Shown: positions 1 through 64,000 of the stretch, one piece after another
Layout: each line of letters opens with the position of its first letter
How positions within the stretch are numbered: the first letter of the stretch is position 1
DNA from: Rhodothermales bacterium
GTDB taxonomy: Bacteria; Bacteroidota; Rhodothermia; Rhodothermales; UBA10348
Direction of reading: 5' to 3'
DNA length: 64,000 nucleotides
Assembly (NCBI GenBank): GCA_040221055.1
Contig: JAVJVN010000009.1
Location: 282,257 to 346,256 of the forward strand
Program-made: the position numbers and the translations under genes
The notes under the pieces: model-generated
The model's database searches: none
Seen by the model: only the letters and a program-made list of their open reading frames with translations
What the model was told of the DNA's origin: nothing

Positions 1-68
1 TCGCGGTTGCCGAATTGTACCGGACCCGTCCGGACTTCTTCACGGACGAACAGGAGCAAGCCCGATGA
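1..68 (+). CDS. C-terminal end of an unidentified upstream gene (partial)
   Basis: An open frame enters from the left edge and ends at the TGA at 66-68. The last residues read ...AELYRTRPDFFTDEQEQAR. The stop overlaps the ATG of the next gene in an ATGA arrangement, which is typical of translationally coupled genes in one operon and is the main reason to believe the frame. The 21 visible residues are too few to name a family. Context suggests another polysaccharide-cluster protein, but that is inference. Confidence 0.5.
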   Translation, partial: AVAELYRTRPDFFTDEQEQAR

Positions 69-868
69 GTACCCGGCCACACATAGCAACCGGTCCTCCC
101 GGCGGGAGTCGTCACATCCTTGGGATGCGCGTGGACGCGGGCACCTACGCCAGCATGGCCGACCGAATCGTGGACTGGGGAAGCCGGAACGCGTCCAGAT
201 ATGTGTGCGTGGCGAATGTCCACATGGTCATGGAAACCGTGGATTCCGCCGATTTCCGCCGTGTCGTGAACGAGGCGGACCTGGTGACCAGTGACGGGGT
301 GCCGTTGGTGTGGGCACTCCATGCGCTGGGCATACCGGCTGCGGAACGCGTCTACGGGCCCACCCTCGTCCTCGAAATCTGTGCGCGTGCGGAGCAAGGC
401 GGCATCCCGATCGCCCTGTATGGGGGCACCCCTGACCGCCTGGCGGCTTTCACGGCCTTTCTTGCGCGTACGTACCCCCGGTTGGTCGTGGCCGCGGCCA
501 TTGCCCCACCTTTCCGCCCTTTGACGCCCGAGGAAGACGAGGCGCATACGGCCGAACTGGCGGCCTCCGGAGCCGGAATCACGTTCGTAGGCATTGGTTG
601 CCCGAAGCAGGAACGATGGATGGCCGCCCACAGGGGACGGATACCGAGCACCATGGTCGGCGTCGGCGCGGCGTTCGACTTCCACTCGGGTACCGTCCGC
701 CAGGCACCTCCATTCCTGCAGCGGTTGGGTCTTGAATGGCTGTTCCGCCTGCTCATGGAGCCCCGGCGCTTGTGGAAACGGTACCTGAAGCACAATCCGC
801 GGTTCGTCGTGGGATTCGCACACCAACTCCTGCGTGAACGGACCCTGTCCCACGAGGCATCGGCATGA
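65..868 (+). CDS. WecG/TagA/CpsF-family glycosyltransferase
   Basis: This 267-residue protein matches the usual size and layout of the GT26 family, which adds a ManNAc-type sugar to a lipid-linked acceptor at the inner membrane. Family hallmarks visible are TSDGVPLVW in the N-terminal half, YGGTPDRL, FVGIGCPKQERW and GVGAAFDFHSG, followed by a basic C-terminal segment (EPRRLWKRYLKHNPRF) expected to touch the membrane. The ATG overlaps the previous stop (ATGA), and the stop overlaps the next ATG in the same way, so three genes look coupled. The residues before the second Met (MRVDAG) are less family-like and the true start could be there. The donor and acceptor sugars cannot be told from sequence. 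Confidence 0.9.
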   Translation: MSTRPHIATGPPGGSRHILGMRVDAGTYASMADRIVDWGSRNASRYVCVANVHMVMETVDSADFRRVVNEADLVTSDGVPLVWALHALGIPAAERVYGPTLVLEICARAEQGGIPIALYGGTPDRLAAFTAFLARTYPRLVVAAAIAPPFRPLTPEEDEAHTAELAASGAGITFVGIGCPKQERWMAAHRGRIPSTMVGVGAAFDFHSGTVRQAPPFLQRLGLEWLFRLLMEPRRLWKRYLKHNPRFVVGFAHQLLRERTLSHEASA

Positions 869-3642
869 AGGTGCTCATTGTCCACAATACGTACCGGTTT
901 CCTGGCGGAGAAGACGTGGTTGTCGAATCGGACCTGCATCGACTCCGGGACGCGGGACATACGGTCGACCTGTGGACGGTAGGGAACGATGCGCTGCGCG
1001 ATGCGCCATCACCGGCCCTCGCTGCCAACACCATCTGGAACCGGTCGATGCGCCGCGAAGCCTTCAATCGGGTGCGTGCACACGGCTATGACGTGGTCCA
1101 CGTCCACAACACCATGCCGCGCTTTTCGCCGGCCATCCTGGGTGGATTCCGGGAAGCCGGTGCCGCCGTGGTCCAGTCCCTGCACAACTACCGGCTGGTG
1201 TGTCCGGCGGGCACCCTGTTCCGCGACGGCCGCGTATGTACGGATTGTACGGCGACGTCCACACGGTGGCCCGCTGTCGCGCACGGGTGTTATCGGGATT
1301 CCCGTCCGGCAAGTGCCGTTGTCGCCGCCATGCTGGGCTTCCATGAAGCCCGGGGGACCTGGACGAATGACGTGGATGCCTTCGTCGCCGTATCGGGGTT
1401 CGTGCGGGATGTGCTCGCGGACGGCGGACTTCCCGCAGAACGTATCCATGTGCTGCCCAACTCGTTGGGAGACTTGCCTCCTGTATTGCCCGAGGAGAGC
1501 AGCACCGAACCATCAGGGTCCGTCACCGACGGGTCTGCGGACCGCGTGCTCTTCGCCGGTCGGCTCGTGGCGGAAAAAGGAATTCCGGAACTGCTGGCCG
1601 CGTGGCAGGGCGTGGCCGCGTCGGGCGGCCCTCCCCGTACGCTGGTCATCCTCGGCGATGGCCCCCTGCGCGACGAGGTCGAGCAGGCCGCGCGCACCTT
1701 GGACGGCACGGCGTGGCCCATCGATTTCAGAGGGCAGGTGGACCGACACGCATTGCTCGACGCCATGGCTCATTCGGCGTGGACCATTGTACCGTCCCGC
1801 TGGCATGAACCGTTCGGCATGGTGGCCATCGAAAGCCTTGCCATGGGCACACCGGTCCTGGTGACACCGGTCGGCGGCCTGGCCGAATTGGCTGAACAGA
1901 TGCCGGGCGTCCGCTTGGCAGGTGAAGATCTGGCTGCCAGTCTCCAGGAAGTCCTGGAATCAGGGACGGAAACGTGGAAGGCCCGCGCGGAGCGTGCCCG
2001 GGCTGCCCGCGACCGGTTCTCGAGTGCGCGCGGGCTGGAACGGCTGGAGGAAATCTACCGGGCGGCCCGCGCGCGCCTTGCGGCGTTCGCGCCGCTTGTG
2101 GCGATCGCAGGCCTGCTCCTGTTTGCGGCGGTCCCATTCGCGCAGGCAGCGCCGCCCCAACAAAAGGTCATCTATATCGATGCAGATGCCGCGGAGGGTG
2201 GAAATGGCTCGGCGGTGACGCCATTCCGGACGTTCCATGAGGCCTTGGCCATCGGCCAGCCGGGCCCCGGCGATACGCTCCGGGTACACCCCGGCATCTA
2301 CCGGGAGTCCATTCGTCCTGCGTTGGGCGGTGCATCGGCTGACGCCCGCTTGGCCATTGTGGCCGTGGAACCGGGTACGGCCATCGTGTCGGGCGCGGAT
2401 ATCCTGCCCGGCGACTGGTTCGAGATGCGGGACGCAGAGTGGATCCTGACGGGCATGGCGGGCGCGGCCGACACGTCCCTGGACGTGCGGCCGCGCCCCG
2501 AGCAGCTGTTCGTGGATGACATGGCCTACCGACATGTCGGTGCCGAGGGCCAGGCCGAGCCGGGAACGTTCCGCCTGGAGCGGAGCGCCGGACAGACCGT
2601 ACTCGTGGTCACCCCCCTTCCGGAACACACCTCCGGCTGGGTGCAGCGTCGAATGGAGTGGGCTGTCCGGGGACAGCTTTTTGAACCGCAGCCCTCGACC
2701 GTCCATGGGCCTGCAGGGGACACTTCGAACACGCCCTGCCGCCCGGCCCGGTCCCCGGGCTGGTACCACGTGGAAGGCCTCGTATTCGAGCGCGCCGCCA
2801 ACGCGCTTCAGGTCGGCGCCGTATGCGCAGGCAGCGAAGGCAGTCGCTTCGTGAACATCGAGGTCCGGCAGACCGCATCGGTGGGCATGTATGTGCACGG
2901 CATCCATCACGAAATACAGGGCTCCCGGTTCAACCACAACGGCCAGGCCGGACTGAACGGGCGATGTACCGGATGCCGCATCACGGATAACCGGACGTCT
3001 GACAACAATTGGAAGCGCATCAATCCGCTCTGGGAAGCGGGCGGTGGCAAATGGACGCAGACGTTCAATACGGTATTCCGCCGGCATGTATCGACCGACA
3101 ATGAAGGTCCCGGGCTGTGGCTGGATGAGACAAACGAGGCCAACCGGATAGAGGACGGTTTCTTCGACAACAACCTGCTGGCCGGAATCCTGCTCGAACT
3201 GAGGACGACACGGACCGAGGTCACGGGCAATCACGTCCGGCGTACCCGCCGACACGAATGGAGTGGAGCTGGCATCCTGGTTCAGGCGGCATCGGACAAC
3301 ACATTGCAAGGCAACCGGATAGAGAATAACGACGGAGCAGGAATCTGGCTTCGTGGCGACCATCGGGCCCCGGACGGCGGGTCGGTCATCCAGGGCAACG
3401 TACTCATGGACAACGTCCGCGTGCCGGGAAATGACTTCTCGGAGATCTCCATCGTGGCCGATTCGACGCAGGAATTCACGTCCATTCGCATGCGGGACAA
3501 TGAAATCCACAACCTGGCCGCTCCCGGGTATTTCTTCCGGATCCGCGATGCAGACGTTCGTCATACCGGGAATGATGAGTCCGCATTTGAGACAATCCGG
3601 CAATCCCTCGCGTCCGGAACGGCTCATTTGCCACCCGATTGA
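865..3642 (+). CDS. GT4 glycosyltransferase fused to an exported right-handed beta-helix domain
   Basis: A single 925-residue frame carries two proteins' worth of sequence. Residues 1 to about 400 are a GT4 glycosyltransferase with GGEDVVVE near the N terminus, NYRLVCPAG and a CTDC pair, VAEKGIPELL, and the EPFGMVAIE motif of the nucleotide-sugar site. Residues about 404-428 are a hydrophobic stretch ending in AQA, shaped like a signal peptide after arginines. Residues 429-925 are a parallel beta-helix that opens YIDADAAEGGNGSAVTPFRT and has many N-rich turns (LQGNRIENNDGAGIWL). An in-frame GTG at 2098 could start a separate secreted protein, so this may be two genes with a lost stop. If fused, the transferase would be cytoplasmic and the helix exported. 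Confidence 0.8.
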   Translation: MKVLIVHNTYRFPGGEDVVVESDLHRLRDAGHTVDLWTVGNDALRDAPSPALAANTIWNRSMRREAFNRVRAHGYDVVHVHNTMPRFSPAILGGFREAGAAVVQSLHNYRLVCPAGTLFRDGRVCTDCTATSTRWPAVAHGCYRDSRPASAVVAAMLGFHEARGTWTNDVDAFVAVSGFVRDVLADGGLPAERIHVLPNSLGDLPPVLPEESSTEPSGSVTDGSADRVLFAGRLVAEKGIPELLAAWQGVAASGGPPRTLVILGDGPLRDEVEQAARTLDGTAWPIDFRGQVDRHALLDAMAHSAWTIVPSRWHEPFGMVAIESLAMGTPVLVTPVGGLAELAEQMPGVRLAGEDLAASLQEVLESGTETWKARAERARAARDRFSSARGLERLEEIYRAARARLAAFAPLVAIAGLLLFAAVPFAQAAPPQQKVIYIDADAAEGGNGSAVTPFRTFHEALAIGQPGPGDTLRVHPGIYRESIRPALGGASADARLAIVAVEPGTAIVSGADILPGDWFEMRDAEWILTGMAGAADTSLDVRPRPEQLFVDDMAYRHVGAEGQAEPGTFRLERSAGQTVLVVTPLPEHTSGWVQRRMEWAVRGQLFEPQPSTVHGPAGDTSNTPCRPARSPGWYHVEGLVFERAANALQVGAVCAGSEGSRFVNIEVRQTASVGMYVHGIHHEIQGSRFNHNGQAGLNGRCTGCRITDNRTSDNNWKRINPLWEAGGGKWTQTFNTVFRRHVSTDNEGPGLWLDETNEANRIEDGFFDNNLLAGILLELRTTRTEVTGNHVRRTRRHEWSGAGILVQAASDNTLQGNRIENNDGAGIWLRGDHRAPDGGSVIQGNVLMDNVRVPGNDFSEISIVADSTQEFTSIRMRDNEIHNLAAPGYFFRIRDADVRHTGNDESAFETIRQSLASGTAHLPPD

Positions 3643-3688
3643 GCTCACAAGCAAAACCACCAATGTTTGGCATGATTCTGGAGTTCCG

Positions 3689-5245
3689 ATGAACAAACCC
3701 ACACAATCCTCACCCCCCATGCAACTGCTGGTTCGCAATCGACCCGTCCGGAAGGGATCGGCCAATGACTGTCTCGTCCAGAATGTCGAAGTCTCCGACT
3801 ACATGATTGCCGAGAGCATTGCGGCCCATTCCTCGAAGGGCCGTCATACCTCTGCGTTGTCGTTCGAGTATCGACGCATTTACAATTCGATTGCACTCGC
3901 CCTGGGCGACATCCTTGCCCTGACGGCGGCGCTCTACATTACCGGAGCGCTCCGGTATGCTCTCCTGGGTGAGCCTTTGTACCAGTGGTGGCTGCAACTG
4001 ATTGTCCCCGTGTGGCTGCTGGCCTCCTTCGCCGCCCGACTGTATCCCGGATGGGGAATGGGCGCGGTCGAAGAACTTCGACGCCATGTGCTTACCCTGA
4101 CGTCCGTATTCACGATGGCCGCCGTGCTGTTGTTCTTCACCCAGCTCGGAGCCGAAACCAGCCGATTCGCCATTGCCACCAGTTTCCTGCTCAGTCTGGG
4201 GCTGGTGCCGGGCGTCCGGCGCATTGTCAAATATCTGCTGGTGCGCTCCGGACAGTACGGGCTGCCGACGGTCATTTATGGTGCGGGCAAGGCGGGTCGT
4301 GATTTGGTCCGGTCCCTCGATGAAGACCGTGGACTTGGATACACCCCCGTCGCTTTCCTGGATGACCACCCCGCTTACTGGGGGGCGCACCTGCGTGGCA
4401 TTCCCGTCCTGGGCGACACGAACCTGGTCCTGCCGGACGCCCAGGTGGCCATCCTGGCCATGCCGGACGTGGAAAACGACTTCCGCCGGCACCTGCTGGA
4501 CGGTCCCCTCTCCTACTATCGTCACGTCATCATCCTGCCGGATCTGAACGATCTGCCGTCGCTTTGGGTCGGCACCATCGACATGGGCGGCACGCTCGGA
4601 CTCAAGATCTCCCTGAATCTGGCCGATCCGGTCTCCCGGTTCGTAAAGCGCTTCTTTGACGTGTCTGCCACCGTACTGTCGGCTCCGTTCTGGCTCCCGT
4701 TGGTGGCTTTGCTGTCCGGGCTCATCTGGCTGGAAGACCGGAAAAACCCCTTCTTCCTGCAGGACCGCGTAGGCCGCGACGGCAAACCGTTCCGGACCTG
4801 GAAATTCCGGACCATGGTCACGGATGCCGATCGTGCGTTGCGGGATGCCCTGGCCGCAGACGCGGCGCTCAAGGCCGAATGGGACGCGAACTTCAAACTC
4901 CGCAATGATCCGCGCATAACCCGGGTCGGCCGTCTACTTCGCAAGACGTCGCTCGACGAAATTCCCCAGCTGTTCAACGTGCTGGGAGGGTCGATGTCCC
5001 TCGTCGGACCACGTCCCCTTCCGGACTATCACGACCAGGAAGTTGATGCCCGGGTCCAGCACCTGCGTCGCCGGGTCCGCCCGGGCATGACCGGGTTGTG
5101 GCAGGTGTCCGGTCGATCCGATATCGGGACCGATGGAATGGAGCAATATGATTCGTATTATGTGCGCAATTGGTCCATCTGGCTTGATATCGTGCTGATC
5201 ACCCGCACATTCCAGGCCGTCATCCGGTCATCCGGCGCCTATTGA
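3689..5245 (+). CDS. Exopolysaccharide polyprenyl-phosphate sugar phosphotransferase (WbaP/WcaJ type)
   Basis: This 518-residue membrane enzyme would start polysaccharide assembly by moving a sugar-1-phosphate onto undecaprenyl phosphate. The N-terminal third has four to five membrane segments. A Rossmann-like domain follows (VIYGAGKAGRDLVRSL), then another membrane helix and the bacterial sugar transferase domain with FRTWKFRTM, DPRITRVGRLLRKTSLDE, SLVGPRPLP and the C-terminal GLWQVSGRS. The ATG at 3689 is chosen because GGAG sits at the right distance and the domain starts normally from there; the frame is open further upstream but reads into the previous gene. It lies 46 bases after the glycosyltransferase fusion and probably shares its operon. 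Confidence 0.93.
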   Translation: MNKPTQSSPPMQLLVRNRPVRKGSANDCLVQNVEVSDYMIAESIAAHSSKGRHTSALSFEYRRIYNSIALALGDILALTAALYITGALRYALLGEPLYQWWLQLIVPVWLLASFAARLYPGWGMGAVEELRRHVLTLTSVFTMAAVLLFFTQLGAETSRFAIATSFLLSLGLVPGVRRIVKYLLVRSGQYGLPTVIYGAGKAGRDLVRSLDEDRGLGYTPVAFLDDHPAYWGAHLRGIPVLGDTNLVLPDAQVAILAMPDVENDFRRHLLDGPLSYYRHVIILPDLNDLPSLWVGTIDMGGTLGLKISLNLADPVSRFVKRFFDVSATVLSAPFWLPLVALLSGLIWLEDRKNPFFLQDRVGRDGKPFRTWKFRTMVTDADRALRDALAADAALKAEWDANFKLRNDPRITRVGRLLRKTSLDEIPQLFNVLGGSMSLVGPRPLPDYHDQEVDARVQHLRRRVRPGMTGLWQVSGRSDIGTDGMEQYDSYYVRNWSIWLDIVLITRTFQAVIRSSGAY

Positions 5246-5342
5246 TGCCGGGCGTGGAACCGTGAATATCCGCCGGGCGGATCCTGGGTCCATCGCGTGC
5301 GTTGGTCCAACCCGACATCCTTCCTCCAAGCCTGCGCGGTTC

Positions 5343-6521
5343 ATGTCAAACGCACCCTCGGCCGATGCGCCAACCCAGTCGCTCCTCAAACGGATTGACT
5401 GGACCAACACGCTCTTCATTGGCGGCTATCATCTGGCCCTCTTCATCCTGCTGCCCATCTATCTGATGGACACCATGCCGTCGTGGACCCTTATCCTGGG
5501 TTCGTGGGCGCTCTGGACGCTGTCCCTCATGGCGATCACGACCGGGTATCACCGGCTGTATTCGCACCGGACATACAACACCAATCGCTGGATTGAGTCG
5601 GTACTGCTGTTTTTCGGTACCATGGCCACCCAGGGGAGTGTGCTCCAGTGGTCGTCGGACCACCGCATGCATCACAAGCACGTGGACTCCGACAACGATC
5701 CATACAACGTCGAAAAGGGCTTCTGGCATGCCCATATGTTGTGGATGTTTACCGGACGCCGCGAAGTTCATGAGCGGTGGGTGCACGACCTCATCAAGGA
5801 CCCTGTCCTCCGCTTCCAGCACAAGCACTTCGCTGTACTCATGGTTGCCGCGAACGCCGTGGCCGTTCTCGGACTCTGGGCCCTGACCGGCGACCTGCTG
5901 GGCGCGTTCGTCATCGGCTTCCTCCTGCGTCTGTTCCTCGTCCACCACTGCACGTGGTTCATCAACTCGTTGGCGCACATGTGGGGATCCAAACCGTATT
6001 CCACCGAGCATTCGGCCGTCAACAATTTCATCCTCTCCTTCCTGACGTTCGGAGAAGGGTACCACAACTACCACCACACGTTCGCCGGTGATTACCGCAA
6101 CGGCGTGCGTTGGTACCAGTTCGACCCGCCCAAGTACGTCATCTGGATCCTGAACAAGTTCGGCTTGGCCCGGGACCTCAAGCAGGTGAACCATCTGACC
6201 ATCCGACGCAAGTTGATCAAGGCCGATCTGGACATGCTCGTTGCCCACGTCAAGTCGCTCGGTCAGCATCATCATGACGTCCTGGTCCACCGCGCCGAGG
6301 AAATGGCGGCCGAATTGACGGCCAAATACACCGCCCTCAAGACCGCATCGGACGCCTATCAGGATGCCAAGAAGCGGAAGGACGAGGAAATGGTGGTGCT
6401 CCGGGCTCGCATCAAGGAACTGAAGCAGTCACTCGGTTCGGACTTGAACCGTTGGAAGGACTTTGTCAATGAGACGCTGGAAATGAAGCCAGCCCTGGAG
6501 CCCGCCCGTCAGCGGGCCTGA
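5343..6521 (+). CDS. Acyl-CoA/acyl-lipid desaturase with C-terminal coiled-coil tail
   Basis: A 392-residue membrane di-iron desaturase that would introduce a double bond into fatty-acyl chains. The three histidine boxes are present: HRLYSH at 70-75, HRMHH at 107-111 and HNYHH at 241-245, with hydrophobic segments between them as in delta-9 desaturases. Residues about 300-392 form a charged, predicted coiled-coil extension (AEEMAAELTAKYTALKTA onward) that extends past the usual catalytic core. ATG 5343 is preferred; a GTG start at 5262 would add 27 residues of unconvincing sequence. Its stop lies 6 bases from the stop of the convergent addA-like gene, so the two share a tail-to-tail junction. 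Confidence 0.92.
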   Translation: MSNAPSADAPTQSLLKRIDWTNTLFIGGYHLALFILLPIYLMDTMPSWTLILGSWALWTLSLMAITTGYHRLYSHRTYNTNRWIESVLLFFGTMATQGSVLQWSSDHRMHHKHVDSDNDPYNVEKGFWHAHMLWMFTGRREVHERWVHDLIKDPVLRFQHKHFAVLMVAANAVAVLGLWALTGDLLGAFVIGFLLRLFLVHHCTWFINSLAHMWGSKPYSTEHSAVNNFILSFLTFGEGYHNYHHTFAGDYRNGVRWYQFDPPKYVIWILNKFGLARDLKQVNHLTIRRKLIKADLDMLVAHVKSLGQHHHDVLVHRAEEMAAELTAKYTALKTASDAYQDAKKRKDEEMVVLRARIKELKQSLGSDLNRWKDFVNETLEMKPALEPARQRA

Positions 6522-6527
6522 TCCGGG

Positions 6528-9500
6528 TCAGGACGCTTCTTCCTGAACAGGAACAAGCCTGTTCAACCACGTCGACCAGAGGCAGGCCTCCACGTCGTCG
6601 TCGTCGAACATGTTACGCCAGCAGGTCACGTATGTCCGGATCTGGGGGCCGTGTAGGGCCACCAGGTCCCGCGCCTCCTGTCGATCGGTCTTGAAGTCCA
6701 CCAGCGTCCACTTCGAACCCCGTCGAAGGGCCAGGTCCACGGTGCCGGAAACCACCTGGACCATGTCGCCATCGGTGGCCAGCCCGGTCGTGAAAGGTAC
6801 CTCCACCAGCACATCCTGGGCCTCCCGGATGAGGGCCCATAGCGGGCCATCCAGCAGTCCCCGGGCCGCGGCCAGCATGCCGTCGTCGTATGACGGCAGC
6901 CACTCCGGCTGGGCATGGAACGACTGGATATGGTCGCGGACCGCAGCGCTGTCGGGGACCTGTTCCCGCTGATTGACCAACCATTCAAACATGGTGTGGA
7001 CGGCCTGGCCGAAGAGCTTGCCACCGGGTCCATGCCCTTCCGGGATGAAGGCGCGTTCCCCGAGTGCATGGCCTGCGGAAAGTGCGCCCAGGTCACTTGG
7101 TCGGACCACCCGGTACCGTTCCCTGGACAACAACTGGATGCGCGCCCGACGCGCATCCAATACCGCCTGGGCGTTGGCCCACACCGAGGTGGCCGGGGAC
7201 GGCCGATCATCCCGGACGCCCGGCGTCTGCGCGGAGATCAGGATGGGTCCTTCAGCACTCCGCTCCAGTGCGCCGGAAAGCGTATTCCAGTACCCGGCGC
7301 GCCCCGTGCCCCGTACGGTGACCACGAGCCGCTCGACAGCCCGCGTGCACGCCACGTACAGCAGACGCACCGCCTCGGCATCCTGGAAGGCCTGCTCCGT
7401 CGACCGGATGTCCGGCCAATTCCGGGGCGCAAAGCGGACGACGGGTGAGAATCCATGCCGCTCCACGACGGGAAGGACCACCCGCGCGGATTCGGACGTC
7501 GAATCGAAATGGCAATCCGGCGTCCGGGCAGATACATGGCTCGGATTCGCCAGGAAGACCGTCCGTGCCTGCAGGCCCTTGGCCCCGTGCACCGTCATGA
7601 TCCGGATGTCCGATAGTCCCGATTTCCGGCTGGTGTGGAGCGGAATCTTCTGCGCGTCGTCCCGGGCGGCCTGCAGCAGGCCGAGCGCGTGCAGCCAGGA
7701 TTTTCCCGCCGCTTCCACATCCCGGAACAGCGCCAGAATCCGCTGCAACATGCCCGTATCCACATCCGCCGTCGATCGCGTCGACAGGAAGAGCCACCAG
7801 TCCTGCTCCCAGGCTATCCTGGAGAGTGCCGCATGGGGCCCATGGTCGTGCAGGACGGACGCCATGCCGTCCAGTCGCGCCAGTGCCGCTTGCACCGCGA
7901 CGCTGCCTTCGGTAGCCCAATCGAGCAATTCCCGGTCGGAGACCCCCACCATCGGGGAACGAAGCGCGCTGACCTGGGCCAGCAGATCGTGGGGCGATGC
8001 CGCATATTCCAGGATGCTGCACACACTGGCCAACACATCCGACCCGCCGGTGGACGTGCCTCCCGATACCGATACCGGCAGACCCGCCATGGACAACTCA
8101 GCCACATACACGGAAATGCGTTTGGCGGTCCGCATGAGGATGAGGAAGTCCCCGGGTTCCGCCCGGCCTGCGTCCACGTCATCCTTGATCATGCGTGCAA
8201 TGGTCCGGGCCTCATTCCGGGCCTCCTCCTGGGCGGACATCTTGCCGTCGTAGGTCATCCACTCGACCCGGGAAGCATCCGTGTCGGGCCGGAAAGGCAG
8301 CAACGGCTGCCAGGGGGCCTGATGGTTGCTTTCCGTGAAGGGTTCAGAAAGGGCCTGATTTATCCACGCACACACCGACGGGGTCGAACGGAAGTTCACC
8401 GTCAACTCCAGGCTGCGCCCGCCCTGATTCACGATGGCCTGTTCGCACAGGCCGAATACCTCGAAATCCGCCCTTCTGAACCGATAGATGGACTGTTTGT
8501 CGTCTCCCACAAGGAACAACCGGCCCGGCAGGAGCGGACTCCGGGACCAGGCTTCCAGATCCGGAGTCCCCGATGCCAGCCAGAACAACATGCGTGCCTG
8601 GGTCGGATCGGTATCCTGGAACTCATCCACCAGCAGGTGGCGGTACAATGCCTGGAACGCCGCCCGGGCTTCTGACGAACGGCCGACCAATTCGGCGGCC
8701 AGGCGAAGGAGGTCATCGTGGGTCAGCCGTCCCGAACGCCGGCGCTCCTGGTCGAACTCCGCCACGGCCTGCTGGACGAAGTACGTAGCCCGAGCGTGCA
8801 CGCGGGCATTCCAGGCCTGGACGGCCGGGCGGACGTGCCGGGCAATCACGTCAACGAAATTGAGAGGCGATTCCTCATGATCCAGCCCGTCCCGGACGCA
8901 TTTCATGAGCGCTTTGGGACGCTGCCACTTGTACAACGTCACCGGTAGCGCATCGCCCTTCTTGTTCAGCAATCCGTCCACCAATTGCAGGACGGCCACT
9001 CTGTCCGCATCCCGGGTGGCATCCATCATCCCATGGACCATCCGCGCCTTGCGCACCCCGGATTGAACCGCATCGGGATCGGGATGGAAGGGCCCGAGGG
9101 TCTCCAGGCCGCGAACCACCTCCATGGCGTGCTCCACGGCCGATTCCAGGTCCATATCATCCCCGACTTCATCCACGACCGGCACCAGATCGCTGTATTC
9201 CGAGACCCGCCGGAAGAGATCCGTGAGCATGTCGTCCGTGCAGCCTGCCGCCGTCAGCTCGTCCAACGCCTGGGACGTATTTGCCCGCGACAGGTAACGC
9301 TGCCAGAACCGTCGCCCGTCTTCCGCTGCATCCTCTGCTTCCAGTTGGATGAAATCGGGTGCAACTCCGATATCGAACGGTCGCTGGCGAAGGAGTCGGG
9401 CACAGAAAGCGTGGATGGTGCCCATGTACAGCTCTTCCGGGAACGCCATGTCCCGTTCCGCAAGCTCGTCGTACAGCCGGACTTTCAACTCGGCGGCCGC

Positions 9501-9695
9501 GAGTCGCGTGAAGGTGATGGCCACAATCGAGGAGGGCGTGACGCCCGATTCCAGGAGGGCGACAATCCGGGAGATGAGTGCAGTGGTCTTTCCGGACCCT
9601 GCACCGGCCCGTACAATCATGTTCGATGCCAGATCCTCGGTAATCATTCGACGATCCGAATGGTCCTCAGGCAAGCGTTCCATGGCATCCGTCAT
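6528..9695 (-). CDS. AddA/RecB-like UvrD-family helicase-nuclease
   Basis: A 1055-residue DNA repair protein predicted to act with the adjacent AddB-like protein in processing double-strand breaks. The helicase part has a Walker A motif AGAGSGKTTAL at 30-40, the Walker B/motif II VDEFQDTDPTQ, GDDKQSIYRFR, and motifs near VMTVHGAKGLQ-type sequence (IRIMTVHGAKGLQARTVF). The C-terminal nuclease has LVDFKTDRQEA, the PD-(D/E)XK core, followed by a QIRTY helix. The start at 9695 is fixed by an ATGA overlap with the stop of the upstream addB-like gene; the frame is open further but only into that gene. Partnership with AddB is inferred from adjacency and domain content. Confidence 0.93.
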   Translation of the reverse strand: MTDAMERLPEDHSDRRMITEDLASNMIVRAGAGSGKTTALISRIVALLESGVTPSSIVAITFTRLAAAELKVRLYDELAERDMAFPEELYMGTIHAFCARLLRQRPFDIGVAPDFIQLEAEDAAEDGRRFWQRYLSRANTSQALDELTAAGCTDDMLTDLFRRVSEYSDLVPVVDEVGDDMDLESAVEHAMEVVRGLETLGPFHPDPDAVQSGVRKARMVHGMMDATRDADRVAVLQLVDGLLNKKGDALPVTLYKWQRPKALMKCVRDGLDHEESPLNFVDVIARHVRPAVQAWNARVHARATYFVQQAVAEFDQERRRSGRLTHDDLLRLAAELVGRSSEARAAFQALYRHLLVDEFQDTDPTQARMLFWLASGTPDLEAWSRSPLLPGRLFLVGDDKQSIYRFRRADFEVFGLCEQAIVNQGGRSLELTVNFRSTPSVCAWINQALSEPFTESNHQAPWQPLLPFRPDTDASRVEWMTYDGKMSAQEEARNEARTIARMIKDDVDAGRAEPGDFLILMRTAKRISVYVAELSMAGLPVSVSGGTSTGGSDVLASVCSILEYAASPHDLLAQVSALRSPMVGVSDRELLDWATEGSVAVQAALARLDGMASVLHDHGPHAALSRIAWEQDWWLFLSTRSTADVDTGMLQRILALFRDVEAAGKSWLHALGLLQAARDDAQKIPLHTSRKSGLSDIRIMTVHGAKGLQARTVFLANPSHVSARTPDCHFDSTSESARVVLPVVERHGFSPVVRFAPRNWPDIRSTEQAFQDAEAVRLLYVACTRAVERLVVTVRGTGRAGYWNTLSGALERSAEGPILISAQTPGVRDDRPSPATSVWANAQAVLDARRARIQLLSRERYRVVRPSDLGALSAGHALGERAFIPEGHGPGGKLFGQAVHTMFEWLVNQREQVPDSAAVRDHIQSFHAQPEWLPSYDDGMLAAARGLLDGPLWALIREAQDVLVEVPFTTGLATDGDMVQVVSGTVDLALRRGSKWTLVDFKTDRQEARDLVALHGPQIRTYVTCWRNMFDDDDVEACLWSTWLNRLVPVQEEAS

Positions 9696-12442
9696 TCCGA
9701 TGCTCCTCCGAGTTTGGATGCGAACATCCATCCATTCAAATGCTCCGTAAACGTGTCGGCGGGGATGATCCCGGCCTGCTCCTTGCTGTCCATGTCCTGT
9801 TTCCTCAGTTCCAGATCCCCGCACGCCTTCCGGACCGGGCAATACCGGCATTCATTCGGGTCCGCGATCTGGATGAACCAGCCGTCCTCCACACGGGACG
9901 CCAACCGGTCCAGGACGTCCCCCACGGTGCCAGGGTCAGGGGCCTGAACCAGGATCTCGGTCCCCCACTCGCCGGGACGCATGAACCGATACCCCGATCG
10001 CGCCACATTCGCCTGCGCGCCCGGCTCTTGCGCCTGTTGGCGCACAACGGCATAGACTGCCCACTGAAGGTATCGCTGCAAGTCCTGGAGCTTGGAAACA
10101 GTGTACTTCCCGGCCCCGCCCGTCTTGTAATCCAGGATGGTTTCCATGCCCTCGTCATTCCGGTCTATCCGGTCAATCCGACCGGCCACCGCCCACCTTC
10201 CCATGGCAGCGCCGTCGAAGGTCCATTCGGTCTCGACCACCTCGGACAACGCATGTTCGTCCACGGCCAGCAGCGTGTCCACCATCAATTGAAGGTCGCG
10301 AACCGATTCCTTCCAGGCGTGCGGACCGGGTTTGGGTGCCACCTCGGCGTGTGTGCGCAGCGCGTCCAGCAATGCGGCTTCCAGCCGTTCAGCCAAAGCG
10401 GCCCGGTCGGGCGTTTCGCGTTGCCATTTCACGGCCCACTCGAACAGACGATGGGCCATCAGCCCACGCTCGGCTGCGTCCAGGAACTCCGTCCGCTCCC
10501 GGACCGGCCGCACGCGGAGAATGTTCTGGATGAAATACCGGAACGGACACTCAGACAGGTCTTCGAGGGCCGACGCACTCGTTCGCCTGGGCCATACCGC
10601 GAGTGCAGGGTGCGTTCCGACCATCCCGTCGTGCGGGGTCCATTCCGGGCCGCTCCGGGCCGCCTGGGCGGCCAGAAGGGGCGCCAACTCCGGATGGGCC
10701 TCTCCGGCCCACTGAACAGCATGATCCCTCGGAACGGCCCGGATGATATCGGTCATGTCCCAAAGTCGAGCCGCCTTTCCTGCTCCGCCATCCCCATTCG
10801 CGGGGTTATCCTGCAACTTGCCCCTACGGGTCCACGCCCGGAACGCGCGGTGCGGGAACTGCGAACGCGCATTGACGATGTCGAATGCCGCAAAGGAAAG
10901 CGCCTCCAATTTCGAATGCCGGGCCAACTGGCCCACCATGTCCTGAAGCGACGCCGTTTTCGGCACGCTGTCCAGATCCCGGACCAGCTTCCGGGCCGTC
11001 CGCTGAACATCCATCGGGAGGCCTTCGAGAACGGAGCCACTCTCGGGCACTACCGCTTCATGGTCCAACCCGACCACCCACGTTGCGGCCCGAAGCGTGA
11101 ACATGGATCGGTGAAGCGGCACCAGCAATACGCCGCCCCCGGCGTCCGTCTCCTCCTGCTCCCGTACCGATCGCCACCAGTCGGCCAGCCAGGATGCACA
11201 CCGGGACCACGGCAGTCGCACCCCGGCATCCAGTCCGGGCAGGATGGCTCCTCGAGCGGCCGCTTGAACCCCGACGACATCCACCAGGGTATCCCAGACG
11301 TCCGCCGGCCACACCAGCGGTGCATTGGAGACGGGTACCACGCGCCGCAACAGGTCCACCACATCCTGCGCGGCCGCAGCGGACAACCGCTCCCGCTCCA
11401 CCGCACGGATCCATCGCGCCACCCAGGCCTCGTCGTGGATGGAACCGGTGCGCACCGGCCACGCGGCCAGCACATCCAGGATCTCGCCCTTCCGGACGGC
11501 ATCCACGGGCATCATGCCCAACCGGATGCACGCCGAGAGCCCGTCGGACGGAAATCCGTCAGCCATCCAGTCCAGGACCGCCTGCACCAGGCGTCCTTCG
11601 GGTCGGCCCGTGACGGGTCGGCCCTGCTGCAGGGTGACCGGAATACCCGCCTCCATTGCGGCCGCCACCAACTCCGGTTCATACACGTCAGCCTGGGCCA
11701 TGGCAATCTGCACGTCGTCGAACGGAATGCCGGCTTCCACCACGTCCAACCAGACCCGACGGACCTCGTCATGCCGGTCGACGCCGGTGATGGCCCGACC
11801 CGCTGCGACGCCCGTACCGCCTCCCACGGTGACGGTCCGGACCGATCCGGACAGCGCATCCACCAGTCGCGCTTCCTCCCGGCTGAGGGCCATGTCGGCC
11901 AGGCGGATGAGCAGTGTGGGTTTGCGGGCTGCCAGGAACGCATCTACGTTCTCCAGCGCCATCCACGCTACCCGGGCCCCGTCCACCGCCCCTGCACGCA
12001 TCAATCCCTCATCCCATACCCGCATCAATTCCCCGATCCGGGGATCCCCGCCGGCCTCCACCCAACCATCAGGCCGAATGCCCTCCATGCGCAAGGCCTG
12101 CAGCAACCTGTACAACGGGGCATGGGCATGCCGGAGCGCATGGTCATCCGGCCAGTCCAGCTGCTCCATGTACCAGGAGGTCATGCGGACTCCGGTCGTA
12201 TGGTCCCACTCCAGCCAGCCGTCCAACAGGCCCGTCGGCCGCAGGACCAGCCGGGCCAGCGAACGAGGCGTCACGGCTTCCACGTTCACCAATGACACGC
12301 CGTGACGCGCCAGTCCCACCCGAAGCGCCCGCCCCTCGGCACCTGTCGGCGCAATCAGTATCTTGAGGGCCGAGAGCCGTCCCCCTTCACGCAGGGCCTG
12401 GTCAATCTCGTCAACCAGGCGGGGGCCATCCAGGTCATTCAT
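9692..12442 (-). CDS. AddB-like PD-(D/E)XK nuclease with Fe-S cysteine motif
   Basis: A 916-residue partner of the AddA-like helicase. The C-terminal nuclease is clear: CPFRYFIQNIL gives the first cluster cysteine, ILDYKTGG the PD-(D/E)XK core, LQRYLQWAVYA the following helix, and CRYCPVRKAC (CX2CX5C) the remaining three cysteines of the iron-sulphur clamp known in AddB. The N-terminal region APTGAEGRALR sits where a Walker A motif would be but lacks the GKT, so helicase activity is unlikely; this is known for AddB-type partners. The ATG at 12442 is chosen because sequence before it is non-homologous in character. Only 15 bases separate it from the divergent exonuclease gene. Confidence 0.9.
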   Translation of the reverse strand: MNDLDGPRLVDEIDQALREGGRLSALKILIAPTGAEGRALRVGLARHGVSLVNVEAVTPRSLARLVLRPTGLLDGWLEWDHTTGVRMTSWYMEQLDWPDDHALRHAHAPLYRLLQALRMEGIRPDGWVEAGGDPRIGELMRVWDEGLMRAGAVDGARVAWMALENVDAFLAARKPTLLIRLADMALSREEARLVDALSGSVRTVTVGGGTGVAAGRAITGVDRHDEVRRVWLDVVEAGIPFDDVQIAMAQADVYEPELVAAAMEAGIPVTLQQGRPVTGRPEGRLVQAVLDWMADGFPSDGLSACIRLGMMPVDAVRKGEILDVLAAWPVRTGSIHDEAWVARWIRAVERERLSAAAAQDVVDLLRRVVPVSNAPLVWPADVWDTLVDVVGVQAAARGAILPGLDAGVRLPWSRCASWLADWWRSVREQEETDAGGGVLLVPLHRSMFTLRAATWVVGLDHEAVVPESGSVLEGLPMDVQRTARKLVRDLDSVPKTASLQDMVGQLARHSKLEALSFAAFDIVNARSQFPHRAFRAWTRRGKLQDNPANGDGGAGKAARLWDMTDIIRAVPRDHAVQWAGEAHPELAPLLAAQAARSGPEWTPHDGMVGTHPALAVWPRRTSASALEDLSECPFRYFIQNILRVRPVRERTEFLDAAERGLMAHRLFEWAVKWQRETPDRAALAERLEAALLDALRTHAEVAPKPGPHAWKESVRDLQLMVDTLLAVDEHALSEVVETEWTFDGAAMGRWAVAGRIDRIDRNDEGMETILDYKTGGAGKYTVSKLQDLQRYLQWAVYAVVRQQAQEPGAQANVARSGYRFMRPGEWGTEILVQAPDPGTVGDVLDRLASRVEDGWFIQIADPNECRYCPVRKACGDLELRKQDMDSKEQAGIIPADTFTEHLNGWMFASKLGGASE

Positions 12443-12457
12443 TTTCAAGACAGGTAC

Positions 12458-13264
12458 ATGAGCAAAATCATGATCGCGTTCGATGTGGAAACCACCGGAC
12501 GCAATCCAGAAACGGATCAGATCGTCGAAATATCCATGTGCCTCTACGAGGCCGGCAAGGAGGAAACATACACCACACTGGTCAAGCCCGACATCCCGAT
12601 CTCGAAAGGTGCCGAGGCCGTCCACGGGATTTCCATGGAAGATGTGGCCAATGCGCCGTCATTCGCCGAGATCGCCCCGAAGGTCCGCGACTTCCTGGAC
12701 GGTGCGGCTGTCCTGGTGGGCTACAACGTACGTTTCGACATCCGATGCGTTGAACGGGAATTCGAACGTATTGGACAGCCGGTCGATTTGACGGACAAAT
12801 TGGTGGTGGATCCGTTCAGGATCTGGCAGACGCTCGAGCCGCGGTCCCTGACCGATGCCTACCGGCGTTTCGTGGGTGGCGACCTGGAGGAGGCGCACAG
12901 CGCCGAGGCCGACGTGCAGGCGGCCGTGAACGTACTGCGTGGCATGCGGAGGACGTTCAACCTGGAAGAAGCCACCTGGGAGGAGTTGGCCCGCATGACG
13001 AACCCGGACATGGACAGCTGGGTCGGTCCGACGAATCACCTGAAATGGAGCGAAGGCCGGGTCATCATTGCGTTCGGGAAGAAATACATGGACAGCCCCA
13101 TCCTGGACGTGGCAAAATCGGACCCGTCCTACCTCTCCTGGATGATGGGCGCGGACTTCCCCAAGCACGTCGTGAGCGTGTGCAGGGGTGCACTGGCCGG
13201 TGTTCCGGAAGAGGAATTCAATGCGCGGATCAGCGCGACCCTCGGCGGACCTCCGGTGGAATAA
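12458..13264 (+). CDS. DnaQ-like DEDDh 3'-5' exonuclease
   Basis: A 268-residue exonuclease. The ExoI motif is FDVETTG close to the N terminus, ExoII is LVGYNVRFDIRCVE, and ExoIII is HSAEAD, giving the DEDDh catalytic set that binds two metal ions. The C-terminal 70 residues (FGKKYMDSPILDVAKSDPSYLSWMM) resemble the small 'FGKHKG...DPxYL' module found behind many stand-alone DnaQ proteins. It could proofread, or trim ends, independently of the replicative polymerase. Start 12458 follows a weak AGG site. Divergence from the addBA-like pair with a 15-base gap suggests shared control and a role in the same repair processes, which is inference. Confidence 0.9.
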   Translation: MSKIMIAFDVETTGRNPETDQIVEISMCLYEAGKEETYTTLVKPDIPISKGAEAVHGISMEDVANAPSFAEIAPKVRDFLDGAAVLVGYNVRFDIRCVEREFERIGQPVDLTDKLVVDPFRIWQTLEPRSLTDAYRRFVGGDLEEAHSAEADVQAAVNVLRGMRRTFNLEEATWEELARMTNPDMDSWVGPTNHLKWSEGRVIIAFGKKYMDSPILDVAKSDPSYLSWMMGADFPKHVVSVCRGALAGVPEEEFNARISATLGGPPVE

Positions 13265-13328
13265 AGGGGGGACTTGCGCTGATCTTCCAAATCACGTTAT
13301 TTCGGGCATCACCAACCCGGAACGCCTC

Positions 13329-13748
13329 ATGGACTATTTTCCCGACCTGTTCGCCGTTCTCGTAGCCGGCCTCGTTCCCATGGTCGTCGGCGCCATCTGG
13401 TATGGCCCGCTGTTCGGCCAGAAGTGGATGGACCTGTCCAACAAGACCGAGGAGCAGATCCGCGCAGAGATGAACCCACTCAGACAGTACGGTCTGACGT
13501 TCGTGGCAGGCCTCCTTGCGGCATTCGTTTTGGCCCACGGCCTGCAGGCCTTTGCCGATGCCTACGGAATGGATGGCTGGGCATATGGCATGCAAGGTGC
13601 CTTCTGGGTCTGGCTCGGCTATGTCGTCTGGGTGACCTGGCAGGAGGTGGCCTTCGACGACAAGCATGTCGTACTTTGGCTCATCAACGTTACGTACAAC
13701 CTCGCCGCACTGCTCGGAATGGGCGCCATCCTGGGTGTGTGGCGATAG
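13329..13748 (+). CDS. DUF1761-family small membrane protein
   Basis: This 139-residue protein has about four membrane helices. It starts MDYFPDLFAVLVAGLVPMVVG, followed by AIWYGPLFGQKWM, which is the typical opening of DUF1761 proteins. Later helices are GLTFVAGLLAAFVLAH, GAFWVWLGYVVWVT and LWLINVTYNLAALLGMGAIL. No biochemical role is established for the family. The start at 13329 removes an upstream extension that would run into the exonuclease gene. It sits 64 bases after that gene and 15 bases before the S1/P1 nuclease, which does not point to a shared function. Confidence 0.85.
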   Translation: MDYFPDLFAVLVAGLVPMVVGAIWYGPLFGQKWMDLSNKTEEQIRAEMNPLRQYGLTFVAGLLAAFVLAHGLQAFADAYGMDGWAYGMQGAFWVWLGYVVWVTWQEVAFDDKHVVLWLINVTYNLAALLGMGAILGVWR

Positions 13749-13763
13749 GCCAGGCACCGCCCC

Positions 13764-14594
13764 ATGATTGCTGCACTGCTTCCCTTCCTGTCGCTGCTCG
13801 TTTTTTCGATCTTCCCGTTCGGGTCAACGACGGACGTGGACGTGACACCACAGGCACCGTCGGCTCGGTGGGGCGCGGATGGGCACCAGATCGTATGTGC
13901 CATCGCCTGGTGGGAGCTCACGGATGAAGCCAGGGACGGCATCCGTCAGCTCCTGGATGCCGATCCCACCTACGACCGCTTCATGGACAGCTGTGTATGG
14001 GCGGACCGGGTTCGCGGACGGGATGCGCGGTACGACCGGTATACCACGGCCCACTACGTCAACATTCCCCGCGGGGAGACATCCTTCAACCTTGAACGGG
14101 ACTGTGCCGACACCTTCTGTGTGGTAGAGGGGATTGAGGAGTCCCGTGCCGTCCTCGAAAATCCGGCCGCGCCGACCGCCGAGCGGCTCGATGCGCTCAA
14201 ATTCCTGTCGCACTTCGTGGGCGACCTGCATCAACCCATGCATGCCGGATATGCCGATGACCGGGGCGGCAATGACACCATGGTCATGGTGGAGGGCGAG
14301 GAATACAACCTGCACCGGGTCTGGGACTCCGTCCTCTGGGGACGGATTGGTCGCGCTTGGCTGGATCATGCATCCCTCCTCTGGTTCGATATTTCGGATG
14401 CTGACCGCAAGGCATGGGAGGACCAGAACCCGACCCACTGGGCGGAGGAATCGTTCCGGATTGTGTACGACTCGGCCTATGACCTGCCGGTCGACGATGC
14501 CTACATGGAGCGCAACACCGCCATCATCGAACAGCGCCTGCAGATGGGCGGGGTCCGCCTTGGCGCGCTCCTGAACCGGTTGTTTGCCAGCTGA
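13764..14594 (+). CDS. S1/P1-type zinc-dependent nuclease, secreted
   Basis: This 276-residue protein has a short hydrophobic N terminus (residues 3-18) that looks like a signal or anchor, then the S1/P1 nuclease fold. The mature region has WGADGHQIV, in which Trp36 and His41 match the first zinc-binding residues, HYVNIPRG, and FLSHFVGDLHQPMHAG, the HxxxD/HxxD cluster that binds the trinuclear zinc site. DRGGND follows. The family degrades single-stranded DNA and RNA or 3'-nucleotides outside the cytoplasm, probably for phosphate or nucleoside salvage. Length is normal. Its TGA is 4 bases before the next ATG. Confidence 0.93.
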   Translation: MIAALLPFLSLLVFSIFPFGSTTDVDVTPQAPSARWGADGHQIVCAIAWWELTDEARDGIRQLLDADPTYDRFMDSCVWADRVRGRDARYDRYTTAHYVNIPRGETSFNLERDCADTFCVVEGIEESRAVLENPAAPTAERLDALKFLSHFVGDLHQPMHAGYADDRGGNDTMVMVEGEEYNLHRVWDSVLWGRIGRAWLDHASLLWFDISDADRKAWEDQNPTHWAEESFRIVYDSAYDLPVDDAYMERNTAIIEQRLQMGGVRLGALLNRLFAS

Positions 14595-14598
14595 GCCC

Positions 14599-15078
14599 AT
14601 GTATGCGTTCCCGGCCCCGGTCCTGCGCATGGATGCGAACGCCATGCCGTATCACTATCTCCCCATTCCTCCGGACATCGCAGAGGACGTGATTGCCGGA
14701 GGCCAGCGACGCGTCATCATCCACGTCAACGGCGTGGAGCTCCGGCGCTACCTGTTCCAGAACAACCAGGGGGAGCACGCCGTGATTGTCTCGCTCGCCG
14801 CATTGCGAGACATGGGACTGGCCCGGGGAGACATGGCCGAGGTGGACCTCCAGGTGGACCCCGAACCCGACCGGATAGACGTCTGTGAGGAGTTCCGGAT
14901 TGCCTTGGACCAGGACCCCGAAGCCGCCGAGCGCTTCGAAGGCCTGACCGTTGGACAACGCCGTGGGCTGGCCGGCTATATTGCGTCGGGCAAGCGCGAG
15001 GAGACCCGCATCCGCCGGTCGCTTGATATCTGCCGGAAACTCCGGACCCACTCCCTGTATGGTGATCGAAATGAATGA
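14599..15078 (+). CDS. YdeI/OmpD-associated (OmdA) family protein with DUF1905 domain
   Basis: A 159-residue protein with two recognisable parts. An N-terminal DUF1905-like beta-barrel spans about residues 18-90 (RVIIHVNGVELRRYLF, then AALRDMGLARGDMAEVDL). The C-terminal OmdA segment contains LTVGQRRGLAGYIASGKREE followed by RRSLDICRKL. The family has been linked to bacteriocin or stress protection in some bacteria but the molecular action is unclear. The ATG at 14599 is preferred over a TTG at 14584 and an internal Met at 14631. Its end overlaps the cupin gene by 8 bases, suggesting coupled translation. Confidence 0.85.
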   Translation: MYAFPAPVLRMDANAMPYHYLPIPPDIAEDVIAGGQRRVIIHVNGVELRRYLFQNNQGEHAVIVSLAALRDMGLARGDMAEVDLQVDPEPDRIDVCEEFRIALDQDPEAAERFEGLTVGQRRGLAGYIASGKREETRIRRSLDICRKLRTHSLYGDRNE

Positions 15079-15556
15079 TGTGAATTGGCGCGAACTCGTG
15101 GATACGCTCGGCCTTGCGCCCCATCCCGAGGGGGGCTGGTTCCGGGAGACGTACCGGTCCACGCGTTCCGTCACGCCGCACGACGACCGCGCCGACCGCT
15201 CGGCGATCACGACCATCGACTTCCTGCTTCCGGAAGGCACGTTCAGCCGCTGGCACCGGGTGCACTCATGCGAAGTCTGGCACCATATGCACGGTCATCC
15301 CCTCGAATTGGCGGTCGTTCCTCCCTCCCTCGATGCGTTCGAAATCATCCGACTGGACAGCGTCGGACGTGGTACGCACATGCACGTCGTTCCTGCGGGG
15401 TGGTGGCAAGCGGCGCGGCCCGCCGGGGCCCATGCCCTCTGCGCGTGCACGGTCGGCCCCGGTTTCGACTTCGCCGACTTCGCGTTCCTCTCGGACGAGC
15501 CCGGCGGGCCGCGCCGCATGCAGGTACTGAACGAAGCCTGGGCCGCGTATATTTGA
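15071..15556 (+). CDS. Cupin, DUF985 family
   Basis: A 161-residue single-domain beta-barrel protein. The opening WRELVDTLGLAPHPEGGWFRETYRS is the family signature, followed by TFSRWHRVHSCEVWHHMHG with the histidines expected to bind metal, and GTHMHVVPAGWWQAARP. Full family length. Substrates are not established for DUF985; some members resemble sugar-binding or epimerase-like cupins. The start at 15071 overlaps the previous gene by 8 bases, and TGA at 15554-15556 overlaps a possible ATG of the next gene, so this may be part of a three-gene coupled set. Confidence 0.88.
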   Translation: MNDVNWRELVDTLGLAPHPEGGWFRETYRSTRSVTPHDDRADRSAITTIDFLLPEGTFSRWHRVHSCEVWHHMHGHPLELAVVPPSLDAFEIIRLDSVGRGTHMHVVPAGWWQAARPAGAHALCACTVGPGFDFADFAFLSDEPGGPRRMQVLNEAWAAYI

Positions 15557-15585
15557 TGTTCCACCCTCCATCCCACCCTACTGTC

Positions 15586-17253
15586 ATGTCTGACTCCGCA
15601 TTAACACGGCATACGGCCTTTTCCGCTGTCCTGCTGCTCGTGACAAGCCTCTTGCTGCACGGATGTACCACGCCCTCCGATCCCGGCGTTCCTGCCGGCA
15701 GCAACCACGATGACCTGGAGCAATTCTTCCTGGCCTGGCGCGCCTTCGAAGCCGCCGACCTCACCGACGGCGTACCCGACTACACGGTGGAATCCATGGA
15801 GCGGCAGCACCGGGACCTGCCCGGGTGGATGGACCGGCTGGCCGCCTTCGATACGACCGGCTGGACCGACGCCGAGCGCATTGATTTCGAGCTGGTCCGC
15901 GCCGAAATGAATGGCCTGGACTTCGACCACCGTGTCCGTCGTCCCTGGGAGCGGGACCCCGCGTTCTATGTCATGGTCTATCCGTCCCCGACCGACATTC
16001 CTGCCCGTGAAGGGCCGGTCATCGACACCGCCATCGAATGGTGGGCCTACGAGCAGCCCCTGTCCCCGGCCGATGCCGAGGAAGCCGCCGCCCGCCTGCG
16101 TACCATCCAGCCCCTCTATGAACAGGCCAAACAGAATCTGACGGGTGATGCCCGGGATCTCTGGGAAGCCGGGGTCCGGGTCATTGGACGTCAACGCGAT
16201 GCTCTGCAACGGATTGCCGACACGGTGAACAACGAATCCGTGAAGAACGCCGCACTGGAAGCGCTGGGAGCCACGGCCGCGTTCCACGAGTGGCTGTCGG
16301 ACCGGCTCCCCGAGAAGCGGGGCGCATCGGGCGTCGGCAAGGAAAATTACACGTGGTACCTCCGCAACGTGCATCTCATGCCCTGGTCCTGGGAGGAGGA
16401 AGTCACGATCATGGAGCGTGAACTGGCACGGTCCTGGGCCTACTTGAAACTGAGCGAGCATCGGAACCGCGCACTGCCGGAGCTGGAGCCGTTCGCCGAC
16501 GCGGACACCTATGACCGTGAATTGAACGCAGCGGTCGACGAATACCTGGCCTTCCTGGATGATGCCGACATCATGACGACCGCTCCGTGGATGGACCAGG
16601 CCCTGCGGGAACGCATCGGCCGGTTCTCACCCTCCGACGGCCCCCGCAGCTTCTTCAGCGAAGTGAACTACCGGGATGGTCTCGTCATGCGCACGCATCA
16701 TTACCACTGGATTGACATCGCCCGGATGGCGGAAGAGCCGCACGACAGTGTCATCCGTGCCACACCATCGCTCTACAACATATTTGACGGCCGGGCTGAA
16801 GGCATGGCTACCGGTATGGAAGAGATGATGATGGCGGCCGGCCTGTTCGACGATCGCCCCCGTGCCCGTGAACTCGTCTATATCCTTCTGGCACAACGTG
16901 CTGCGCGCGCCCTGGGTGGACTTTACATGCACGGCAACGAGAAAACCATGCTGGAGGCCTCCGAGTTCGCCGTCAACTGGACGCCACGCGGCTGGATGCA
17001 GCCCGATGGCGATCTGGTCCAGTTCGAACAGCACCTGTATCTGCAGCAGCCGGGGTACGGGTCGAGCTACGTGACCGGAAAGGTCCAGATCGAGGATCTC
17101 ATCCGCGACGTGGCACGGCGCGAGGGCGTGGACTTCTCACTCCCCTCCTTCATGGATCGGTTCAACGATGCCGGATTCATTCCGGTGTCCCTCATCCGCT
17201 GGGAGATGACGGGCACGGACAGCCACTACCGCTCCATCGTGGACGCCGAGTAG
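15586..17253 (+). CDS. DUF885-like lipoprotein, zinc motif not evident
   Basis: A 555-residue protein exported as a lipoprotein: the N-terminal hydrophobic segment ends in LLLHGC, a lipobox with the acylated cysteine. The body resembles DUF885 (a gluzincin-like peptidase family): long helices, then EGMATGMEEMMMAAGLFDD, QRAARALGGLYMHG and a C-terminal helical bundle. The HExPGH zinc motif that many members carry just before the EGMA segment is not there; the sequence reads SLYNIFDGRAEGMA. The protein may therefore be inactive as a peptidase or use other residues. An alternative ATG at 15556 overlaps the cupin stop and adds ten residues. Its last 28 bases overlap the convergent phosphoesterase gene. 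Confidence 0.78.
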   Translation: MSDSALTRHTAFSAVLLLVTSLLLHGCTTPSDPGVPAGSNHDDLEQFFLAWRAFEAADLTDGVPDYTVESMERQHRDLPGWMDRLAAFDTTGWTDAERIDFELVRAEMNGLDFDHRVRRPWERDPAFYVMVYPSPTDIPAREGPVIDTAIEWWAYEQPLSPADAEEAAARLRTIQPLYEQAKQNLTGDARDLWEAGVRVIGRQRDALQRIADTVNNESVKNAALEALGATAAFHEWLSDRLPEKRGASGVGKENYTWYLRNVHLMPWSWEEEVTIMERELARSWAYLKLSEHRNRALPELEPFADADTYDRELNAAVDEYLAFLDDADIMTTAPWMDQALRERIGRFSPSDGPRSFFSEVNYRDGLVMRTHHYHWIDIARMAEEPHDSVIRATPSLYNIFDGRAEGMATGMEEMMMAAGLFDDRPRARELVYILLAQRAARALGGLYMHGNEKTMLEASEFAVNWTPRGWMQPDGDLVQFEQHLYLQQPGYGSSYVTGKVQIEDLIRDVARREGVDFSLPSFMDRFNDAGFIPVSLIRWEMTGTDSHYRSIVDAE

Positions 17254-18692
17254 ACGTTTCCGAACCGGTCGGTGGCTTCGACAATGACGGGGCCCGCGCC
17301 TTCCGCAACGGGCGCATAGAACAGGTGGTCTGTCGGGACGGGATCGACCCACGAACGCCATTCCGGTAACTCGGGCCCGCGTTGCTCCTTTTCGGCGCGC
17401 GGGTCCGTGCCGCGGCGCCGGGCCATTACCCCCCGACGGTCGCCCCCCTCGTACCAGACGACCGCCCACTCGGGGTCCCAATTCCAGACATTGGCCACGA
17501 TTTCGTCGGGGGCAGCAGGATCTGCGCCGCGCTCGAAAACACGCAGCTGGTGTTCCATGGGTTGGCCGGTGCTTTTGTATTGCCACGACACGGTGCTGCC
17601 GCGAACGGTGAATACGCCATACCCGTTGGGCGTGCCGTCGTGGCAGATGTCGCCACTCCACCAGGCCCCGCACGCCGTGCCCAGCACATGCGAGTGCACG
17701 CCGCCCTCGAAGATGTGCTCCGACTCGTGCGTGTGTCCCTGGATGACATGGGCATTGAACGGCTCCAGCAGCCGGTACAGGGCGGCCCGGTTGGATACCG
17801 ACCCGCCTGCACTGGGCGAAGACTGCCCGTTTCGGGCATAGCCCATTCCGTGGAGCGGTATGTGCGCGAACACGACGACTGTCAGCCCCGGTGCCACCCG
17901 ACCGAGGTCGGCCTCCAGCCACACCAATTGATCGGCGTCCACATAGCCCATGTACGTGCGGTTGTTCCAGAACACATCGTCCAGGACGACATAGTGCACG
18001 TCTCCCCGGTCAAAGGAGTAGTAGCGCGGCCCGAAATGCCGTGAGAAGGTGTCGGTGGATGCCACATCCACGAATGCCGAGAAGTCCAGATCGTGGTTTC
18101 CGACCACCTGGAAAAACGGTATCCCCATGTCGGACACGGCTTTCTCATACTGCGGATACAGGGAGAGGTCGTCGAACATGATGTCCCCGCACGCCACCCC
18201 GAACACGTTTTCCATGCCGAGATCGCGAACCGTCTGGGCCACGTCCGGCACGGTCTCGGCATGCAGACGATCCATTTCGAACTGGTTCTGCGTCTGCGTA
18301 TCGGCCAGCACCACGAACGCGTGGTCGGTGCCGGGCGCACGCGTCAATCGAAAGTCCAGACGCTGTTCGGGCGCAGACGTGATGGGTGCATGAAAGCGGG
18401 CCGTCCCGACATCCGAGACCGGGATCTGCCATCCAGCTGGCACACCCATGAATACGAACGGCTGGCGCGATGTGGTTACCATTGAATACCGTCCATCGGC
18501 GTCCGTCTCCACGATCTGGAGTCCGTCCGAGACAGCAACGCCCGGTACGCCGCGGCGTCCGTCCGTGACATGTCCGCGAATGCGTATGGTTTGCGGGCTC
18601 AGGACACGCGCGAGGGCGGTCGGGGCCGTTGCCGCCATCGCGGCAAACACGGACGTTCTGGCAAGGAAGGCGCGGCGATCAATAACAGCCAT
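17226..18692 (-). CDS. Exported calcineurin-like metallophosphoesterase with N- and C-terminal beta domains
   Basis: A 488-residue enzyme. The N terminus MAVIDRRAFLARTSVFAAMAA has a twin-arginine-like start and a hydrophobic core, so export, perhaps by Tat, is likely. Residues about 38-115 are a carboxypeptidase-regulatory-like beta domain (GHVTDGRRGVPGVAVSDG). The phosphoesterase core has VLADTQTQ, GDIMFD, GNHDLD, FAHIPLHG and GHTHESE, the usual metal ligands, with the first motif reading DTQ. The rest is the C-terminal beta domain of this family. Substrate unknown. Its 3' end overlaps the DUF885-like gene by 28 bases on the opposite strand. Confidence 0.9.
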   Translation of the reverse strand: MAVIDRRAFLARTSVFAAMAATAPTALARVLSPQTIRIRGHVTDGRRGVPGVAVSDGLQIVETDADGRYSMVTTSRQPFVFMGVPAGWQIPVSDVGTARFHAPITSAPEQRLDFRLTRAPGTDHAFVVLADTQTQNQFEMDRLHAETVPDVAQTVRDLGMENVFGVACGDIMFDDLSLYPQYEKAVSDMGIPFFQVVGNHDLDFSAFVDVASTDTFSRHFGPRYYSFDRGDVHYVVLDDVFWNNRTYMGYVDADQLVWLEADLGRVAPGLTVVVFAHIPLHGMGYARNGQSSPSAGGSVSNRAALYRLLEPFNAHVIQGHTHESEHIFEGGVHSHVLGTACGAWWSGDICHDGTPNGYGVFTVRGSTVSWQYKSTGQPMEHQLRVFERGADPAAPDEIVANVWNWDPEWAVVWYEGGDRRGVMARRRGTDPRAEKEQRGPELPEWRSWVDPVPTDHLFYAPVAEGAGPVIVEATDRFGNVYSASTMER

Positions 18693-18766
18693 GGGTATTT
18701 TCTTTCAGTTCGTGGACAGGGAACATACGAGGCCGGATATTACCGCAGATTAAACAAGTCGCGCTC

Positions 18767-20263
18767 ATGTCCATTCCTTCCCAGACCAAGCCTCATCTGT
18801 CGTTCTGGCAGATCTGGAACATCAGTTTCGGCTTCCTCGGCATCCAATTCGGCTGGGGCCTTCAATTGGCCAACCTGAGCCGGATTTTCCAGACGCTGGG
18901 AGCGGAGGTGGACAGCATAGCCATCCTGTGGATTGCGGCGCCCGTGACCGGCCTTATCGTGCAGCCCATCATCGGCCACATGAGCGACCGGACATGGGGC
19001 CGGTTCGGCCGGCGACGTCCCTACTTCCTGGTGGGGGCCATCCTGGCTTCCCTGTCCCTGATTGCCATGCCGAATTCGTCGGCCCTGTGGATGGCCGCCG
19101 GGTTGCTCTGGATCCTGGATGCGTCGATCAACGTGTCCATGGAGCCGTTCCGGGCTTTCGTCGGCGACATGTTGCCCAGCGAGCAGCGCACCATGGGATT
19201 CGCCATGCAGAGTTTCTTCATCGGGACCGGGTCGGTCGTGGCATCGCTTTTTCCGTGGATGCTCACCAATTGGCTCGGCGTTCCGAACACCGCGGCGTCC
19301 GGAGAAATCCCGCCATCGGTGATGTATGCGTTCTACGCCGGCGGCGCGGTCTTCCTGGGTGCCGTGGCGTGGACCGTCTTCCGCGTGAAGGAGTATTCGC
19401 CGGAGGAGATGGCTGCATTCGATGCCGCCGACGCCACGCCACGAGCACCATCCCACGACCTCCTGCCTGCCGATCGATACAGCCGCCTCGCCCCGCGCTG
19501 GTTCATTGGCGGCGCGCTCCTGACGGGGCTGGTGTACCTGTCCGGCGCCCTGGAAAAGGAACTCTACATCCTGGGCGTAGGCCTCATGGTGTTCGCCCTC
19601 CTGCTGTGGTTCGTCGCCGCCCGCACGCGCGCCGGCAACACCGGCGGACTCGTGGAGGTCTTCAGTGACCTGTTCCAGATGCCCCCGACCATGCGGAAAC
19701 TCGCGTGGGTCCAGTTCTTTTCGTGGTTCGGCCTGTTCTCCATGTTCATCTACATGACCCCGGCCATCACCAGTCACATCTACCAGGCGTTCGATACCAC
19801 CAGTCAGGCCTACAATGACGGAGCAGACTGGGTCGGCGTGCTGTTCGGGGCCTACAACGGCGTGGCGGCCCTCTTCGCATTTGCACTACCCGTACTGGCG
19901 CGCCGGATAGGCCGGTCACGCACGCACATCGTTGGCCTTACGGCGGGCGGCCTCGGTCTCATGAGTGTGTATTTCATGCCGGGCCCCGAGGCCGTGCTCA
20001 TTTCCATGATCGGCGTCGGCATGGCCTGGGCCAGTATTCTGGCCATGCCTTATGCCATCCTGACGGATGCCCTTCCCAGCGGCAAATTCGGCATCTACAT
20101 GGGCATCTTCAACTTCTTCATCGTGCTGCCGCAGATCATGGCTTCCACCATCTACGGTGCCCTCCTGGATCATGTCTTTGGCGGAGCATCCATCATGGTC
20201 CTCATTACGGGCGGAGCCTCGTTCCTCATCGCCGCCCTGCTCATGATTCGGGTGGAGTCCTGA
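18767..20263 (+). CDS. SLC45-like MFS sugar transporter
   Basis: A 498-residue protein with about twelve membrane helices. Its opening SFWQIWNISFGFLGIQFGWG and the loop GHMSDRTWGRFGRRRPYFLVG are the MFS signature as seen in the SLC45/GPH-like sucrose and maltose permeases. A second signature-like loop is FALPVLARRIGRSRTHIVG. A central cytoplasmic loop lies near residues 215-240. Transport of a disaccharide with protons is likely by family; the sugar is not predictable. It is monocistronic, with 74 bases of upstream sequence shared with the divergent phosphoesterase gene. Its last 23 bases overlap the convergent stress-protein gene. Confidence 0.9.
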   Translation: MSIPSQTKPHLSFWQIWNISFGFLGIQFGWGLQLANLSRIFQTLGAEVDSIAILWIAAPVTGLIVQPIIGHMSDRTWGRFGRRRPYFLVGAILASLSLIAMPNSSALWMAAGLLWILDASINVSMEPFRAFVGDMLPSEQRTMGFAMQSFFIGTGSVVASLFPWMLTNWLGVPNTAASGEIPPSVMYAFYAGGAVFLGAVAWTVFRVKEYSPEEMAAFDAADATPRAPSHDLLPADRYSRLAPRWFIGGALLTGLVYLSGALEKELYILGVGLMVFALLLWFVAARTRAGNTGGLVEVFSDLFQMPPTMRKLAWVQFFSWFGLFSMFIYMTPAITSHIYQAFDTTSQAYNDGADWVGVLFGAYNGVAALFAFALPVLARRIGRSRTHIVGLTAGGLGLMSVYFMPGPEAVLISMIGVGMAWASILAMPYAILTDALPSGKFGIYMGIFNFFIVLPQIMASTIYGALLDHVFGGASIMVLITGGASFLIAALLMIRVES

Positions 20264-21137
20264 CGACCAGCACGGGGCATTCCGCGCCGCGCAGGACTTT
20301 TTCCGTGACGCTGCCGAGCAGCATCCGGTCCAGACCGTGGCGACCGTGCGACGCCATCACGATCAGGTCGGCATCGTTGTCCCGCGCGGCCTCCAGGATG
20401 GTATTACCGGCCGGTCCGGTCCGTTTGTGGACCTCGACCTCCAGTCCGTCCTCATGGAGCGCGGCGGCAAGTTCCTGAAGCTCCTCCCCGGCCGCGTTGA
20501 GCGCCCGTTTTTCGATGTCCTTCAGCGGATCATTGGCCAGACCGACATACGGCAAATACGGCATGTCCACCGCGTGGAACAGGTCCACCTTCGCGCCGAA
20601 CACCCGCGCCATCGTCCCGGCCTCTTCAACCAAGACCTCCGTACTGCCGGAAAAATCCAGCGGCACGAACAGCCGCGACACCGGGGCCTTCGAGAAAGGC
20701 TTCTTCGAAAGCGGCACGACCAGAACCGGGCTGGCGGCATGGCGCACAACCTCTTCCGTAACACTGCCCAGCAGCAACCGGCGCAGGCCCCGTCGTCCGT
20801 GCGTACCCATGACGATCATCCGGACCCCTATCCGCAGCGCCACTTCCTGAATGACGCGCGCAGGAGGCCGGTAGAGGTTGGCCGATGTCACTTCAATATC
20901 AATCCGGTCGGCGTCCATGCCCAGTTCGCGGATCACGTCTTTCGCCGCGGCCAAGGCGTTCGATTCTTCCTCATCGAACATGTCGGCCGGCATTTCCGGA
21001 ATGGCGACGGTCTGCAATTCGGCCACATGGAGCAGCCGGATGCGGGCATCCATGTGTTCGGCCATCCAGTACGCCCATTCCAAGGCCTGCTTGGCATTGT
21101 CAGAGAAATCAGTGGGAACAAGAAGCGTGGTTTTCAT
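20241..21137 (-). CDS. Tandem universal stress protein (two UspA domains)
   Basis: A 298-residue cytoplasmic protein made of two UspA domains. Domain one (about 1-145) begins TTLLVPTDFSDNAKQALEWA and ends in the ATP-binding signature GTHGRRGLRRLLLGSVTEE followed by SPVLVVP. Domain two (about 160-295) begins RLFVPLDFSGSTEVLVEEA and ends ASHGRHGLDRMLLGSVTEK and CPVLVVR. Both keep the G-2x-G-9x-G(S) pattern, so both may bind nucleotide. Such proteins respond to starvation and membrane stress. The start at 21137 follows GGTATCGCC on the reverse strand with no strong ribosome site. Confidence 0.92.
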   Translation of the reverse strand: MKTTLLVPTDFSDNAKQALEWAYWMAEHMDARIRLLHVAELQTVAIPEMPADMFDEEESNALAAAKDVIRELGMDADRIDIEVTSANLYRPPARVIQEVALRIGVRMIVMGTHGRRGLRRLLLGSVTEEVVRHAASPVLVVPLSKKPFSKAPVSRLFVPLDFSGSTEVLVEEAGTMARVFGAKVDLFHAVDMPYLPYVGLANDPLKDIEKRALNAAGEELQELAAALHEDGLEVEVHKRTGPAGNTILEAARDNDADLIVMASHGRHGLDRMLLGSVTEKVLRGAECPVLVVRTPPES

Positions 21138-21268
21138 GGCGATACCTCCGGATGATTCACCTGTACCATACGGAGCGGATGCCCCGCCCCATGCAAGTAC
21201 TCCCGGCCCTCGGATGCCGGGATATTCCCGGTTTCGCGTGTGGGCGATACCCCGTCAACCTCCGCCTG

Positions 21269-23968
21269 TCACTCGCTCCGCAATGAGGATACCGGATTCG
21301 CCCGTGCCGCCCGGATGGTATTCCAACCCACGGCCAACCAAGCCAACGTTGCAACGCCGAGTCCGGCGACCAGGAAAATGCCCGGCCCAAGCGCTGTCCG
21401 GTACGCGAATTGGTCCAACCAGGCCGACATGGCCAACCATGCCAGGGGCGATACGATGACAATCGCTATCCCGACCAGCATGAGGTACTCTTTGGAAAGA
21501 TGCATTACGAGCCCGCCCACCGATGCGCCGAGTACCCGCCTGACGCCGATTTCCTTGCGTCGGCGCGTCGTGGACTGAACGGCAAGTCCCAGAAGACCGA
21601 AACAGGCAATGATGACGGCGACTCCCATGGCCCCGCCCGCGAGCTGGATTTGCCGGGTCTCCTGGAGATATTGCCGGTCCACATCCTCATCCAGGAACGA
21701 GCCCATGTACGGCACGTCCGGCCAGGTATCCCGCCAGACGGCTTCGATGGCGGCGAGCGTTTCCAGGACGTCGTCCGGAATGACCCGGATGTAGATCCGC
21801 ATGCGGGTGAAGCCCATGCCGGACGTGATGATGAGCGGTTTCATCTCATCCCTGAGCGACTGGAAGTGGAAATCCTTGACCACCCCCAGGATGATCGGCG
21901 CGTCCTCCGGTTCGGGCTCGAAATCCGTCAGGGGTTCTCCAACGGAAACGTGTCCGCGGATGCGCTCGAAAAGCCGTTCGTTCACCAGGATCCCCCTCCG
22001 GTCGGAGTCCAGGCCCGAAAAGGCCCTTCCCTCAACCAATTCCAGACCCAATGCAGCCACGAATTCGGGGTCGGTATCCATGAGATGAGCCGCAATTTCC
22101 ACGCCGTTCGTGTTGAACGTGCGAATGGACGTCGACCGTCCGCCTGCCCGTGAATCGCCCAAACCCAGGGACGCCGACGCCACGTGGGCGACACCGGGAA
22201 TGACGCGTACCCGTTCCATGAATGCCCTCTGCTCGTTCTCAGGGAGGCCCATGGACACCGGTATGGCCACCACCTGCTCTTCGTCGAATCCCGGATTCGC
22301 TGCGTGGAGCAATTGCAGTTGACGAGTCATGGTGACGAGCGTTACGGCAAACAGGACCACCACGCTGAACTGCACAATCACCAGGATGCGGCCGGTCAGG
22401 GACGTACGTCCACTCATGGTCCCCCCTTTCAGCGCAACCACCGGATCCAGGCGTGTGAGGATCCAGGATGGCCACAGTCCGGCCACAAGCGAGGTACCAA
22501 GCAACAGCGACGCCATCAGGCCCCATGTCCGGAAACTGCCCAGCAGATCCAGGCTGAGATCGCGCCGCAGGAATCCGTTGAATCCCGGCAGGATCCATGC
22601 CGTCAATCCCACACCCACCAGCAGCGCCGCAGCACACAGAAGCCCGGTCTCCGCCCAGAACTGGTTGCCGATGTCCTTTCGGGCCGCCCCGATGGCCTGG
22701 CGGATGCCGATTTCCCGCGTCCGCCCGGATGCCCGTCCGATGGCCAGGTTCACGAAATTGATGATCCCGCTGCCAAGAACCGCAAGGGCCACAAAAGAAA
22801 GGACGAGCAGGGCCACGGGATTCCCGGACCGGTTGGACGGCAGGGATTCGTCCAGATGCATGTCGACAAGAGGCTGCAATCCCAGGGTCAGCGCTGTACC
22901 CTCCACCTGGTCATATCCCATCTGACTGTTCAGATAGGAGGAATACCCGGACAACACCGTACGACCCGTACGATTGATCTTAGCCCTCGCCTGATCGAGC
23001 GGTACGCCCGCTTCCAACAGGACATACAGTTCGTGGTTGAAGGAATCGGGATTCTGACCGTCCGTGATCCACGTCGGATGATTCTCCATCCGTGCAACCG
23101 CTTCGAAATCAATCGTGGAGTTCGAGGGGACCGACCGGACCACGCCCGACACCACGAAATCCGACTCCGTCGCTCCGGATTTTACGCGCACCAGTTGGCC
23201 CACCGGGTTTGCATCACCGAACAGGCGCGCCGCCGTCTCCCCGGTCAGGACAATACTGCCCGGGTCGGCGAGTACGCGGTCCGCCTGCCCCTGCAACAAC
23301 TCGAACGAGAATGCGCTGAAGAAGCCGGGATCCGTGTACAGGATTTCCTGGCTGAACGTACCGGCATCCGTCGTCAGGAAGGCCGGGCCGTCCAGGATCC
23401 GGACGGCGTGTTCCACGCCGGCCGCCCCCTCCTGGACGGCCGGGCCCACAGGCAGCGACATCCCCGATTGCCGATCCACCCGGTCGGGGCGCTCCTGGAT
23501 AGTGTATACCCGGTACAGCCGGTCCGCCTGGGTGTGGAACCGGTCGAAGGACCGTTCTTCCAGGACGAACAGCGACACCAGCAGGCAGGCTGCCAGCCCG
23601 AGTGAGAGACCGAGTACATTCACGGCGGCATATCCGGGGCTCCGAAGCAGATGACGGGAACTGGTCCGGATATTCGACGCCCAGAGCGCCGACAGGACAC
23701 GCAGGCCTCCGGCCATCCCTTTCTCATCCTGCAATTTGGCCCACTTCACGGAACGATATCCGGCGCTCAGCTCATTGAGCGTACCCACCGACGCCACAGC
23801 CGCCCGGTACGCGTCCTCGAGCCCCTTGCCTTCCGCGACACGCCTGTCGACCTCGTCCCGGACATGGGATACCAATTCGTCCAGATCATCGGCGGAAAGG
23901 GACGTATCGCTCGAGAGGAACGCACGCCAGGTGCGGAGCGCGCCCTCAAGATCAAATGGTTTGTTCAT
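21269..23968 (-). CDS. FtsX/MacB-type permease with permease-prefix domain
   Basis: An 899-residue permease. Residues 1-85 are a helical 'permease prefix' domain (LSADDLDELVSHVRDEVDRR) that is soluble and precedes the first membrane helix. Two repeats follow, each with a periplasmic MacB core domain and an FtsX-like membrane part: helix near VNVLGLSLGLAACLLVSLFV, then RASGRTREIGIRQAIGA, and in the second half STTRRRKEIGVRRVLGA. No ATPase gene is adjacent, as is normal for these orphan duplicated permeases that are paired with a PadR repressor. The upstream PadR gene is 44 bases away on the same strand. Cargo is unknown; peptide or lipoprotein export is usual. Confidence 0.9.
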   Translation of the reverse strand: MNKPFDLEGALRTWRAFLSSDTSLSADDLDELVSHVRDEVDRRVAEGKGLEDAYRAAVASVGTLNELSAGYRSVKWAKLQDEKGMAGGLRVLSALWASNIRTSSRHLLRSPGYAAVNVLGLSLGLAACLLVSLFVLEERSFDRFHTQADRLYRVYTIQERPDRVDRQSGMSLPVGPAVQEGAAGVEHAVRILDGPAFLTTDAGTFSQEILYTDPGFFSAFSFELLQGQADRVLADPGSIVLTGETAARLFGDANPVGQLVRVKSGATESDFVVSGVVRSVPSNSTIDFEAVARMENHPTWITDGQNPDSFNHELYVLLEAGVPLDQARAKINRTGRTVLSGYSSYLNSQMGYDQVEGTALTLGLQPLVDMHLDESLPSNRSGNPVALLVLSFVALAVLGSGIINFVNLAIGRASGRTREIGIRQAIGAARKDIGNQFWAETGLLCAAALLVGVGLTAWILPGFNGFLRRDLSLDLLGSFRTWGLMASLLLGTSLVAGLWPSWILTRLDPVVALKGGTMSGRTSLTGRILVIVQFSVVVLFAVTLVTMTRQLQLLHAANPGFDEEQVVAIPVSMGLPENEQRAFMERVRVIPGVAHVASASLGLGDSRAGGRSTSIRTFNTNGVEIAAHLMDTDPEFVAALGLELVEGRAFSGLDSDRRGILVNERLFERIRGHVSVGEPLTDFEPEPEDAPIILGVVKDFHFQSLRDEMKPLIITSGMGFTRMRIYIRVIPDDVLETLAAIEAVWRDTWPDVPYMGSFLDEDVDRQYLQETRQIQLAGGAMGVAVIIACFGLLGLAVQSTTRRRKEIGVRRVLGASVGGLVMHLSKEYLMLVGIAIVIVSPLAWLAMSAWLDQFAYRTALGPGIFLVAGLGVATLAWLAVGWNTIRAARANPVSSLRSE

Positions 23969-24012
23969 GATGGTTTGTGGTCAGGATTGGGCGGGACTGA
24001 TCGGATTCTCGT

Positions 24013-24363
24013 TCAGGATTGGACAGGGCTCAGGCCGGGCTGGAGACCCCAGAGCCGGGCCAGGATGGTGTGGACCGACATCCATTCCGCCTGTTCGGCT
24101 TCCAACTTCTTCCGCCCCTTGGGCGTGATGGCGTAATAGCGGCGCCGCCGCTCCCCCTCCGGCTGCACCCAGCGGGACGTCACGAGTCCACTGGTTTTCA
24201 TGCGATGAAGCAGCGGATAGAGCGAACCGGCCACCCAGGTGACCTCCCCGTCCGAGAGTTGTTCGACGCGCCGGATGATATGGTATCCGTAGGTTTCTCC
24301 ATCCTCGAGGATGGACAGCACGATGGTCTGGGCCGATGCGCCGGTCAGGGCTTTTGCAGGCAT
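24013..24363 (-). CDS. PadR-family transcriptional regulator
   Basis: A 116-residue winged-helix repressor. The signature is ILSILEDGETYGYHIIRRVE followed by VAGSLYPLLHRMKTSGLV, the recognition helix, and the wing EGERRRRYYAITPKGRKKLE. A C-terminal helix EAEQAEWMSVHTILARLWG would dimerise. The ATG at 24363 starts directly at the conserved domain; longer readings upstream are not family-like. The gene leads an operon with the FtsX-type permease, so it probably represses both. The inducing ligand is unknown. Candidate operator half-sites lie just upstream (24390-24422). Confidence 0.92.
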   Translation of the reverse strand: MPAKALTGASAQTIVLSILEDGETYGYHIIRRVEQLSDGEVTWVAGSLYPLLHRMKTSGLVTSRWVQPEGERRRRYYAITPKGRKKLEAEQAEWMSVHTILARLWGLQPGLSPVQS

Positions 24364-24389
24364 GGTGGTGGCACGCGTTGATGAAACGT

Positions 24390-24422
24390 GTAGTGTTGAT
24401 GATCTACATGTGGATGCTCTAC
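24390..24422. promoter_or_regulatory. Candidate PadR operator repeats
   Basis: In the 100-base space between the divergent padR and Gre-like genes two similar 13-base units lie in tandem: GTTGATGATCTAC and GTGGATGCTCTAC (11 of 13 the same). The first is preceded by GTAG, giving a GTAG-N10-CTAC dyad. Position and form fit a PadR-type autoregulatory site. This is a pattern reading only; no promoter boxes are clear. Confidence 0.35.
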
Positions 24423-24463
24423 GGTACCGGGACCACCGGGTTGCACGGTGCGTACCTTGGAGC

Positions 24464-24988
24464 ATGAGCCGTGCATTTACCAATGAAGACGCCGACGTCG
24501 GGGAGGTCATGATCCCTCCGCGGGCTCCTCTCCCGCCCGGGGCCATCAACTACGTCACACCGTTCGGCCGGCAACTCCTGGAGGACGAGCAGGCGGCACT
24601 GGACGCGGAGAAAGCGGCCTTGTCCAGCGGCGACAAGCAGAACCATGACCGGATCCGTCAACTCACGATCATCAACGGAAAGCTCCGTTTGCTGGGTGAG
24701 CGCCTGTCCAGCGCCCGCGTGATTGAACCCGCCACCCAACCGACCGAAGAAGTCCGCTTCGGAGCCCGCGTCCGTGTGGCATTCCTGGACGGGCCCATGG
24801 AAGGCAAGGAGCAGGACATCCGGATTGTGGGTGTCGACGAGTCCGGACACACTCCGGAACGCATTGCATTCACGGCCCCGATTGCCAGAGCCTTGACGGG
24901 TGCCCGGGTCGGCCATACCGTGAAGTTGGCCCCGGAACACGGGAATCGTTCCTTCCGGATCGTGGGGATTTCGTACGACGACGCGTGA
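24464..24988 (+). CDS. GreA/GreB-like transcription elongation factor
   Basis: A 174-residue protein resembling GreA/GreB. The N-terminal half is a charged coiled coil (LLEDEQAALDAEKAAL) and the C-terminal half the FKBP-like globular domain (FGARVRVAFLDG, then QDIRIVGVDE, and IARALTGARVGHTVKL). Gre factors enter the secondary channel of RNA polymerase and stimulate transcript cleavage in backtracked complexes. The tip of the coil lacks a clear DE acidic pair at the expected turn (GDKQNHDR), so cleavage activity is uncertain and an Rnk-like role is possible. ATG 24464 is chosen; earlier in-frame starts overlap the padR promoter region. Confidence 0.8.
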   Translation: MSRAFTNEDADVGEVMIPPRAPLPPGAINYVTPFGRQLLEDEQAALDAEKAALSSGDKQNHDRIRQLTIINGKLRLLGERLSSARVIEPATQPTEEVRFGARVRVAFLDGPMEGKEQDIRIVGVDESGHTPERIAFTAPIARALTGARVGHTVKLAPEHGNRSFRIVGISYDDA

Positions 24989-25150
24989 TATCCAGCTGAT
25001 ATATTAGCTGTATATTACACAATGCCAACGCCACCAACGACTTGGGGCGAAGGGCACACACCGTGACGACGACTTCGGCGCCGACGGTGGCCACCACGAA
25101 AAACGCCGATTCTCCCGGAGGAAAATCGGCGTTCCGTGTATCCCGAAGGA
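24989..25150 (+). ncRNA. Intergenic stretch with possible small transcript
   Basis: Between the Gre-like gene and the island's left junction no protein frame convinces. An AT-rich direct repeat (AGCTGATATATT then AGCTGTATATTA, 24994-25017) is followed by about 85 bases of GC-rich, self-complementary sequence and a strong hairpin at 25102-25133. Before island insertion this stretch would have lain next to the 3' end of tRNA-Leu. It could be a small RNA, a leftover leader, or only a terminator region. No known RNA family was recognised. Confidence 0.2.
25102..25133. terminator. Hairpin terminator candidate
   Basis: A perfect 10-bp inverted repeat, AACGCCGATT and AATCGGCGTT, encloses a 12-base loop. 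A-rich sequence precedes it, giving a U-tract on the reverse strand, but only a short T run follows on the forward strand. It could end the Gre-like transcript and, before insertion of the island, the tRNA-Leu transcript from the other side. Confidence 0.55.
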
Positions 25151-25165
25151 TGTGCCCTGGAGAGG
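25151..25165. other. Attachment site, distal copy
   Basis: The 15 bases TGTGCCCTGGAGAGG are identical to the end of tRNA-Leu at 36397-36411, and the similarity stops abruptly on both sides. This is the expected second att site generated by recombination within the tRNA 3' end. Confidence 0.8.
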
Positions 25166-25269
25166 GGCACAACTTAACCTGCATGAGACCCTTGTTTCGC
25201 AATTATAGATAATAATAGCCGTTTTAGAGCCGCATTTGCCATGTGCACTTTACGCTGATATCGATTATC

Positions 25270-25292
25270 ATCCTTTACATAATCCTTCACAA
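25270..25292. repeat. Left copy of 23-bp terminal repeat (possible integrase arm site)
   Basis: A 23-base unit beginning ATCCTTTAC and ending ATCCTTCACAA is repeated in the same orientation at 36317-36339, 20 of 23 bases matching and differing only in the central three. Each unit itself holds two ATCCTT half-repeats. Placement close to both island ends fits arm-type binding sites for the tyrosine recombinase. The left copy lies just upstream of the int start codon, so binding might also control its expression. Confidence 0.45.
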
Positions 25293-25299
25293 GATTGGC

Positions 25300-26586
25300 A
25301 TGGCAACGATTACCCCTGTATTGTGGACGTATCGCTCGAACAAGGACGGTCAGCATGCGATTCGCATTCGAATAGAAGCTGGCGGCCAGACCGGCTACCA
25401 TGGAACCGGCATACACGTATCCGAAACACACTGGCACATTGAGAGGAAAACGGTGCGCGCAAAACACCCTCATTCTTCCGATATCAATTCCATCATCGAA
25501 CAGCACGTATTCGCCCACAAATCAGCGGCATATGAGCTGGAAGCAGAAGGTGTCTTTGTGACACCGGCGCTGATCAAGGAACGTGTGACGCAAGGAAGAC
25601 CTACTCGAGATGCTGACTTCATCCAGTTGTGTCGAAGCCGTATTGCCCAACTGACGGACATGAACAAAGTCCATTCGGCCAAGAGATATGATTCGATACT
25701 CCGCAAATTCGTTCGCTTTTTAGGCAAAAACGTCCTACCCATCTCAGAGCTCTCTCCTGCCCTTCTGCGCCGCTTCGAGGCGCACCTGGTAAAGGAGCTA
25801 GGAAATAAGAACTCGACCGTCTCGAGCAACCTGAGAGCCCTTAAGGCCATGTACTCGATAGCTGAGCGAGATGGACACACAAAAGATCATCTTAACCCCT
25901 TCGCTCATATCAAAATCAGTGACAAGGTCGCTGAGAAACGCTTTCTAACCCCTGATGAGCTCAGGGCAATGTTGTCAGCCGGCGGCCAAACCGAATTTCA
26001 GGACCTGGCAATAGCTGCATTCGCATTTTCGTTCTACTGTGGCGGTGTAAGGTTCGGCGATCTATGTAGGCTTACTTCAGACAATATCATTTCTGACCCT
26101 GATCTGGGCATGATGCTCTCATTCAAGGTGTCGAAGACTGGGGCCAATAAAAGGGTACCTATTCCGGATCCAGCCAGAGTGAGACTTCCCCGGATTGATG
26201 GCCAGATACGAGATGGTTTTCTGTTTCCATTCCTTGACGGATATGACCTGTCGACGTCTGTCTTGGAAATGAAGGCGACCGGATCACGCAACTCCTCGGT
26301 GAACCGTGCACTGAAAGTCGTTGCCGAGCAGAAAGGTGTCCATGCAACTGTAACCTTCCACATGGCTCGACATAGCTTTGCAGACCTAGCCCGCCGCCGC
26401 AACATCCCGGTGTACAACATTTCGAAAATGCTCGGGCACAGTAACGTCAGTGTCACAGAGCGTTACCTGCAGCCCTGGGATATCGAAGCAGTAAGAGAGA
26501 TTGCAAACATGTTTCCGGGCCGAAGGATACAAAATGTTGCGCCCGCGCCCGGTAGAGGGAAGCGCGGAGAGCCATCCACGCCCTAG
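25300..26586 (+). CDS. Tyrosine recombinase (island integrase)
   Basis: A 428-residue phage-type integrase. Residues about 1-85 form an arm-binding domain of the Bacteroidota type (opens ATITPVLWTYRSNKDG), about 100-200 the SAM-like core-binding domain, and about 212-400 the catalytic domain. The full active set is visible: Arg251 in GGVRFGDL, Lys279 in KVSKTG, His354-x-x-Arg357 in HMARHSF, His380 in MLGHSNV and Tyr389 in TERYLQP, so it should be active. ATG 25300 is chosen because the upstream open sequence is hydrophobic and unlike the family. It sits beside the distal att copy. Confidence 0.93.
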   Translation: MATITPVLWTYRSNKDGQHAIRIRIEAGGQTGYHGTGIHVSETHWHIERKTVRAKHPHSSDINSIIEQHVFAHKSAAYELEAEGVFVTPALIKERVTQGRPTRDADFIQLCRSRIAQLTDMNKVHSAKRYDSILRKFVRFLGKNVLPISELSPALLRRFEAHLVKELGNKNSTVSSNLRALKAMYSIAERDGHTKDHLNPFAHIKISDKVAEKRFLTPDELRAMLSAGGQTEFQDLAIAAFAFSFYCGGVRFGDLCRLTSDNIISDPDLGMMLSFKVSKTGANKRVPIPDPARVRLPRIDGQIRDGFLFPFLDGYDLSTSVLEMKATGSRNSSVNRALKVVAEQKGVHATVTFHMARHSFADLARRRNIPVYNISKMLGHSNVSVTERYLQPWDIEAVREIANMFPGRRIQNVAPAPGRGKRGEPSTP

Positions 26587-26751
26587 CAAGGTGCTTTCAT
26601 CGTCCAGAAGGAGTGTCATAGCTCTTTTTAGGACAGCTTGAGGGGGTATTTCCAATTCGATTGACACCGTCAACTGCTACGTGCTACTATTTTCCAGCAC
26701 GAGCCCTTGGTTCTGTCACGCCATCGACCGAAAACAGAAATCAGAATCGCC

Positions 26752-29157
26752 ATGATGATCCCAAGAGGACGCCGCCGTACCGACAGCTTGGTCTTGATTC
26801 TGTTATTCTCGATTGGCCTGGCATGTGCAGGCCTCCTTCTGAATCACGTCCGGTGGGAATTGTCATTTGACGATTATTTGGGAGAGTCTGTATATCGGGT
26901 TGTACTGGACGGCAAAATTGGCGGCCAATCCCTTGAGGGCCCGATGTCGCCTGCGCCAATGGCGCGTCTGCTCGAAGAAAAGGCTGCTGCTGTCAAATCA
27001 GCAACACGAGTGGTATCTCCGCCAACAGACGTAACAGTGTCGGTTGGCGAGGAGAAGTTCTTCGGTGATGATTTCTTCTACGTGGATCCGTCTTTCATCC
27101 ACCTGTTGAGCATTTCAACGCTGGAAGGCGACGCCGTCCAGAGCCTGGAAACGCCGGGCTTCCTTGTGCTTACCGAAGAAACAGCACAGAAATATTTCGG
27201 GACATCCGATGCGGTCGGCAAATCGCTACAGTTTGGAGGTTTCGCCACGTACGAAGTGGGAGCCGTCATTCGAACGCCGCCACGCGAGTCCAACCTTTTG
27301 TTCGACGGTCTGCTACCGTCCGTTGAAGTCCCATTTGCGAGTCAGAACAACTGGGTCGCAAACAACGTGATTACATACGTGACGTTGGAACAGTCCGGCG
27401 TCACTGCTGACATATCGGGTATCGTCGATGACATCAACGCCATCGTATCCCCCGAGCTTGCGCTCGCCGTAGAAACAGCATATGGCCTCTCGTTTGCCGA
27501 TTTTTCGAAAGACAACTATTTCCGTTACTCGCTTCAATCGGTAAGCGACATCCGTACTGGGCCTCAATACGATCGCGATTATGCCAGCAAGGTAGATTCT
27601 GACATTTTGTTTACCCTCGGCGCTGTAGGGTTCGCTGTTCTTCTGATGAGCCTCCTCGTTTCATGCTTGTTCGCGTTTGGAAGTACCCAGCGAAGACGAA
27701 TGGAGCTGTTCATCAGAAAATTATGCGGAGCGAATCCGTTTGCCGAATTTCTTTCTATCTACGTCCCGTTGTTGGGCGTTTTTGTGGTATCCGCAGGTAT
27801 TGCAGCCCTCATGGTCGTGATTTCATTCTCGACACTCCGAGATCTGTTTCAACTTGAGTATGGAGTGCGTCAGGTGCTATCAGCGAGTAACGCGGCTGCT
27901 GTGCTCTTTTACTGCATTATTGCCACCATCCTTGCAGCTTCCTATTCGTATTCAGGAGTCAAATCGATCTCTCCCATTGACTACCTGATGGCAAGACGTC
28001 CACGCCTTCGTATGCCCTTGATGCGGAGAGGTCTTGTTTTTGTTTTGTATTTCCTTACGTCCGCTGTAGTCGTCCTATCTGTCATCGTGATGTCACAATC
28101 TCTGTTCGTTGATCACCATGACTGGGGGTTGGAGACCGAAAAGACGTTTGTCGTCAGTAATACGGCTCCGCTTCGCGACCAGATTGAAGGCTTCACCGAG
28201 AGCTTACGGGCTGACGATCATGTCGCTGCTGCCAGCGTGGTCTCGGCCATTCCCGGTCGGTTCAATTCCAGTATCGAATATTCCTATGAAAACGCTGAAA
28301 CGACCTCGAAGCATCGCCTACGCGTTGCATTCGTTGATATCGATTACTTCGAAGCGTTGGGACTCGACATTATCGGAGGACGCATTGACGACGCCTCGAT
28401 AAGCAACGAGAAAAGTGCGATCGTTGTAAATGAGTCGGCGGTTCGCCTACTTGACGAAGCAGGAAGCGTGATTGGCAATCGTCTGATTGGACTATCTCCG
28501 CTGACAAATGAGCAATCGAAGTCGTATGAAATTGTGGCAACGATTGGAGACTTTCATGTCGAACCCCTCACCGAAGAAATTCCCCCAGTGGCTTTGGTTA
28601 TCGTTCGTGGGTATGCGTTCAGTGATGTGCTCCTCCGCATGAACAGAGATGCCTCGCAAGCCGAAGTGGAAGCGATGGTCCGGTCGATCGCACAACGTTA
28701 CGGTAACGCGTCCACTGTCACGACCCATCCTCTATCGGATGTCATATCCGATAGCACAGCCGATTCAACCAGAATCATCTCAATGCTCCTCGCATTTTCC
28801 CTTTTGGCGATGCTTTACGGTGTTGTCGCCCAGTTTGCGGTGCTGGCGACAGATGTGCGTTCGAGAGACAGAGAACTATCCATCCGATGGATTCTGGGAG
28901 CCACGCGAGAGGGTCTGTTGCTGGAAGCAGTTCGAGTGGATATAGCCATTTTCTCCGTGGCCACGGTCCTGGGTCTCATTCCTGGCGTCTATCTCGGCAA
29001 GGAATGGCTGTCCCAATACGCTTACCAACACGCCGAAATGATATCCAGTATTGCCACATCGATGGTGGTAGGGACGGCAATGGTAGGTGTTGTGTCACTT
29101 TTTGTGTTCATTCAGATCGGGCACCAGTCGATCGTTCAGGTGCTTAACGACCATTGA
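26752..29157 (+). CDS. Orphan FtsX/MacB-like permease carried by the island
   Basis: An 801-residue permease of the same broad class as the gene at 21269-23968 but without a prefix domain. The first helix is VLILLFSIGLACAGLLL, followed by a periplasmic core domain (FDDYLGESVYRVVLDGK, then DDFFYVDPSF), three helices with RRRMELFIRKLCGAN, a second periplasmic domain, and a final three-helix FtsX part with RDRELSIRWILGAT. It is complete at both ends. No ATPase is nearby. As island cargo its purpose is unknown; it might export a peptide or have been captured from a host chromosome. ATG 26752 is used, with another ATG directly after it. Confidence 0.85.
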   Translation: MMIPRGRRRTDSLVLILLFSIGLACAGLLLNHVRWELSFDDYLGESVYRVVLDGKIGGQSLEGPMSPAPMARLLEEKAAAVKSATRVVSPPTDVTVSVGEEKFFGDDFFYVDPSFIHLLSISTLEGDAVQSLETPGFLVLTEETAQKYFGTSDAVGKSLQFGGFATYEVGAVIRTPPRESNLLFDGLLPSVEVPFASQNNWVANNVITYVTLEQSGVTADISGIVDDINAIVSPELALAVETAYGLSFADFSKDNYFRYSLQSVSDIRTGPQYDRDYASKVDSDILFTLGAVGFAVLLMSLLVSCLFAFGSTQRRRMELFIRKLCGANPFAEFLSIYVPLLGVFVVSAGIAALMVVISFSTLRDLFQLEYGVRQVLSASNAAAVLFYCIIATILAASYSYSGVKSISPIDYLMARRPRLRMPLMRRGLVFVLYFLTSAVVVLSVIVMSQSLFVDHHDWGLETEKTFVVSNTAPLRDQIEGFTESLRADDHVAAASVVSAIPGRFNSSIEYSYENAETTSKHRLRVAFVDIDYFEALGLDIIGGRIDDASISNEKSAIVVNESAVRLLDEAGSVIGNRLIGLSPLTNEQSKSYEIVATIGDFHVEPLTEEIPPVALVIVRGYAFSDVLLRMNRDASQAEVEAMVRSIAQRYGNASTVTTHPLSDVISDSTADSTRIISMLLAFSLLAMLYGVVAQFAVLATDVRSRDRELSIRWILGATREGLLLEAVRVDIAIFSVATVLGLIPGVYLGKEWLSQYAYQHAEMISSIATSMVVGTAMVGVVSLFVFIQIGHQSIVQVLNDH

Positions 29158-29238
29158 GACGACCCGGTGTTCGACTATCCGTAAGTGTTGATCAATTGTT
29201 GTCAGAGGGGTTCTACCCCGATTCCGTAGACACTTGAG

Positions 29239-30030
29239 TTAAGAGTATTTCACTCCGTTCAATACGGATCCGTCCCGGCGTCGCGTCGGGTTGTAGATCC
29301 GCTCTATGTAGTCAAAGATATCGCTTCTGGCCTCGTCCCGCGTCCGGTAATTCCGACGGTTCACACGTTCTCTCTTCAGCATTCCGAAGAACCCTTCCGC
29401 TGCGGCGTTGTCCGCACAGCTTCCTACGGCACTCATGCTCGATATGAGGTTGTGGTCCCGCAGGAACGCCTGGTATTCTCGGCTGGTGAACTGGGTCCCC
29501 CTGTCGGAGTGGAGAATGGTCTGTACGCCATCTGGACGCTGTCTGATGGCCATTAGAACGGCCTGTAGGACCAAGTGCGTGTCCTGGACGGCGCTCATGG
29601 ACCAACCGACCACGTTTTTCTTGAACAAGTCCAGCACACACGCCAAGTAAAGCCATCCTTCCTGCGTCCTGATGTACGTAATGTCTATCACCCACTTTCG
29701 GTTTGGCTCGTCGCTGTGGAACTCGCGACTCAGGTGATTCATGACGCCGTCAGGACGGTCTCCGCTTGGCTTTTGGCCCCAGCGGCGACGCTGCGGGATT
29801 CCCCGCAATCCATCAACGCGCATGAGACGAGCCACTCGATTCTGTCCACATGCCATGCCAGCCTGTATCAGTTCATCCAATATCCGGCCGCTGCCCCATA
29901 CACCGTCACTCTGCTCATGCAACGAACGGATTTCCTGCAAAAGGGCATCGTTCTCAATCGCTCGTGGCGACGGTTCACGCCCTTTCCAAGCGTAATAACC
30001 GCTCCTCGACACATTCAGACAACGGCACAT
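29239..30030 (-). CDS. IS3-family transposase OrfB (DDE integrase domain)
   Basis: A 263-residue protein from the internal Met, although it is probably made mainly as an OrfAB fusion by -1 frameshifting near 30111. The start MCRCLNVSRSGYYAW is the HTH_21-like region, followed by the retroviral integrase fold. The DDE triad is visible: WVIDITYI, LHSDRGTQF and AAAEGFFGMLKRE. The C-terminal region ends IYNPTRRRDGSVLNGVKYS. It appears intact, so the element may still transpose. Confidence 0.93.
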   Translation of the reverse strand: MCRCLNVSRSGYYAWKGREPSPRAIENDALLQEIRSLHEQSDGVWGSGRILDELIQAGMACGQNRVARLMRVDGLRGIPQRRRWGQKPSGDRPDGVMNHLSREFHSDEPNRKWVIDITYIRTQEGWLYLACVLDLFKKNVVGWSMSAVQDTHLVLQAVLMAIRQRPDGVQTILHSDRGTQFTSREYQAFLRDHNLISSMSAVGSCADNAAAEGFFGMLKRERVNRRNYRTRDEARSDIFDYIERIYNPTRRRDGSVLNGVKYS

Positions 30031-30077
30031 GAGCCCGACGGGATAGTCATCAGAGAACCGAGCAATCGCCTTAAACC

Positions 30078-30365
30078 TTACGTGGATTCGCTCGCGAAGA
30101 ACGCGGCCGCTTTTTTTAAAAAGTCCCGCTCCTGTTTGACACGCTTCAGCTCACGCTTGAGCGCCGCCATTTCTTCGTCACGAGCCGATCCTTTGCCAGG
30201 AAAGGCTTTCTTCGGATCCGAATCAAACTCACGGCACCATCGGGCCAGATTGGACGGGTTCAGGCCCAGATCACTGGCAATCTCAGCAATGGTAGATCCC
30301 GTATTCCGGACCAGCTTGACCGCTTCCTCCTTGTACTCCTTCGAGTATGTCTTTCTCGTACGCAT
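30078..30365 (-). CDS. IS3-family transposase OrfA
   Basis: A 95-residue helix-turn-helix protein, MRTRKTYSKEYKEEAVKLVR onward, with SNLARWCREF as the recognition region and a leucine-zipper-like C terminus (LKRELKRVKQERDFLKKA). It binds the terminal repeats. Near its end a run of seven A residues (on the minus strand; 30111-30117) allows a -1 frameshift. The -1 frame is open from there into OrfB and reads RFKAIARFSDDYPVGLM, as in other IS3 OrfAB fusions. The gene is intact. Confidence 0.92.
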   Translation of the reverse strand: MRTRKTYSKEYKEEAVKLVRNTGSTIAEIASDLGLNPSNLARWCREFDSDPKKAFPGKGSARDEEMAALKRELKRVKQERDFLKKAAAFFASEST

Positions 30366-30428
30366 GGTGTACCTCCACCGAATAAGATCGGTCTTTTTGG
30401 AAGTGTCCACCAAATCGGGGTAGAACCC

Positions 30429-30746
30429 GATACGAAATTGAAATGGGCGCACGCCGCTGAAATTAGGCTTGACTACAAGAGCGACAGGCTGTGGCTCTTA
30501 ATAAATCCGACGCTGTGGTTCGACTCCTCCGATGACTCTCCTTTACCTGATCGGGCAAAAGAGTTCAGGCGCGAGAAGCTTGCCAAGCTCTACAACAGCC
30601 ATTTCAACGACCTAATCTACGGCTGGGCCTTCATACTCTGCGGGGGCCGTAGCCAAATCAGGATCCAGGCGTTCTCGATCGGCGATGGTGTTGACGCAGT
30701 GTTCACTATCGGTTCTGTCACTGCATATAGTCACCGAGCAGCATGA
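30429..30746 (+). pseudogene. C-terminal remnant of an APAZ-domain effector protein
   Basis: From the right edge of the IS3 element an open frame runs about 105 residues to a stop that overlaps the Argonaute start codon (ATGA). The sequence WAHAAEIRLDYKSDRLWLL, PTLWFDSSDD, FRREKLAKLYNSHFNDLIYGW and GVDAVFTIGSVTAYSHR fits the C-terminal part of APAZ domains, which in short-Argonaute operons follow a SIR2, TIR or nuclease effector domain. No start codon beyond a weak TTG at 30438 exists, and the N-terminal effector is absent from the window. I judge it a truncated, non-functional gene. The APAZ match is from memory of the family, not a search. Confidence 0.72.
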
Positions 30747-32200
30747 GTGAGAGCACCACGCAGGCATTCGCGCTTCCGGCTCACGGGATCCTTCAAGAAC
30801 CGGAGCTGCTTTTCCACCCAGAGAGGAGCGGGGACACAGACATTCATCCTTTGAGAGGGCTGCTTCGATTCGGCCCTTACAGCCGCGCGCTCATCAATAG
30901 CGTCATAGATCCCATCCGAGTTGGGCTAGTGGTACCTCACGACACGCGCGGAGTGATTAGCCACCTCCTTAAGGAATTAGAGTCCACCCAGCAGCCACAA
31001 GAAAGGCAGAAGTATCTGCCACCCTTTCCCGGCTTCGCCAACGTCTTTGGAGTCCGAGTCGTCCCAGCCGCCTCGTCTACGTGGATTCAACTTCCCGAAG
31101 ACCTTGATAGCCGGATCGCAGACGCGGAGAAACCGCATTTAGTTCTAGCAGAGGAGATAACTAAGGCCGTTAAGGCAATCTGGAACAGTGGTCGGCAGGA
31201 GTGTGACGTTCTATTGATTTATCTCCCGGACAGGTGGGAGTCAGGTTTTTATGGGCCGAAGGGTGACGATTTCGACCTTCACGACCATGTAAAGGCGGTG
31301 GCTGCCCAACTCAACGTGCCCACGCAGATTATCCAAGAAGAGAGCGCCCTGACATACAGATGTCGGGCAAGCGTCATGTGGAGACTTGGAATAGCCCTTT
31401 ATTGCAAGGCAGGAGGCGTCCCGTGGAAACTGGCGGGGTCGGCTCCCGAGACCGCATTCATTGGGCTCAGCTATTCTGTAAGGCCGAGGAATTCAGAAGG
31501 AGCACGTTTCATCACCTGTTGTAGCCAGGTTTTTGACTCCGACGGGGCCGGGCTGGAGTTCTTAACGTATGACACTAACGAGACAGGAGTTCACATCGAG
31601 CGGCGGAATCCCTACTTATCCAGAAACGAAATGATGCGGGTCATGGCGAGGAGCCTGAGCCTGTACCAACTCCGCCACGGCGGAAGATGCCCGAAGCGGA
31701 TCGTTGTACACAAAACGACCGAATTTAAACCAGAAGAGATCAAGGGCTGTTTCGACGCCTTTAGGTCGGCCGGTGAGGTTGATCTCATTCAAGTCGTGAA
31801 GAGCGCTTCTTGGAAAGGCGTTCTAATTGAGGAGCCTACGAAAGGCAACAAAGGGCATGCCGCTAGTTTTCCATGTCGACGGGGGTCGTTCGTCACGTTG
31901 TCCGGGCGGGACGCTCTGCTCTGGACCCAGGGAAATGTACCCGAGGCTGCACGAGGCCGCGATTTCTACAAGGAGGGTAAGGGCATTCCTAGACCTCTCA
32001 TGCTCCGTCGATACGCGGGTCACGGATCGTGGGACGAGACGTGCAGGGCAACCCTTGGGCTGACCAAAATGAACTGGAATAATGACGGTCTGTATGATCG
32101 CCTCCCAGTGACTCTAGCATATTCTGACGCACTGGCTGATGTGCTTAAACGGTTTCCCTCGATCTCAAATGGTACGTATCAATTCAGGTATTTCATGTAG
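30743..32200 (+). CDS. Short prokaryotic Argonaute (MID-PIWI, catalytically inactive)
   Basis: A 485-residue protein of short-pAgo size with only MID and PIWI lobes. The MID region has LNVPTQIIQEESAL (190-203) and RLGIALYCKAGGVPWKL (214-230), the segment that pockets the guide 5' end. PIWI begins ETAFIGLSYSV (236-246), where the catalytic Asp of long Argonautes is a Ser. VVHKTTEFKPEE (321-332) also lacks the second Asp. TKMNWNNDGLYDRLPVTLAYSDA (441-463) is the usual C-terminal signature. Nuclease activity is therefore not expected, as in known short pAgos, which sense invader nucleic acid and activate an APAZ-linked effector. The start overlaps the APAZ remnant by four bases. The gene is intact but has lost its partner and upstream promoter. 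Confidence 0.9.
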   Translation: MSESTTQAFALPAHGILQEPELLFHPERSGDTDIHPLRGLLRFGPYSRALINSVIDPIRVGLVVPHDTRGVISHLLKELESTQQPQERQKYLPPFPGFANVFGVRVVPAASSTWIQLPEDLDSRIADAEKPHLVLAEEITKAVKAIWNSGRQECDVLLIYLPDRWESGFYGPKGDDFDLHDHVKAVAAQLNVPTQIIQEESALTYRCRASVMWRLGIALYCKAGGVPWKLAGSAPETAFIGLSYSVRPRNSEGARFITCCSQVFDSDGAGLEFLTYDTNETGVHIERRNPYLSRNEMMRVMARSLSLYQLRHGGRCPKRIVVHKTTEFKPEEIKGCFDAFRSAGEVDLIQVVKSASWKGVLIEEPTKGNKGHAASFPCRRGSFVTLSGRDALLWTQGNVPEAARGRDFYKEGKGIPRPLMLRRYAGHGSWDETCRATLGLTKMNWNNDGLYDRLPVTLAYSDALADVLKRFPSISNGTYQFRYFM

Positions 32201-32620
32201 GGGCATCGACAGAGGCATCTCCACTGCCGCAGCCTTTGGCAGAATCTCCGCTACTGTCTCCTGCTGGAAAGGGTCTACACGAATTGGTCAAAAAGAACCT
32301 CAAGCAAACGACTCAGAAGCAACGTGTTCATGCATTTCCGGAAATTGCATATAGCTTATCACATCAAAAGAACGGCTACTCTCTGAGGTCTCCAGAGCCA
32401 GGTGAAAACGACCCACCCCCCTCTGTCCCATGCCCTCCGGGTTCTACCCCGATTCGGTGGACGGTTGAGTTAAGTACAAGTCCCTCAATCTTCTCGATCT
32501 CCTGCAAAACGTCTCAGAACTCCTTGATGGACGGGCATTCTCCTGATGGGATGATGGCAGATAACCTTCCGTTCATGCTCTTTTGCTCCTTGTATTTCGT
32601 CTAACAGTTGACCTTCCCCA
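32201..32620. other. Gene-poor stretch with insertion-sequence debris
   Basis: This 420-base gap follows the Argonaute gene. No convincing gene is seen. It holds one copy of a 54-base repeat shared with 36153-36207 (32385-32438). Directly after it lies a lone IS3-type end (32439-32480) that begins GGGTTCTACCCCGATTCGGTGG and closely matches the left end of the intact IS at 29208. A forward frame reading GKGLHELVKKNLKQTTQKQ is open at 32236-32604 but runs through the debris, so it is probably not a gene. Confidence 0.6.
32385..32438. repeat. Dispersed repeat, copy 1
   Basis: A segment beginning GAGGTCTCCAGAGCCAGGTG and rich in C further on recurs, with about ten differences, at 36153-36207. 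On the minus strand both read like GGGTCGTTTTCACCTGGC, reminiscent of the subterminal repeats of IS21-family elements. No transposase gene of that family is present, so this is probably a dead end fragment. Confidence 0.5.
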
Positions 32621-32971
32621 ATGAAATCTCATCCGACCACAAGAGAACTAGAGATCATCGATGCACGCGAGATAATCTCTGACAACCGGCTAGGCGCATT
32701 CCTTCGCGCCGCTCTTGTTAACGACCCGGGCATACTCGCGGTCGATATTATTTGCAGTGATTTAGACCAGGGACTCACATTAGATGAGATATTTTACACT
32801 GGTGACGAATTCGGTTTTAGTATTTCAATCTACAATTCAACTGAATCAGACTTTAGAATCGGCTTTGGCTGCCAGGCTGGGCCTCTTGCAGGAGACGGTG
32901 GGAATTGGGATGTTTCTTTCGAGAATGATGCCGTCAAGTCGATCAGCATTCGGGGGAGTTGGATCAGTTAG
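32621..32971 (+). CDS. Hypothetical small acidic protein
   Basis: A 116-residue open frame, MKSHPTTRELEIIDAREIIS onward, with a likely mixed alpha/beta fold: alternating hydrophobic strands (ILAVDIICSDL, FGFSISIYN, FRIGFGCQAG) and an acidic bias. No signal peptide, membrane segment or known motif is seen. The size and acidity resemble immunity-type proteins, but no toxin partner is visible. It sits alone between IS debris on both sides, so its original neighbours may be lost. Confidence 0.5.
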   Translation: MKSHPTTRELEIIDAREIISDNRLGAFLRAALVNDPGILAVDIICSDLDQGLTLDEIFYTGDEFGFSISIYNSTESDFRIGFGCQAGPLAGDGGNWDVSFENDAVKSISIRGSWIS

Positions 32972-32978
32972 CAATTTG

Positions 32979-33125
32979 AAGTGAGCTCCCCCCGTTAATT
33001 CACCCAGTCAGAAGTAGAGAATCGGGCGTGTTGCGGTGGTATTCTGCGGTGAATTCGTATGGGGTCAGATCACCCAGAGAGGAGTGTGGCCGGAACGAGT
33101 TTTACTCTCGTCTGGAGACACTCGA
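32979..33125 (-). pseudogene. Remnant of an IS3-family transposase OrfB C terminus
   Basis: On the minus strand, ending at TGA 33002-33000, an open segment reads FRPHSSLGDLTPYEFTAEY followed by HRNTPDSLLLTG. The RPHSSLG.LTP.EF motif is the characteristic C terminus of IS3 OrfB proteins of a group different from the intact copy at 29208. The rest of the gene is missing, and the sequence GAGCTCCCCCCGTTAATT beyond the stop looks like the element's end. It is a dead fragment. Confidence 0.75.
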
Positions 33126-33154
33126 TCCGCGAGTCATTTAATCAGCGGTGACAT

Positions 33155-34630
33155 TTAAGCTATCGACCGCAGGTATTGTGCGTAAATCGAGGTTAGCCGT
33201 CCCATTTCACCTCGAACATCCGCCTGTAGCAACTCAACCGTTTCCGGACTATTTCGAACAGTTTCTGACAGCACGTCGCAGATAAATGACTTTGGTCGAT
33301 TTTCATTTTCTCGGCGAAACACAAACAGAGTTTCTTGTCCATCAGGTCGAAGCCATAACCAGTAGTATGAGTTCATAGAACCTACTAAACTGCGCTCCTC
33401 AATCGCGGTGACTGTCAATGATGCCTTGAACACCAAACTATCCGGAGACGAACCAACATCCGGGATACTGCCCTTATTAGACACCGACTCGGAAAAGTCT
33501 GCAAGTCCATCTCCTTTGCCGACGTGGAAGGAGTACGATAACCCTCCTTGATCTGCCGTGTTAACCATCCTATCTACTCCGTAAAACCGGTCGTGTGCCT
33601 CTCGGAGAGCTTGCGCCTCAGTCTCTCTGGCTTTGTATACCGCGTTCCTTGCTCTGAATTCTGCGAGTGCGTTCTCGACTTCCTTGACAGACTCAATTCT
33701 TACTTCTTCCGGTTTGCTGTGTTCAGGTACGCTCATCTCTATTATTTGACCAATGATGACTTTGAGAGAATGTGCATCAATGCGTTGCTCGGCAGCTATA
33801 AAGACAAACTGTAACGCCTTGTTCAATACAGCAATACGTGGGTCGTCTGTGTACTGACCAAGATGCTTGCTCTCAGACTCATGACCCCACTCGCCGGATT
33901 GGAGTCGAACAACATCAACATAGTCTCCTCCGCTGAGTATCCAATACAGAACCATACCCAACATGTGAACGTCGCCTTTTTCTGAACCTTTGTACGCGTC
34001 TCGTCCGACTGACGAAAACTCTTCCGGCCTAAACTGCCAAGCACCAATAGCCTCACCCTTCGACGTGATAATGCCTCTGCTATCGTCGCGACTGTATGCG
34101 AGCCCAAAGTCTACCAAAAAAGGCTCGTCAGAATTGATCGTGGAAAACAGCACGTTCCCTGGGTGTACATCTCTGTGCACATGCCCCAGACCATGAATGA
34201 ATTCGAGCGTTTCAGCGAGTCTATAGCAGATTTCGAGACATACATCCACGTTTCCACGCAAGCGCTCTAGGCGTTCTGGGTCACCTAGGTCTCTACCTCC
34301 AAATAGTGGCATCACGTAATATGGTAGCTCGGCCCCAGCTACGTCCACCACCCCGTCAGCCAAAATCTGACCAATTCGCGGACATCCGGCATGAACTAAT
34401 TCCTTTACGATTCTGATTTCCGACTCAAAGCGAAGACGTTGTTGGGTTTCAGAACTAGCCTTTCCGTCAGGACTCCATGGTCGGGCCAGCTTCAAGACGA
34501 AGTTTGAATTCCCGTCTGAGCTTTCGGCACGAAAAGCCTCGGCCTGTCCACCTCTGCCGAGTAGCTCGACGAGTCTCCAATTGCCGATCACATAGGGTGG
34601 CTGTATTTCACTTTCCTCGATGTGCATCAC
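33155..34630 (-). CDS. Hanks-type Ser/Thr protein kinase with unassigned C-terminal half
   Basis: A 491-residue soluble protein. Residues about 15-300 are a protein kinase: glycine loop LLGRGGQAEAF, Lys47 in VLKLARP, HRDVHPGNV (152-160) with catalytic Asp154, and VDFGLA with Asp174. RPEEF takes the place of the usual APE, and Asp220 anchors the loop. All key catalytic residues are present. Residues 310-360 form a charged helix (ENALAEFRARNAVYKARETE), and the last 130 residues are beta-rich with no family I recognise. There are no PASTA repeats or membrane segment. Placement in a defence-type island suggests a phage-response kinase, which is inference. AAGGAAAG lies just upstream of the ATG pair. 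Confidence 0.87.
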   Translation of the reverse strand: MMHIEESEIQPPYVIGNWRLVELLGRGGQAEAFRAESSDGNSNFVLKLARPWSPDGKASSETQQRLRFESEIRIVKELVHAGCPRIGQILADGVVDVAGAELPYYVMPLFGGRDLGDPERLERLRGNVDVCLEICYRLAETLEFIHGLGHVHRDVHPGNVLFSTINSDEPFLVDFGLAYSRDDSRGIITSKGEAIGAWQFRPEEFSSVGRDAYKGSEKGDVHMLGMVLYWILSGGDYVDVVRLQSGEWGHESESKHLGQYTDDPRIAVLNKALQFVFIAAEQRIDAHSLKVIIGQIIEMSVPEHSKPEEVRIESVKEVENALAEFRARNAVYKARETEAQALREAHDRFYGVDRMVNTADQGGLSYSFHVGKGDGLADFSESVSNKGSIPDVGSSPDSLVFKASLTVTAIEERSLVGSMNSYYWLWLRPDGQETLFVFRRENENRPKSFICDVLSETVRNSPETVELLQADVRGEMGRLTSIYAQYLRSIA

Positions 34631-34647
34631 TTTCCTTGGAATCCAAA

Positions 34648-34676
34648 TGAAAACAACTTTTCATTGCTGAAAACAA
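34648..34676. promoter_or_regulatory. Candidate operator upstream of the kinase gene
   Basis: Eighteen bases upstream of the kinase start is a perfect dyad TGAAAA-CAAC-TTTTCA (34648-34663), followed four bases later by a further half-site TGAAAACAA. Such a palindrome close to a start codon fits a repressor site, but no regulator gene is visible in the island. Chance AT-rich symmetry is possible. Confidence 0.3.
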
Positions 34677-34794
34677 TCAATCACGTACGAAAGTAGTCGG
34701 TCTGGAACTGCTGGAATATGTGCAGTTTTCGCTTTGAGCGTTCCTGCAGAACGCCAAAGGTACTGTAGCTTACCTTGAGACGACGCGTGGAAGC

Positions 34795-34955
34795 GGCTTC
34801 TACTCCAATTTAGTGTACACTTCCAAAAAGACCGATCTTAGTCTCGGAGGTGATTCACGCAAAGCAGAAGGAAATATTCAATGGAGTTCAAGTAGGAAGC
34901 AGGGCAAGATTGGGAGCGCGGGCTGCTGCTCGAGGTGAAGTGGGTTATAGCTGCG
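34795..34955 (+). pseudogene. Remnant of an IS3-family element: left end and orfA start
   Basis: The sequence GGCTTCTACTCCAATTTAGT followed by ACACTTCCAAAAAGACCGAT matches the right end of the intact IS (29208-30428) in opposite orientation with scattered changes. It continues into a decayed orfA: RK.YSMEFK, a TAG stop, then EAG, where the intact protein has RKTYSKEYKEEAV. The similarity fades by about 34955. A related element once sat here and has decayed. Confidence 0.75.
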
Positions 34956-35023
34956 ATTTATCCGCTTGAGCGAATGAACGAGACGATCAAGAGACCTGTG
35001 GAAATATAGAACCGTAGCCGACA

Positions 35024-35650
35024 ATGAACCCTCTCGCAATCGCCCTACTCTCAGGAGCCCTTGGCCTGGCCGGCGGCTGGGCAATCGCTCAATGGCAAGC
35101 GCGACAAAGTCACTCTGACGCCGTTCAGCGCTTTCGATTGGACAAGATGTCCAGCGTTGCTCAGGAACTGTCGGACCTGACGGCACAGATCATCCTGTTC
35201 GTGTCCAAGATCCCCTCTCAATACGCGGGTCGAAGTGCAACCGACTTTGATTCTGGATTGAAAGAGGCGCGAAAGAGGTTTGGAGATCAAGGAAGAGTTG
35301 TATCCAGCGGACTGGCGCTGTACTACGACTTTGAGGACCAGAAGACCATTGCGTACGGGATGAGAGATCTGATGGGTGTATTGGGCGACCTCGAGACGCC
35401 TGGCGGAGTCGACAGGTCGCTCATCATGGCCATGGTTGGCGTGGAACGAAAGACAATGAAGACGGCTCAAGCAGCGCTCGGACTACCTGTGAAGGGGCAG
35501 GAAGAGAAGCATGAGATTCATTGGGAAACGGGACTATACGAGGGCCTCCTAAGCAGGGTCAAACGCGAAAAGAAGGAGGGCAAGTATGATGATGAGCCCA
35601 ACACCTACACGTGGATCACGGTGGACGGCAAGCACGAGATACCAAAATAG
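35024..35650 (+). CDS. Membrane-anchored protein of unknown function
   Basis: A 208-residue protein with one N-terminal membrane helix (LAIALLSGALGLAGGWAIA, residues 4-22) followed by a largely helical cytoplasmic part: KMSSVAQELSDLTAQIILFV, then a basic helix KEARKRFGDQ and a charged C terminus (VKREKKEGKYDDEPN). I do not recognise the family. It is preceded by IS debris and followed 16 bases later by an 84-residue gene, so the two may be co-transcribed. As the cargo nearest the tRNA end it could be the latest acquisition. Confidence 0.6.
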   Translation: MNPLAIALLSGALGLAGGWAIAQWQARQSHSDAVQRFRLDKMSSVAQELSDLTAQIILFVSKIPSQYAGRSATDFDSGLKEARKRFGDQGRVVSSGLALYYDFEDQKTIAYGMRDLMGVLGDLETPGGVDRSLIMAMVGVERKTMKTAQAALGLPVKGQEEKHEIHWETGLYEGLLSRVKREKKEGKYDDEPNTYTWITVDGKHEIPK

Positions 35651-35666
35651 AAGTGTCAGAGGCGCC

Positions 35667-35921
35667 ATGAATGCCACGAGTTGGTATGTGGAAGACATTG
35701 AAGCCCAAGTCCAGTCGAGTATCGGTCTCGCATTACATGCGATTGCCGAAGATGATGATATTCGTGCAGAACGTGCACTTGACTCACTTTCTTCATTCAT
35801 GTCACGACAGCTTTATCATAATCAAGAACGCCCTCAACCAGTGGACTGGCAGAACTTTGAGGATTCACTGCATGACATAATCGGGGACGGGTGTGCAAAT
35901 GTATTTCAATGGGGAGTGTGA
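35667..35921 (+). CDS. Hypothetical small acidic protein
   Basis: An 84-residue frame, MNATSWYVEDIEAQVQSSIG onward, mostly helical and acidic, ending DWQNFEDSLHDIIGDGCANV and a short tail. No known domain is seen. It lies 16 bases after the membrane-anchored gene and its last 13 bases overlap another short open frame, a layout that suggests an operon. Function unknown. Confidence 0.5.
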   Translation: MNATSWYVEDIEAQVQSSIGLALHAIAEDDDIRAERALDSLSSFMSRQLYHNQERPQPVDWQNFEDSLHDIIGDGCANVFQWGV

Positions 35922-36055
35922 ATTTGGGGGAGTCTGAGCCATTTGCAAACGCCCTGGACCTGCTCAGTAATGTGATGTCCTCCGCAGGGGAATGCATTGT
36001 GGTAACTATAGCCTCGACCATGAATCCGGATAAGCTCTCCTCTCTCAAATACTAG
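35909..36055 (+). CDS. Possible 48-residue small protein
   Basis: An ATG overlapping the end of the previous gene opens a 48-codon frame, MGSVNLGESEPFANALDLL onward, with a hydrophobic segment GECIVVTIAS and a TAG stop at 36053. The composition looks protein-like (an amphipathic helix followed by a strand). It may be a real small gene coupled to the one before it, or the broken end of a longer gene. Evidence is weak. Confidence 0.3.
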   Translation: MGSVNLGESEPFANALDLLSNVMSSAGECIVVTIASTMNPDKLSSLKY

Positions 36056-36152
36056 AAGCCAGCCAGATCAAAAATATTCTCCGAACCAAACCTCTCCGAT
36101 GGGCGCGCGACAATTTCATTACGGTTCGATTGGTAAGAAACCACGACTTTCC

Positions 36153-36207
36153 GAGGTCTCCAGAACCAGCTGAAAATCAGCCCTCCCCCTCTGCACCATG
36201 CCCCCTC
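36153..36207. repeat. Dispersed repeat, copy 2
   Basis: Begins GAGGTCTCCAGAACCAGCTG and matches the copy at 32385-32438 over about 54 bases in the same orientation. Both copies are inside the island, bracketing the kinase and hypothetical genes, so homologous recombination between them could delete that cargo. Confidence 0.5.
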
Positions 36208-36316
36208 CTGTGCCTCGCCCGGCAAAAACGGGTTCTCTCTTTCCGAATATCATTCACTCACGGTCCAGAACGAACGATCTGGAAATTGCGCCCGGACCCA
36301 AACGGAAGCAGAATTA

Positions 36317-36339
36317 ATCCTTTACCACATCCTTCACAA
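36317..36339. repeat. Right copy of 23-bp terminal repeat (possible integrase arm site)
   Basis: Same orientation as 25270-25292, with 20 of 23 bases identical. It lies 57 bases inside the tRNA-proximal att site, where an arm-type integrase site would be expected. Confidence 0.45.
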
Positions 36340-36345
36340 CGAAAA

Positions 36346-36396
36346 AGGGAGAGCATCCTAAGTCGTTACATAACAACGACTTAAAACACTCTCCCT
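36346..36396 (-). terminator. Nested hairpin downstream of tRNA-Leu
   Basis: Reading on the minus strand after the tRNA, AAGGGAGAG pairs with CTCTCCCTT around an inner hairpin (AAGTCGTT with AACGACTT), followed by a T tract. It should end the tRNA-Leu transcript. It lies inside the island, so the element brought its own terminator to replace the native one. Confidence 0.6.
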
Positions 36397-36411
36397 TGTG
36401 CCCTGGAGAGG
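36397..36411. other. Attachment site, tRNA-proximal copy
   Basis: TGTGCCCTGGAGAGG forms the last 13 bases of tRNA-Leu plus two bases beyond, and repeats exactly at 25151-25165. Confidence 0.8.
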
Positions 36412-36483
36412 ACTCGAACCTCCACGAGCGTAATGCTCACTAGAACCTGAATCTAGCGCGTCTACCAGTTCCGCCACCAGGGC
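36399..36483 (-). tRNA. tRNA-Leu (anticodon CAG)
   Basis: On the minus strand the 85-base gene starts GCCCTGG and ends CCAGGGC plus discriminator A, giving a perfect 7-bp acceptor stem. The anticodon stem CTAGA/TCTAG encloses the loop TTCAGGT, so the anticodon is CAG, reading CUG. A long variable arm (GTGAGCATTACGCTC), typical of tRNA-Leu, and the T loop TTCGAGT are present. CCA is not encoded. The 3' end serves as the integration target of the island. Confidence 0.96.
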
Positions 36484-36629
36484 CGGTAAGGCGAAGAACG
36501 GAATATTACGGGTTGCAGCAACTGCGGTCAACGCCTGACACCAATTTCACCTCTCCTTGACCGTGCAGGATTTCGCGCACATTTACACGGTGGTCCCTAC
36601 TTTCGGGGCGTCCTTACCCTGAACCTACA

Positions 36630-38852
36630 ATGCCGAACTCCATGACGCGACGTTTTCTGCCGGTCTTCCTGTGCCTTGTGGCACTAGCCACATCTGCCTT
36701 TGCACAGTCATCCTCTGCCCCACCGGCAGACCGTCCGTCCATACAGGCTACGTTCCTCGACGACGCACCCCGTATTGACGGCAATCTGGACGACGTAGTC
36801 TGGGACGCCGTCCCCATCGTATCGGATTTCGTCCAGCGCTGGCCCGAGGAAGGAGCAGCCCCTACCGAGGAGACGTGGGCCAAAGTCGCCTACGATCGGG
36901 ACCATCTCTACTTCGCCTTCAAGTTCTCGGACCGCGAGCCCCACCTCATCCGCGCCAAGAACATGGAGCGCGGCGGCCGTAATGACCGGGATGACCACGC
37001 CTACATCGGCCTGGACACCTTCCTGGACGGCCGGAATGCGTACCTCTTCGAAATGAACGCACTCGGTACGCAGGACGATGCCATGATTTCGGACGAATCC
37101 CTTTCGCTCGACGCGTACAGTTGGGATGCCGTATTCCGCAGTGAGACGGTCATCGACGAAACCGGGTGGACCATGGAAGTATCCATTCCCTTCCGCCAAC
37201 TCCGCTTCCCGGACGGGGATGACCTGGACTTCGGCCTGTTCCTCCGCCGGAAAATCAACCGGAAGAACGAAACGCTCAACTGGCCCCTCATTCCGCTGAC
37301 CTACGGCTCGGGCTATTCGGATGACATCCGGACCGTATCCCGCTATGGCCGATTGACCGGCCTCAAGAACATCCGGCGTGGCAAAAACATCGAGATCAAA
37401 CCCTACGTGATCACCGGGGCGCAGAATGTCCGTCCGGACCTGGCGTTCAAGGACACGGAATCGGACCTCACGCGGGACATGGGTGTCGACATGAAGTACG
37501 GCATCACATCCAACATCACGCTGGACCTGACCGTGAACACGGATTTTGCCCAGGTGGAAGCGGACAACACCCAGCTCAACCTGACCCGGTTCAGCCTGTT
37601 TTTCCCGGAGAAGCGTGAGTTCTTCCTGGAGCGATCCGGACTCTTCGAGCACGGATCGTCCCGCCGCACACAGACGTTCTTTTCCCGACGCATTGGACTG
37701 TCGGAAGACATCCTTGCCGGCGCGCGTATGACCGGTCAGATCGGTCGGTTTTCCGTGGGGCTGCTCAACATCGAAACCGGCGATGGCATGGATGAGCTCC
37801 TCGGGACCCGTTCAGCCAACAATTCCGTGGCACGTGTCCGTACGACGGTCGGTCCCCGCGCTACCGCCGGCGCCATCTTCACGAATCTCGACCGGAATGG
37901 CGCGTGGAACCGCGCTCTCGGCGTCGATACGCAGATCCGGTTCTGGAGCCGGAGCAGCTTCGAAGCCTGGTACACGACCGTCAAGGACAGCAATCCGGCA
38001 TTCGAGGATGCGGCTGGACACGTCGGAGTCAGCCTCCGGAATGCTGTTTATGGCGCCAGCCTCGACTATACCAGCGTTGGTGAGAACTATAACCCGGGAC
38101 TCGGTTTCGTCCGGCGCCGCGACATGCGGGAGGCCATTTCGACGGTCACGTACTCCCCGTTCTTTGACAACGGTCCGTTCCGCCAGATCACGGGACACGT
38201 CATGGGCATCAACATCACGGGGCAGGATGGCGAGAAGCAGACGTGGGAAATCGACCCTTCCGTGACGTTCCAGCTCCGCCAGCGGGACAGTTTCACGATT
38301 TCCGGCAGTCGGCAGTTCGAGCGGCTGGAGTCGTCGTTCTTCATCCGGCCCGATGCGGAAATCGTGGCCGGTGACTACACATTCAACCGGATTGGGGCAT
38401 CCATCACCGCCGATCCGGGACGCGTCATTTCGGCTTCCCTCCGGTTCGAAACGGGCGATTTCTTCAGCGGCACGCGCACCGATTGGACCGTGAGTGGCGG
38501 CTGGCGTCAATCCAAGCACTTGACCCTGGAAGGTCGCCTGAGTCGGTCGGGTATTGACCTGCCCATTCCCAACGGGGAATTCAGCGCACTCACCGCATCG
38601 GTCGACGTGCTGGCCAGCATCAGCCGCAAGTTGTTCATGAAGGCGCTCATCCAGACCGACAACTTCTCACGCGACATCAACGCGAACATCCGCATCAACT
38701 GGATCCACACGCCCGGATCCGATTTGTTCGTGGTGTTCAACACCTCATATCACGTGCCCGGGGACAACGAGAACCTGTTCGATCCCCGTGCGGAGCTGCT
38801 GATGAACGATATCATCGGCGTGGCCAAGGTGACGTATTTGATCATGCTGTAG
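36630..38852 (+). CDS. DUF5916 outer-membrane protein with CBM9-like N-terminal domain
   Basis: A 740-residue exported protein. A signal peptide (RRFLPVFLCLVALATSAFAQ) is followed by a CBM9-like beta-sandwich (APRIDGNLDDVVWDAVPIV, and KVAYDRDHLYFAFKFSD). The DUF5916 region contains FRQLRFPDGDDLDFGLFLRR and FFPEKREFFLERSGLFEHG, and the remainder is alternating amphipathic strands ending in hydrophobic IMLL, consistent with a beta-barrel. The family is common in Bacteroidota and often sits in outer membranes; some members are linked to sugar or peptide uptake, but function is unproven. A second Met (MTRRF) four codons in is an equally good start. Confidence 0.87.
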   Translation: MPNSMTRRFLPVFLCLVALATSAFAQSSSAPPADRPSIQATFLDDAPRIDGNLDDVVWDAVPIVSDFVQRWPEEGAAPTEETWAKVAYDRDHLYFAFKFSDREPHLIRAKNMERGGRNDRDDHAYIGLDTFLDGRNAYLFEMNALGTQDDAMISDESLSLDAYSWDAVFRSETVIDETGWTMEVSIPFRQLRFPDGDDLDFGLFLRRKINRKNETLNWPLIPLTYGSGYSDDIRTVSRYGRLTGLKNIRRGKNIEIKPYVITGAQNVRPDLAFKDTESDLTRDMGVDMKYGITSNITLDLTVNTDFAQVEADNTQLNLTRFSLFFPEKREFFLERSGLFEHGSSRRTQTFFSRRIGLSEDILAGARMTGQIGRFSVGLLNIETGDGMDELLGTRSANNSVARVRTTVGPRATAGAIFTNLDRNGAWNRALGVDTQIRFWSRSSFEAWYTTVKDSNPAFEDAAGHVGVSLRNAVYGASLDYTSVGENYNPGLGFVRRRDMREAISTVTYSPFFDNGPFRQITGHVMGINITGQDGEKQTWEIDPSVTFQLRQRDSFTISGSRQFERLESSFFIRPDAEIVAGDYTFNRIGASITADPGRVISASLRFETGDFFSGTRTDWTVSGGWRQSKHLTLEGRLSRSGIDLPIPNGEFSALTASVDVLASISRKLFMKALIQTDNFSRDINANIRINWIHTPGSDLFVVFNTSYHVPGDNENLFDPRAELLMNDIIGVAKVTYLIML

Positions 38853-38870
38853 AAGATTTCCCTACAGCAT
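38844..38870 (+). terminator. Inverted repeat spanning the stop codon
   Basis: A perfect 9-bp repeat, ATGCTGTAG and CTACAGCAT, with a 9-base loop includes the TAG stop of the DUF5916 gene. There is no T run behind it, so termination would be weak. It could instead stabilise the transcript end. Confidence 0.4.
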
Positions 38871-38926
38871 TCCTGCAGCAAACCGGATATACTGGACCCC
38901 ATTCCATTTTATTACCGGTTTTTCCT

Positions 38927-40852
38927 ATGACACGCGTTCTGGCCTTGCTGTCTGTTCTTTTCTTGATGTCGCTGTTCATGGCCACTCCGGGCACGGCCCA
39001 GGCCGTCCGTCCCGTGCCCTATCCGGTCATGGAAGGCCCGCGATTTGAACGGGCCATCGAGAACGGAACGCGGACGCGGACCGGGCACCCGGGCCCGAAC
39101 TACTGGTTGAACACCGCGACGTACGACATGGACGTCGTGCTGTCGCCCGATACCCGCACGGTCCGGGCCACGTCGGTCGTCACCTACACGAATGCTTCGC
39201 CCGATACGCTCCGCGTGCTGCCTGTCCACCTGCGCCAGAATCTGCATGCGGAGGGCGTGGTCCGGAACCGGCCCCAGGCATTGACCGGCGGTGTGCATCT
39301 GGGTACCGTCTCGGTGAACGATGCGCCGCTCGTGGAGCGTACGTCGGCGCGCCAGCCCGGTTATGTGGTAAACGGCACGCGGATGACCCTCGTCCCGGCG
39401 GAGCCCGTCCTTCCAGGCCAGACGGTACGACTCGGCTTCACGTGGTCGTTCGAGGTCCCCGGTCCGGGCGCCCCGCGCATGGGCACGGATGGCGAAATGT
39501 TCTTTGTGGCGTACTGGTATCCCCAGTTGGCCGTCTACGATGACGTCAAGGGCTGGAACGCCGAAGCCTACATGGGCAATGGCGAGTTCTACATGGGATT
39601 CGCGGACTACGACGTCCGGATCACCGCGCCGGACGGATGGCTGGTGGGGGCCACAGGAGTCCTTTCGAATCCGGACGATGTGCTCACCGATGCCGCCCGG
39701 GATCGCCTTCGAAGAGCAGCTTCGGAGCCGGATGTGGTGCACGTGGTCACGGAATCGGATCTGGCGTCGGGTACGGCTACCCGGACATCGGATGAGGGCC
39801 ACCTGACGTGGCATTTCCGCGCGGAACGCGTCCGGGACTTTTCGTTCGCATCGTCCAATCGCTATCTGTGGGATGCCACGCACGCCGACACGGGCGATGG
39901 CGGCACGTCCATGATCCACGCGCTGTATCGTCCGGAGGCCGCGGTCTGGCAACGATCCGCCGAGTTCGGGCGGTACAGCATAGAATTCCTGTCGCGGCAG
40001 TTGGGCCTTCCCTACCCCTATCCGCACATGACGGCGGTTGAAGGTGTCGTTGGCGGCGGCATGGAATTCCCGATGATGACCCATATTGGTGGCAGCCGAT
40101 CGGACAGGGCCTTGTTCGGCGTGACCTTCCATGAAATCGCCCATATGTGGTTTCCCATGATCGTGGGCAGCAACGAGAAGGCCTTCACGTGGATGGACGA
40201 GGGACTGACATCCTTCAATACGAATGAGGCAACGGCCGATTTCTGGGGGGTCGATGCATGGAATCCCGCCGGTCAGGGCTACTACCGGATTGCCGGAACC
40301 GGCGACGAGGTGGAACCGATGCGCCACGGCGACCAGTATCCGTTGGATGGGGCGGCACGCGGCTTGGCTTCCTACAGCAAGCCGGCCGTGGCGCTCCACG
40401 CCCTGCGCGGCATGATCGGCGACGAGCGGTTCTATGAGGCCTATCAGGAGTATGCCCGGCGCTGGGCGTACCGGCATCCGCAACCCTACGATCTGTTCAA
40501 TACGTTCGAAGACGTGCTGGGCCGGGACCTGGACTGGTTCTGGACGCCGTTGTTCTTCGAGACGTGGACCCTGGACCACGCGGTGGAGTCGGTGACGTCC
40601 GGCCCCGGGGGCGTGGTCGTACGCGTGGCGGACCGGGGTCTTACGCCCTATCCGGCTCACGTGCGGGTCACGTACGACGACGACATGACGATTGAAATGG
40701 CCATTTCCGCGGATTTCTGGCTCGAAGGCTCACGCCTCGAAGAGGTCACGTTCCAACCCGGACGTGTGGTGCGGGTGGAAATCGACCCGGATGGCTTTGC
40801 TCCGGACGTGGACCGCTCGAACAACGTTTGGACGGCATCGCCCGTGCGCTGA
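38927..40852 (+). CDS. M1-family zinc aminopeptidase, secreted
   Basis: A 641-residue exported peptidase. The signal peptide ends near ATPGTAQA. An N-terminal beta domain follows (DMDVVLSPDTRTVRATSVV), then the catalytic domain with the exopeptidase-like motif GGGMEFPMM, the zinc site HEIAHMW, and the second glutamate in WMDEGLTSFNTNE, at the normal 18-residue spacing. A later Tyr lies in the helical region. The C-terminal part is a beta domain (VRVTYDDDMTIEMAI). It would remove N-terminal residues from peptides outside the cytoplasm. It follows the DUF5916 gene by 74 bases. Confidence 0.93.
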   Translation: MTRVLALLSVLFLMSLFMATPGTAQAVRPVPYPVMEGPRFERAIENGTRTRTGHPGPNYWLNTATYDMDVVLSPDTRTVRATSVVTYTNASPDTLRVLPVHLRQNLHAEGVVRNRPQALTGGVHLGTVSVNDAPLVERTSARQPGYVVNGTRMTLVPAEPVLPGQTVRLGFTWSFEVPGPGAPRMGTDGEMFFVAYWYPQLAVYDDVKGWNAEAYMGNGEFYMGFADYDVRITAPDGWLVGATGVLSNPDDVLTDAARDRLRRAASEPDVVHVVTESDLASGTATRTSDEGHLTWHFRAERVRDFSFASSNRYLWDATHADTGDGGTSMIHALYRPEAAVWQRSAEFGRYSIEFLSRQLGLPYPYPHMTAVEGVVGGGMEFPMMTHIGGSRSDRALFGVTFHEIAHMWFPMIVGSNEKAFTWMDEGLTSFNTNEATADFWGVDAWNPAGQGYYRIAGTGDEVEPMRHGDQYPLDGAARGLASYSKPAVALHALRGMIGDERFYEAYQEYARRWAYRHPQPYDLFNTFEDVLGRDLDWFWTPLFFETWTLDHAVESVTSGPGGVVVRVADRGLTPYPAHVRVTYDDDMTIEMAISADFWLEGSRLEEVTFQPGRVVRVEIDPDGFAPDVDRSNNVWTASPVR

Positions 40853-40928
40853 CCGATTCCGATTTTGAAATCAGCATAAAGGGGGTTGTCCTGAATGCCG
40901 GGATCACCCTATCTTGGCAGTCTGTCAT

Positions 40929-41000
40929 TCCTCGGTAGCTCAGCGGTAGAGCATGCGGCTGTTAACCGCAGGGTCGTAGGTTCGAATCCTACCCGGGGAG
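40929..41000 (+). tRNA. tRNA-Asn (anticodon GUU)
   Basis: The 72-base cloverleaf starts TCCTCGG and ends CCGGGGA plus discriminator G, with one G-U pair in the acceptor stem. The anticodon stem TGCGG/CCGCA encloses CTGTTAA, giving anticodon GTT. The T arm GTAGG-TTCGAAT-CCTAC is perfect. CCA is not encoded. Confidence 0.96.
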
Positions 41001-41005
41001 CAATG

Positions 41006-41039
41006 AACGCCCGCTCAGCCTCGTGCTGGGCGGGCGTTT
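41006..41039 (+). terminator. Terminator of tRNA-Asn
   Basis: AACGCCCGCTCAGC and its near complement GCTGGGCGGGCGTTT form a strong GC-rich hairpin starting 6 bases after the tRNA, followed by a short T-rich run. Confidence 0.75.
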
Positions 41040-41048
41040 ATTATTTAC

Positions 41049-41278
41049 CCCCGGGTAGGATGAGAACCGTACCCGAGCGCCGCCAGGCGCGAGGGAGGTT
41101 CAAACGAGCGGCGGCGCCAGCCGACGCGACTTACGAGCCTTGTGGCACAAGCTCTCTCTTCCTCCTCGCCCCGTCGTGGCGAGTAAATCCTACCCGGGGA
41201 GCATGAAAAAGCCGGATCCCACGACGTGGGGTCCGGCTTTTTCAATTTCGGGGCAGGAGTCGAACCGTACCCGAGCGC
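41049..41278. repeat. Cluster of tRNA-Asn tail duplications, direct and inverted
   Basis: The last 18 bases of tRNA-Asn with its CA (AATCCTACCCGGGGAGCA, 40985-41002) recur exactly at 41186-41203. Thirteen bases of the same tail are present inverted at 41049-41061. A further 17-bp direct repeat, GAACCGTACCCGAGCGC, occurs at 41064-41080 and 41262-41278 and resembles an inverted, altered T arm. There is no open reading frame of interest here. This looks like the scar of one or more tRNA-targeted insertions that have since been lost. Confidence 0.6.
41206..41242. terminator. Bidirectional terminator before the TSUP gene
   Basis: AAAAAGCCGGATCCC and GGGGTCCGGCTTTTT form a near-perfect hairpin with A and T runs on both sides, so it can act on either strand. 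It would end the TauE/SafE-like gene from the right. Confidence 0.75.
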
Positions 41279-41279
41279 T

Positions 41280-42068
41280 TCAGATCAAGCCGACCGCTAC
41301 ACCCAACCCGATAATCAGCAACAACGTGCCGGCAATCAGCTGTACCGTCTCCATGGTCACTTTGGCGACGTATCGGCTGCCGAGGAAGACGCCCGCGAAG
41401 GCGGCGACTATGGCCGTGGCCATCAGCGGAGCTTCCGTCGAACCGATCGGGGACCCCTTTCCCAGCAGGAAGAACGTGGCGGCGTAGACCGCAATACGCA
41501 TCGCATCCACCATGAAACTGATAAGCGCGGTACTGCCCACGAAAACAGGTGTATCCAGGCCCAGTTTGACCAGGAATGCCGATCGAAGGGCACCCTGGTG
41601 TCCGGAAAGACCGCCGAAAAAGCCCGACAACAATCCACCGGCAACCAGATGATCGCGTCCGAATTCCAACCGGCGGAGCGCGGGCAGGAGTTCAAATAAC
41701 GCGAATCCGACCATCAGCACGCCCAGTATGAGTCCCACGGGTGTCAATGTGGCGTCCAACCCGAAAAACGACCATGCCAACTGCCGCGGTGCGGTCGATA
41801 CCAGACCCAGGAGGGACGCGCCGACGACGGCAGCAGCAATGGCCGGAATGCCGAAGCGGCGGACCAGCGCCCAGTCCGCATGCCGTCCGACCGCGGCGAT
41901 CTTGAAAACATTGTTCGCGGCGTGGACCACGGCCGTGGCTGCGACGGCGACCTCAACCGGAAAAAACATTGCGAAGACCGGCAAGAGAACGGTCCCCAAT
42001 CCGAAGCCCGAGTAGAGGGTCAGAATGGACGCCAAGAAGGCGACCAGTGCAACTGAAATGTGGTCCAT
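41280..42068 (-). CDS. TauE/SafE-family (TSUP) membrane permease
   Basis: A 262-residue protein with about eight membrane helices. The opening ISVALVAFLASILTLYSGFGLG and the repeat HAANNVFKIAAVGRHADW are typical, and the second half repeats the pattern with GLLSGFFGGLSGHQGALRSAFL. The family exports or imports small anions, often sulphonates or sulphite; the substrate here is unknown. ATG 42068 is chosen because the upstream part of the frame is not membrane-like and overlaps the divergent reductase gene's leader. Confidence 0.9.
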   Translation of the reverse strand: MDHISVALVAFLASILTLYSGFGLGTVLLPVFAMFFPVEVAVAATAVVHAANNVFKIAAVGRHADWALVRRFGIPAIAAAVVGASLLGLVSTAPRQLAWSFFGLDATLTPVGLILGVLMVGFALFELLPALRRLEFGRDHLVAGGLLSGFFGGLSGHQGALRSAFLVKLGLDTPVFVGSTALISFMVDAMRIAVYAATFFLLGKGSPIGSTEAPLMATAIVAAFAGVFLGSRYVAKVTMETVQLIAGTLLLIIGLGVAVGLI

Positions 42069-42170
42069 TGAATGCCATCCCTTGGCGTATGGGCGTAAAG
42101 TACGGCCGTCCCGGGGCATTATTCCATACCTTCGGAAGGTCCCCGTCCACTCCAACAGTCGCCACAAGTC

Positions 42171-42776
42171 ATGTCGCACTCCCCGAATAATCCACCCAAG
42201 CTGCGCGTGCTGGGCTTCGCTGGCAGCATTCGCGAAGGATCCTACAACCGTGCACTTCTGCAGGCCGCGATGGAGCTGGCCCCTGACGGCGTGCACATCG
42301 AACCGTACGACCTGGCGGGGATTCCTTTCTACAACGGCAATCTCGACAAGGATGGTCTACGGCCGGAGGAAGTGGAACGCTTCAAGAAGGCGATTTCCGA
42401 CGCCGGTGCCCTGCTGGTGGTTACTCCGGAATACAATTCCGCCATTCCGGGAGTACTCCAGAACGCAATCGACTGGGCATCCCGTCCGGCATTCCGCTCA
42501 CCGCTGGCTGGCAAGGCCGTAGCCATCATGGGCGCTTCCCCGGGGGCTTTCGGAACAACCCGGGGCCAGGAACACCTCAAACTGATCCTCATGGCATCGC
42601 TCGCTCTGGTCATGCCGCATCCCGGGGTCGCCGTGAATAAAGCTGCCGATAAATTCAACGATGATGGGCAATTGACCGACCAGGCGACCCGGGGCTTCAT
42701 TGGCGAATACCTCGTGACATTCCAGGAATTCGTACACGAAACGGCAGATGCGATCTCCAGGAAGGACCCGGCTTGA
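42171..42776 (+). CDS. NAD(P)H-dependent FMN reductase family protein
   Basis: A 201-residue flavodoxin-like protein. FAGSIREGSYNRALLQAA is the phosphate-binding loop for FMN, PEYNSAIPGVLQNAIDW the second conserved loop, and KAVAIMGASPGAFGTTRGQ the third. The family covers SsuE-like and chromate- or quinone-reducing enzymes; the physiological acceptor is not clear. Length is normal. The start MSHSPNNPPKLRVLGF leaves ten residues before the first strand, as usual. Confidence 0.92.
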   Translation: MSHSPNNPPKLRVLGFAGSIREGSYNRALLQAAMELAPDGVHIEPYDLAGIPFYNGNLDKDGLRPEEVERFKKAISDAGALLVVTPEYNSAIPGVLQNAIDWASRPAFRSPLAGKAVAIMGASPGAFGTTRGQEHLKLILMASLALVMPHPGVAVNKAADKFNDDGQLTDQATRGFIGEYLVTFQEFVHETADAISRKDPA

Positions 42777-42887
42777 CGGAACGGAGTCCGACTGGTCAAA
42801 GGCATTAATCCGTACCTTCCGTAACGGTCCCGCCTGCGCTTCGACCTACTGGACGAATGCCCCGCCGATCCATCTGATGCCGATGCC

Positions 42888-44033
42888 ATGCCCTCTTTCT
42901 ACACCGATTTACCACCCGTTCATGTGTTTGAGGGCGTGTTCGATGATGCGAATTTCCAGCCCGTCCCGGACGACTGGTGGGCCGTCGTTCTGGACATCCA
43001 GGATTCGACCGGTTGGATACGCCGCGGGCATTACCGGGATGTCAACTTTGTCGGTGCGAGTGCCATAGCCGCGCTCCGGAATGCCGCCACGGACCGCGAT
43101 ATCCCCTTTGTTTTCGGAGGTGACGGGGCCACGCTGCTCGTGCCGGAAACGGACCGGGAGCGCATTGCGGGCACCCTGCTGGGCGTAGTCCGGTCGGCCC
43201 GGGAATTGTTCTCGATGGAACTGCACGCGGGAATGATCCGGGTGGGTACGCTGCGATCGGAGGGGCTCGACATCCAGGTGGCGCGCTATCAGGCGTCCAC
43301 ACACTATGCCCAGGCCATCCTGCGTGGTCCGGGCGTTGCGGAAGCCGAACGACGGGTCAAGAAGGCGGACGGTGCAGGTGTGTACCGCATGGATGATGTC
43401 GCGGAGCGGCCACCGGATTTCACAGGTGTGGAATGCCGCTGGTCACGCATTGACAGTCCTCGGGGGGAGACGGTCAGCTTGCTCGTACTGGCTGACCGAG
43501 CCGAGGAATACCGCAGCCTGTTCACGACACTGGACCGGATATACGGCACCGACGCCGAGCGCCACCCGACCCTTCCCGGGAATCTTCGACTCGCCCTCAA
43601 TCCATTCAAGCTGGCCCGGTACGAACCCAAGGTCCGGCGTTCGCCGGGACACCGCACCCTGTACACCATTCGGATCTGGCTGCAGCAGTTCCTCCTGGTG
43701 CTCTTCGTCCGCCTGAAGCTGACGGTAGGCGGCGTCGAATGGGACCGCTACCTGCCGACCCTCTCGGACACGTCGGACGTGCGCAAGTTCGACGGCATGC
43801 TCCGTATGGTCATGAGCGGCACCACCGCCCAACGGGAGCAGCTGAATGCTTTTTTGCAAGAACGTCATGCCGCAGGACACCTGGTCTGGGGGATGCACGT
43901 CGCAGGGAGCGCCATCATGACCTGTGTGGTGTTCGAACGCCTCGGCGATCAGGTTCACTTCGTCGATGGATCGGACGGCGGGTACGCCATGGCCGCCGCC
44001 GACCTCAAACGTCGGCTGGAAACGTCAACGTAA
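42888..44033 (+). CDS. DUF3095 family protein (nucleotide-cyclase-like)
   Basis: A 381-residue protein. The N-terminal part has DDWWAVVLDIQDSTGWIRRG and FVFGGDGATLLVP, a pattern like class III nucleotide cyclases (metal-binding Asp followed by GGD-type turn), then HAGMIRVGTLRSEGLDIQVA and GVECRWSRIDSPRG, which mark DUF3095. The C-terminal half contains WDRYLPTLSDTSDVRKFDGMLRMV. Activity is not established for the family. Its 3' end overlaps the convergent histidine kinase gene by 29 bases. Confidence 0.82.
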   Translation: MPSFYTDLPPVHVFEGVFDDANFQPVPDDWWAVVLDIQDSTGWIRRGHYRDVNFVGASAIAALRNAATDRDIPFVFGGDGATLLVPETDRERIAGTLLGVVRSARELFSMELHAGMIRVGTLRSEGLDIQVARYQASTHYAQAILRGPGVAEAERRVKKADGAGVYRMDDVAERPPDFTGVECRWSRIDSPRGETVSLLVLADRAEEYRSLFTTLDRIYGTDAERHPTLPGNLRLALNPFKLARYEPKVRRSPGHRTLYTIRIWLQQFLLVLFVRLKLTVGGVEWDRYLPTLSDTSDVRKFDGMLRMVMSGTTAQREQLNAFLQERHAAGHLVWGMHVAGSAIMTCVVFERLGDQVHFVDGSDGGYAMAAADLKRRLETST

Positions 44034-45237
44034 ATCGTGCTCCGCGGCCCAGACCGTCACTTTCAAGCCCGACGACCGCATCATCCAGTTCCGCCAACTT
44101 GCGGGCCACCGCAAGACCGATGCCGAGGCCGCCCTGCTTGCGCGTCATGTGGTCTTCTGCCTGGAAGAACTCATCGAACGCACGGGACAGGTCCTGTCTG
44201 GACAGCCCGGCACCCGTGTCGGTCACGGACAGTTGCAGCCCGTTTTCGTCGTGTTGGCAGGTCACATGAACCTGTCCACCTTCCTCCGTGGCCGCCACGC
44301 TGTTCAGGATGGCGTTGCCCAGAATGCGCACCAGTCGGTCCAGGTCGGACCAAACCGAGACGTCCATGTTGGGCGCCGAGACAGAGAATGAAAGGCCCGC
44401 CTTGCGTACGACCGGCCCGTAGTCCTCCCCCAGCCTGAGAAGTACATCCCGGATGGAGACCGCCCGACGGGCCCCGTCCACATTGCCCAGCCGCAGCGCC
44501 TCGAGCTGCGTCATGGACTCGATGATGGATGCCATGCGATCGGCCGCGACGCGGGCGTCACCGGCAAACGTCTGTTGGATCCCCGTGGTCTCCTCCTGCA
44601 GGATATCGAGCGCCTGGTTCAGGATAGCGAGCGGCGTACGCAATTCATGCGAGGCGATGGCCATGAACTCGGTCCGGAAGGCCTCGAACGCCTGGAGCCG
44701 CTCATAGGCGGACTCGACATACCGGATTTGCCGGGCATTCCGAATGGCCAGTGCGGCCTGGTTGGCAAACCCGCTGAGCAACGCCTCGTCCTCGACGTCG
44801 AACGGTCCCGACCGCTTGTTGAGGGCCTCGAGAACGCCGGTGGCCCGTCCCTCAATGGACATCGGGACCGCGAGGAGCGAGTCGGTCCTGAAGTTCACGA
44901 CCTCACCCACGACCTTGAAATGCTGTTCTGCGGCCCGCAGGTCATTCTGGATGACGGGATCGCCAGTCGTGAATACCCGACCGGCAATGCTGCCTTCGAG
45001 GGGAACCGGTATGGCGGCCAGATCCTCCTGGCTCGTACCGGTCGAAGCCACGAACCGGAGTTCCTGGTGTCGCTCGTCGAACAGCAGCAGCGAACCGGCT
45101 TCGCAGTCCAACAGCTGGGTAACGGCTTCTATGATATACGTAAGCAAGTCGTCCAGACTGCCGGCCGAATTCAACTGGATGGTCACGTCCAGCAGTCGCT
45201 GGAGGACCAGCCGGTCGCGGATGGGGGAATGAGGCAT
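44005..45237 (-). CDS. Soluble GAF-domain sensor histidine kinase
   Basis: A 410-residue two-component kinase without membrane segments. A GAF domain covers about residues 15-165 (AVTQLLDCEAGSLLLFDE, then LLAVPMSIEGRATGVLEAL). HisKA follows with the phosphoacceptor in FMAIASHELRTPLAILNQ, and the HATPase domain has the N box LGNAILNSVAATE, DTGAGLS and GLGIGLAVA. It would sense a cytoplasmic signal or redox state. No response regulator is adjacent, so its partner lies elsewhere. ATG 45237 is chosen because the frame upstream is unlike the family. Confidence 0.92.
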   Translation of the reverse strand: MPHSPIRDRLVLQRLLDVTIQLNSAGSLDDLLTYIIEAVTQLLDCEAGSLLLFDERHQELRFVASTGTSQEDLAAIPVPLEGSIAGRVFTTGDPVIQNDLRAAEQHFKVVGEVVNFRTDSLLAVPMSIEGRATGVLEALNKRSGPFDVEDEALLSGFANQAALAIRNARQIRYVESAYERLQAFEAFRTEFMAIASHELRTPLAILNQALDILQEETTGIQQTFAGDARVAADRMASIIESMTQLEALRLGNVDGARRAVSIRDVLLRLGEDYGPVVRKAGLSFSVSAPNMDVSVWSDLDRLVRILGNAILNSVAATEEGGQVHVTCQHDENGLQLSVTDTGAGLSRQDLSRAFDEFFQAEDHMTRKQGGLGIGLAVARKLAELDDAVVGLESDGLGRGARFTLTFPADV

Positions 45238-45418
45238 GCAGGAGAAATGGTTTGGGTCTTCCAAACTTAGGAGAAACCCGGCGGCAAATCGAGTCGGCAC
45301 CCGGGAAGGTCCCCGAGAGGCGGATGTTCGGCGCCCCGTCGGCATCGGAAAAATTCACGCATCGTCAATATGGGTATTGTCGTACTTTATTCAGCGTCAC
45401 ACCAACCTTTCTGGACCA

Positions 45419-45598
45419 ATGGAACTGGAACTGGAACTCGAGGAGATCACCGCCGCCTGGGACGAGGATGATGATGAGTACGTCTTTGATGACGAAGAGG
45501 ATGAGGACGACGAATGGGAAGAAGACGACGAAGAAGAAGACTGGGAGGACGATGACGAGGATGACTGGGAAGACGACGAAGAAGACGACGAGTGGTAA
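45419..45598 (+). CDS. 59-residue extremely acidic protein, no basic residues
   Basis: The frame from ATG 45419 to TAA 45598 encodes MELELELEEITAAWDEDD and then almost only Asp and Glu. I count 43 acidic residues of 59, five tryptophans spaced 8 to 9 residues apart in the second half, and no Lys, Arg or His. No family is recognised. It ends 7 bases before the likely start of the deoxyhypusine-synthase-like gene, so it probably belongs to the polyamine operon. A role binding polycations such as polyamines or buffering charge is speculation. The repetitive GAN codons raise the chance that it evolves by slippage. Confidence 0.6.
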   Translation: MELELELEEITAAWDEDDDEYVFDDEEDEDDEWEEDDEEEDWEDDDEDDWEDDEEDDEW

Positions 45599-45605
45599 CA
45601 ATCGA

Positions 45606-46601
45606 TTGATTTCTGATTTCATTGAACATCATTACCGGCACTTCAACGCCGCAGCGCTGGTCGATGCGGCAAAGGGGTACGTGGATCACCTGCAGAAGGG
45701 CGGTAAGATGATGGTCACCCTGGCCGGTGCCATGAGCACGGCCGAACTGGGGTTGTCCTTCGCGGAGCTCATCCGTCGGGGACATGTGCACGCCATTACG
45801 TGCACGGGTGCCAATCTGGAGGAAGATGTCTTCAACCTGGTGGCCCATGACCATTACGTCCGTATTCCGCGGTATCGGGACTTGACGCCGGCCGACGAAG
45901 AGGCCCTGCTGGAGCGGCACCTGAACCGGGTCACCGATACGTGCATCCCCGAGGAAGAGGCCATCCGTCGCATTGAGAAAGCCGTCCTCGATCATTGGGT
46001 CGCCGCCGATGAGGCCGGTGAGCGGTATTTCCCGCACGAGTTCCTGTACCGGATCCTGCTCAGCGGCGTCCTGGAGGAGCACTACCAGATTGACCCTGCC
46101 GACAGCTGGCTGCTGGCGGCGGCCGAAAAGAACCTCCCCATCATTGTACCGGGCTGGGAAGACTCCACGCTGGGCAACATCTTTGCCGGGCACGTCATCA
46201 AGGGGACCGTCAAGAACGTCCACACGGTCCGGTCCGGAATCGAGTACATGACCTATCTGGCCGACTGGTACCGCAGGGAAGTCCCTTCGGCAGGCGTGGG
46301 TTTCTTCCAGATTGGCGGTGGCATTGCCGGCGACTTTCCCATTTGCGTCGTCCCCATGCTGGAGCAGGATCTTGAGCTCGACGACGTGAAACGCTGGGCC
46401 TATTTCTGCCAGATCAGTGATTCCACGACCAGTTACGGCTCGTACTCCGGGGCCGTGCCGAACGAGAAGATCACCTGGGGCAAGCTCTCCGCAGATACCC
46501 CTTCCTACGTGATCGAGTCCGACGCGACCATTGTCGCACCGCTCATCTTCACCTACGTCCTCGAACGTCTGGGCGACCAGGCTCATCCCAAAGGCCATTG
46601 A
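45606..46601 (+). CDS. Deoxyhypusine-synthase-family protein lacking the catalytic lysine
   Basis: About 331 residues from a TTG at 45606, where the family sequence begins (ISDFIEHHYRHFNAAALVD). An ATG at 45561 is possible but lies inside the acidic gene in another frame. The NAD-binding core is recognisable: MVTLAGAMSTAELGLSFAEL, CTGANLEEDVFNLVAHDHY, RVTDTCIPEE, and IGGGIAGDFPICVVPM at 236-251. In eukaryotic deoxyhypusine synthase this last region is GGGLPKHHI, whose Lys forms the imine intermediate; here that position is Gly. Bacteria lack eIF5A, and the operon makes agmatine and putrescine, so a role in longer-chain polyamine synthesis is likely but the substrate is uncertain. Its TGA overlaps the next start. 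Confidence 0.87.
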   Translation: MISDFIEHHYRHFNAAALVDAAKGYVDHLQKGGKMMVTLAGAMSTAELGLSFAELIRRGHVHAITCTGANLEEDVFNLVAHDHYVRIPRYRDLTPADEEALLERHLNRVTDTCIPEEEAIRRIEKAVLDHWVAADEAGERYFPHEFLYRILLSGVLEEHYQIDPADSWLLAAAEKNLPIIVPGWEDSTLGNIFAGHVIKGTVKNVHTVRSGIEYMTYLADWYRREVPSAGVGFFQIGGGIAGDFPICVVPMLEQDLELDDVKRWAYFCQISDSTTSYGSYSGAVPNEKITWGKLSADTPSYVIESDATIVAPLIFTYVLERLGDQAHPKGH

Positions 46602-48553
46602 AAGAACCAATTGTCCCTGTCACCGCATGGTCCACTGACGATGCGGAAGCGTTGTATATGATGGGTACCTGGAGCGACGGGTACTACGCAGTCGGCGACA
46701 ACGGAAACGTACATGCCACCCAGATTGGCAACCCGATCGACATCCGCCAGGTCGTGGATGCGCTCGTTGACCGGGGTGTCACCTTCCCGCTGCTCATCCG
46801 CTTCCAGGATGTACTCAAGGGGCGGGTCGTGCAACTCAATGAGGCGTTCCGCGAGGCCATCAAGGAGATGGAATACGGCAACCGGTATACGGGGGTCTAT
46901 CCCATCAAGGTGAATCAACTCCACGAAGTGGTGGAGGAAGTGCTGGATGCCGGAAAGCCCTTCGGCATGGGCCTGGAGTGTGGCTCCAAGGCTGAATTGG
47001 TGGCCGCCCTCCCTCATCTGGAGAGTGATGACACGCTCCTGATCTGCAACGGCTACAAGGACCAGACCACGGTCGACCTCATCCTGACGGGGCAGTCCCT
47101 CGGCAAGAACGTGCTCCCGGTCATGGAGAAGTATGACGAGTTCGATGCCTTGATGGCGGCGTCGCGCAAGCGCAAAATCGCCACTCAGTTCGGCGTGCGC
47201 GTTCGCCTGACAACGGCCGGTGCCGGTAAATGGGCCGATTCCGGCGGAGACCTGTCCAAATTCGGCATCTCCATTCCCGAACTCCTCCGCGTCATTGAAC
47301 GGCTGCATGAGTTGGACGAGGTGGATGCGTTCAAGCTGCTGCATTTCCACCTGGGCAGCCAGATTTCGGACATCCGGTCGCTGAAACGGGCGGTCAAGGA
47401 GATCACCCAGGTCTACGTCCAGATGCGGGCGCGGGGTATTCCGGTCGATTACCTGGATGTCGGGGGTGGCCTCGGCGTCAATTACGGCGCATCGTATGCC
47501 AGTGACGAAGACGGCATCAACTATTCCCTGCAGGAGTACGCCAACGCCATCGTACAGACGGTCAAGGAAGTGTGTGACGCGGCCGATGCACCGCATCCCG
47601 TCATCATCTCCGAAAGCGGACGCGCGCTCACGGCCCATCACTCCGTGCTGGTCGTGAATACCCTCGGCATGTACCGGAAGGACGAAATCAATGATGATTT
47701 CGAACCGTCCGAGGATGACCACCAGGTGGTAAAGGATCTGTTCGAGACGCTCTCCTGGGTCTCGGCGGGTGAGGAAATGGACCTTTCGCAGTTGCTCGAG
47801 GCGCTCCATGATGCCGCCGGCAAGCGTCAGGAAGCCGACTCCCTGTTCGGATTCGGGTACTTGAGCATTGAGCAAAAAGCGGCAGCGGAACGCCTGTACT
47901 GGTCCATTTGCCGCCGCTTGAATCGGTTCCTCCATGCGATGGACGAGGACGAGATCCTGCCGCCCGAACTGGATGCGCTGGACACCCACCTCGTGGACCA
48001 GTGCCTGTGCGACTTTTCCGTCTTCCAATCGGCGCTGGACCACTGGGCCATCGGCCAGCGCTTCCCCATCATGCCCCTCCAGCGCCTTGATGAGGAGCCC
48101 ACGCGCCGCGCCGTGTTGGTGGACCTGACGTGCGATTCGGACGGAAAGATCAGCAGCTATGTCTCATCGGGGACGGACAAACGGTTCATGAACATGCACG
48201 CCATTGAACCGGGCGAGCCGTATTACCTCGGGTTTTTCCTGATGGGCGCGTACCAGGATATCATGGGCGATACGCACAATCTGTTCGGACGCGTATCGGA
48301 AGCCCACATCTACGCCGACGACGACGAACCGGAGGGCTTTTACATCGAGAAGATCCTTCCGGGAACGTCCGTGCAGGATATGCTGGCGCTTGTGCAGTAC
48401 TTCCCGAACGATCTGCAGAACCGGATGAACAAGCTCATCCGGTCCAAGATCGATGACGGAACACTGCGCCCCCGGATCGGATTCGAACTCCTGGAGCGCT
48501 ACAAGAAGGCGTTTGATCAACATACGTACTACACGACGCACGACAGGGCATGA
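46598..48553 (+). CDS. speA: Biosynthetic arginine decarboxylase
   Basis: A 651-residue PLP enzyme converting arginine to agmatine. The opening WSTDDAEALYMMGTWSDGYY is the family N terminus, YPIKVNQLHEVVEEV carries the PLP lysine, HFHLGSQISDIR and VDYLDVGGGLGVNYGAS bind the cofactor phosphate, and ISESGRALTAHHSVLV is typical. The C-terminal part has CDSDGKISSYV and FFLMGAYQDIMGDTHNLFG with the active-site acidic residues. Full length for the family. The TTG start at 46598 overlaps the upstream TGA, and the TGA at 48551 overlaps the next ATG, so three genes are tightly coupled. Confidence 0.95.
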   Translation: MKEPIVPVTAWSTDDAEALYMMGTWSDGYYAVGDNGNVHATQIGNPIDIRQVVDALVDRGVTFPLLIRFQDVLKGRVVQLNEAFREAIKEMEYGNRYTGVYPIKVNQLHEVVEEVLDAGKPFGMGLECGSKAELVAALPHLESDDTLLICNGYKDQTTVDLILTGQSLGKNVLPVMEKYDEFDALMAASRKRKIATQFGVRVRLTTAGAGKWADSGGDLSKFGISIPELLRVIERLHELDEVDAFKLLHFHLGSQISDIRSLKRAVKEITQVYVQMRARGIPVDYLDVGGGLGVNYGASYASDEDGINYSLQEYANAIVQTVKEVCDAADAPHPVIISESGRALTAHHSVLVVNTLGMYRKDEINDDFEPSEDDHQVVKDLFETLSWVSAGEEMDLSQLLEALHDAAGKRQEADSLFGFGYLSIEQKAAAERLYWSICRRLNRFLHAMDEDEILPPELDALDTHLVDQCLCDFSVFQSALDHWAIGQRFPIMPLQRLDEEPTRRAVLVDLTCDSDGKISSYVSSGTDKRFMNMHAIEPGEPYYLGFFLMGAYQDIMGDTHNLFGRVSEAHIYADDDEPEGFYIEKILPGTSVQDMLALVQYFPNDLQNRMNKLIRSKIDDGTLRPRIGFELLERYKKAFDQHTYYTTHDRA

Positions 48554-49467
48554 CAACCTCCCGATCCGTTACTGTTGGCCTGGTCCAGATGCAATGCGCT
48601 GAGGACGCGGCCACGAATCTGGAACGCGCCGTCCGGGGCATGGAGACGGCTGCGGAGGGCGGCGCAACGCTCGTGTGTCTTCCCGAGCTGTTCCTCTCCC
48701 CGTATTTCTGTCAGGCGGAGGATGTGGACCTGTTCCGCCTGGCCGAACCCATTCCCGGACCGACGACGGACCGGCTGGTTGCCGAGTGCGCGCGGCTCGG
48801 CGTATCGGTCGTCGCGAGCCTGTTTGAAAAGCGGGCCGAAGGCCTGTACCACAACACAGCTGCCGTCATCGACCCGAAGCGCGGATACCTCGGAAAGTAT
48901 CGTAAAATGCATATTCCGGACGATCCGCTGTACTCGGAGAAGTTCTATTTCGCGCCGGGCGACCTGGGGTTCAAGGTCTTCGAGACCGCCGGGATCCGGG
49001 TAGGCGTCCTGGTGTGCTGGGATCAGTGGTATCCCGAAGCGGCGCGACTGACGGCCCTGATGGGCGCGGACGTCCTGTTCTACCCGACGGCCATCGGGTG
49101 GCACCCGTACGAGAAAGCGTCCCACGGGGAGGCCCAGCATGCAGCATGGGAGACCATCCAGCGCAGCCACGCCGTCGCCAACGGATGCTTCGTGGCCGCG
49201 GTCAACCGGTCCGGTTTCGAGCCGACCGTCCCGGGCGGCGCGCACCCCGAGGGTATTGAATTCTGGGGGCAGTCGTTCCTGGCTGGCCCCGACGGCATGA
49301 TCCTCGAGAAAGGGCCGCAGGAGACGCCGGCAGACGAACCCATCGTCCTGCTGCACACGCTTGATCTTGATCGGATAGCTGAACAACGGGGCGGCTGGCC
49401 GTTTTTCCGGGACCGCCGCATAGACGCCTACGGCGACATCACGCGCCGCTTCATCGATGCCGACTGA
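48550..49467 (+). CDS. aguB: N-carbamoylputrescine amidase
   Basis: A 305-residue nitrilase-superfamily hydrolase that removes the carbamoyl group from N-carbamoylputrescine to give putrescine, CO2 and ammonia. The catalytic triad is Glu46 in LPELFLSPYF, Lys119 in GKYRKMHIPD and Cys156 in VLVCWDQWYPEAAR. DDPLYSEKFYFAPGD and the C-terminal YGDITRRFIDAD agree with the bacterial and plant enzymes. Its ATG overlaps the speA stop in ATGA, and its end overlaps the agmatine deiminase start by 11 bases. Together with its neighbours it completes the arginine-to-putrescine route. Confidence 0.95.
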   Translation: MTTSRSVTVGLVQMQCAEDAATNLERAVRGMETAAEGGATLVCLPELFLSPYFCQAEDVDLFRLAEPIPGPTTDRLVAECARLGVSVVASLFEKRAEGLYHNTAAVIDPKRGYLGKYRKMHIPDDPLYSEKFYFAPGDLGFKVFETAGIRVGVLVCWDQWYPEAARLTALMGADVLFYPTAIGWHPYEKASHGEAQHAAWETIQRSHAVANGCFVAAVNRSGFEPTVPGGAHPEGIEFWGQSFLAGPDGMILEKGPQETPADEPIVLLHTLDLDRIAEQRGGWPFFRDRRIDAYGDITRRFIDAD

Positions 49468-50479
49468 CGTGAACCCAAAGCGCCGCTTTCCGGCCGAGTG
49501 GGAGCCGCACGAGGGTACGTGGTTTTCATGGCCCCAGAACCGCGATACGTGGCCGACCGGCCTGCCCGAAACCGAACAGGCCCTGGCCGAGGCGGTCCGC
49601 GCACTGGCCAGTGGCGAAACGGTGTGGTTGAATTGCCTGGACCACGCGCACGTCCGTCATGTCCGGAACATCGTCGGTACGGACCGGAATATTGTGTATC
49701 CGGTCATCCCGACCAACGATGCGTGGTGCCGGGATCACGGGGCTACCTTCGTCTATGACGGCGAGGATCGGGTTGCGCTCGACTGGCACTACAATGCCTG
49801 GGGCGGCAAATACCCCCCCTTTGATCTCGACCAGCAGGTCGCGGCCCGGATGGCCGCAATGACGGGTGCACGGTGCGTGTCCGTTGACGTCACGCTGGAA
49901 GGCGGCGCGCTGGAAACCGACGGCCGGGGCACGTTGCTTACGACGGCCTCCTGCGTCCTGAATCCGAACCGGAACCCCGGATTGGACCAGGACGGGGCAG
50001 AATCCCTGTTCAGGGAGTATCTCGGCGTCGAGCGGATTGTGTGGCTGGAAGGGGAACTGGCGGGAGACGACACGGACGGTCACATTGACAACCTGGTCCG
50101 TTTTACGGATCCGGATACGCTCGTTTACCCGGTCGTTGCGGAGCAGGACGTCCACTTCAAGGGGTTTGAACGCAACCGTGAACTCCTGGAAGCAAATTTT
50201 CACGATGATATTCGTCTGATTGCCCTGCCGCACCCGGATCCTGTGTGGCACGAAGGCGTGCGACTGCCCGCCAGCTACATGAACTTCTACATCGGCAATT
50301 CCGTTGTGGTCGTACCCGTGTATGGCTGCCCGGCCGATGAAGAGGTCTGTTCGACGCTGGGCATACTGTTTCCTGATCGAACCGTGGTACCCATCCGCTG
50401 TACGGAGGTCATTCGGGGGCTCGGCGCCCTCCATTGCCTCTCGCAACAAGTACCCCGCAACCACCCTAGCACTACCTGA
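49457..50479 (+). CDS. aguA: Agmatine deiminase
   Basis: A 340-residue peptidyl-arginine-deiminase-family enzyme converting agmatine to N-carbamoylputrescine and ammonia. The motifs are FPAEWEPHEGTWFSWP, NDAWCRDHGATFV, WGGKYPPFDLDQ, LEGGALETDGRGTLLTT, DDTDGHIDNLVRF with the catalytic His, and GALHCLSQQVPR with nucleophile Cys327. The first four map the substrate pocket. Length is slightly below the 365 residues common elsewhere. Coupled to aguB by an 11-base overlap; the following acidic gene starts 7 bases after its stop. Confidence 0.95.
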   Translation: MPTDVNPKRRFPAEWEPHEGTWFSWPQNRDTWPTGLPETEQALAEAVRALASGETVWLNCLDHAHVRHVRNIVGTDRNIVYPVIPTNDAWCRDHGATFVYDGEDRVALDWHYNAWGGKYPPFDLDQQVAARMAAMTGARCVSVDVTLEGGALETDGRGTLLTTASCVLNPNRNPGLDQDGAESLFREYLGVERIVWLEGELAGDDTDGHIDNLVRFTDPDTLVYPVVAEQDVHFKGFERNRELLEANFHDDIRLIALPHPDPVWHEGVRLPASYMNFYIGNSVVVVPVYGCPADEEVCSTLGILFPDRTVVPIRCTEVIRGLGALHCLSQQVPRNHPSTT

Positions 50480-50486
50480 GCATCCC

Positions 50487-50909
50487 ATGTCCGAACTCTC
50501 CAGTTCCGAATTCAAGGACTCCCGAGCCGCCCCGTCGGTGTCCCGTGAGAAGTGGGCCCTGCACGCACACGCCAAACTGTCCAAAGGCTATGTGCTGATT
50601 GTATCGCCCGTCCGCAAAAGCGCGAATTTCTTCATGCCGGGCAAGGGATACGACCCTTGTCCCATCATCACGGCCAAGCGACTGATTGAACAGGGTATCG
50701 TGATTGCCGATGGGAAGCACCCGCTGGGCGACCGGTATCGACTTGCACCGGATGTCGATCCCACCCTGGTGGTTCCCCCGGTCGTCGTCGATGACGATGA
50801 TGACGACGATGTGGACACGGGTGGCGACGACCTGACGGATGCCTTGGACACCCTTGGCGGAGACGCGGACGAGGAAGAAGAGGACGAGGCGCCCGAAGAA
50901 GAAGACTGA
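50487..50909 (+). CDS. Unknown protein with poly-acidic C-terminal tail
   Basis: A 140-residue protein. Residues about 20-90 form a compact basic/hydrophobic region (KLSKGYVLIVSPVRKSANFF, then CPIITAKRLIEQGIVIADG) that I do not recognise. Residues 104-140 are dominated by Asp and Glu (VVVDDDDDDDVDTGGDDL, then DEEEEDEAPEEED). It begins 7 bases after aguA and 25 bases before the next gene, so it is probably the last member of the polyamine operon. A second acidic protein begins that same operon. A role is not known. Confidence 0.65.
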   Translation: MSELSSSEFKDSRAAPSVSREKWALHAHAKLSKGYVLIVSPVRKSANFFMPGKGYDPCPIITAKRLIEQGIVIADGKHPLGDRYRLAPDVDPTLVVPPVVVDDDDDDDVDTGGDDLTDALDTLGGDADEEEEDEAPEEED

Positions 50910-50934
50910 CGCGACGCCCACCAACGGAGAGCCC

Positions 50935-52554
50935 ATGCTGCACGATTTCCTGACCTTCTTCGAGACCATTCCGTCATCGTACCGGTCAATCGTGCTTGTG
51001 TCGGGAATCGTGCTGTTCTGGGCGCTCGAGGGTGTAATCCCGTTGTTTTCGTGGGCCTACAAGCGGTATCGGCACGCTGCGCTGAACCTTGTATTCACGC
51101 TCACCACGCTGGTGGTCAACCTGGGTCTCGCGTTTCTGATCGTCTGGGCGGCCGATTGGACAGGAGAACGCGGATTCGGAGTACTCTATCTGGTGGATTT
51201 GCCGCTCTGGGTCCATGTACTCGGTGGCGTGCTCCTGCTGGATTTGATCGGCGCATGGTTCATCCACTGGCTGGAACACCGGGTTCGGTGGATGTGGAAA
51301 TTCCATCTCATCCATCATACCGATACGCACGTGGACGTCACTACGGCGCTGCGGCATCACCCGGGAGAATCGGTCTTCCGCGCGCTGTTCACCGTGATGG
51401 CCATCCTGGTGGCGGGCGTACCCATTGGCGTTGTGTTCCTGTATCAGACCCTCTCGGCGCTTTTTTCCCAGTTCAACCATGCGAACATCTCCCTTCCGGG
51501 TTGGCTGGAGCGGAGTTTGTCCTTCGTCTTTGTCACGCCGGACATGCACAAGGTGCACCATCACTGGGTTCAGCCCCAGACGGACACGAATTACGGCAAC
51601 ATCTTCTCCCTGTGGGACCGCTGGTTCGGTACCTATGACCCGATGCCGGCGACGGAGGTCCGCTTCGGTATCGATACCCACATGGATCCGGAGGAACACG
51701 ATGACCTGGTCAACCTGATGGGCATTCCGTTCCAGACGTACCGGCCGCCGACAGGCGCCAAGTTTTCCGATCCCGGCCCGTCGCATCCAGGGCCGTCGGA
51801 TTCCGGACCTGTGGCGCTCATTCTGCTGTTCCTGCTCCTGTCCGGTTGCGCGGGCTCGGCGGCGTTGACAAGTGCACCCGTTTCGCGGGAGATCGAGGTG
51901 GACGCTGATGTCGTCGAGTGGTTCGACCATTTCAACGAGATCGCGGATACGCGACTTCGCGTGGGCGTACAACATGATGATGACTACCTCTACCTGGCTG
52001 TCGTCAGCACGCAACGGGCCACCGTACAGCAGATTGCCCGCGAGGGACTGACCATCTGGTTCGACACGACTGCGGGCAAGCAAACCGGGTACGGTTTACG
52101 CTATCCGGTGGGGCCGCCGCCACAGGGAGGTCCTCAAGCTCGCACGGGCCCCGAGCGGGATCCGGGCCTGATCGATCTGTTTTTCGAAGTTGACAAACCC
52201 ATCCGGAGACCGGTGGCATCGGCCCCGGGACTCCAGGCGCACATGGGCTTTGACTTCGGAGCATTCACCATGGAACTGCGGATTCCCAGGCACGATGTCG
52301 GGCCCGACGGATTCCATGTCCATTTGCCGCCCGGATCTACCGTACAGATCGGTTTCGAGACCGTCGGCCAGGACACGGACGGAGACTCGTCGACCGACCG
52401 CGGGACGGGCGGACGCGATATGGACGGCGCCAGGGGCAATACGGGCGGCTTCGGAGCCGTAGGGCGGGACTTCGGCGGACGCGGCGCAGGCGGACCCAGC
52501 CCGCTCTTTACCGGCGCGATCGAGGCCTGGGTCCGGGTCACGCTGCCTGAATAG
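50935..52554 (+). CDS. Sterol desaturase/fatty-acid hydroxylase fused to a lipoprotein-like beta domain
   Basis: A 539-residue frame. Residues 1-255 are a membrane di-iron hydroxylase: HWLEH (111-115), HLIHH (124-128), HHPGE (141-145), NHANI (181-185) and HKVHHH (205-210), with about four membrane helices between. Residues 293-305, VALILLFLLLSGC, form a textbook lipobox, and residues 306-539 resemble a CBM9-like sandwich (ADVVEWFDHFNEIADTRLRV, then YLYLAVVSTQRA). The C-terminal part is Gly-rich (DFGGRGAGGPS). An in-frame GTG at 51811 could start the lipoprotein separately, so this may be two genes with a missing stop, or a real fusion. Substrate unknown. Confidence 0.8.
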   Translation: MLHDFLTFFETIPSSYRSIVLVSGIVLFWALEGVIPLFSWAYKRYRHAALNLVFTLTTLVVNLGLAFLIVWAADWTGERGFGVLYLVDLPLWVHVLGGVLLLDLIGAWFIHWLEHRVRWMWKFHLIHHTDTHVDVTTALRHHPGESVFRALFTVMAILVAGVPIGVVFLYQTLSALFSQFNHANISLPGWLERSLSFVFVTPDMHKVHHHWVQPQTDTNYGNIFSLWDRWFGTYDPMPATEVRFGIDTHMDPEEHDDLVNLMGIPFQTYRPPTGAKFSDPGPSHPGPSDSGPVALILLFLLLSGCAGSAALTSAPVSREIEVDADVVEWFDHFNEIADTRLRVGVQHDDDYLYLAVVSTQRATVQQIAREGLTIWFDTTAGKQTGYGLRYPVGPPPQGGPQARTGPERDPGLIDLFFEVDKPIRRPVASAPGLQAHMGFDFGAFTMELRIPRHDVGPDGFHVHLPPGSTVQIGFETVGQDTDGDSSTDRGTGGRDMDGARGNTGGFGAVGRDFGGRGAGGPSPLFTGAIEAWVRVTLPE

Positions 52555-52562
52555 AGCCGAGC

Positions 52563-54398
52563 CTACCGGATGGTCTGGTTCCGGAAGAACTGGACACCAC
52601 CGGATGCTCCGCCGACGAACAGGTCCATGTCCCCGTCGCCATCTATATCCGCCCATTCCGGCGCGGACAACGCTTGGACGGGAATGTCCAGTGCTCCGAA
52701 CAGTTCGAAGTCCGGCGCTTGGGGCGTGCCATTGTTCACGAACAACTGCAATCCGTCCAGTTCGGTGCCGATGACCATATCCATGTCACCGTCGCCATCC
52801 AGATCCACGAATGACGGGAAAGCCCGACGTCCCATCTTGATGCCCAACCACTCATCGGAGACCAATTCGAATACGGCCTCTTCGGGCGTGCCGATGTTCT
52901 GCCAGTAATTCAGGTTACCGGAGGCTTCCCCTGAGACCAGGTCCAGGTCCCCGTCTCCATCCAGGTCAACCAGCGCCGGCGTGGTGTTCTGGCCCCGCGT
53001 AAGCGTTACCCATACCGGATCCACTTCCGTGAACGATGGCATGGACGGGCTGCCTTCGTTCCGCCAGTAGGCCATCTCACGGTTCCACTTGCCGATCAGG
53101 TAGTCCAGGTCGCCATCGGCATCCAGGTCCGCAATGGCCGGGTTTTGATGGTAGGTTTCTATGTAGTCCTGGGCTTCGCGGAAGACGAATTCAGGGGCCG
53201 TGGAGGTGCCGGTGTTCTCGTAATAGAACAGGAGCGACGTGCGCTGGTTGGTCGGTTCGATCTTGTTGCCGACCAGCATGTCCAGATCCCCGTCGCCGTC
53301 CAGGTCCGCCAATTTGACAATGCTCTCGCTTCCCACGTCCAGGTCCCGGATGGCCCGGGCCGTACGTACCTCGAATTTCTCAGGTCCCGTCTGCTCGAAA
53401 TAATAGAAATTCTCCCGGGTGGTCGCGTTCGAATTGAACGCACCGCCCAGAACCCCCATGAACAGATCCAGATCGCCATCCCCGTCGATATCGACCAGGA
53501 CCGGCGCATTGTATCCGGAAGTGGCTACCGGGTTGTCCAAGGGGAAATTCTGCGGCTCACCGCGGAATGACGGCGCACCACAGGAACCTTGATTCCGGAT
53601 GAGCAGCAGGCCGGCTTCGAAGAAATCGCCCCACAGCAGGTCCTCGTCCCCGTCCCCGTCCAGATCCCCGAACGTCATGGTGTTGGCTCCATGGAGCGTT
53701 GCGTTCTCGCCCACGATCTCGATGTCCTCCCACCGGTCAATGACCATGCGGAAGCGCGGAATCAGGTCGTCATCCATGCCCACGGATTCGTACCGGGTGA
53801 TGGTCCCGGTAACGCGCCCGATGAAAAGGTCCAGATGCCCGTCGCAATCGATGTCGGTGAGGTGGGGAATATTCTGCCGGTCCGCGAAAATGGGTGTCCC
53901 GTCGGCATCCTTCAGCGAATCTTCCGCGACCACGAAGCGGGCCTCTTCCGGGGTGCCTTCGTTCCGCCAGTACTTGACATAGCTGTAGCGGGACTCGGAC
54001 ATGATGTCCATGTCGCCATCCCTGTCCACGTCCAGCATTCGATACCACTCTCCGACGTCCAAGCCGGCATACTCGTCGGTCCGCCAGGTGAACTCGGGCG
54101 ATGTCGCCGATCCCGTATTTTCAAAATGGATGACGCTACCGGCTTCTTCCTGAACGAACAGGTCCTGATCCCCGTCCCCGTCAATATCCGCGAATTGGGC
54201 CCGCGGAACGTTGAACCCACCGCGGAAGGGCATGCTGAGCGGTGCCCCTTCCTCTCCCCGGACCTCGAACGGCGAAACTTCCTGGAGGAAACGGGGCGGG
54301 AAGACAGAAGCGTCGTCCTGGATGGTAAGGGAATCGGTCGAACGGCAGCCGGCGAGCAATACCACGCCCCCGGCAACCAACCATGTCAATCGTCTCAT
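52563..54398 (-). CDS. FG-GAP/VCBS-repeat surface lipoprotein
   Basis: A 611-residue exported protein. The start MRRLTWLVAGGVVLLAGC has a lipobox Cys. The body is a series of FG-GAP-like calcium-binding repeats, each with D-DGDGD (FADIDGDGDQDLFVQ, LDVDRDGDMDIM, FVDLDGDGDMDMVIG) separated by about 45-60 residues, as in seven-bladed propellers. It probably sits on the cell surface and binds polysaccharide or protein. An alternative Met five codons upstream (54413) overlaps the end of the YVTN gene. The two genes are adjacent on the same strand and may be co-expressed. Confidence 0.88.
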   Translation of the reverse strand: MRRLTWLVAGGVVLLAGCRSTDSLTIQDDASVFPPRFLQEVSPFEVRGEEGAPLSMPFRGGFNVPRAQFADIDGDGDQDLFVQEEAGSVIHFENTGSATSPEFTWRTDEYAGLDVGEWYRMLDVDRDGDMDIMSESRYSYVKYWRNEGTPEEARFVVAEDSLKDADGTPIFADRQNIPHLTDIDCDGHLDLFIGRVTGTITRYESVGMDDDLIPRFRMVIDRWEDIEIVGENATLHGANTMTFGDLDGDGDEDLLWGDFFEAGLLLIRNQGSCGAPSFRGEPQNFPLDNPVATSGYNAPVLVDIDGDGDLDLFMGVLGGAFNSNATTRENFYYFEQTGPEKFEVRTARAIRDLDVGSESIVKLADLDGDGDLDMLVGNKIEPTNQRTSLLFYYENTGTSTAPEFVFREAQDYIETYHQNPAIADLDADGDLDYLIGKWNREMAYWRNEGSPSMPSFTEVDPVWVTLTRGQNTTPALVDLDGDGDLDLVSGEASGNLNYWQNIGTPEEAVFELVSDEWLGIKMGRRAFPSFVDLDGDGDMDMVIGTELDGLQLFVNNGTPQAPDFELFGALDIPVQALSAPEWADIDGDGDMDLFVGGASGGVQFFRNQTIR

Positions 54399-54402
54399 TG
54401 AA

Positions 54403-55485
54403 TCAGCGTGCATTGATGCCTGTGGCGTAATTCCCGACCTCGATGACCTTCACCACCTCGAACGTTTCCAGGTCGATGACCGTGACCGTACCCGGGTATT
54501 CATCCGGGTTCGTCGTTGAAGGCCGGCTGTGGTCCAGGTTATTGTTGCTTACGAAGATGTACCGACCGGCAGGGTCCATGGCCACGGCATGCGGCTCATT
54601 GAAGCCTTCGCCGTCGACGGTGCGGGTGACCTCACGGGCCTCCACGTCGATTTCAATGACCGAGTTCGTCTTCTTGCGCGCAACATAGGCATATTTCCCG
54701 TCCTTGGAGAAGACCGAGTGCCACGGATCTTCACCCACATCGAACTGCTCTGCAATCGGCAACTCAAAGGCACCGTCCTCGTCCGTGTTGAAGAAGAACA
54801 TGCGGCCGGACATCTGACCGGGGCTGAGCAGGGTCCCGTCGACCGGCGAAATGGACATGTCCATGAACATGTGGTTGTGCATCTGACCGCCGTCGATGTC
54901 CGTGAACGCCAGATCGCCGGAGGCCATGTCGATGGTGACCAGACGATCTTCATCCATGGAGGCCACGAAGACGTGGCCCCCGTCCGGAGAGACCGCAAGC
55001 GCATGCGGGCGGGGAACGAACACATCCAGTTCCTCGATCTCCATGGTGTCCCGGTCAATCATTCCGATCCGACGCGGTGGGTTGACCGCGCCCATGGACC
55101 GTCCCACGTACAACTTGTCACTCGAGGCGTCCAACTTGACCAATCCGGCCACTTCGAATTCAGCCTGTCCAACGAGTTCATTGTCCCGCGTAAACTTGAG
55201 GACCCGATTGGCCCCGATGACCGACACGTACCAAAATGACCCGTCGGGCTCGACGGCCACATCGTGCGGCTTGGAGTTGACATCGAACCCGAAGGGACCC
55301 AGATCCACGGTCGTCTCCACTTCGAGCGTGCGGGCGTTGATAACGGTGACCGAGCCACTGCCCTGATTCGTGACGTACACGAAATCATCTTGACTACTCG
55401 TTGCGCGGGTGGCATCGGTTTGGGCGCATGCCGGCAGGACAATGAGGGCTGCCAGAAGAATGGCCACAGGGGAAAGGAATCTCAT
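54403..55485 (-). CDS. YVTN-type beta-propeller lipoprotein
   Basis: A 360-residue secreted protein. The start MRFLSPVAILLAALIVLPAC has a lipobox. The rest is a propeller of about 40-residue blades with the YVTN motif (DDFVYVTNQGSGSVTVIN, HDVAVEPDGSFWYVSV, HALAVSPDGGHVFVAS, GKYAYVARKKTNSVIEID, GRYIFVSNNN). Such proteins often bind partners or cofactors, sometimes linked to quinoprotein-type substrates; nothing here shows which. It stops 4 bases before the FG-GAP gene's ATG on the same strand, so an operon is likely. Confidence 0.88.
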   Translation of the reverse strand: MRFLSPVAILLAALIVLPACAQTDATRATSSQDDFVYVTNQGSGSVTVINARTLEVETTVDLGPFGFDVNSKPHDVAVEPDGSFWYVSVIGANRVLKFTRDNELVGQAEFEVAGLVKLDASSDKLYVGRSMGAVNPPRRIGMIDRDTMEIEELDVFVPRPHALAVSPDGGHVFVASMDEDRLVTIDMASGDLAFTDIDGGQMHNHMFMDMSISPVDGTLLSPGQMSGRMFFFNTDEDGAFELPIAEQFDVGEDPWHSVFSKDGKYAYVARKKTNSVIEIDVEAREVTRTVDGEGFNEPHAVAMDPAGRYIFVSNNNLDHSRPSTTNPDEYPGTVTVIDLETFEVVKVIEVGNYATGINAR

Positions 55486-55623
55486 GGTACTCAGGACGTC
55501 ATGTGGTGTGAAAACGTGCATCCTCTCACGTCAGGCCGATCAATTCGTTCCAGTGTGAACCTTGGATCAACACGTGTCCCATCCCCCGCTTGCATCCTAT
55601 CTTCGAACAAAACGGAGAACCAC

Positions 55624-56592
55624 ATGATTTTGATTACAGGTGCCAACGGCCAGATCGGCGTCGATCTCATGGATGCCCTGGCCGAACAGCATGGCACAGA
55701 CGCCCTCCTGGCCACCGATGTCCGTCCACCGCTGGCCGATCCCCCTCCGGTCCCGTTCGCCGTGCTGGACGTAACGGACCAGTCCGCCGTGGACCGGATC
55801 CTCGATGCGCACGACATCACGTCCATTGTCCACCTGGCGGGCATCCTGTCCGCGACGGGTCAGCAGTATCCGGACCTGTGCTGGGCCGTGAATGTCACCG
55901 GCCTGAGGAACATGCTCAATGCGGCACGCAGCCGCGACCTTCCCCTTTTCTGGCCCTCCTCCATCGCCTCGTTCGGCACCACGACACCGCGGGAACGGAC
56001 CCCGCAACACACCATCACCGAGCCGGACACCATGTATGGCGTCACCAAGGTGACCGGAGAACTGCTGTCCCAATTCTATGCCACGTACTACAATGTGGAT
56101 GTCCGCAGCGTGCGGTTTCCCGGCGTGGTCAGCCACGCGGCCCCTCCCGGTGGCGGCACGACCGACTGGGCCGTGGCCATGTTCTTCGATGCCATCTCGC
56201 AGGGCGCCTACCGGTGCTTTGTGGGCCCGGAAACCCGCATGCCCATGATGTACATGCCGGACGCCGTCAAGTCCGTCCTGGACCTGATTTCGGCCGACTC
56301 CGCGAGCCTGACGGTGCGCACGAGCTACAACATCGCCGCCATCAGCTTCACCCCCGCCGAATTGGCGGATGCCATCCGGCAATGGCTGCCCGATTTCACG
56401 TGCACGTACGAACCGGACTACCGGCAGCAGATTGCCGATTCATGGCCGACCTCCATCGATGACTCCGAGGCTCGCCGAGACTGGAACTGGCAACCCGAAT
56501 ACGACCTTTCGGCCATGACCCACGACATGCTCGTGAACGTCGCGCGGCGCCTGGGTCATCGAACCCTCGAAAAGCGACTGCTGGGCGCTTAA
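55624..56592 (+). CDS. L-threonine 3-dehydrogenase (SDR-type epimerase fold)
   Basis: A 322-residue NAD-dependent enzyme. [18 protein letters not shown] is the Rossmann loop, [18 protein letters not shown] the second strand, [13 protein letters not shown] and [13 protein letters not shown] give the Ser-Tyr-Lys triad, and [17 protein letters not shown] is the substrate loop typical of short-chain-type threonine dehydrogenases. It converts threonine to 2-amino-3-ketobutyrate. GGAGA precedes the ATG. The Kbl-like gene follows 58 bases later, and together they give glycine and acetyl-CoA. Confidence 0.92.
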
Positions 56593-56650
56593 TTTCCCTC
56601 CAGCCTTTTCCGACTTCTTTCACCGAGCCCGCAACCAGCCCCCGTCCATC

Positions 56651-57841
56651 ATGTTCGACTCTGCCCGACCCCAGATCCAGGCCATCCTCGATGACATCCG
56701 TGCTTCCGGTCTGTACAAGGAAGAGCGCGTCATCACGTCCCAGCAGGCCGCGGAAATCCACGTGTCCACGGGTGAGGATGTACTCAACTTCTGCGCCAAC
56801 AATTACCTCGGCCTGGCCAACCACCCTGCCCTGATAGCAGCCGCGAAAGAAGGGCTGGACCACTATGGGTTCGGACTGTCGTCCGTCCGCTTCATCTGCG
56901 GCACGCAGGATGTCCACAAGGACCTGGAGCGCAGGATCGCTGAATTCCATGGTACGGAGGATACGATCCTCTACGCGGCCTGCTTCGATGCCAACGGCGG
57001 CGTCTTCGAGCCGCTCCTGGATGCCGAATGCGCCGTCATTTCGGATGCGCTCAACCATGCCTCCATCATTGACGGCGTCCGGTTGTGCAAGGCGGCACGG
57101 TATCGCTACGCGCACGGCGACATGGCCGACCTGGAACGGTGCCTGAAGGAAAGCGAGGGAGCCAAACGCCGGATTATTGTGACCGACGGCGTATTCAGCA
57201 TGGACGGTGCCGTGGCCAAGCTGGACGAGATCTGCGACCTGGCAGACCGGTACGGTGCCATGGTGATGGTCGACGAGTGCCATGCCACCGGTTTCTTCGG
57301 ACCTACCGGCCGGGGTGCGATCGAGCACTGCGGCGTCATGGGCCGTGTGGACATCATTACCAGTACGCTTGGAAAGGCACTCGGTGGTGCCATGGGCGGA
57401 TTCACGACGGGGCGCAAGGAGATCGTGGAGCTGCTCCGGCAGCATTCGCGTCCCTACCTGTTTTCCAACTCCCTTGCTCCGGTCATTGCCCACACCAGCA
57501 TCAAGGTGCTGGACATGCTGACGGAAACCACCCAGTTGCGAGACCGGCTGGAAGCCAACACGGCCCGGTTCCGCTCCGCCATGACGGACGCAGGGTTCGA
57601 CATCAAGCCGGGCGTCCACCCCATCGTGCCCATCATGCTGTATGATGCGCGCCTGGCCCAGGACATGGCCAGCGAATTGCTGCAGGAAGGCATTTACGTC
57701 ATCGGATTCAGCTATCCGGTCGTGCCCAAGGGCCAGGCGCGTATCCGCGTCCAGATTTCGGCAGCCCATTCGGATGCCCACCTGGACCAATGCGTGGCCG
57801 CATTCGTCAAGATCGGTCGCAAGCACGGCGTGATATCCTGA
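56651..57841 (+). CDS. kbl: Glycine C-acetyltransferase (2-amino-3-ketobutyrate CoA ligase)
   Basis: A 396-residue PLP enzyme of the alpha-oxoamine synthase family, cleaving 2-amino-3-ketobutyrate with CoA to glycine and acetyl-CoA. [19 protein letters not shown] begins the fold; [20 protein letters not shown] and [15 protein letters not shown] are typical; [16 protein letters not shown] binds [17 protein letters not shown] carries the PLP lysine. Length is normal. Its pairing with the dehydrogenase gene matches the known tdh-kbl pathway. A strong terminator lies 43 bases after the stop. Confidence 0.95.
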
Positions 57842-57884
57842 GCGCCTGACGGCCGTTTCATGACGACTGCAGCCCATGAAAAGT

Positions 57885-57925
57885 AAAGGGGCGGGGCGCT
57901 TTCAGCGCCCCGCCCCTTCTTCTTT
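57885..57925. terminator. Strong bidirectional terminator
   Basis: AAAGGGGCGGGGCGCT and AGCGCCCCGCCCCTT form a long GC-rich hairpin with a two-base TC loop and T-rich sequence on the plus side and A-rich on the other. It separates kbl from the convergent giant gene. Confidence 0.88.
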
Positions 57926-57959
57926 CAGTAAGAATCTGCTCTGCAAGCAGGTCCTTCGG

Positions 57960-60900
57960 TTACTTCATCAGGACCAGCGTACGGGTCTGGTTGAAGGATC
58001 CCGCATCCATCCGGTACAGATACATGCCGCTCGGCATGGCGCGTCCGGCTGCATCCCTCGAATCCCACTGGACCGAGTACTGACCGGGGGCCATCTGTCC
58101 GCTGACCAGCGTGCGTACCTGCTGGCCCAGCATGTTGTAGATCGTGATGTTCACGTTCGCGGCTTCAGCCACGTTGAACTGGATGGTCGTCGTCGGATTG
58201 AACGGGTTCGGATAGTTCTGGCCGAGCATGAACGCATCGGGCAGCACTTCCTGTGCCGGTTCATCCAGATCGGACTTCGGATCGTCCACACCATCAACGT
58301 CTCCGTCGACCGCCGTTTCATCGTCGGTCGGCTTCGCGTTTCCGTTGTCAATCACATCATCGGGCTCTTCGATTCCGGTGCTCATGGCGGACGCCGAGAA
58401 CACACCCACGTCGGAGAACGCGGAGATGACCCCGTTGCCGCTGGAGCGGACCTGCCAGAAGTACATGCCTGGCTCGAGGCCATCCGGACGATAGTACGCG
58501 TTGGCCACACCCTCGAACACCGTCGGATTCGACATGTCCGGGGACGTGCTCAGGTACAGATCGTACGTCACCCCTTCACCGGCTGCAACGGGCAGGATCC
58601 AGCTGATGGTCGGCGACAGCGTACCAACGCGAACACCACCCACCGGGCTGCCCACGCGCGGCTGCACAGCGACGGCACCGGCATCGACGACAAAGCTTTC
58701 TGCTGCCGAGTAGGTCCCGAATGTGGCTCCACCGTCATTGGAGACGGCCACGCGCCACCAGTACGTATGACCCGGAATCAGATCGTTGACGGCCAGGAAC
58801 TGGTCTGTCGTGACCTGGGTCTGCGTGACCGTACCGATATTGATGAAGTTCTGTGTGTAGCTCCACTGGACGCGATAGGCGTTCGGACCCAGCGTGGACC
58901 CGTTCACATACCAGTTGAACACGGCCTGGTCATCGGACAGGATGAGTCCACCGACCGGGTACGTCAGAACAGCGTTCAGCGTGCTCAAAAGACCCGTGAC
59001 CGTGAAGGAGCCCTGGGACTGCGGATTCGTCCAATCTGATTGTCCACCACCCGTGTAGTTGGCACGGACGCGCCAATGGACGACATCACCGTACGACAGC
59101 CCCGTGATGGTGTACTGGGTGTTGGTCAATCCCGTGACCGTGGTGCAGTTTGTGGTGAAACCGGAATCGTCACAGTACTGGACATCGTACGTGGACACAC
59201 CCAGGGCCGGGCCGTTCAGGTACCAGGTCAGCGGCTGGGTCAGGGAGTAGGTCGTCGGATTGCCGATCGGCCAGCTGGCAACCGGGAACGCATCGTCCTC
59301 ACCACCCACGACATGGAAGGTCTCCACGACGGAGTCCAGATCGGGCGTGATGCCATTGGACGACGTCACGCACCAGGCGTAGTCGCTGCCCGGCAGCAAG
59401 CCCGTTACCTGGGTCTGCGTGACCGAAACGGTCGGCAGCGACACCGCACCCGGGGCCACCTTCAGGGCTGCACAGCTCGCTGGAACCGCGCCACCCGTGT
59501 AGTCCAGGTACCACACCGTATAGTCCAGACCACCGAACTTGGTGCCCGTGAACCAGTGCAGCGTCGGCGCCGTGGTATAGATTTCCAGGCCATCCACAGG
59601 ATAGCTCGGGGTCACCGCGACGTTCGTTCCCACACCCTGCGTGGTAAACTCTTCGTAACCGGACCATGCGGACTGCTGTGCGCCAAGGTTGCTCCGGACG
59701 CGCCATACATACGTCACACCGGGATCGAGTCCCCCGCAGAACGTATCGGTATCGAACTGGAGTCCCGTCAGACCGGTGGTCGAACAGACCGTTGGACCGG
59801 TCGGAACCGGAACGGCCGGCGTGCTCGTGCCATCCGCCAGATAGACTTCGACGTCGAAGGTCAGGTTGTTGAACGGACCACCGGTGTACCAGGACAGCAC
59901 CGGATCGTTCACGTATACGATGTGACCGTCAACCGGATAGCTCTGGATGGGCACAACGGCGCGTACCACCGTCTGGAACTCGGCGAGTTCAGACAGACCG
60001 ACCATGCGATCCGTCTCATCCAGGTCATGGATTTCCTGCGGCACCCAACCGGTGGGAGGCACCGGCCACATGGTCGCTACACGCCACGTGTAGGTCGAGC
60101 CATACAGAATGGGGGTCGGAAGGTTGTTCGAGGAGAACATGGTCACCTCGGTGAAACCATCGGCGGCATTGGTGTTGTCATCGTTCTCGATGTCCCCACC
60201 CATGATGGCCGGCGTGGCTCCATCGAACGACAGCTTGTCGTTCAGGTCCAGGTCCATGCGCCAGTACAGATCGTGTGACGTGGCGTGGGCCACATCCCAA
60301 GAGAAGTTGAAGATGTCCGTGTTGTGGAGCGTCAAACCATCGGCCGGATAGTTCAGCGTCGGCTGCAGCTCGTCGATCGTACGGAACGTGGCCGTCTGGC
60401 AGAACACGGCGCCGGACAACATGTCGGCCGTCAGTCCCCAGTAATACTGGGTATCGTTCAGGAGCACAATGCCCGCATCCCGATCGGCATCCGTGATGAA
60501 GTGGTCTTCATTCAGTCCCGTGGCAATAAGGGGTGTTACACCGTCTTCCTTGAGCGTCGTCGTGAAGACGGGTGCCGACAGGTCACTGTTCAGCGACACT
60601 TCAAGAAGCAGCGTGGTCAGCGACGACGGGTGCGGTCCGGCCGGCCAGTTCTCGATGTCCCAGTTGAAGTACGGCTCGATCGAGATTCCCGTTTCCGTGT
60701 TCAGCGGATACATCCAGTCACCCTCGTAGGTGCTGCCGAGGTAGGCATTCGGATCGGAGAAGCGCAGGTCCACGATCTCCATGCCGGTGTAGGTCACGTC
60801 CTGCTCACCGGAGTCGAAGGAGTAGACCCCATCGGTATTGTTCGTTTCGACGAGGGTGACCTTGTCTCCCAGGCCGAGCGAGCCGGTATTCAACGTGAAC

Positions 60901-63416
60901 CGGTCTCCGGGCGTGAGTGTGGTCGGCGCCTGGCCGTTCACCGTGATGGCATACTCCACCGTGGGCTCGACGTCGAAGATGTCGCTGCCCGAACCGCCGT
61001 TGATGACCACCGTGTCGAGACCGCCGAACGCGAACGTCGTGATTTCACTGGAAGCCACGGAGGAAATCTGGCTGTGCGTCAGGGAGAAATCGACATTCAA
61101 CGTGATGTCGTCATCCGTAGCCGGGAACGTGAACGTCCGTGTGGTACCGGTCAGGTTGTCCATGATGGGCTCGAGACCGGTGTAGGTCATGAGGTTGCCA
61201 TTTACGGTCACCGTTCCGTCATTCGCGTTGGCGTAGACGTGATCGATGGTCACGATGCCCGGACCGTCGTCCAGGATGAGGTCGTCGGAGTTCGTTCCAC
61301 CGGCACCGCCGTTGTACGTCAGGTTCGGACCAGCGAGCGGATCGCCTGCCGACCAGTCCACCGTCAACGTGTCGTCGTCGTCACCGCCATTGATGACCAC
61401 CGCGTTGTTCACGTTGGCATCGAGGAGACCGAAGGCAAAGGTGTCGTTTCCGGCCAGACCGTTGAAGGTCGTGGTGGTACCTGCGCGACGGTAATCCATC
61501 GTAAGCGTGCCATCGGTGGTCCGGGATTGGTTGTCAGCCGCATCACCGTCGTCGCTGATGACCACGGCGTCGGGACCGGCCGAGAAGTTGAACACCTTGT
61601 TCGTGGCACCCAAATCGTCCTCGTTAACCGGAGAGTTCAGGTACGTGAAGTCATTGCCGCCGTCAATGTCGACCGTGGACGCAGCGAAATCATGCGTGAT
61701 GGTCATGAAGCCGGAGCCGTTGTCCAGAAGGAAAGAGTTGGTTCCGGTACCGCCGTCCCAATCCACCGTACCGGCCGCCACGGGAATCCCGTTCAGGAAA
61801 TCGACCAGCAGGTCGTCGTCGTCGGCTCCGCCCAGGATGGACGTAGCGTGTGCCGCCGCCGAGTCGAACGCCTGGAGCGTCAAGGTGTCGTTGCCCCCGC
61901 GAGCATCCACCGTGAGCGTCGGCGTCCCACCGGTCGGGTTGTTGAAGGTTACGTCGGTGTTGCCGTCGCTGATGAAGCTCTCGCCGTCACCGGCATCGCC
62001 GTCGTCGCCGATGGTACCCGTGTCCGCACCGGCCGTGAAGAAGTACGTGCGATCCTCGACCGTCAGGTCGTCGTCCACGTTCTCCGTGTTCGAATACGTG
62101 ATGATGTTGGGCAGACCGACGTCAATCGTACCGGCTTCGAAGTCATGGGTTACGGCCGTGTACGAATTGTTCGACAGGTTCAGGTCGTCCGATGCACCCG
62201 GTCCACCGTCAAAGGACAAGGGGCCGGTAGCCAGCGGGCCATCGCTGGCCATGTCCACGTTGAGTTCGTCATTGCCCGTTCCGCCCAGGATGTCGATGTT
62301 CGAGCCCGTGAATGCCGAATCCAGGACATCAATGTTGATGGTATCGTTGCCACCACCTGCGTCGATGTTCAAGTCCGTCGTCGCGGCGACATTCACGAGG
62401 ATGGGAGTTCCGTCATCGGAATCGACCAGGATCACGTCGTCGCCGACGCCACCACCTTCCGTGATATCGATGATTTCATCGTTGCCCGTGCCGTTGAAGA
62501 GACGGGTGACCGCCGGTACGTCGTCGACTACGTCTTCGAGGTTGCTGTACGTGATCGTGCCATCGTCGACGTCAATCGTCCCTGCGCCCGGCCCTGTGAA
62601 CGTGTGCGTCACGGGGTCGTTGTTGACGTTGTCGGTCACGGTCAGGTCGTCGGTCCCGCCGACGCCGCCGTCCACCGCTACACCACCGGCCGGAATCGGA
62701 TCGCCGTTGGTCAGGTCAATGACGAAATTGTCATTCGCTGCAGGGTCACCTGTCAAGGAAAGGGACGTGACATCGGCCAGCGGGGCCTGGAAAATCGGGT
62801 TGCCGTTGAAGTCGACCTGGATGTCCGTACCACCGGTCAGGGTCGTTGTGGTCGTACCACCTCCCGGAGGAACCGTGAAGGAAATCGGACCACCCGCGCC
62901 GAGGACTTCGAATTGATAGTCTTCGATCTCCCCCTGTGCGACAGCCGGTGCACCGTAATTGGTGTTGGGATCGGCCACCGTGACGGTTCCAACCTCAAAA
63001 ATGAACCGGAACCACCGTCCCGGGGCCGGATTCGCCACACCCACGCCCGTCACGGAGATCTGATGCGTCCCTGCACCTGGAATCAGGAAGATCTGCTGGG
63101 CATTGTCAGTGAACGTGGCGTTGTCCTGCGTGTCCGGCCAGACGCTGAGACGTCCTGCAGCCTTGGTTTCCACTTCCAGGAACAGCGTACCGTTGGCCAC
63201 GACAGGGCTCACCTGGGTCACGCCATCCGGTACCGGATTGTACGTCAGACCCAGCGTGTTGATGATCGAACCGTCGCCAATGGATGCGGTGTTGTCAAAG
63301 CCCGCGTTTCCGACGTCCTGGGCCAATGCGGGCGATGCAAGACCTACGAGCAGCAGACTGAACGTCCATGCAAACGTAGAAAAACGGGTCCGCAGCGTAT
63401 TGTAACGGTAATTCAT
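57960..63416 (-). CDS. Giant secreted repeat protein with C-terminal sorting domain (1818 residues)
   Basis: A signal peptide ending near SPALAQD precedes an unassigned beta region. Residues about 200-850 hold about five Asp/Gly-rich repeats of roughly 120 residues, with elements such as DARGGNDTLTLQ, ILGGADDDDLLVDF, LSFDGGPGASDDL and DGTVTVNGNLMTYTGLE, suggestive of calcium-bound beta structures. Residues about 900-1650 are fibronectin-III-like modules (GSTYTWRVATMW, GVTYVWRVRS, DVVHWRVRANY, GHTYWWRVA). The end, QNYPNPFNPTTTIQF and SGMYLYRMDAGSF to KTLVLMK-type, is a type IX-like sorting domain. It probably forms a cell-surface adhesin or fibre. Stop-to-start length is unbroken, and no enzymatic motif is seen. 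Confidence 0.87.
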   Translation of the reverse strand: MNYRYNTLRTRFSTFAWTFSLLLVGLASPALAQDVGNAGFDNTASIGDGSIINTLGLTYNPVPDGVTQVSPVVANGTLFLEVETKAAGRLSVWPDTQDNATFTDNAQQIFLIPGAGTHQISVTGVGVANPAPGRWFRFIFEVGTVTVADPNTNYGAPAVAQGEIEDYQFEVLGAGGPISFTVPPGGGTTTTTLTGGTDIQVDFNGNPIFQAPLADVTSLSLTGDPAANDNFVIDLTNGDPIPAGGVAVDGGVGGTDDLTVTDNVNNDPVTHTFTGPGAGTIDVDDGTITYSNLEDVVDDVPAVTRLFNGTGNDEIIDITEGGGVGDDVILVDSDDGTPILVNVAATTDLNIDAGGGNDTINIDVLDSAFTGSNIDILGGTGNDELNVDMASDGPLATGPLSFDGGPGASDDLNLSNNSYTAVTHDFEAGTIDVGLPNIITYSNTENVDDDLTVEDRTYFFTAGADTGTIGDDGDAGDGESFISDGNTDVTFNNPTGGTPTLTVDARGGNDTLTLQAFDSAAAHATSILGGADDDDLLVDFLNGIPVAAGTVDWDGGTGTNSFLLDNGSGFMTITHDFAASTVDIDGGNDFTYLNSPVNEDDLGATNKVFNFSAGPDAVVISDDGDAADNQSRTTDGTLTMDYRRAGTTTTFNGLAGNDTFAFGLLDANVNNAVVINGGDDDDTLTVDWSAGDPLAGPNLTYNGGAGGTNSDDLILDDGPGIVTIDHVYANANDGTVTVNGNLMTYTGLEPIMDNLTGTTRTFTFPATDDDITLNVDFSLTHSQISSVASSEITTFAFGGLDTVVINGGSGSDIFDVEPTVEYAITVNGQAPTTLTPGDRFTLNTGSLGLGDKVTLVETNNTDGVYSFDSGEQDVTYTGMEIVDLRFSDPNAYLGSTYEGDWMYPLNTETGISIEPYFNWDIENWPAGPHPSSLTTLLLEVSLNSDLSAPVFTTTLKEDGVTPLIATGLNEDHFITDADRDAGIVLLNDTQYYWGLTADMLSGAVFCQTATFRTIDELQPTLNYPADGLTLHNTDIFNFSWDVAHATSHDLYWRMDLDLNDKLSFDGATPAIMGGDIENDDNTNAADGFTEVTMFSSNNLPTPILYGSTYTWRVATMWPVPPTGWVPQEIHDLDETDRMVGLSELAEFQTVVRAVVPIQSYPVDGHIVYVNDPVLSWYTGGPFNNLTFDVEVYLADGTSTPAVPVPTGPTVCSTTGLTGLQFDTDTFCGGLDPGVTYVWRVRSNLGAQQSAWSGYEEFTTQGVGTNVAVTPSYPVDGLEIYTTAPTLHWFTGTKFGGLDYTVWYLDYTGGAVPASCAALKVAPGAVSLPTVSVTQTQVTGLLPGSDYAWCVTSSNGITPDLDSVVETFHVVGGEDDAFPVASWPIGNPTTYSLTQPLTWYLNGPALGVSTYDVQYCDDSGFTTNCTTVTGLTNTQYTITGLSYGDVVHWRVRANYTGGGQSDWTNPQSQGSFTVTGLLSTLNAVLTYPVGGLILSDDQAVFNWYVNGSTLGPNAYRVQWSYTQNFINIGTVTQTQVTTDQFLAVNDLIPGHTYWWRVAVSNDGGATFGTYSAAESFVVDAGAVAVQPRVGSPVGGVRVGTLSPTISWILPVAAGEGVTYDLYLSTSPDMSNPTVFEGVANAYYRPDGLEPGMYFWQVRSSGNGVISAFSDVGVFSASAMSTGIEEPDDVIDNGNAKPTDDETAVDGDVDGVDDPKSDLDEPAQEVLPDAFMLGQNYPNPFNPTTTIQFNVAEAANVNITIYNMLGQQVRTLVSGQMAPGQYSVQWDSRDAAGRAMPSGMYLYRMDAGSFNQTRTLVLMK

Positions 63417-63497
63417 GGTATTTCTGGGGCTCCAGACGCGGGTTGCGACGGGATATGGTGGTACTCCGGGTACAGTATGTCAGGTATGGAGTACGTA

Positions 63498-63533
63498 CGA
63501 AAGTATGAAATTCGCAATCGGTGCACACAAAAA
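63498..63533 (-). promoter_or_regulatory. Candidate Bacteroidota-type promoter for the giant gene
   Basis: Reading the minus strand, TTTG lies about 22 bases before TACTTTCG, close to the -33 TTTG and -7 TAnnTTTG pattern (one mismatch), and about 80 bases ahead of the ATG. The short space between these divergent genes holds no other candidate as good. Unproven. Confidence 0.3.
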
Positions 63534-63637
63534 GAGCGGGTGTCTCCTGTGTCCAACCCATACTGGATTTTCACCTCCGGACCTGACCGAGCAACGTAGC
63601 TTGCAACCGGAACTGAACACACGCGCAACGCCCCACC

Positions 63638-64000
63638 ATGATCCTGATCCTCAAGCCGAATACCGATCCCAACGGAGAGTCGTATGCCCAGCTGGTACGC
63701 CACCTGGATTCGCTGGACGACATCCGGTACAAGACCCACGTCATCCAGGGTACCGAGCAGACGCTCACCGAGATCTACCTGCTGGGCAATACCAAAGCCC
63801 TGCAGAAGGAAGCCATGCAGAGTCTCCCGTGTGTGGAGCGCGCCGTCCGGGTACAGGAAGCCTACCGCATACTGGGTCGTCACGGGCACGAAGAACGTCA
63901 GACCGGATTCACCTACAATGGCGTGACCTTCAGCCAGTCCACGCTGCACGTTTTCGCCGGACTGTGCGCCGTGGATATCCCGGAGCACGTCGAGCAGATG
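63638..64000 (+). CDS. DAHP synthase-like protein (N-terminal part, runs off the window)
   Basis: The frame from ATG 63638 is open to the window edge, 121 residues. ILILKPNTDPNGESYAQLV opens a ferredoxin-like domain, ERAVRVQEAYRILGRHG ends it, and TLHVFAGLCAVDIPEH looks like the start of the TIM barrel, as in type I-beta 3-deoxy-7-phosphoheptulonate synthases (first step of aromatic synthesis). The Cys in GLCAV fits the metal-binding position, where most members have GPCS. The identification relies on the overall pattern and cannot be confirmed without the rest. Confidence 0.65.
   Translation, partial: MILILKPNTDPNGESYAQLVRHLDSLDDIRYKTHVIQGTEQTLTEIYLLGNTKALQKEAMQSLPCVERAVRVQEAYRILGRHGHEERQTGFTYNGVTFSQSTLHVFAGLCAVDIPEHVEQM

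Follow-up and report, generated by a model that had tools for sequence, protein, structure and literature searches.

Runs of acidic residues in nascent chains destabilise ribosomes, and acidic leader ORFs regulate the genes mgtA and mgtB (PMC11282234, PMC8092293). EttA dependence, according to a study of that factor, requires the acidic residues to be among the first 30. A different upstream ORF, orf34 of Salmonella speF, acts via Arg codons, RNA refolding and Rho/RNase G (PMC6386406). The acidic DNA-mimic protein DMP19 of Neisseria, which binds HU, functions in a defined dimeric or monomeric form (PMC5722371). Among polyamine enzymes, the DHS-like proteins of bacteria have as known products homospermidine or a caldomycin-type guanidino compound (PMC10981699).

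Here we describe acW (name used here), a gene for an acidic, Trp-bearing small protein, in a stretch of 64,000 nucleotides from a Rhodothermales bacterium (the window). Very small, low-complexity acidic genes are easily overlooked in annotation. Judged from its sequence context, acW is the first gene of a polyamine operon, acW-DHS-speA-aguB-aguA. The MgtL/MgtQ leaders, the speF upstream ORF and the DNA mimics each match acW in one feature, and none matches it in all. Like MgtL and MgtQ, acW is a small acidic ORF directly 5' of a cation-homeostasis gene, in a close translational arrangement, but it is longer and far more acidic, has conserved Trp residues, is kept in genomes without the operon, is divergent in one family, and shows no attenuator structure. 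It shares with orf34 the position of an upstream ORF in a polyamine biosynthesis transcript, although in the window species it has no Arg codon. The likeness to DMP19 lies in acidity, in a proposed role as nucleic-acid competitor for basic proteins, and in an H-NS gene that adjoins acW in three genera, whereas the acW product is predicted to be disordered and its binding is putative. The enzyme gene itself belongs to the DHS superfamily and stands beside arginine decarboxylase and agmatine enzymes, which recalls the homospermidine and caldomycin synthases, but its product scores under the NCBIfam cut-offs for every DHS subfamily.

Results

Gene order and composition

The features around acW, in window positions, are:

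44005-45345, minus strand: GAF/HisKA histidine kinase, the divergent neighbour of acW in the window genome
45350-45388, plus strand: candidate promoter region, comprising AAAATTCA (45350-45357) and a 17-nt block, GGGTATTGTCGTACTTT (45372-45388), from the alignment of four genus members
45419-45598, plus strand: acW, 59 aa, from ORF translation and family comparison
45606-46601, plus strand: DHS-like enzyme with an ITWGK motif (PF01916, E 3e-41), most likely start TTG 45606, 7 nt after the acW stop
46598-48553, plus strand: SpeA, biosynthetic arginine decarboxylase (TIGR01273, 652 bits, above cut-off)
48550-49467, plus strand: AguB-like N-carbamoylputrescine amidase (TIGR03381, 281 bits, below cut-off)
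49457-50479, plus strand: AguA-like agmatine deiminase (TIGR03380, 243 bits, below cut-off)
50487-50909, plus strand: second small protein, with an acidic tail, of the 'GYVL' family; its homologue in family f14 adjoins an acidic Trp ORF
50938-51780, plus strand: fatty-acid-hydroxylase homologue 3' of the operon (the G008 relative matches PF04116)

Elsewhere in the window, the segment 24001-38000 has a GC content of 49-58%, against 59-67% in the window, and is possibly an acquired island.

The acW ORF (45419-45598, plus strand) translates as MELELELEEITAAWDEDDDEYVFDDEEDEDDEWEEDDEEEDWEDDDEDDWEDDEEDDEW. It comprises 21 Asp and 22 Glu among its 59 residues (43, or 73%) and no Lys, Arg or His, and has a computed mass of 7.4 kDa and a net charge of about -43. 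These counts agree with a preliminary description of the locus, as does the PF01916 match of the gene immediately downstream, which had there been called DHS-like. The same description placed Trp at positions 33, 42, 50 and 59; all four are correct, but Trp14 had been overlooked and the protein has five. The window has 516 ORFs that reach 40 codons, and the one that contains acW is the most acidic of them. No 45-residue stretch elsewhere in the six frames exceeds 53% Asp/Glu, the runner-up being the acidic tail of the protein encoded from 50487. The acidity of acW in the window is far above chance expectation.

Both AAAATTCA and GGGTATTGTCGTACTTT are invariant in 4/4 genomes of the window genus and lie ∼30 nt 5' of the acW start codon in the window; GGGTATTGTCGTACTTT with AAAATTCA upstream is a likely promoter of acW. 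A longer window ORF, from ATG 45236 (120 aa), was ruled out: it would span the invariant promoter-like block, and the sequences of all four genus members line up at the ATGGA at 45419.

Reading frames and the start of the DHS-like gene

The adjacent frame of the acW repeats is Thr/Lys-rich on translation and obscures the start of the DHS-like gene. Both points had been raised in the preliminary description, and comparison of relatives settled the second. G001-G003, the three sister species, have acW and DHS in one frame with a stop between them, which leaves a GTG 6 nt past that stop as the sole possible DHS start; a stop just 5' of DHS also closes the DHS frame in genus g4. The nearest in-frame DHS ATG of genus g10 overlaps the final acidic codons (GA-ATG-GTAG), i.e. 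the TGG-stop of acW, and genus g3 has the same overlap, with a later ATG as an alternative. By analogy with these relatives, TTG 45606 is most likely the DHS start in the window. Because DHS starts in relatives lie at the acidic stop or just after it, the window Thr/Lys frame is probably not translated within DHS. An N-terminal extension of DHS in that frame was likewise rejected, since the acidic ORF of G001-G003 occupies the DHS frame and stops 6 nt before the GTG. In this way acW fixes the DHS start, a position that simple ORF prediction would put within or 5' of the acidic gene.

Conservation of acW

In 16/16 DHS-bearing genomes of the window family (f1, Rhodothermales), DHS is directly preceded by an acidic ORF of about 57-150 codons, in most cases with Trp, two being cut by contig ends. 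Acidic ORFs also precede DHS in G045 (family f4) and G053 (family f6), so that the search beside DHS-like genes proposed in the preliminary description has located such ORFs in three Rhodothermales families. No acidic ORF was seen 5' of DHS in 11 other DHS genomes of the order open to examination, so the pathway can do without the ORF. Among the DHS loci compared from other phyla, no comparable acidic ORF was found within 700 nt upstream, and nothing there exceeded 44% Asp/Glu in a 25-residue window. The compared genomes are mostly fragmented assemblies.

Aligned family members across genera have in common a core motif, DDYhhDDxED, and most end in EW. In genera g3 and g10 the first ∼40 residues are poor in Asp and Glu and include a YADxIL-like motif, the dense acidic run starting near residue 40. 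Differences among G001-G003 at the first, second and third codon positions of acW number 15, 9 and 44, the third position being the most variable. This pattern resembles that of the DHS neighbour, with weaker constraint, and many changes are synonymous or exchange Asp and Glu. The codon comparison indicates that evolution within the genus preserves charge and that acW is a genuine, conserved gene. The acidic ORFs of G045 and G017 (L172 5150-5830 and L182 5902-6873, both minus strand) share a LESRF motif and, past the acidic run, a C-terminal extension rich in basic residues.

An HMM of the acidic family, which finds one place per genome and misses the known divergent forms of g4 and g7 and that of G021, did not find the acidic gene in g5, g6, g8 and g9. 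Orthology between families is uncertain, resting on composition and neighbourhood in a low-complexity sequence. NCBIfam gave no match for the window protein, and Pfam and NCBIfam gave none for the G008 relative; the acW family is a new, uncharacterised small-protein family.

An AlphaFold model from a 10-row alignment, of low confidence (pLDDT about 61), has one helix at 11-39 and an unstructured tail. An N-terminal helix in the longer relatives, and disorder of the acW product, are thus predicted at low confidence. The Asp/Glu tail of the family carries spaced aromatic residues, mostly Trp.

Linkage with polyamine genes

Three genomes of family f14, which has SpeA and no DHS match, contain a similar acidic Trp ORF divergent from SpeA-AguB, then a second acidic-tail gene. 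The acidic gene is linked to DHS or SpeA in four families and in two orientations.

The pattern [DE]3-W-[DE]3 was sought as a DNA motif in 114 genomes of the order, with the reversed pattern as control. All three matches in the window genome lie inside acW, and the corresponding ORF holds 9/9 in G105, 9/10 in G106, 8/8 in G107 and 8/9 in G045. By our own count, 60 of the 101 matches in the 114 genomes are in acidic ORFs adjoining DHS or SpeA; the control gave 16 scattered matches. Of the remaining matches, most of those that could be read sit in longer unrelated proteins (DivIVA-like, repeat proteins) and were discarded as acW relatives. A similar acidic Trp ORF occurs in G101 (family f13, no SpeA/DHS match; L248 3605-4306, minus strand), convergent with an APC-family amino-acid permease gene. 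Since it lies beside the permease gene and no polyamine genes were found, acidic Trp proteins are not confined to polyamine loci.

The GYVL protein of the window, encoded directly after AguA, has 34% identity to its f14 homologue in the N-terminal domain, with many invariant columns and the pattern PSV..K..GYVLxVS..R..F..G.GY.PC, followed by an acidic C-terminal tail. GYVL lies nearby in both families, which suggests a single ancestral cluster for the acidic genes of f1 and f14. The GYVL family is present in 36 of the 114 genomes, usually away from polyamine genes, and is divergent from DHS in G061. The window protein had no NCBIfam match and the f14 homologue no Pfam match, and a PDB fold search with the modelled domain (pLDDT ∼85) gave no convincing match (best E 0.9).

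Retention of acW without the operon

DHS and SpeA were searched for in G004, G008 and G021, and neither was found. These genomes keep an acidic gene with the core motif at the same site, flanked by a divergent H-NS gene and, at the opposite end, by a fatty-acid-hydroxylase or lipoprotein gene of the kind that comes after AguA in relatives. In G008 the fatty-acid-hydroxylase homologue directly follows acW. G004 and G021 are only 84% complete, with the junction on a single contig in each. All three genomes seem to have undergone a clean loss of the four-gene polyamine operon.

An H-NS gene (PF00816) is the divergent neighbour of acW in genera g2, g3 and g10; it is not adjacent to acW in g1 (window included), g4 and g7. 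At L243, L244, L245, L246, L249, L251 and L253 the order is a DnaE-type polymerase, SRAP (PF02586), divergent H-NS (PF00816), the acidic gene, and then either the polyamine operon or, directly, fatty-acid-hydroxylase/lipoprotein genes.

RNA of the acW region forms less structure than shuffled sequences do (z +1.9 and +2.4). The region had no Rfam or riboswitch match at gathering thresholds, and no terminator-like site was found on its plus strand. An RNA attenuator at acW was ruled out, its structure being below that of shuffles.

Discussion

The retention of acW without the operon, its divergent orientation in f14 and an RNA that folds worse than shuffles together argue that its product acts as a protein and not as a pure leader. 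We tentatively favour, at somewhat below an even chance, the reading that acW is a trans-acting disordered polyanion, most likely binding polycations, either the polyamines of the operon or basic proteins such as H-NS.

A purely cis-acting role is unlikely, though it keeps appreciable weight. On that account acW would be a leader ORF whose acidic run destabilises the ribosome, more so at low polyamines or Mg2+, and so adjusts how strongly the coupled DHS gene is translated, in the manner of MgtL and MgtQ at Mg2+ transporter genes. The mgtA and mgtB leader ORFs, with their ribosome-destabilising acidic runs, are a precedent (PMC11282234, PMC8092293). The ORF is on the same strand 5' of its target in f1, f4 and f6. 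In the window genus (g1) acidic residues begin at codon 2, well within the first ∼30 codons, and weak TTG or GTG DHS starts follow the acW stop by 6-7 nt, while in g10 the DHS ATG overlaps the TGG-stop of acW. However, the f14 ORF is divergent from SpeA, and acW persists in G004, G008 and G021, where the DHS target is gone. The ∼40 low-acid residues that come first in g3 and g10 put the dense run near residue 40, beyond the first 30 residues in which EttA dependence needs it. Nor did the shuffle comparison, Rfam or the search for plus-strand terminator-like sites (Rho-independent signals) reveal an alternative RNA structure or terminator. DHS may also be translationally coupled to acW, and in the window genus, with acidic residues from codon 2 on, a cis effect may operate.

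If acW were strictly a polyamine reservoir or sensor, it would bind (homo)spermidine or agmatine at a useful affinity, so as to buffer or sense them. Linkage to DHS or SpeA in four families, and a 7.4-kDa chain with some 43 negative charges and Trp spaced along it, fit this idea, yet it seems improbable: acW is kept in genomes without SpeA and DHS, the acidic ORF is absent at many other DHS/SpeA loci, and simple poly-Asp/Glu is expected to hold polyamines weakly at cellular salt. The preliminary description had suggested that a polyanion encoded with polyamine enzymes could sequester or sense polyamines. The linkage with polyamine synthesis supports this in part (DHS in its families, SpeA in the family without DHS), but an exclusively polyamine-tied role fits poorly with the three DHS/SpeA-less genomes and the G101 ORF. 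We give still less credence to a non-specific acidic disordered protein, serving hydration, salt or crowding adaptation or divalent-cation binding, whose adjacency to polyamine genes is inherited synteny without function. Acidic-tail proteins are indeed common in the order and the gene remains after operon loss, but strict-motif matches are rare across whole genomes and cluster at the polyamine locus, linkage is seen repeatedly, in four families and two orientations, and the Trp residues and core motif are conserved. A last reading, which the short imperfect repeats detected by TRF would fit, denies that acW is a gene: it would be an open frame arisen by chance in GA-rich repeats, or else an artefact of the true DHS N-terminus. 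Cross-genus conservation with charge preservation, and the stop that closes the DHS frame just before DHS in three sister species and g4, leave that view hardly any probability, and it is already contradicted by the comparative sequence data.

As a trans-acting polyanion, the acW protein would be a counter-ion or nucleic-acid mimic for polycations. The polyamines made by its own operon are one candidate partner, although retention of acW without that operon weakens the case for polyamines as sole partner. Another would be basic proteins that bind DNA or RNA in a manner also influenced by polyamines, for example the H-NS encoded beside acW in three genera. Of the features of a DNA mimic, acW has the strong negative charge (about -43 in 59 residues); in place of a folded duplex-like surface, the low-confidence model shows a helix at 11-39 and an unstructured tail, and a DNA-binding partner is indicated by neighbourhood only, through the H-NS gene of g2, g3 and g10. 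The overlapping or abutting stop and start codons would couple the amount of acW to that of DHS.

A more specific proposal, which we regard as improbable, is that acW is a dedicated polyanion, translationally coupled to a homospermidine-type pathway, which serves as a counter-ion or sensor and thereby controls how much polyamine is free, or how polyamines and nucleoid proteins compete for DNA. As a conserved gene for a polyanion, joined physically to those for polyamine synthesis, acW offers a direct genetic handle on how bacteria hold free polyamine low at high total polyamine, a poorly understood matter.
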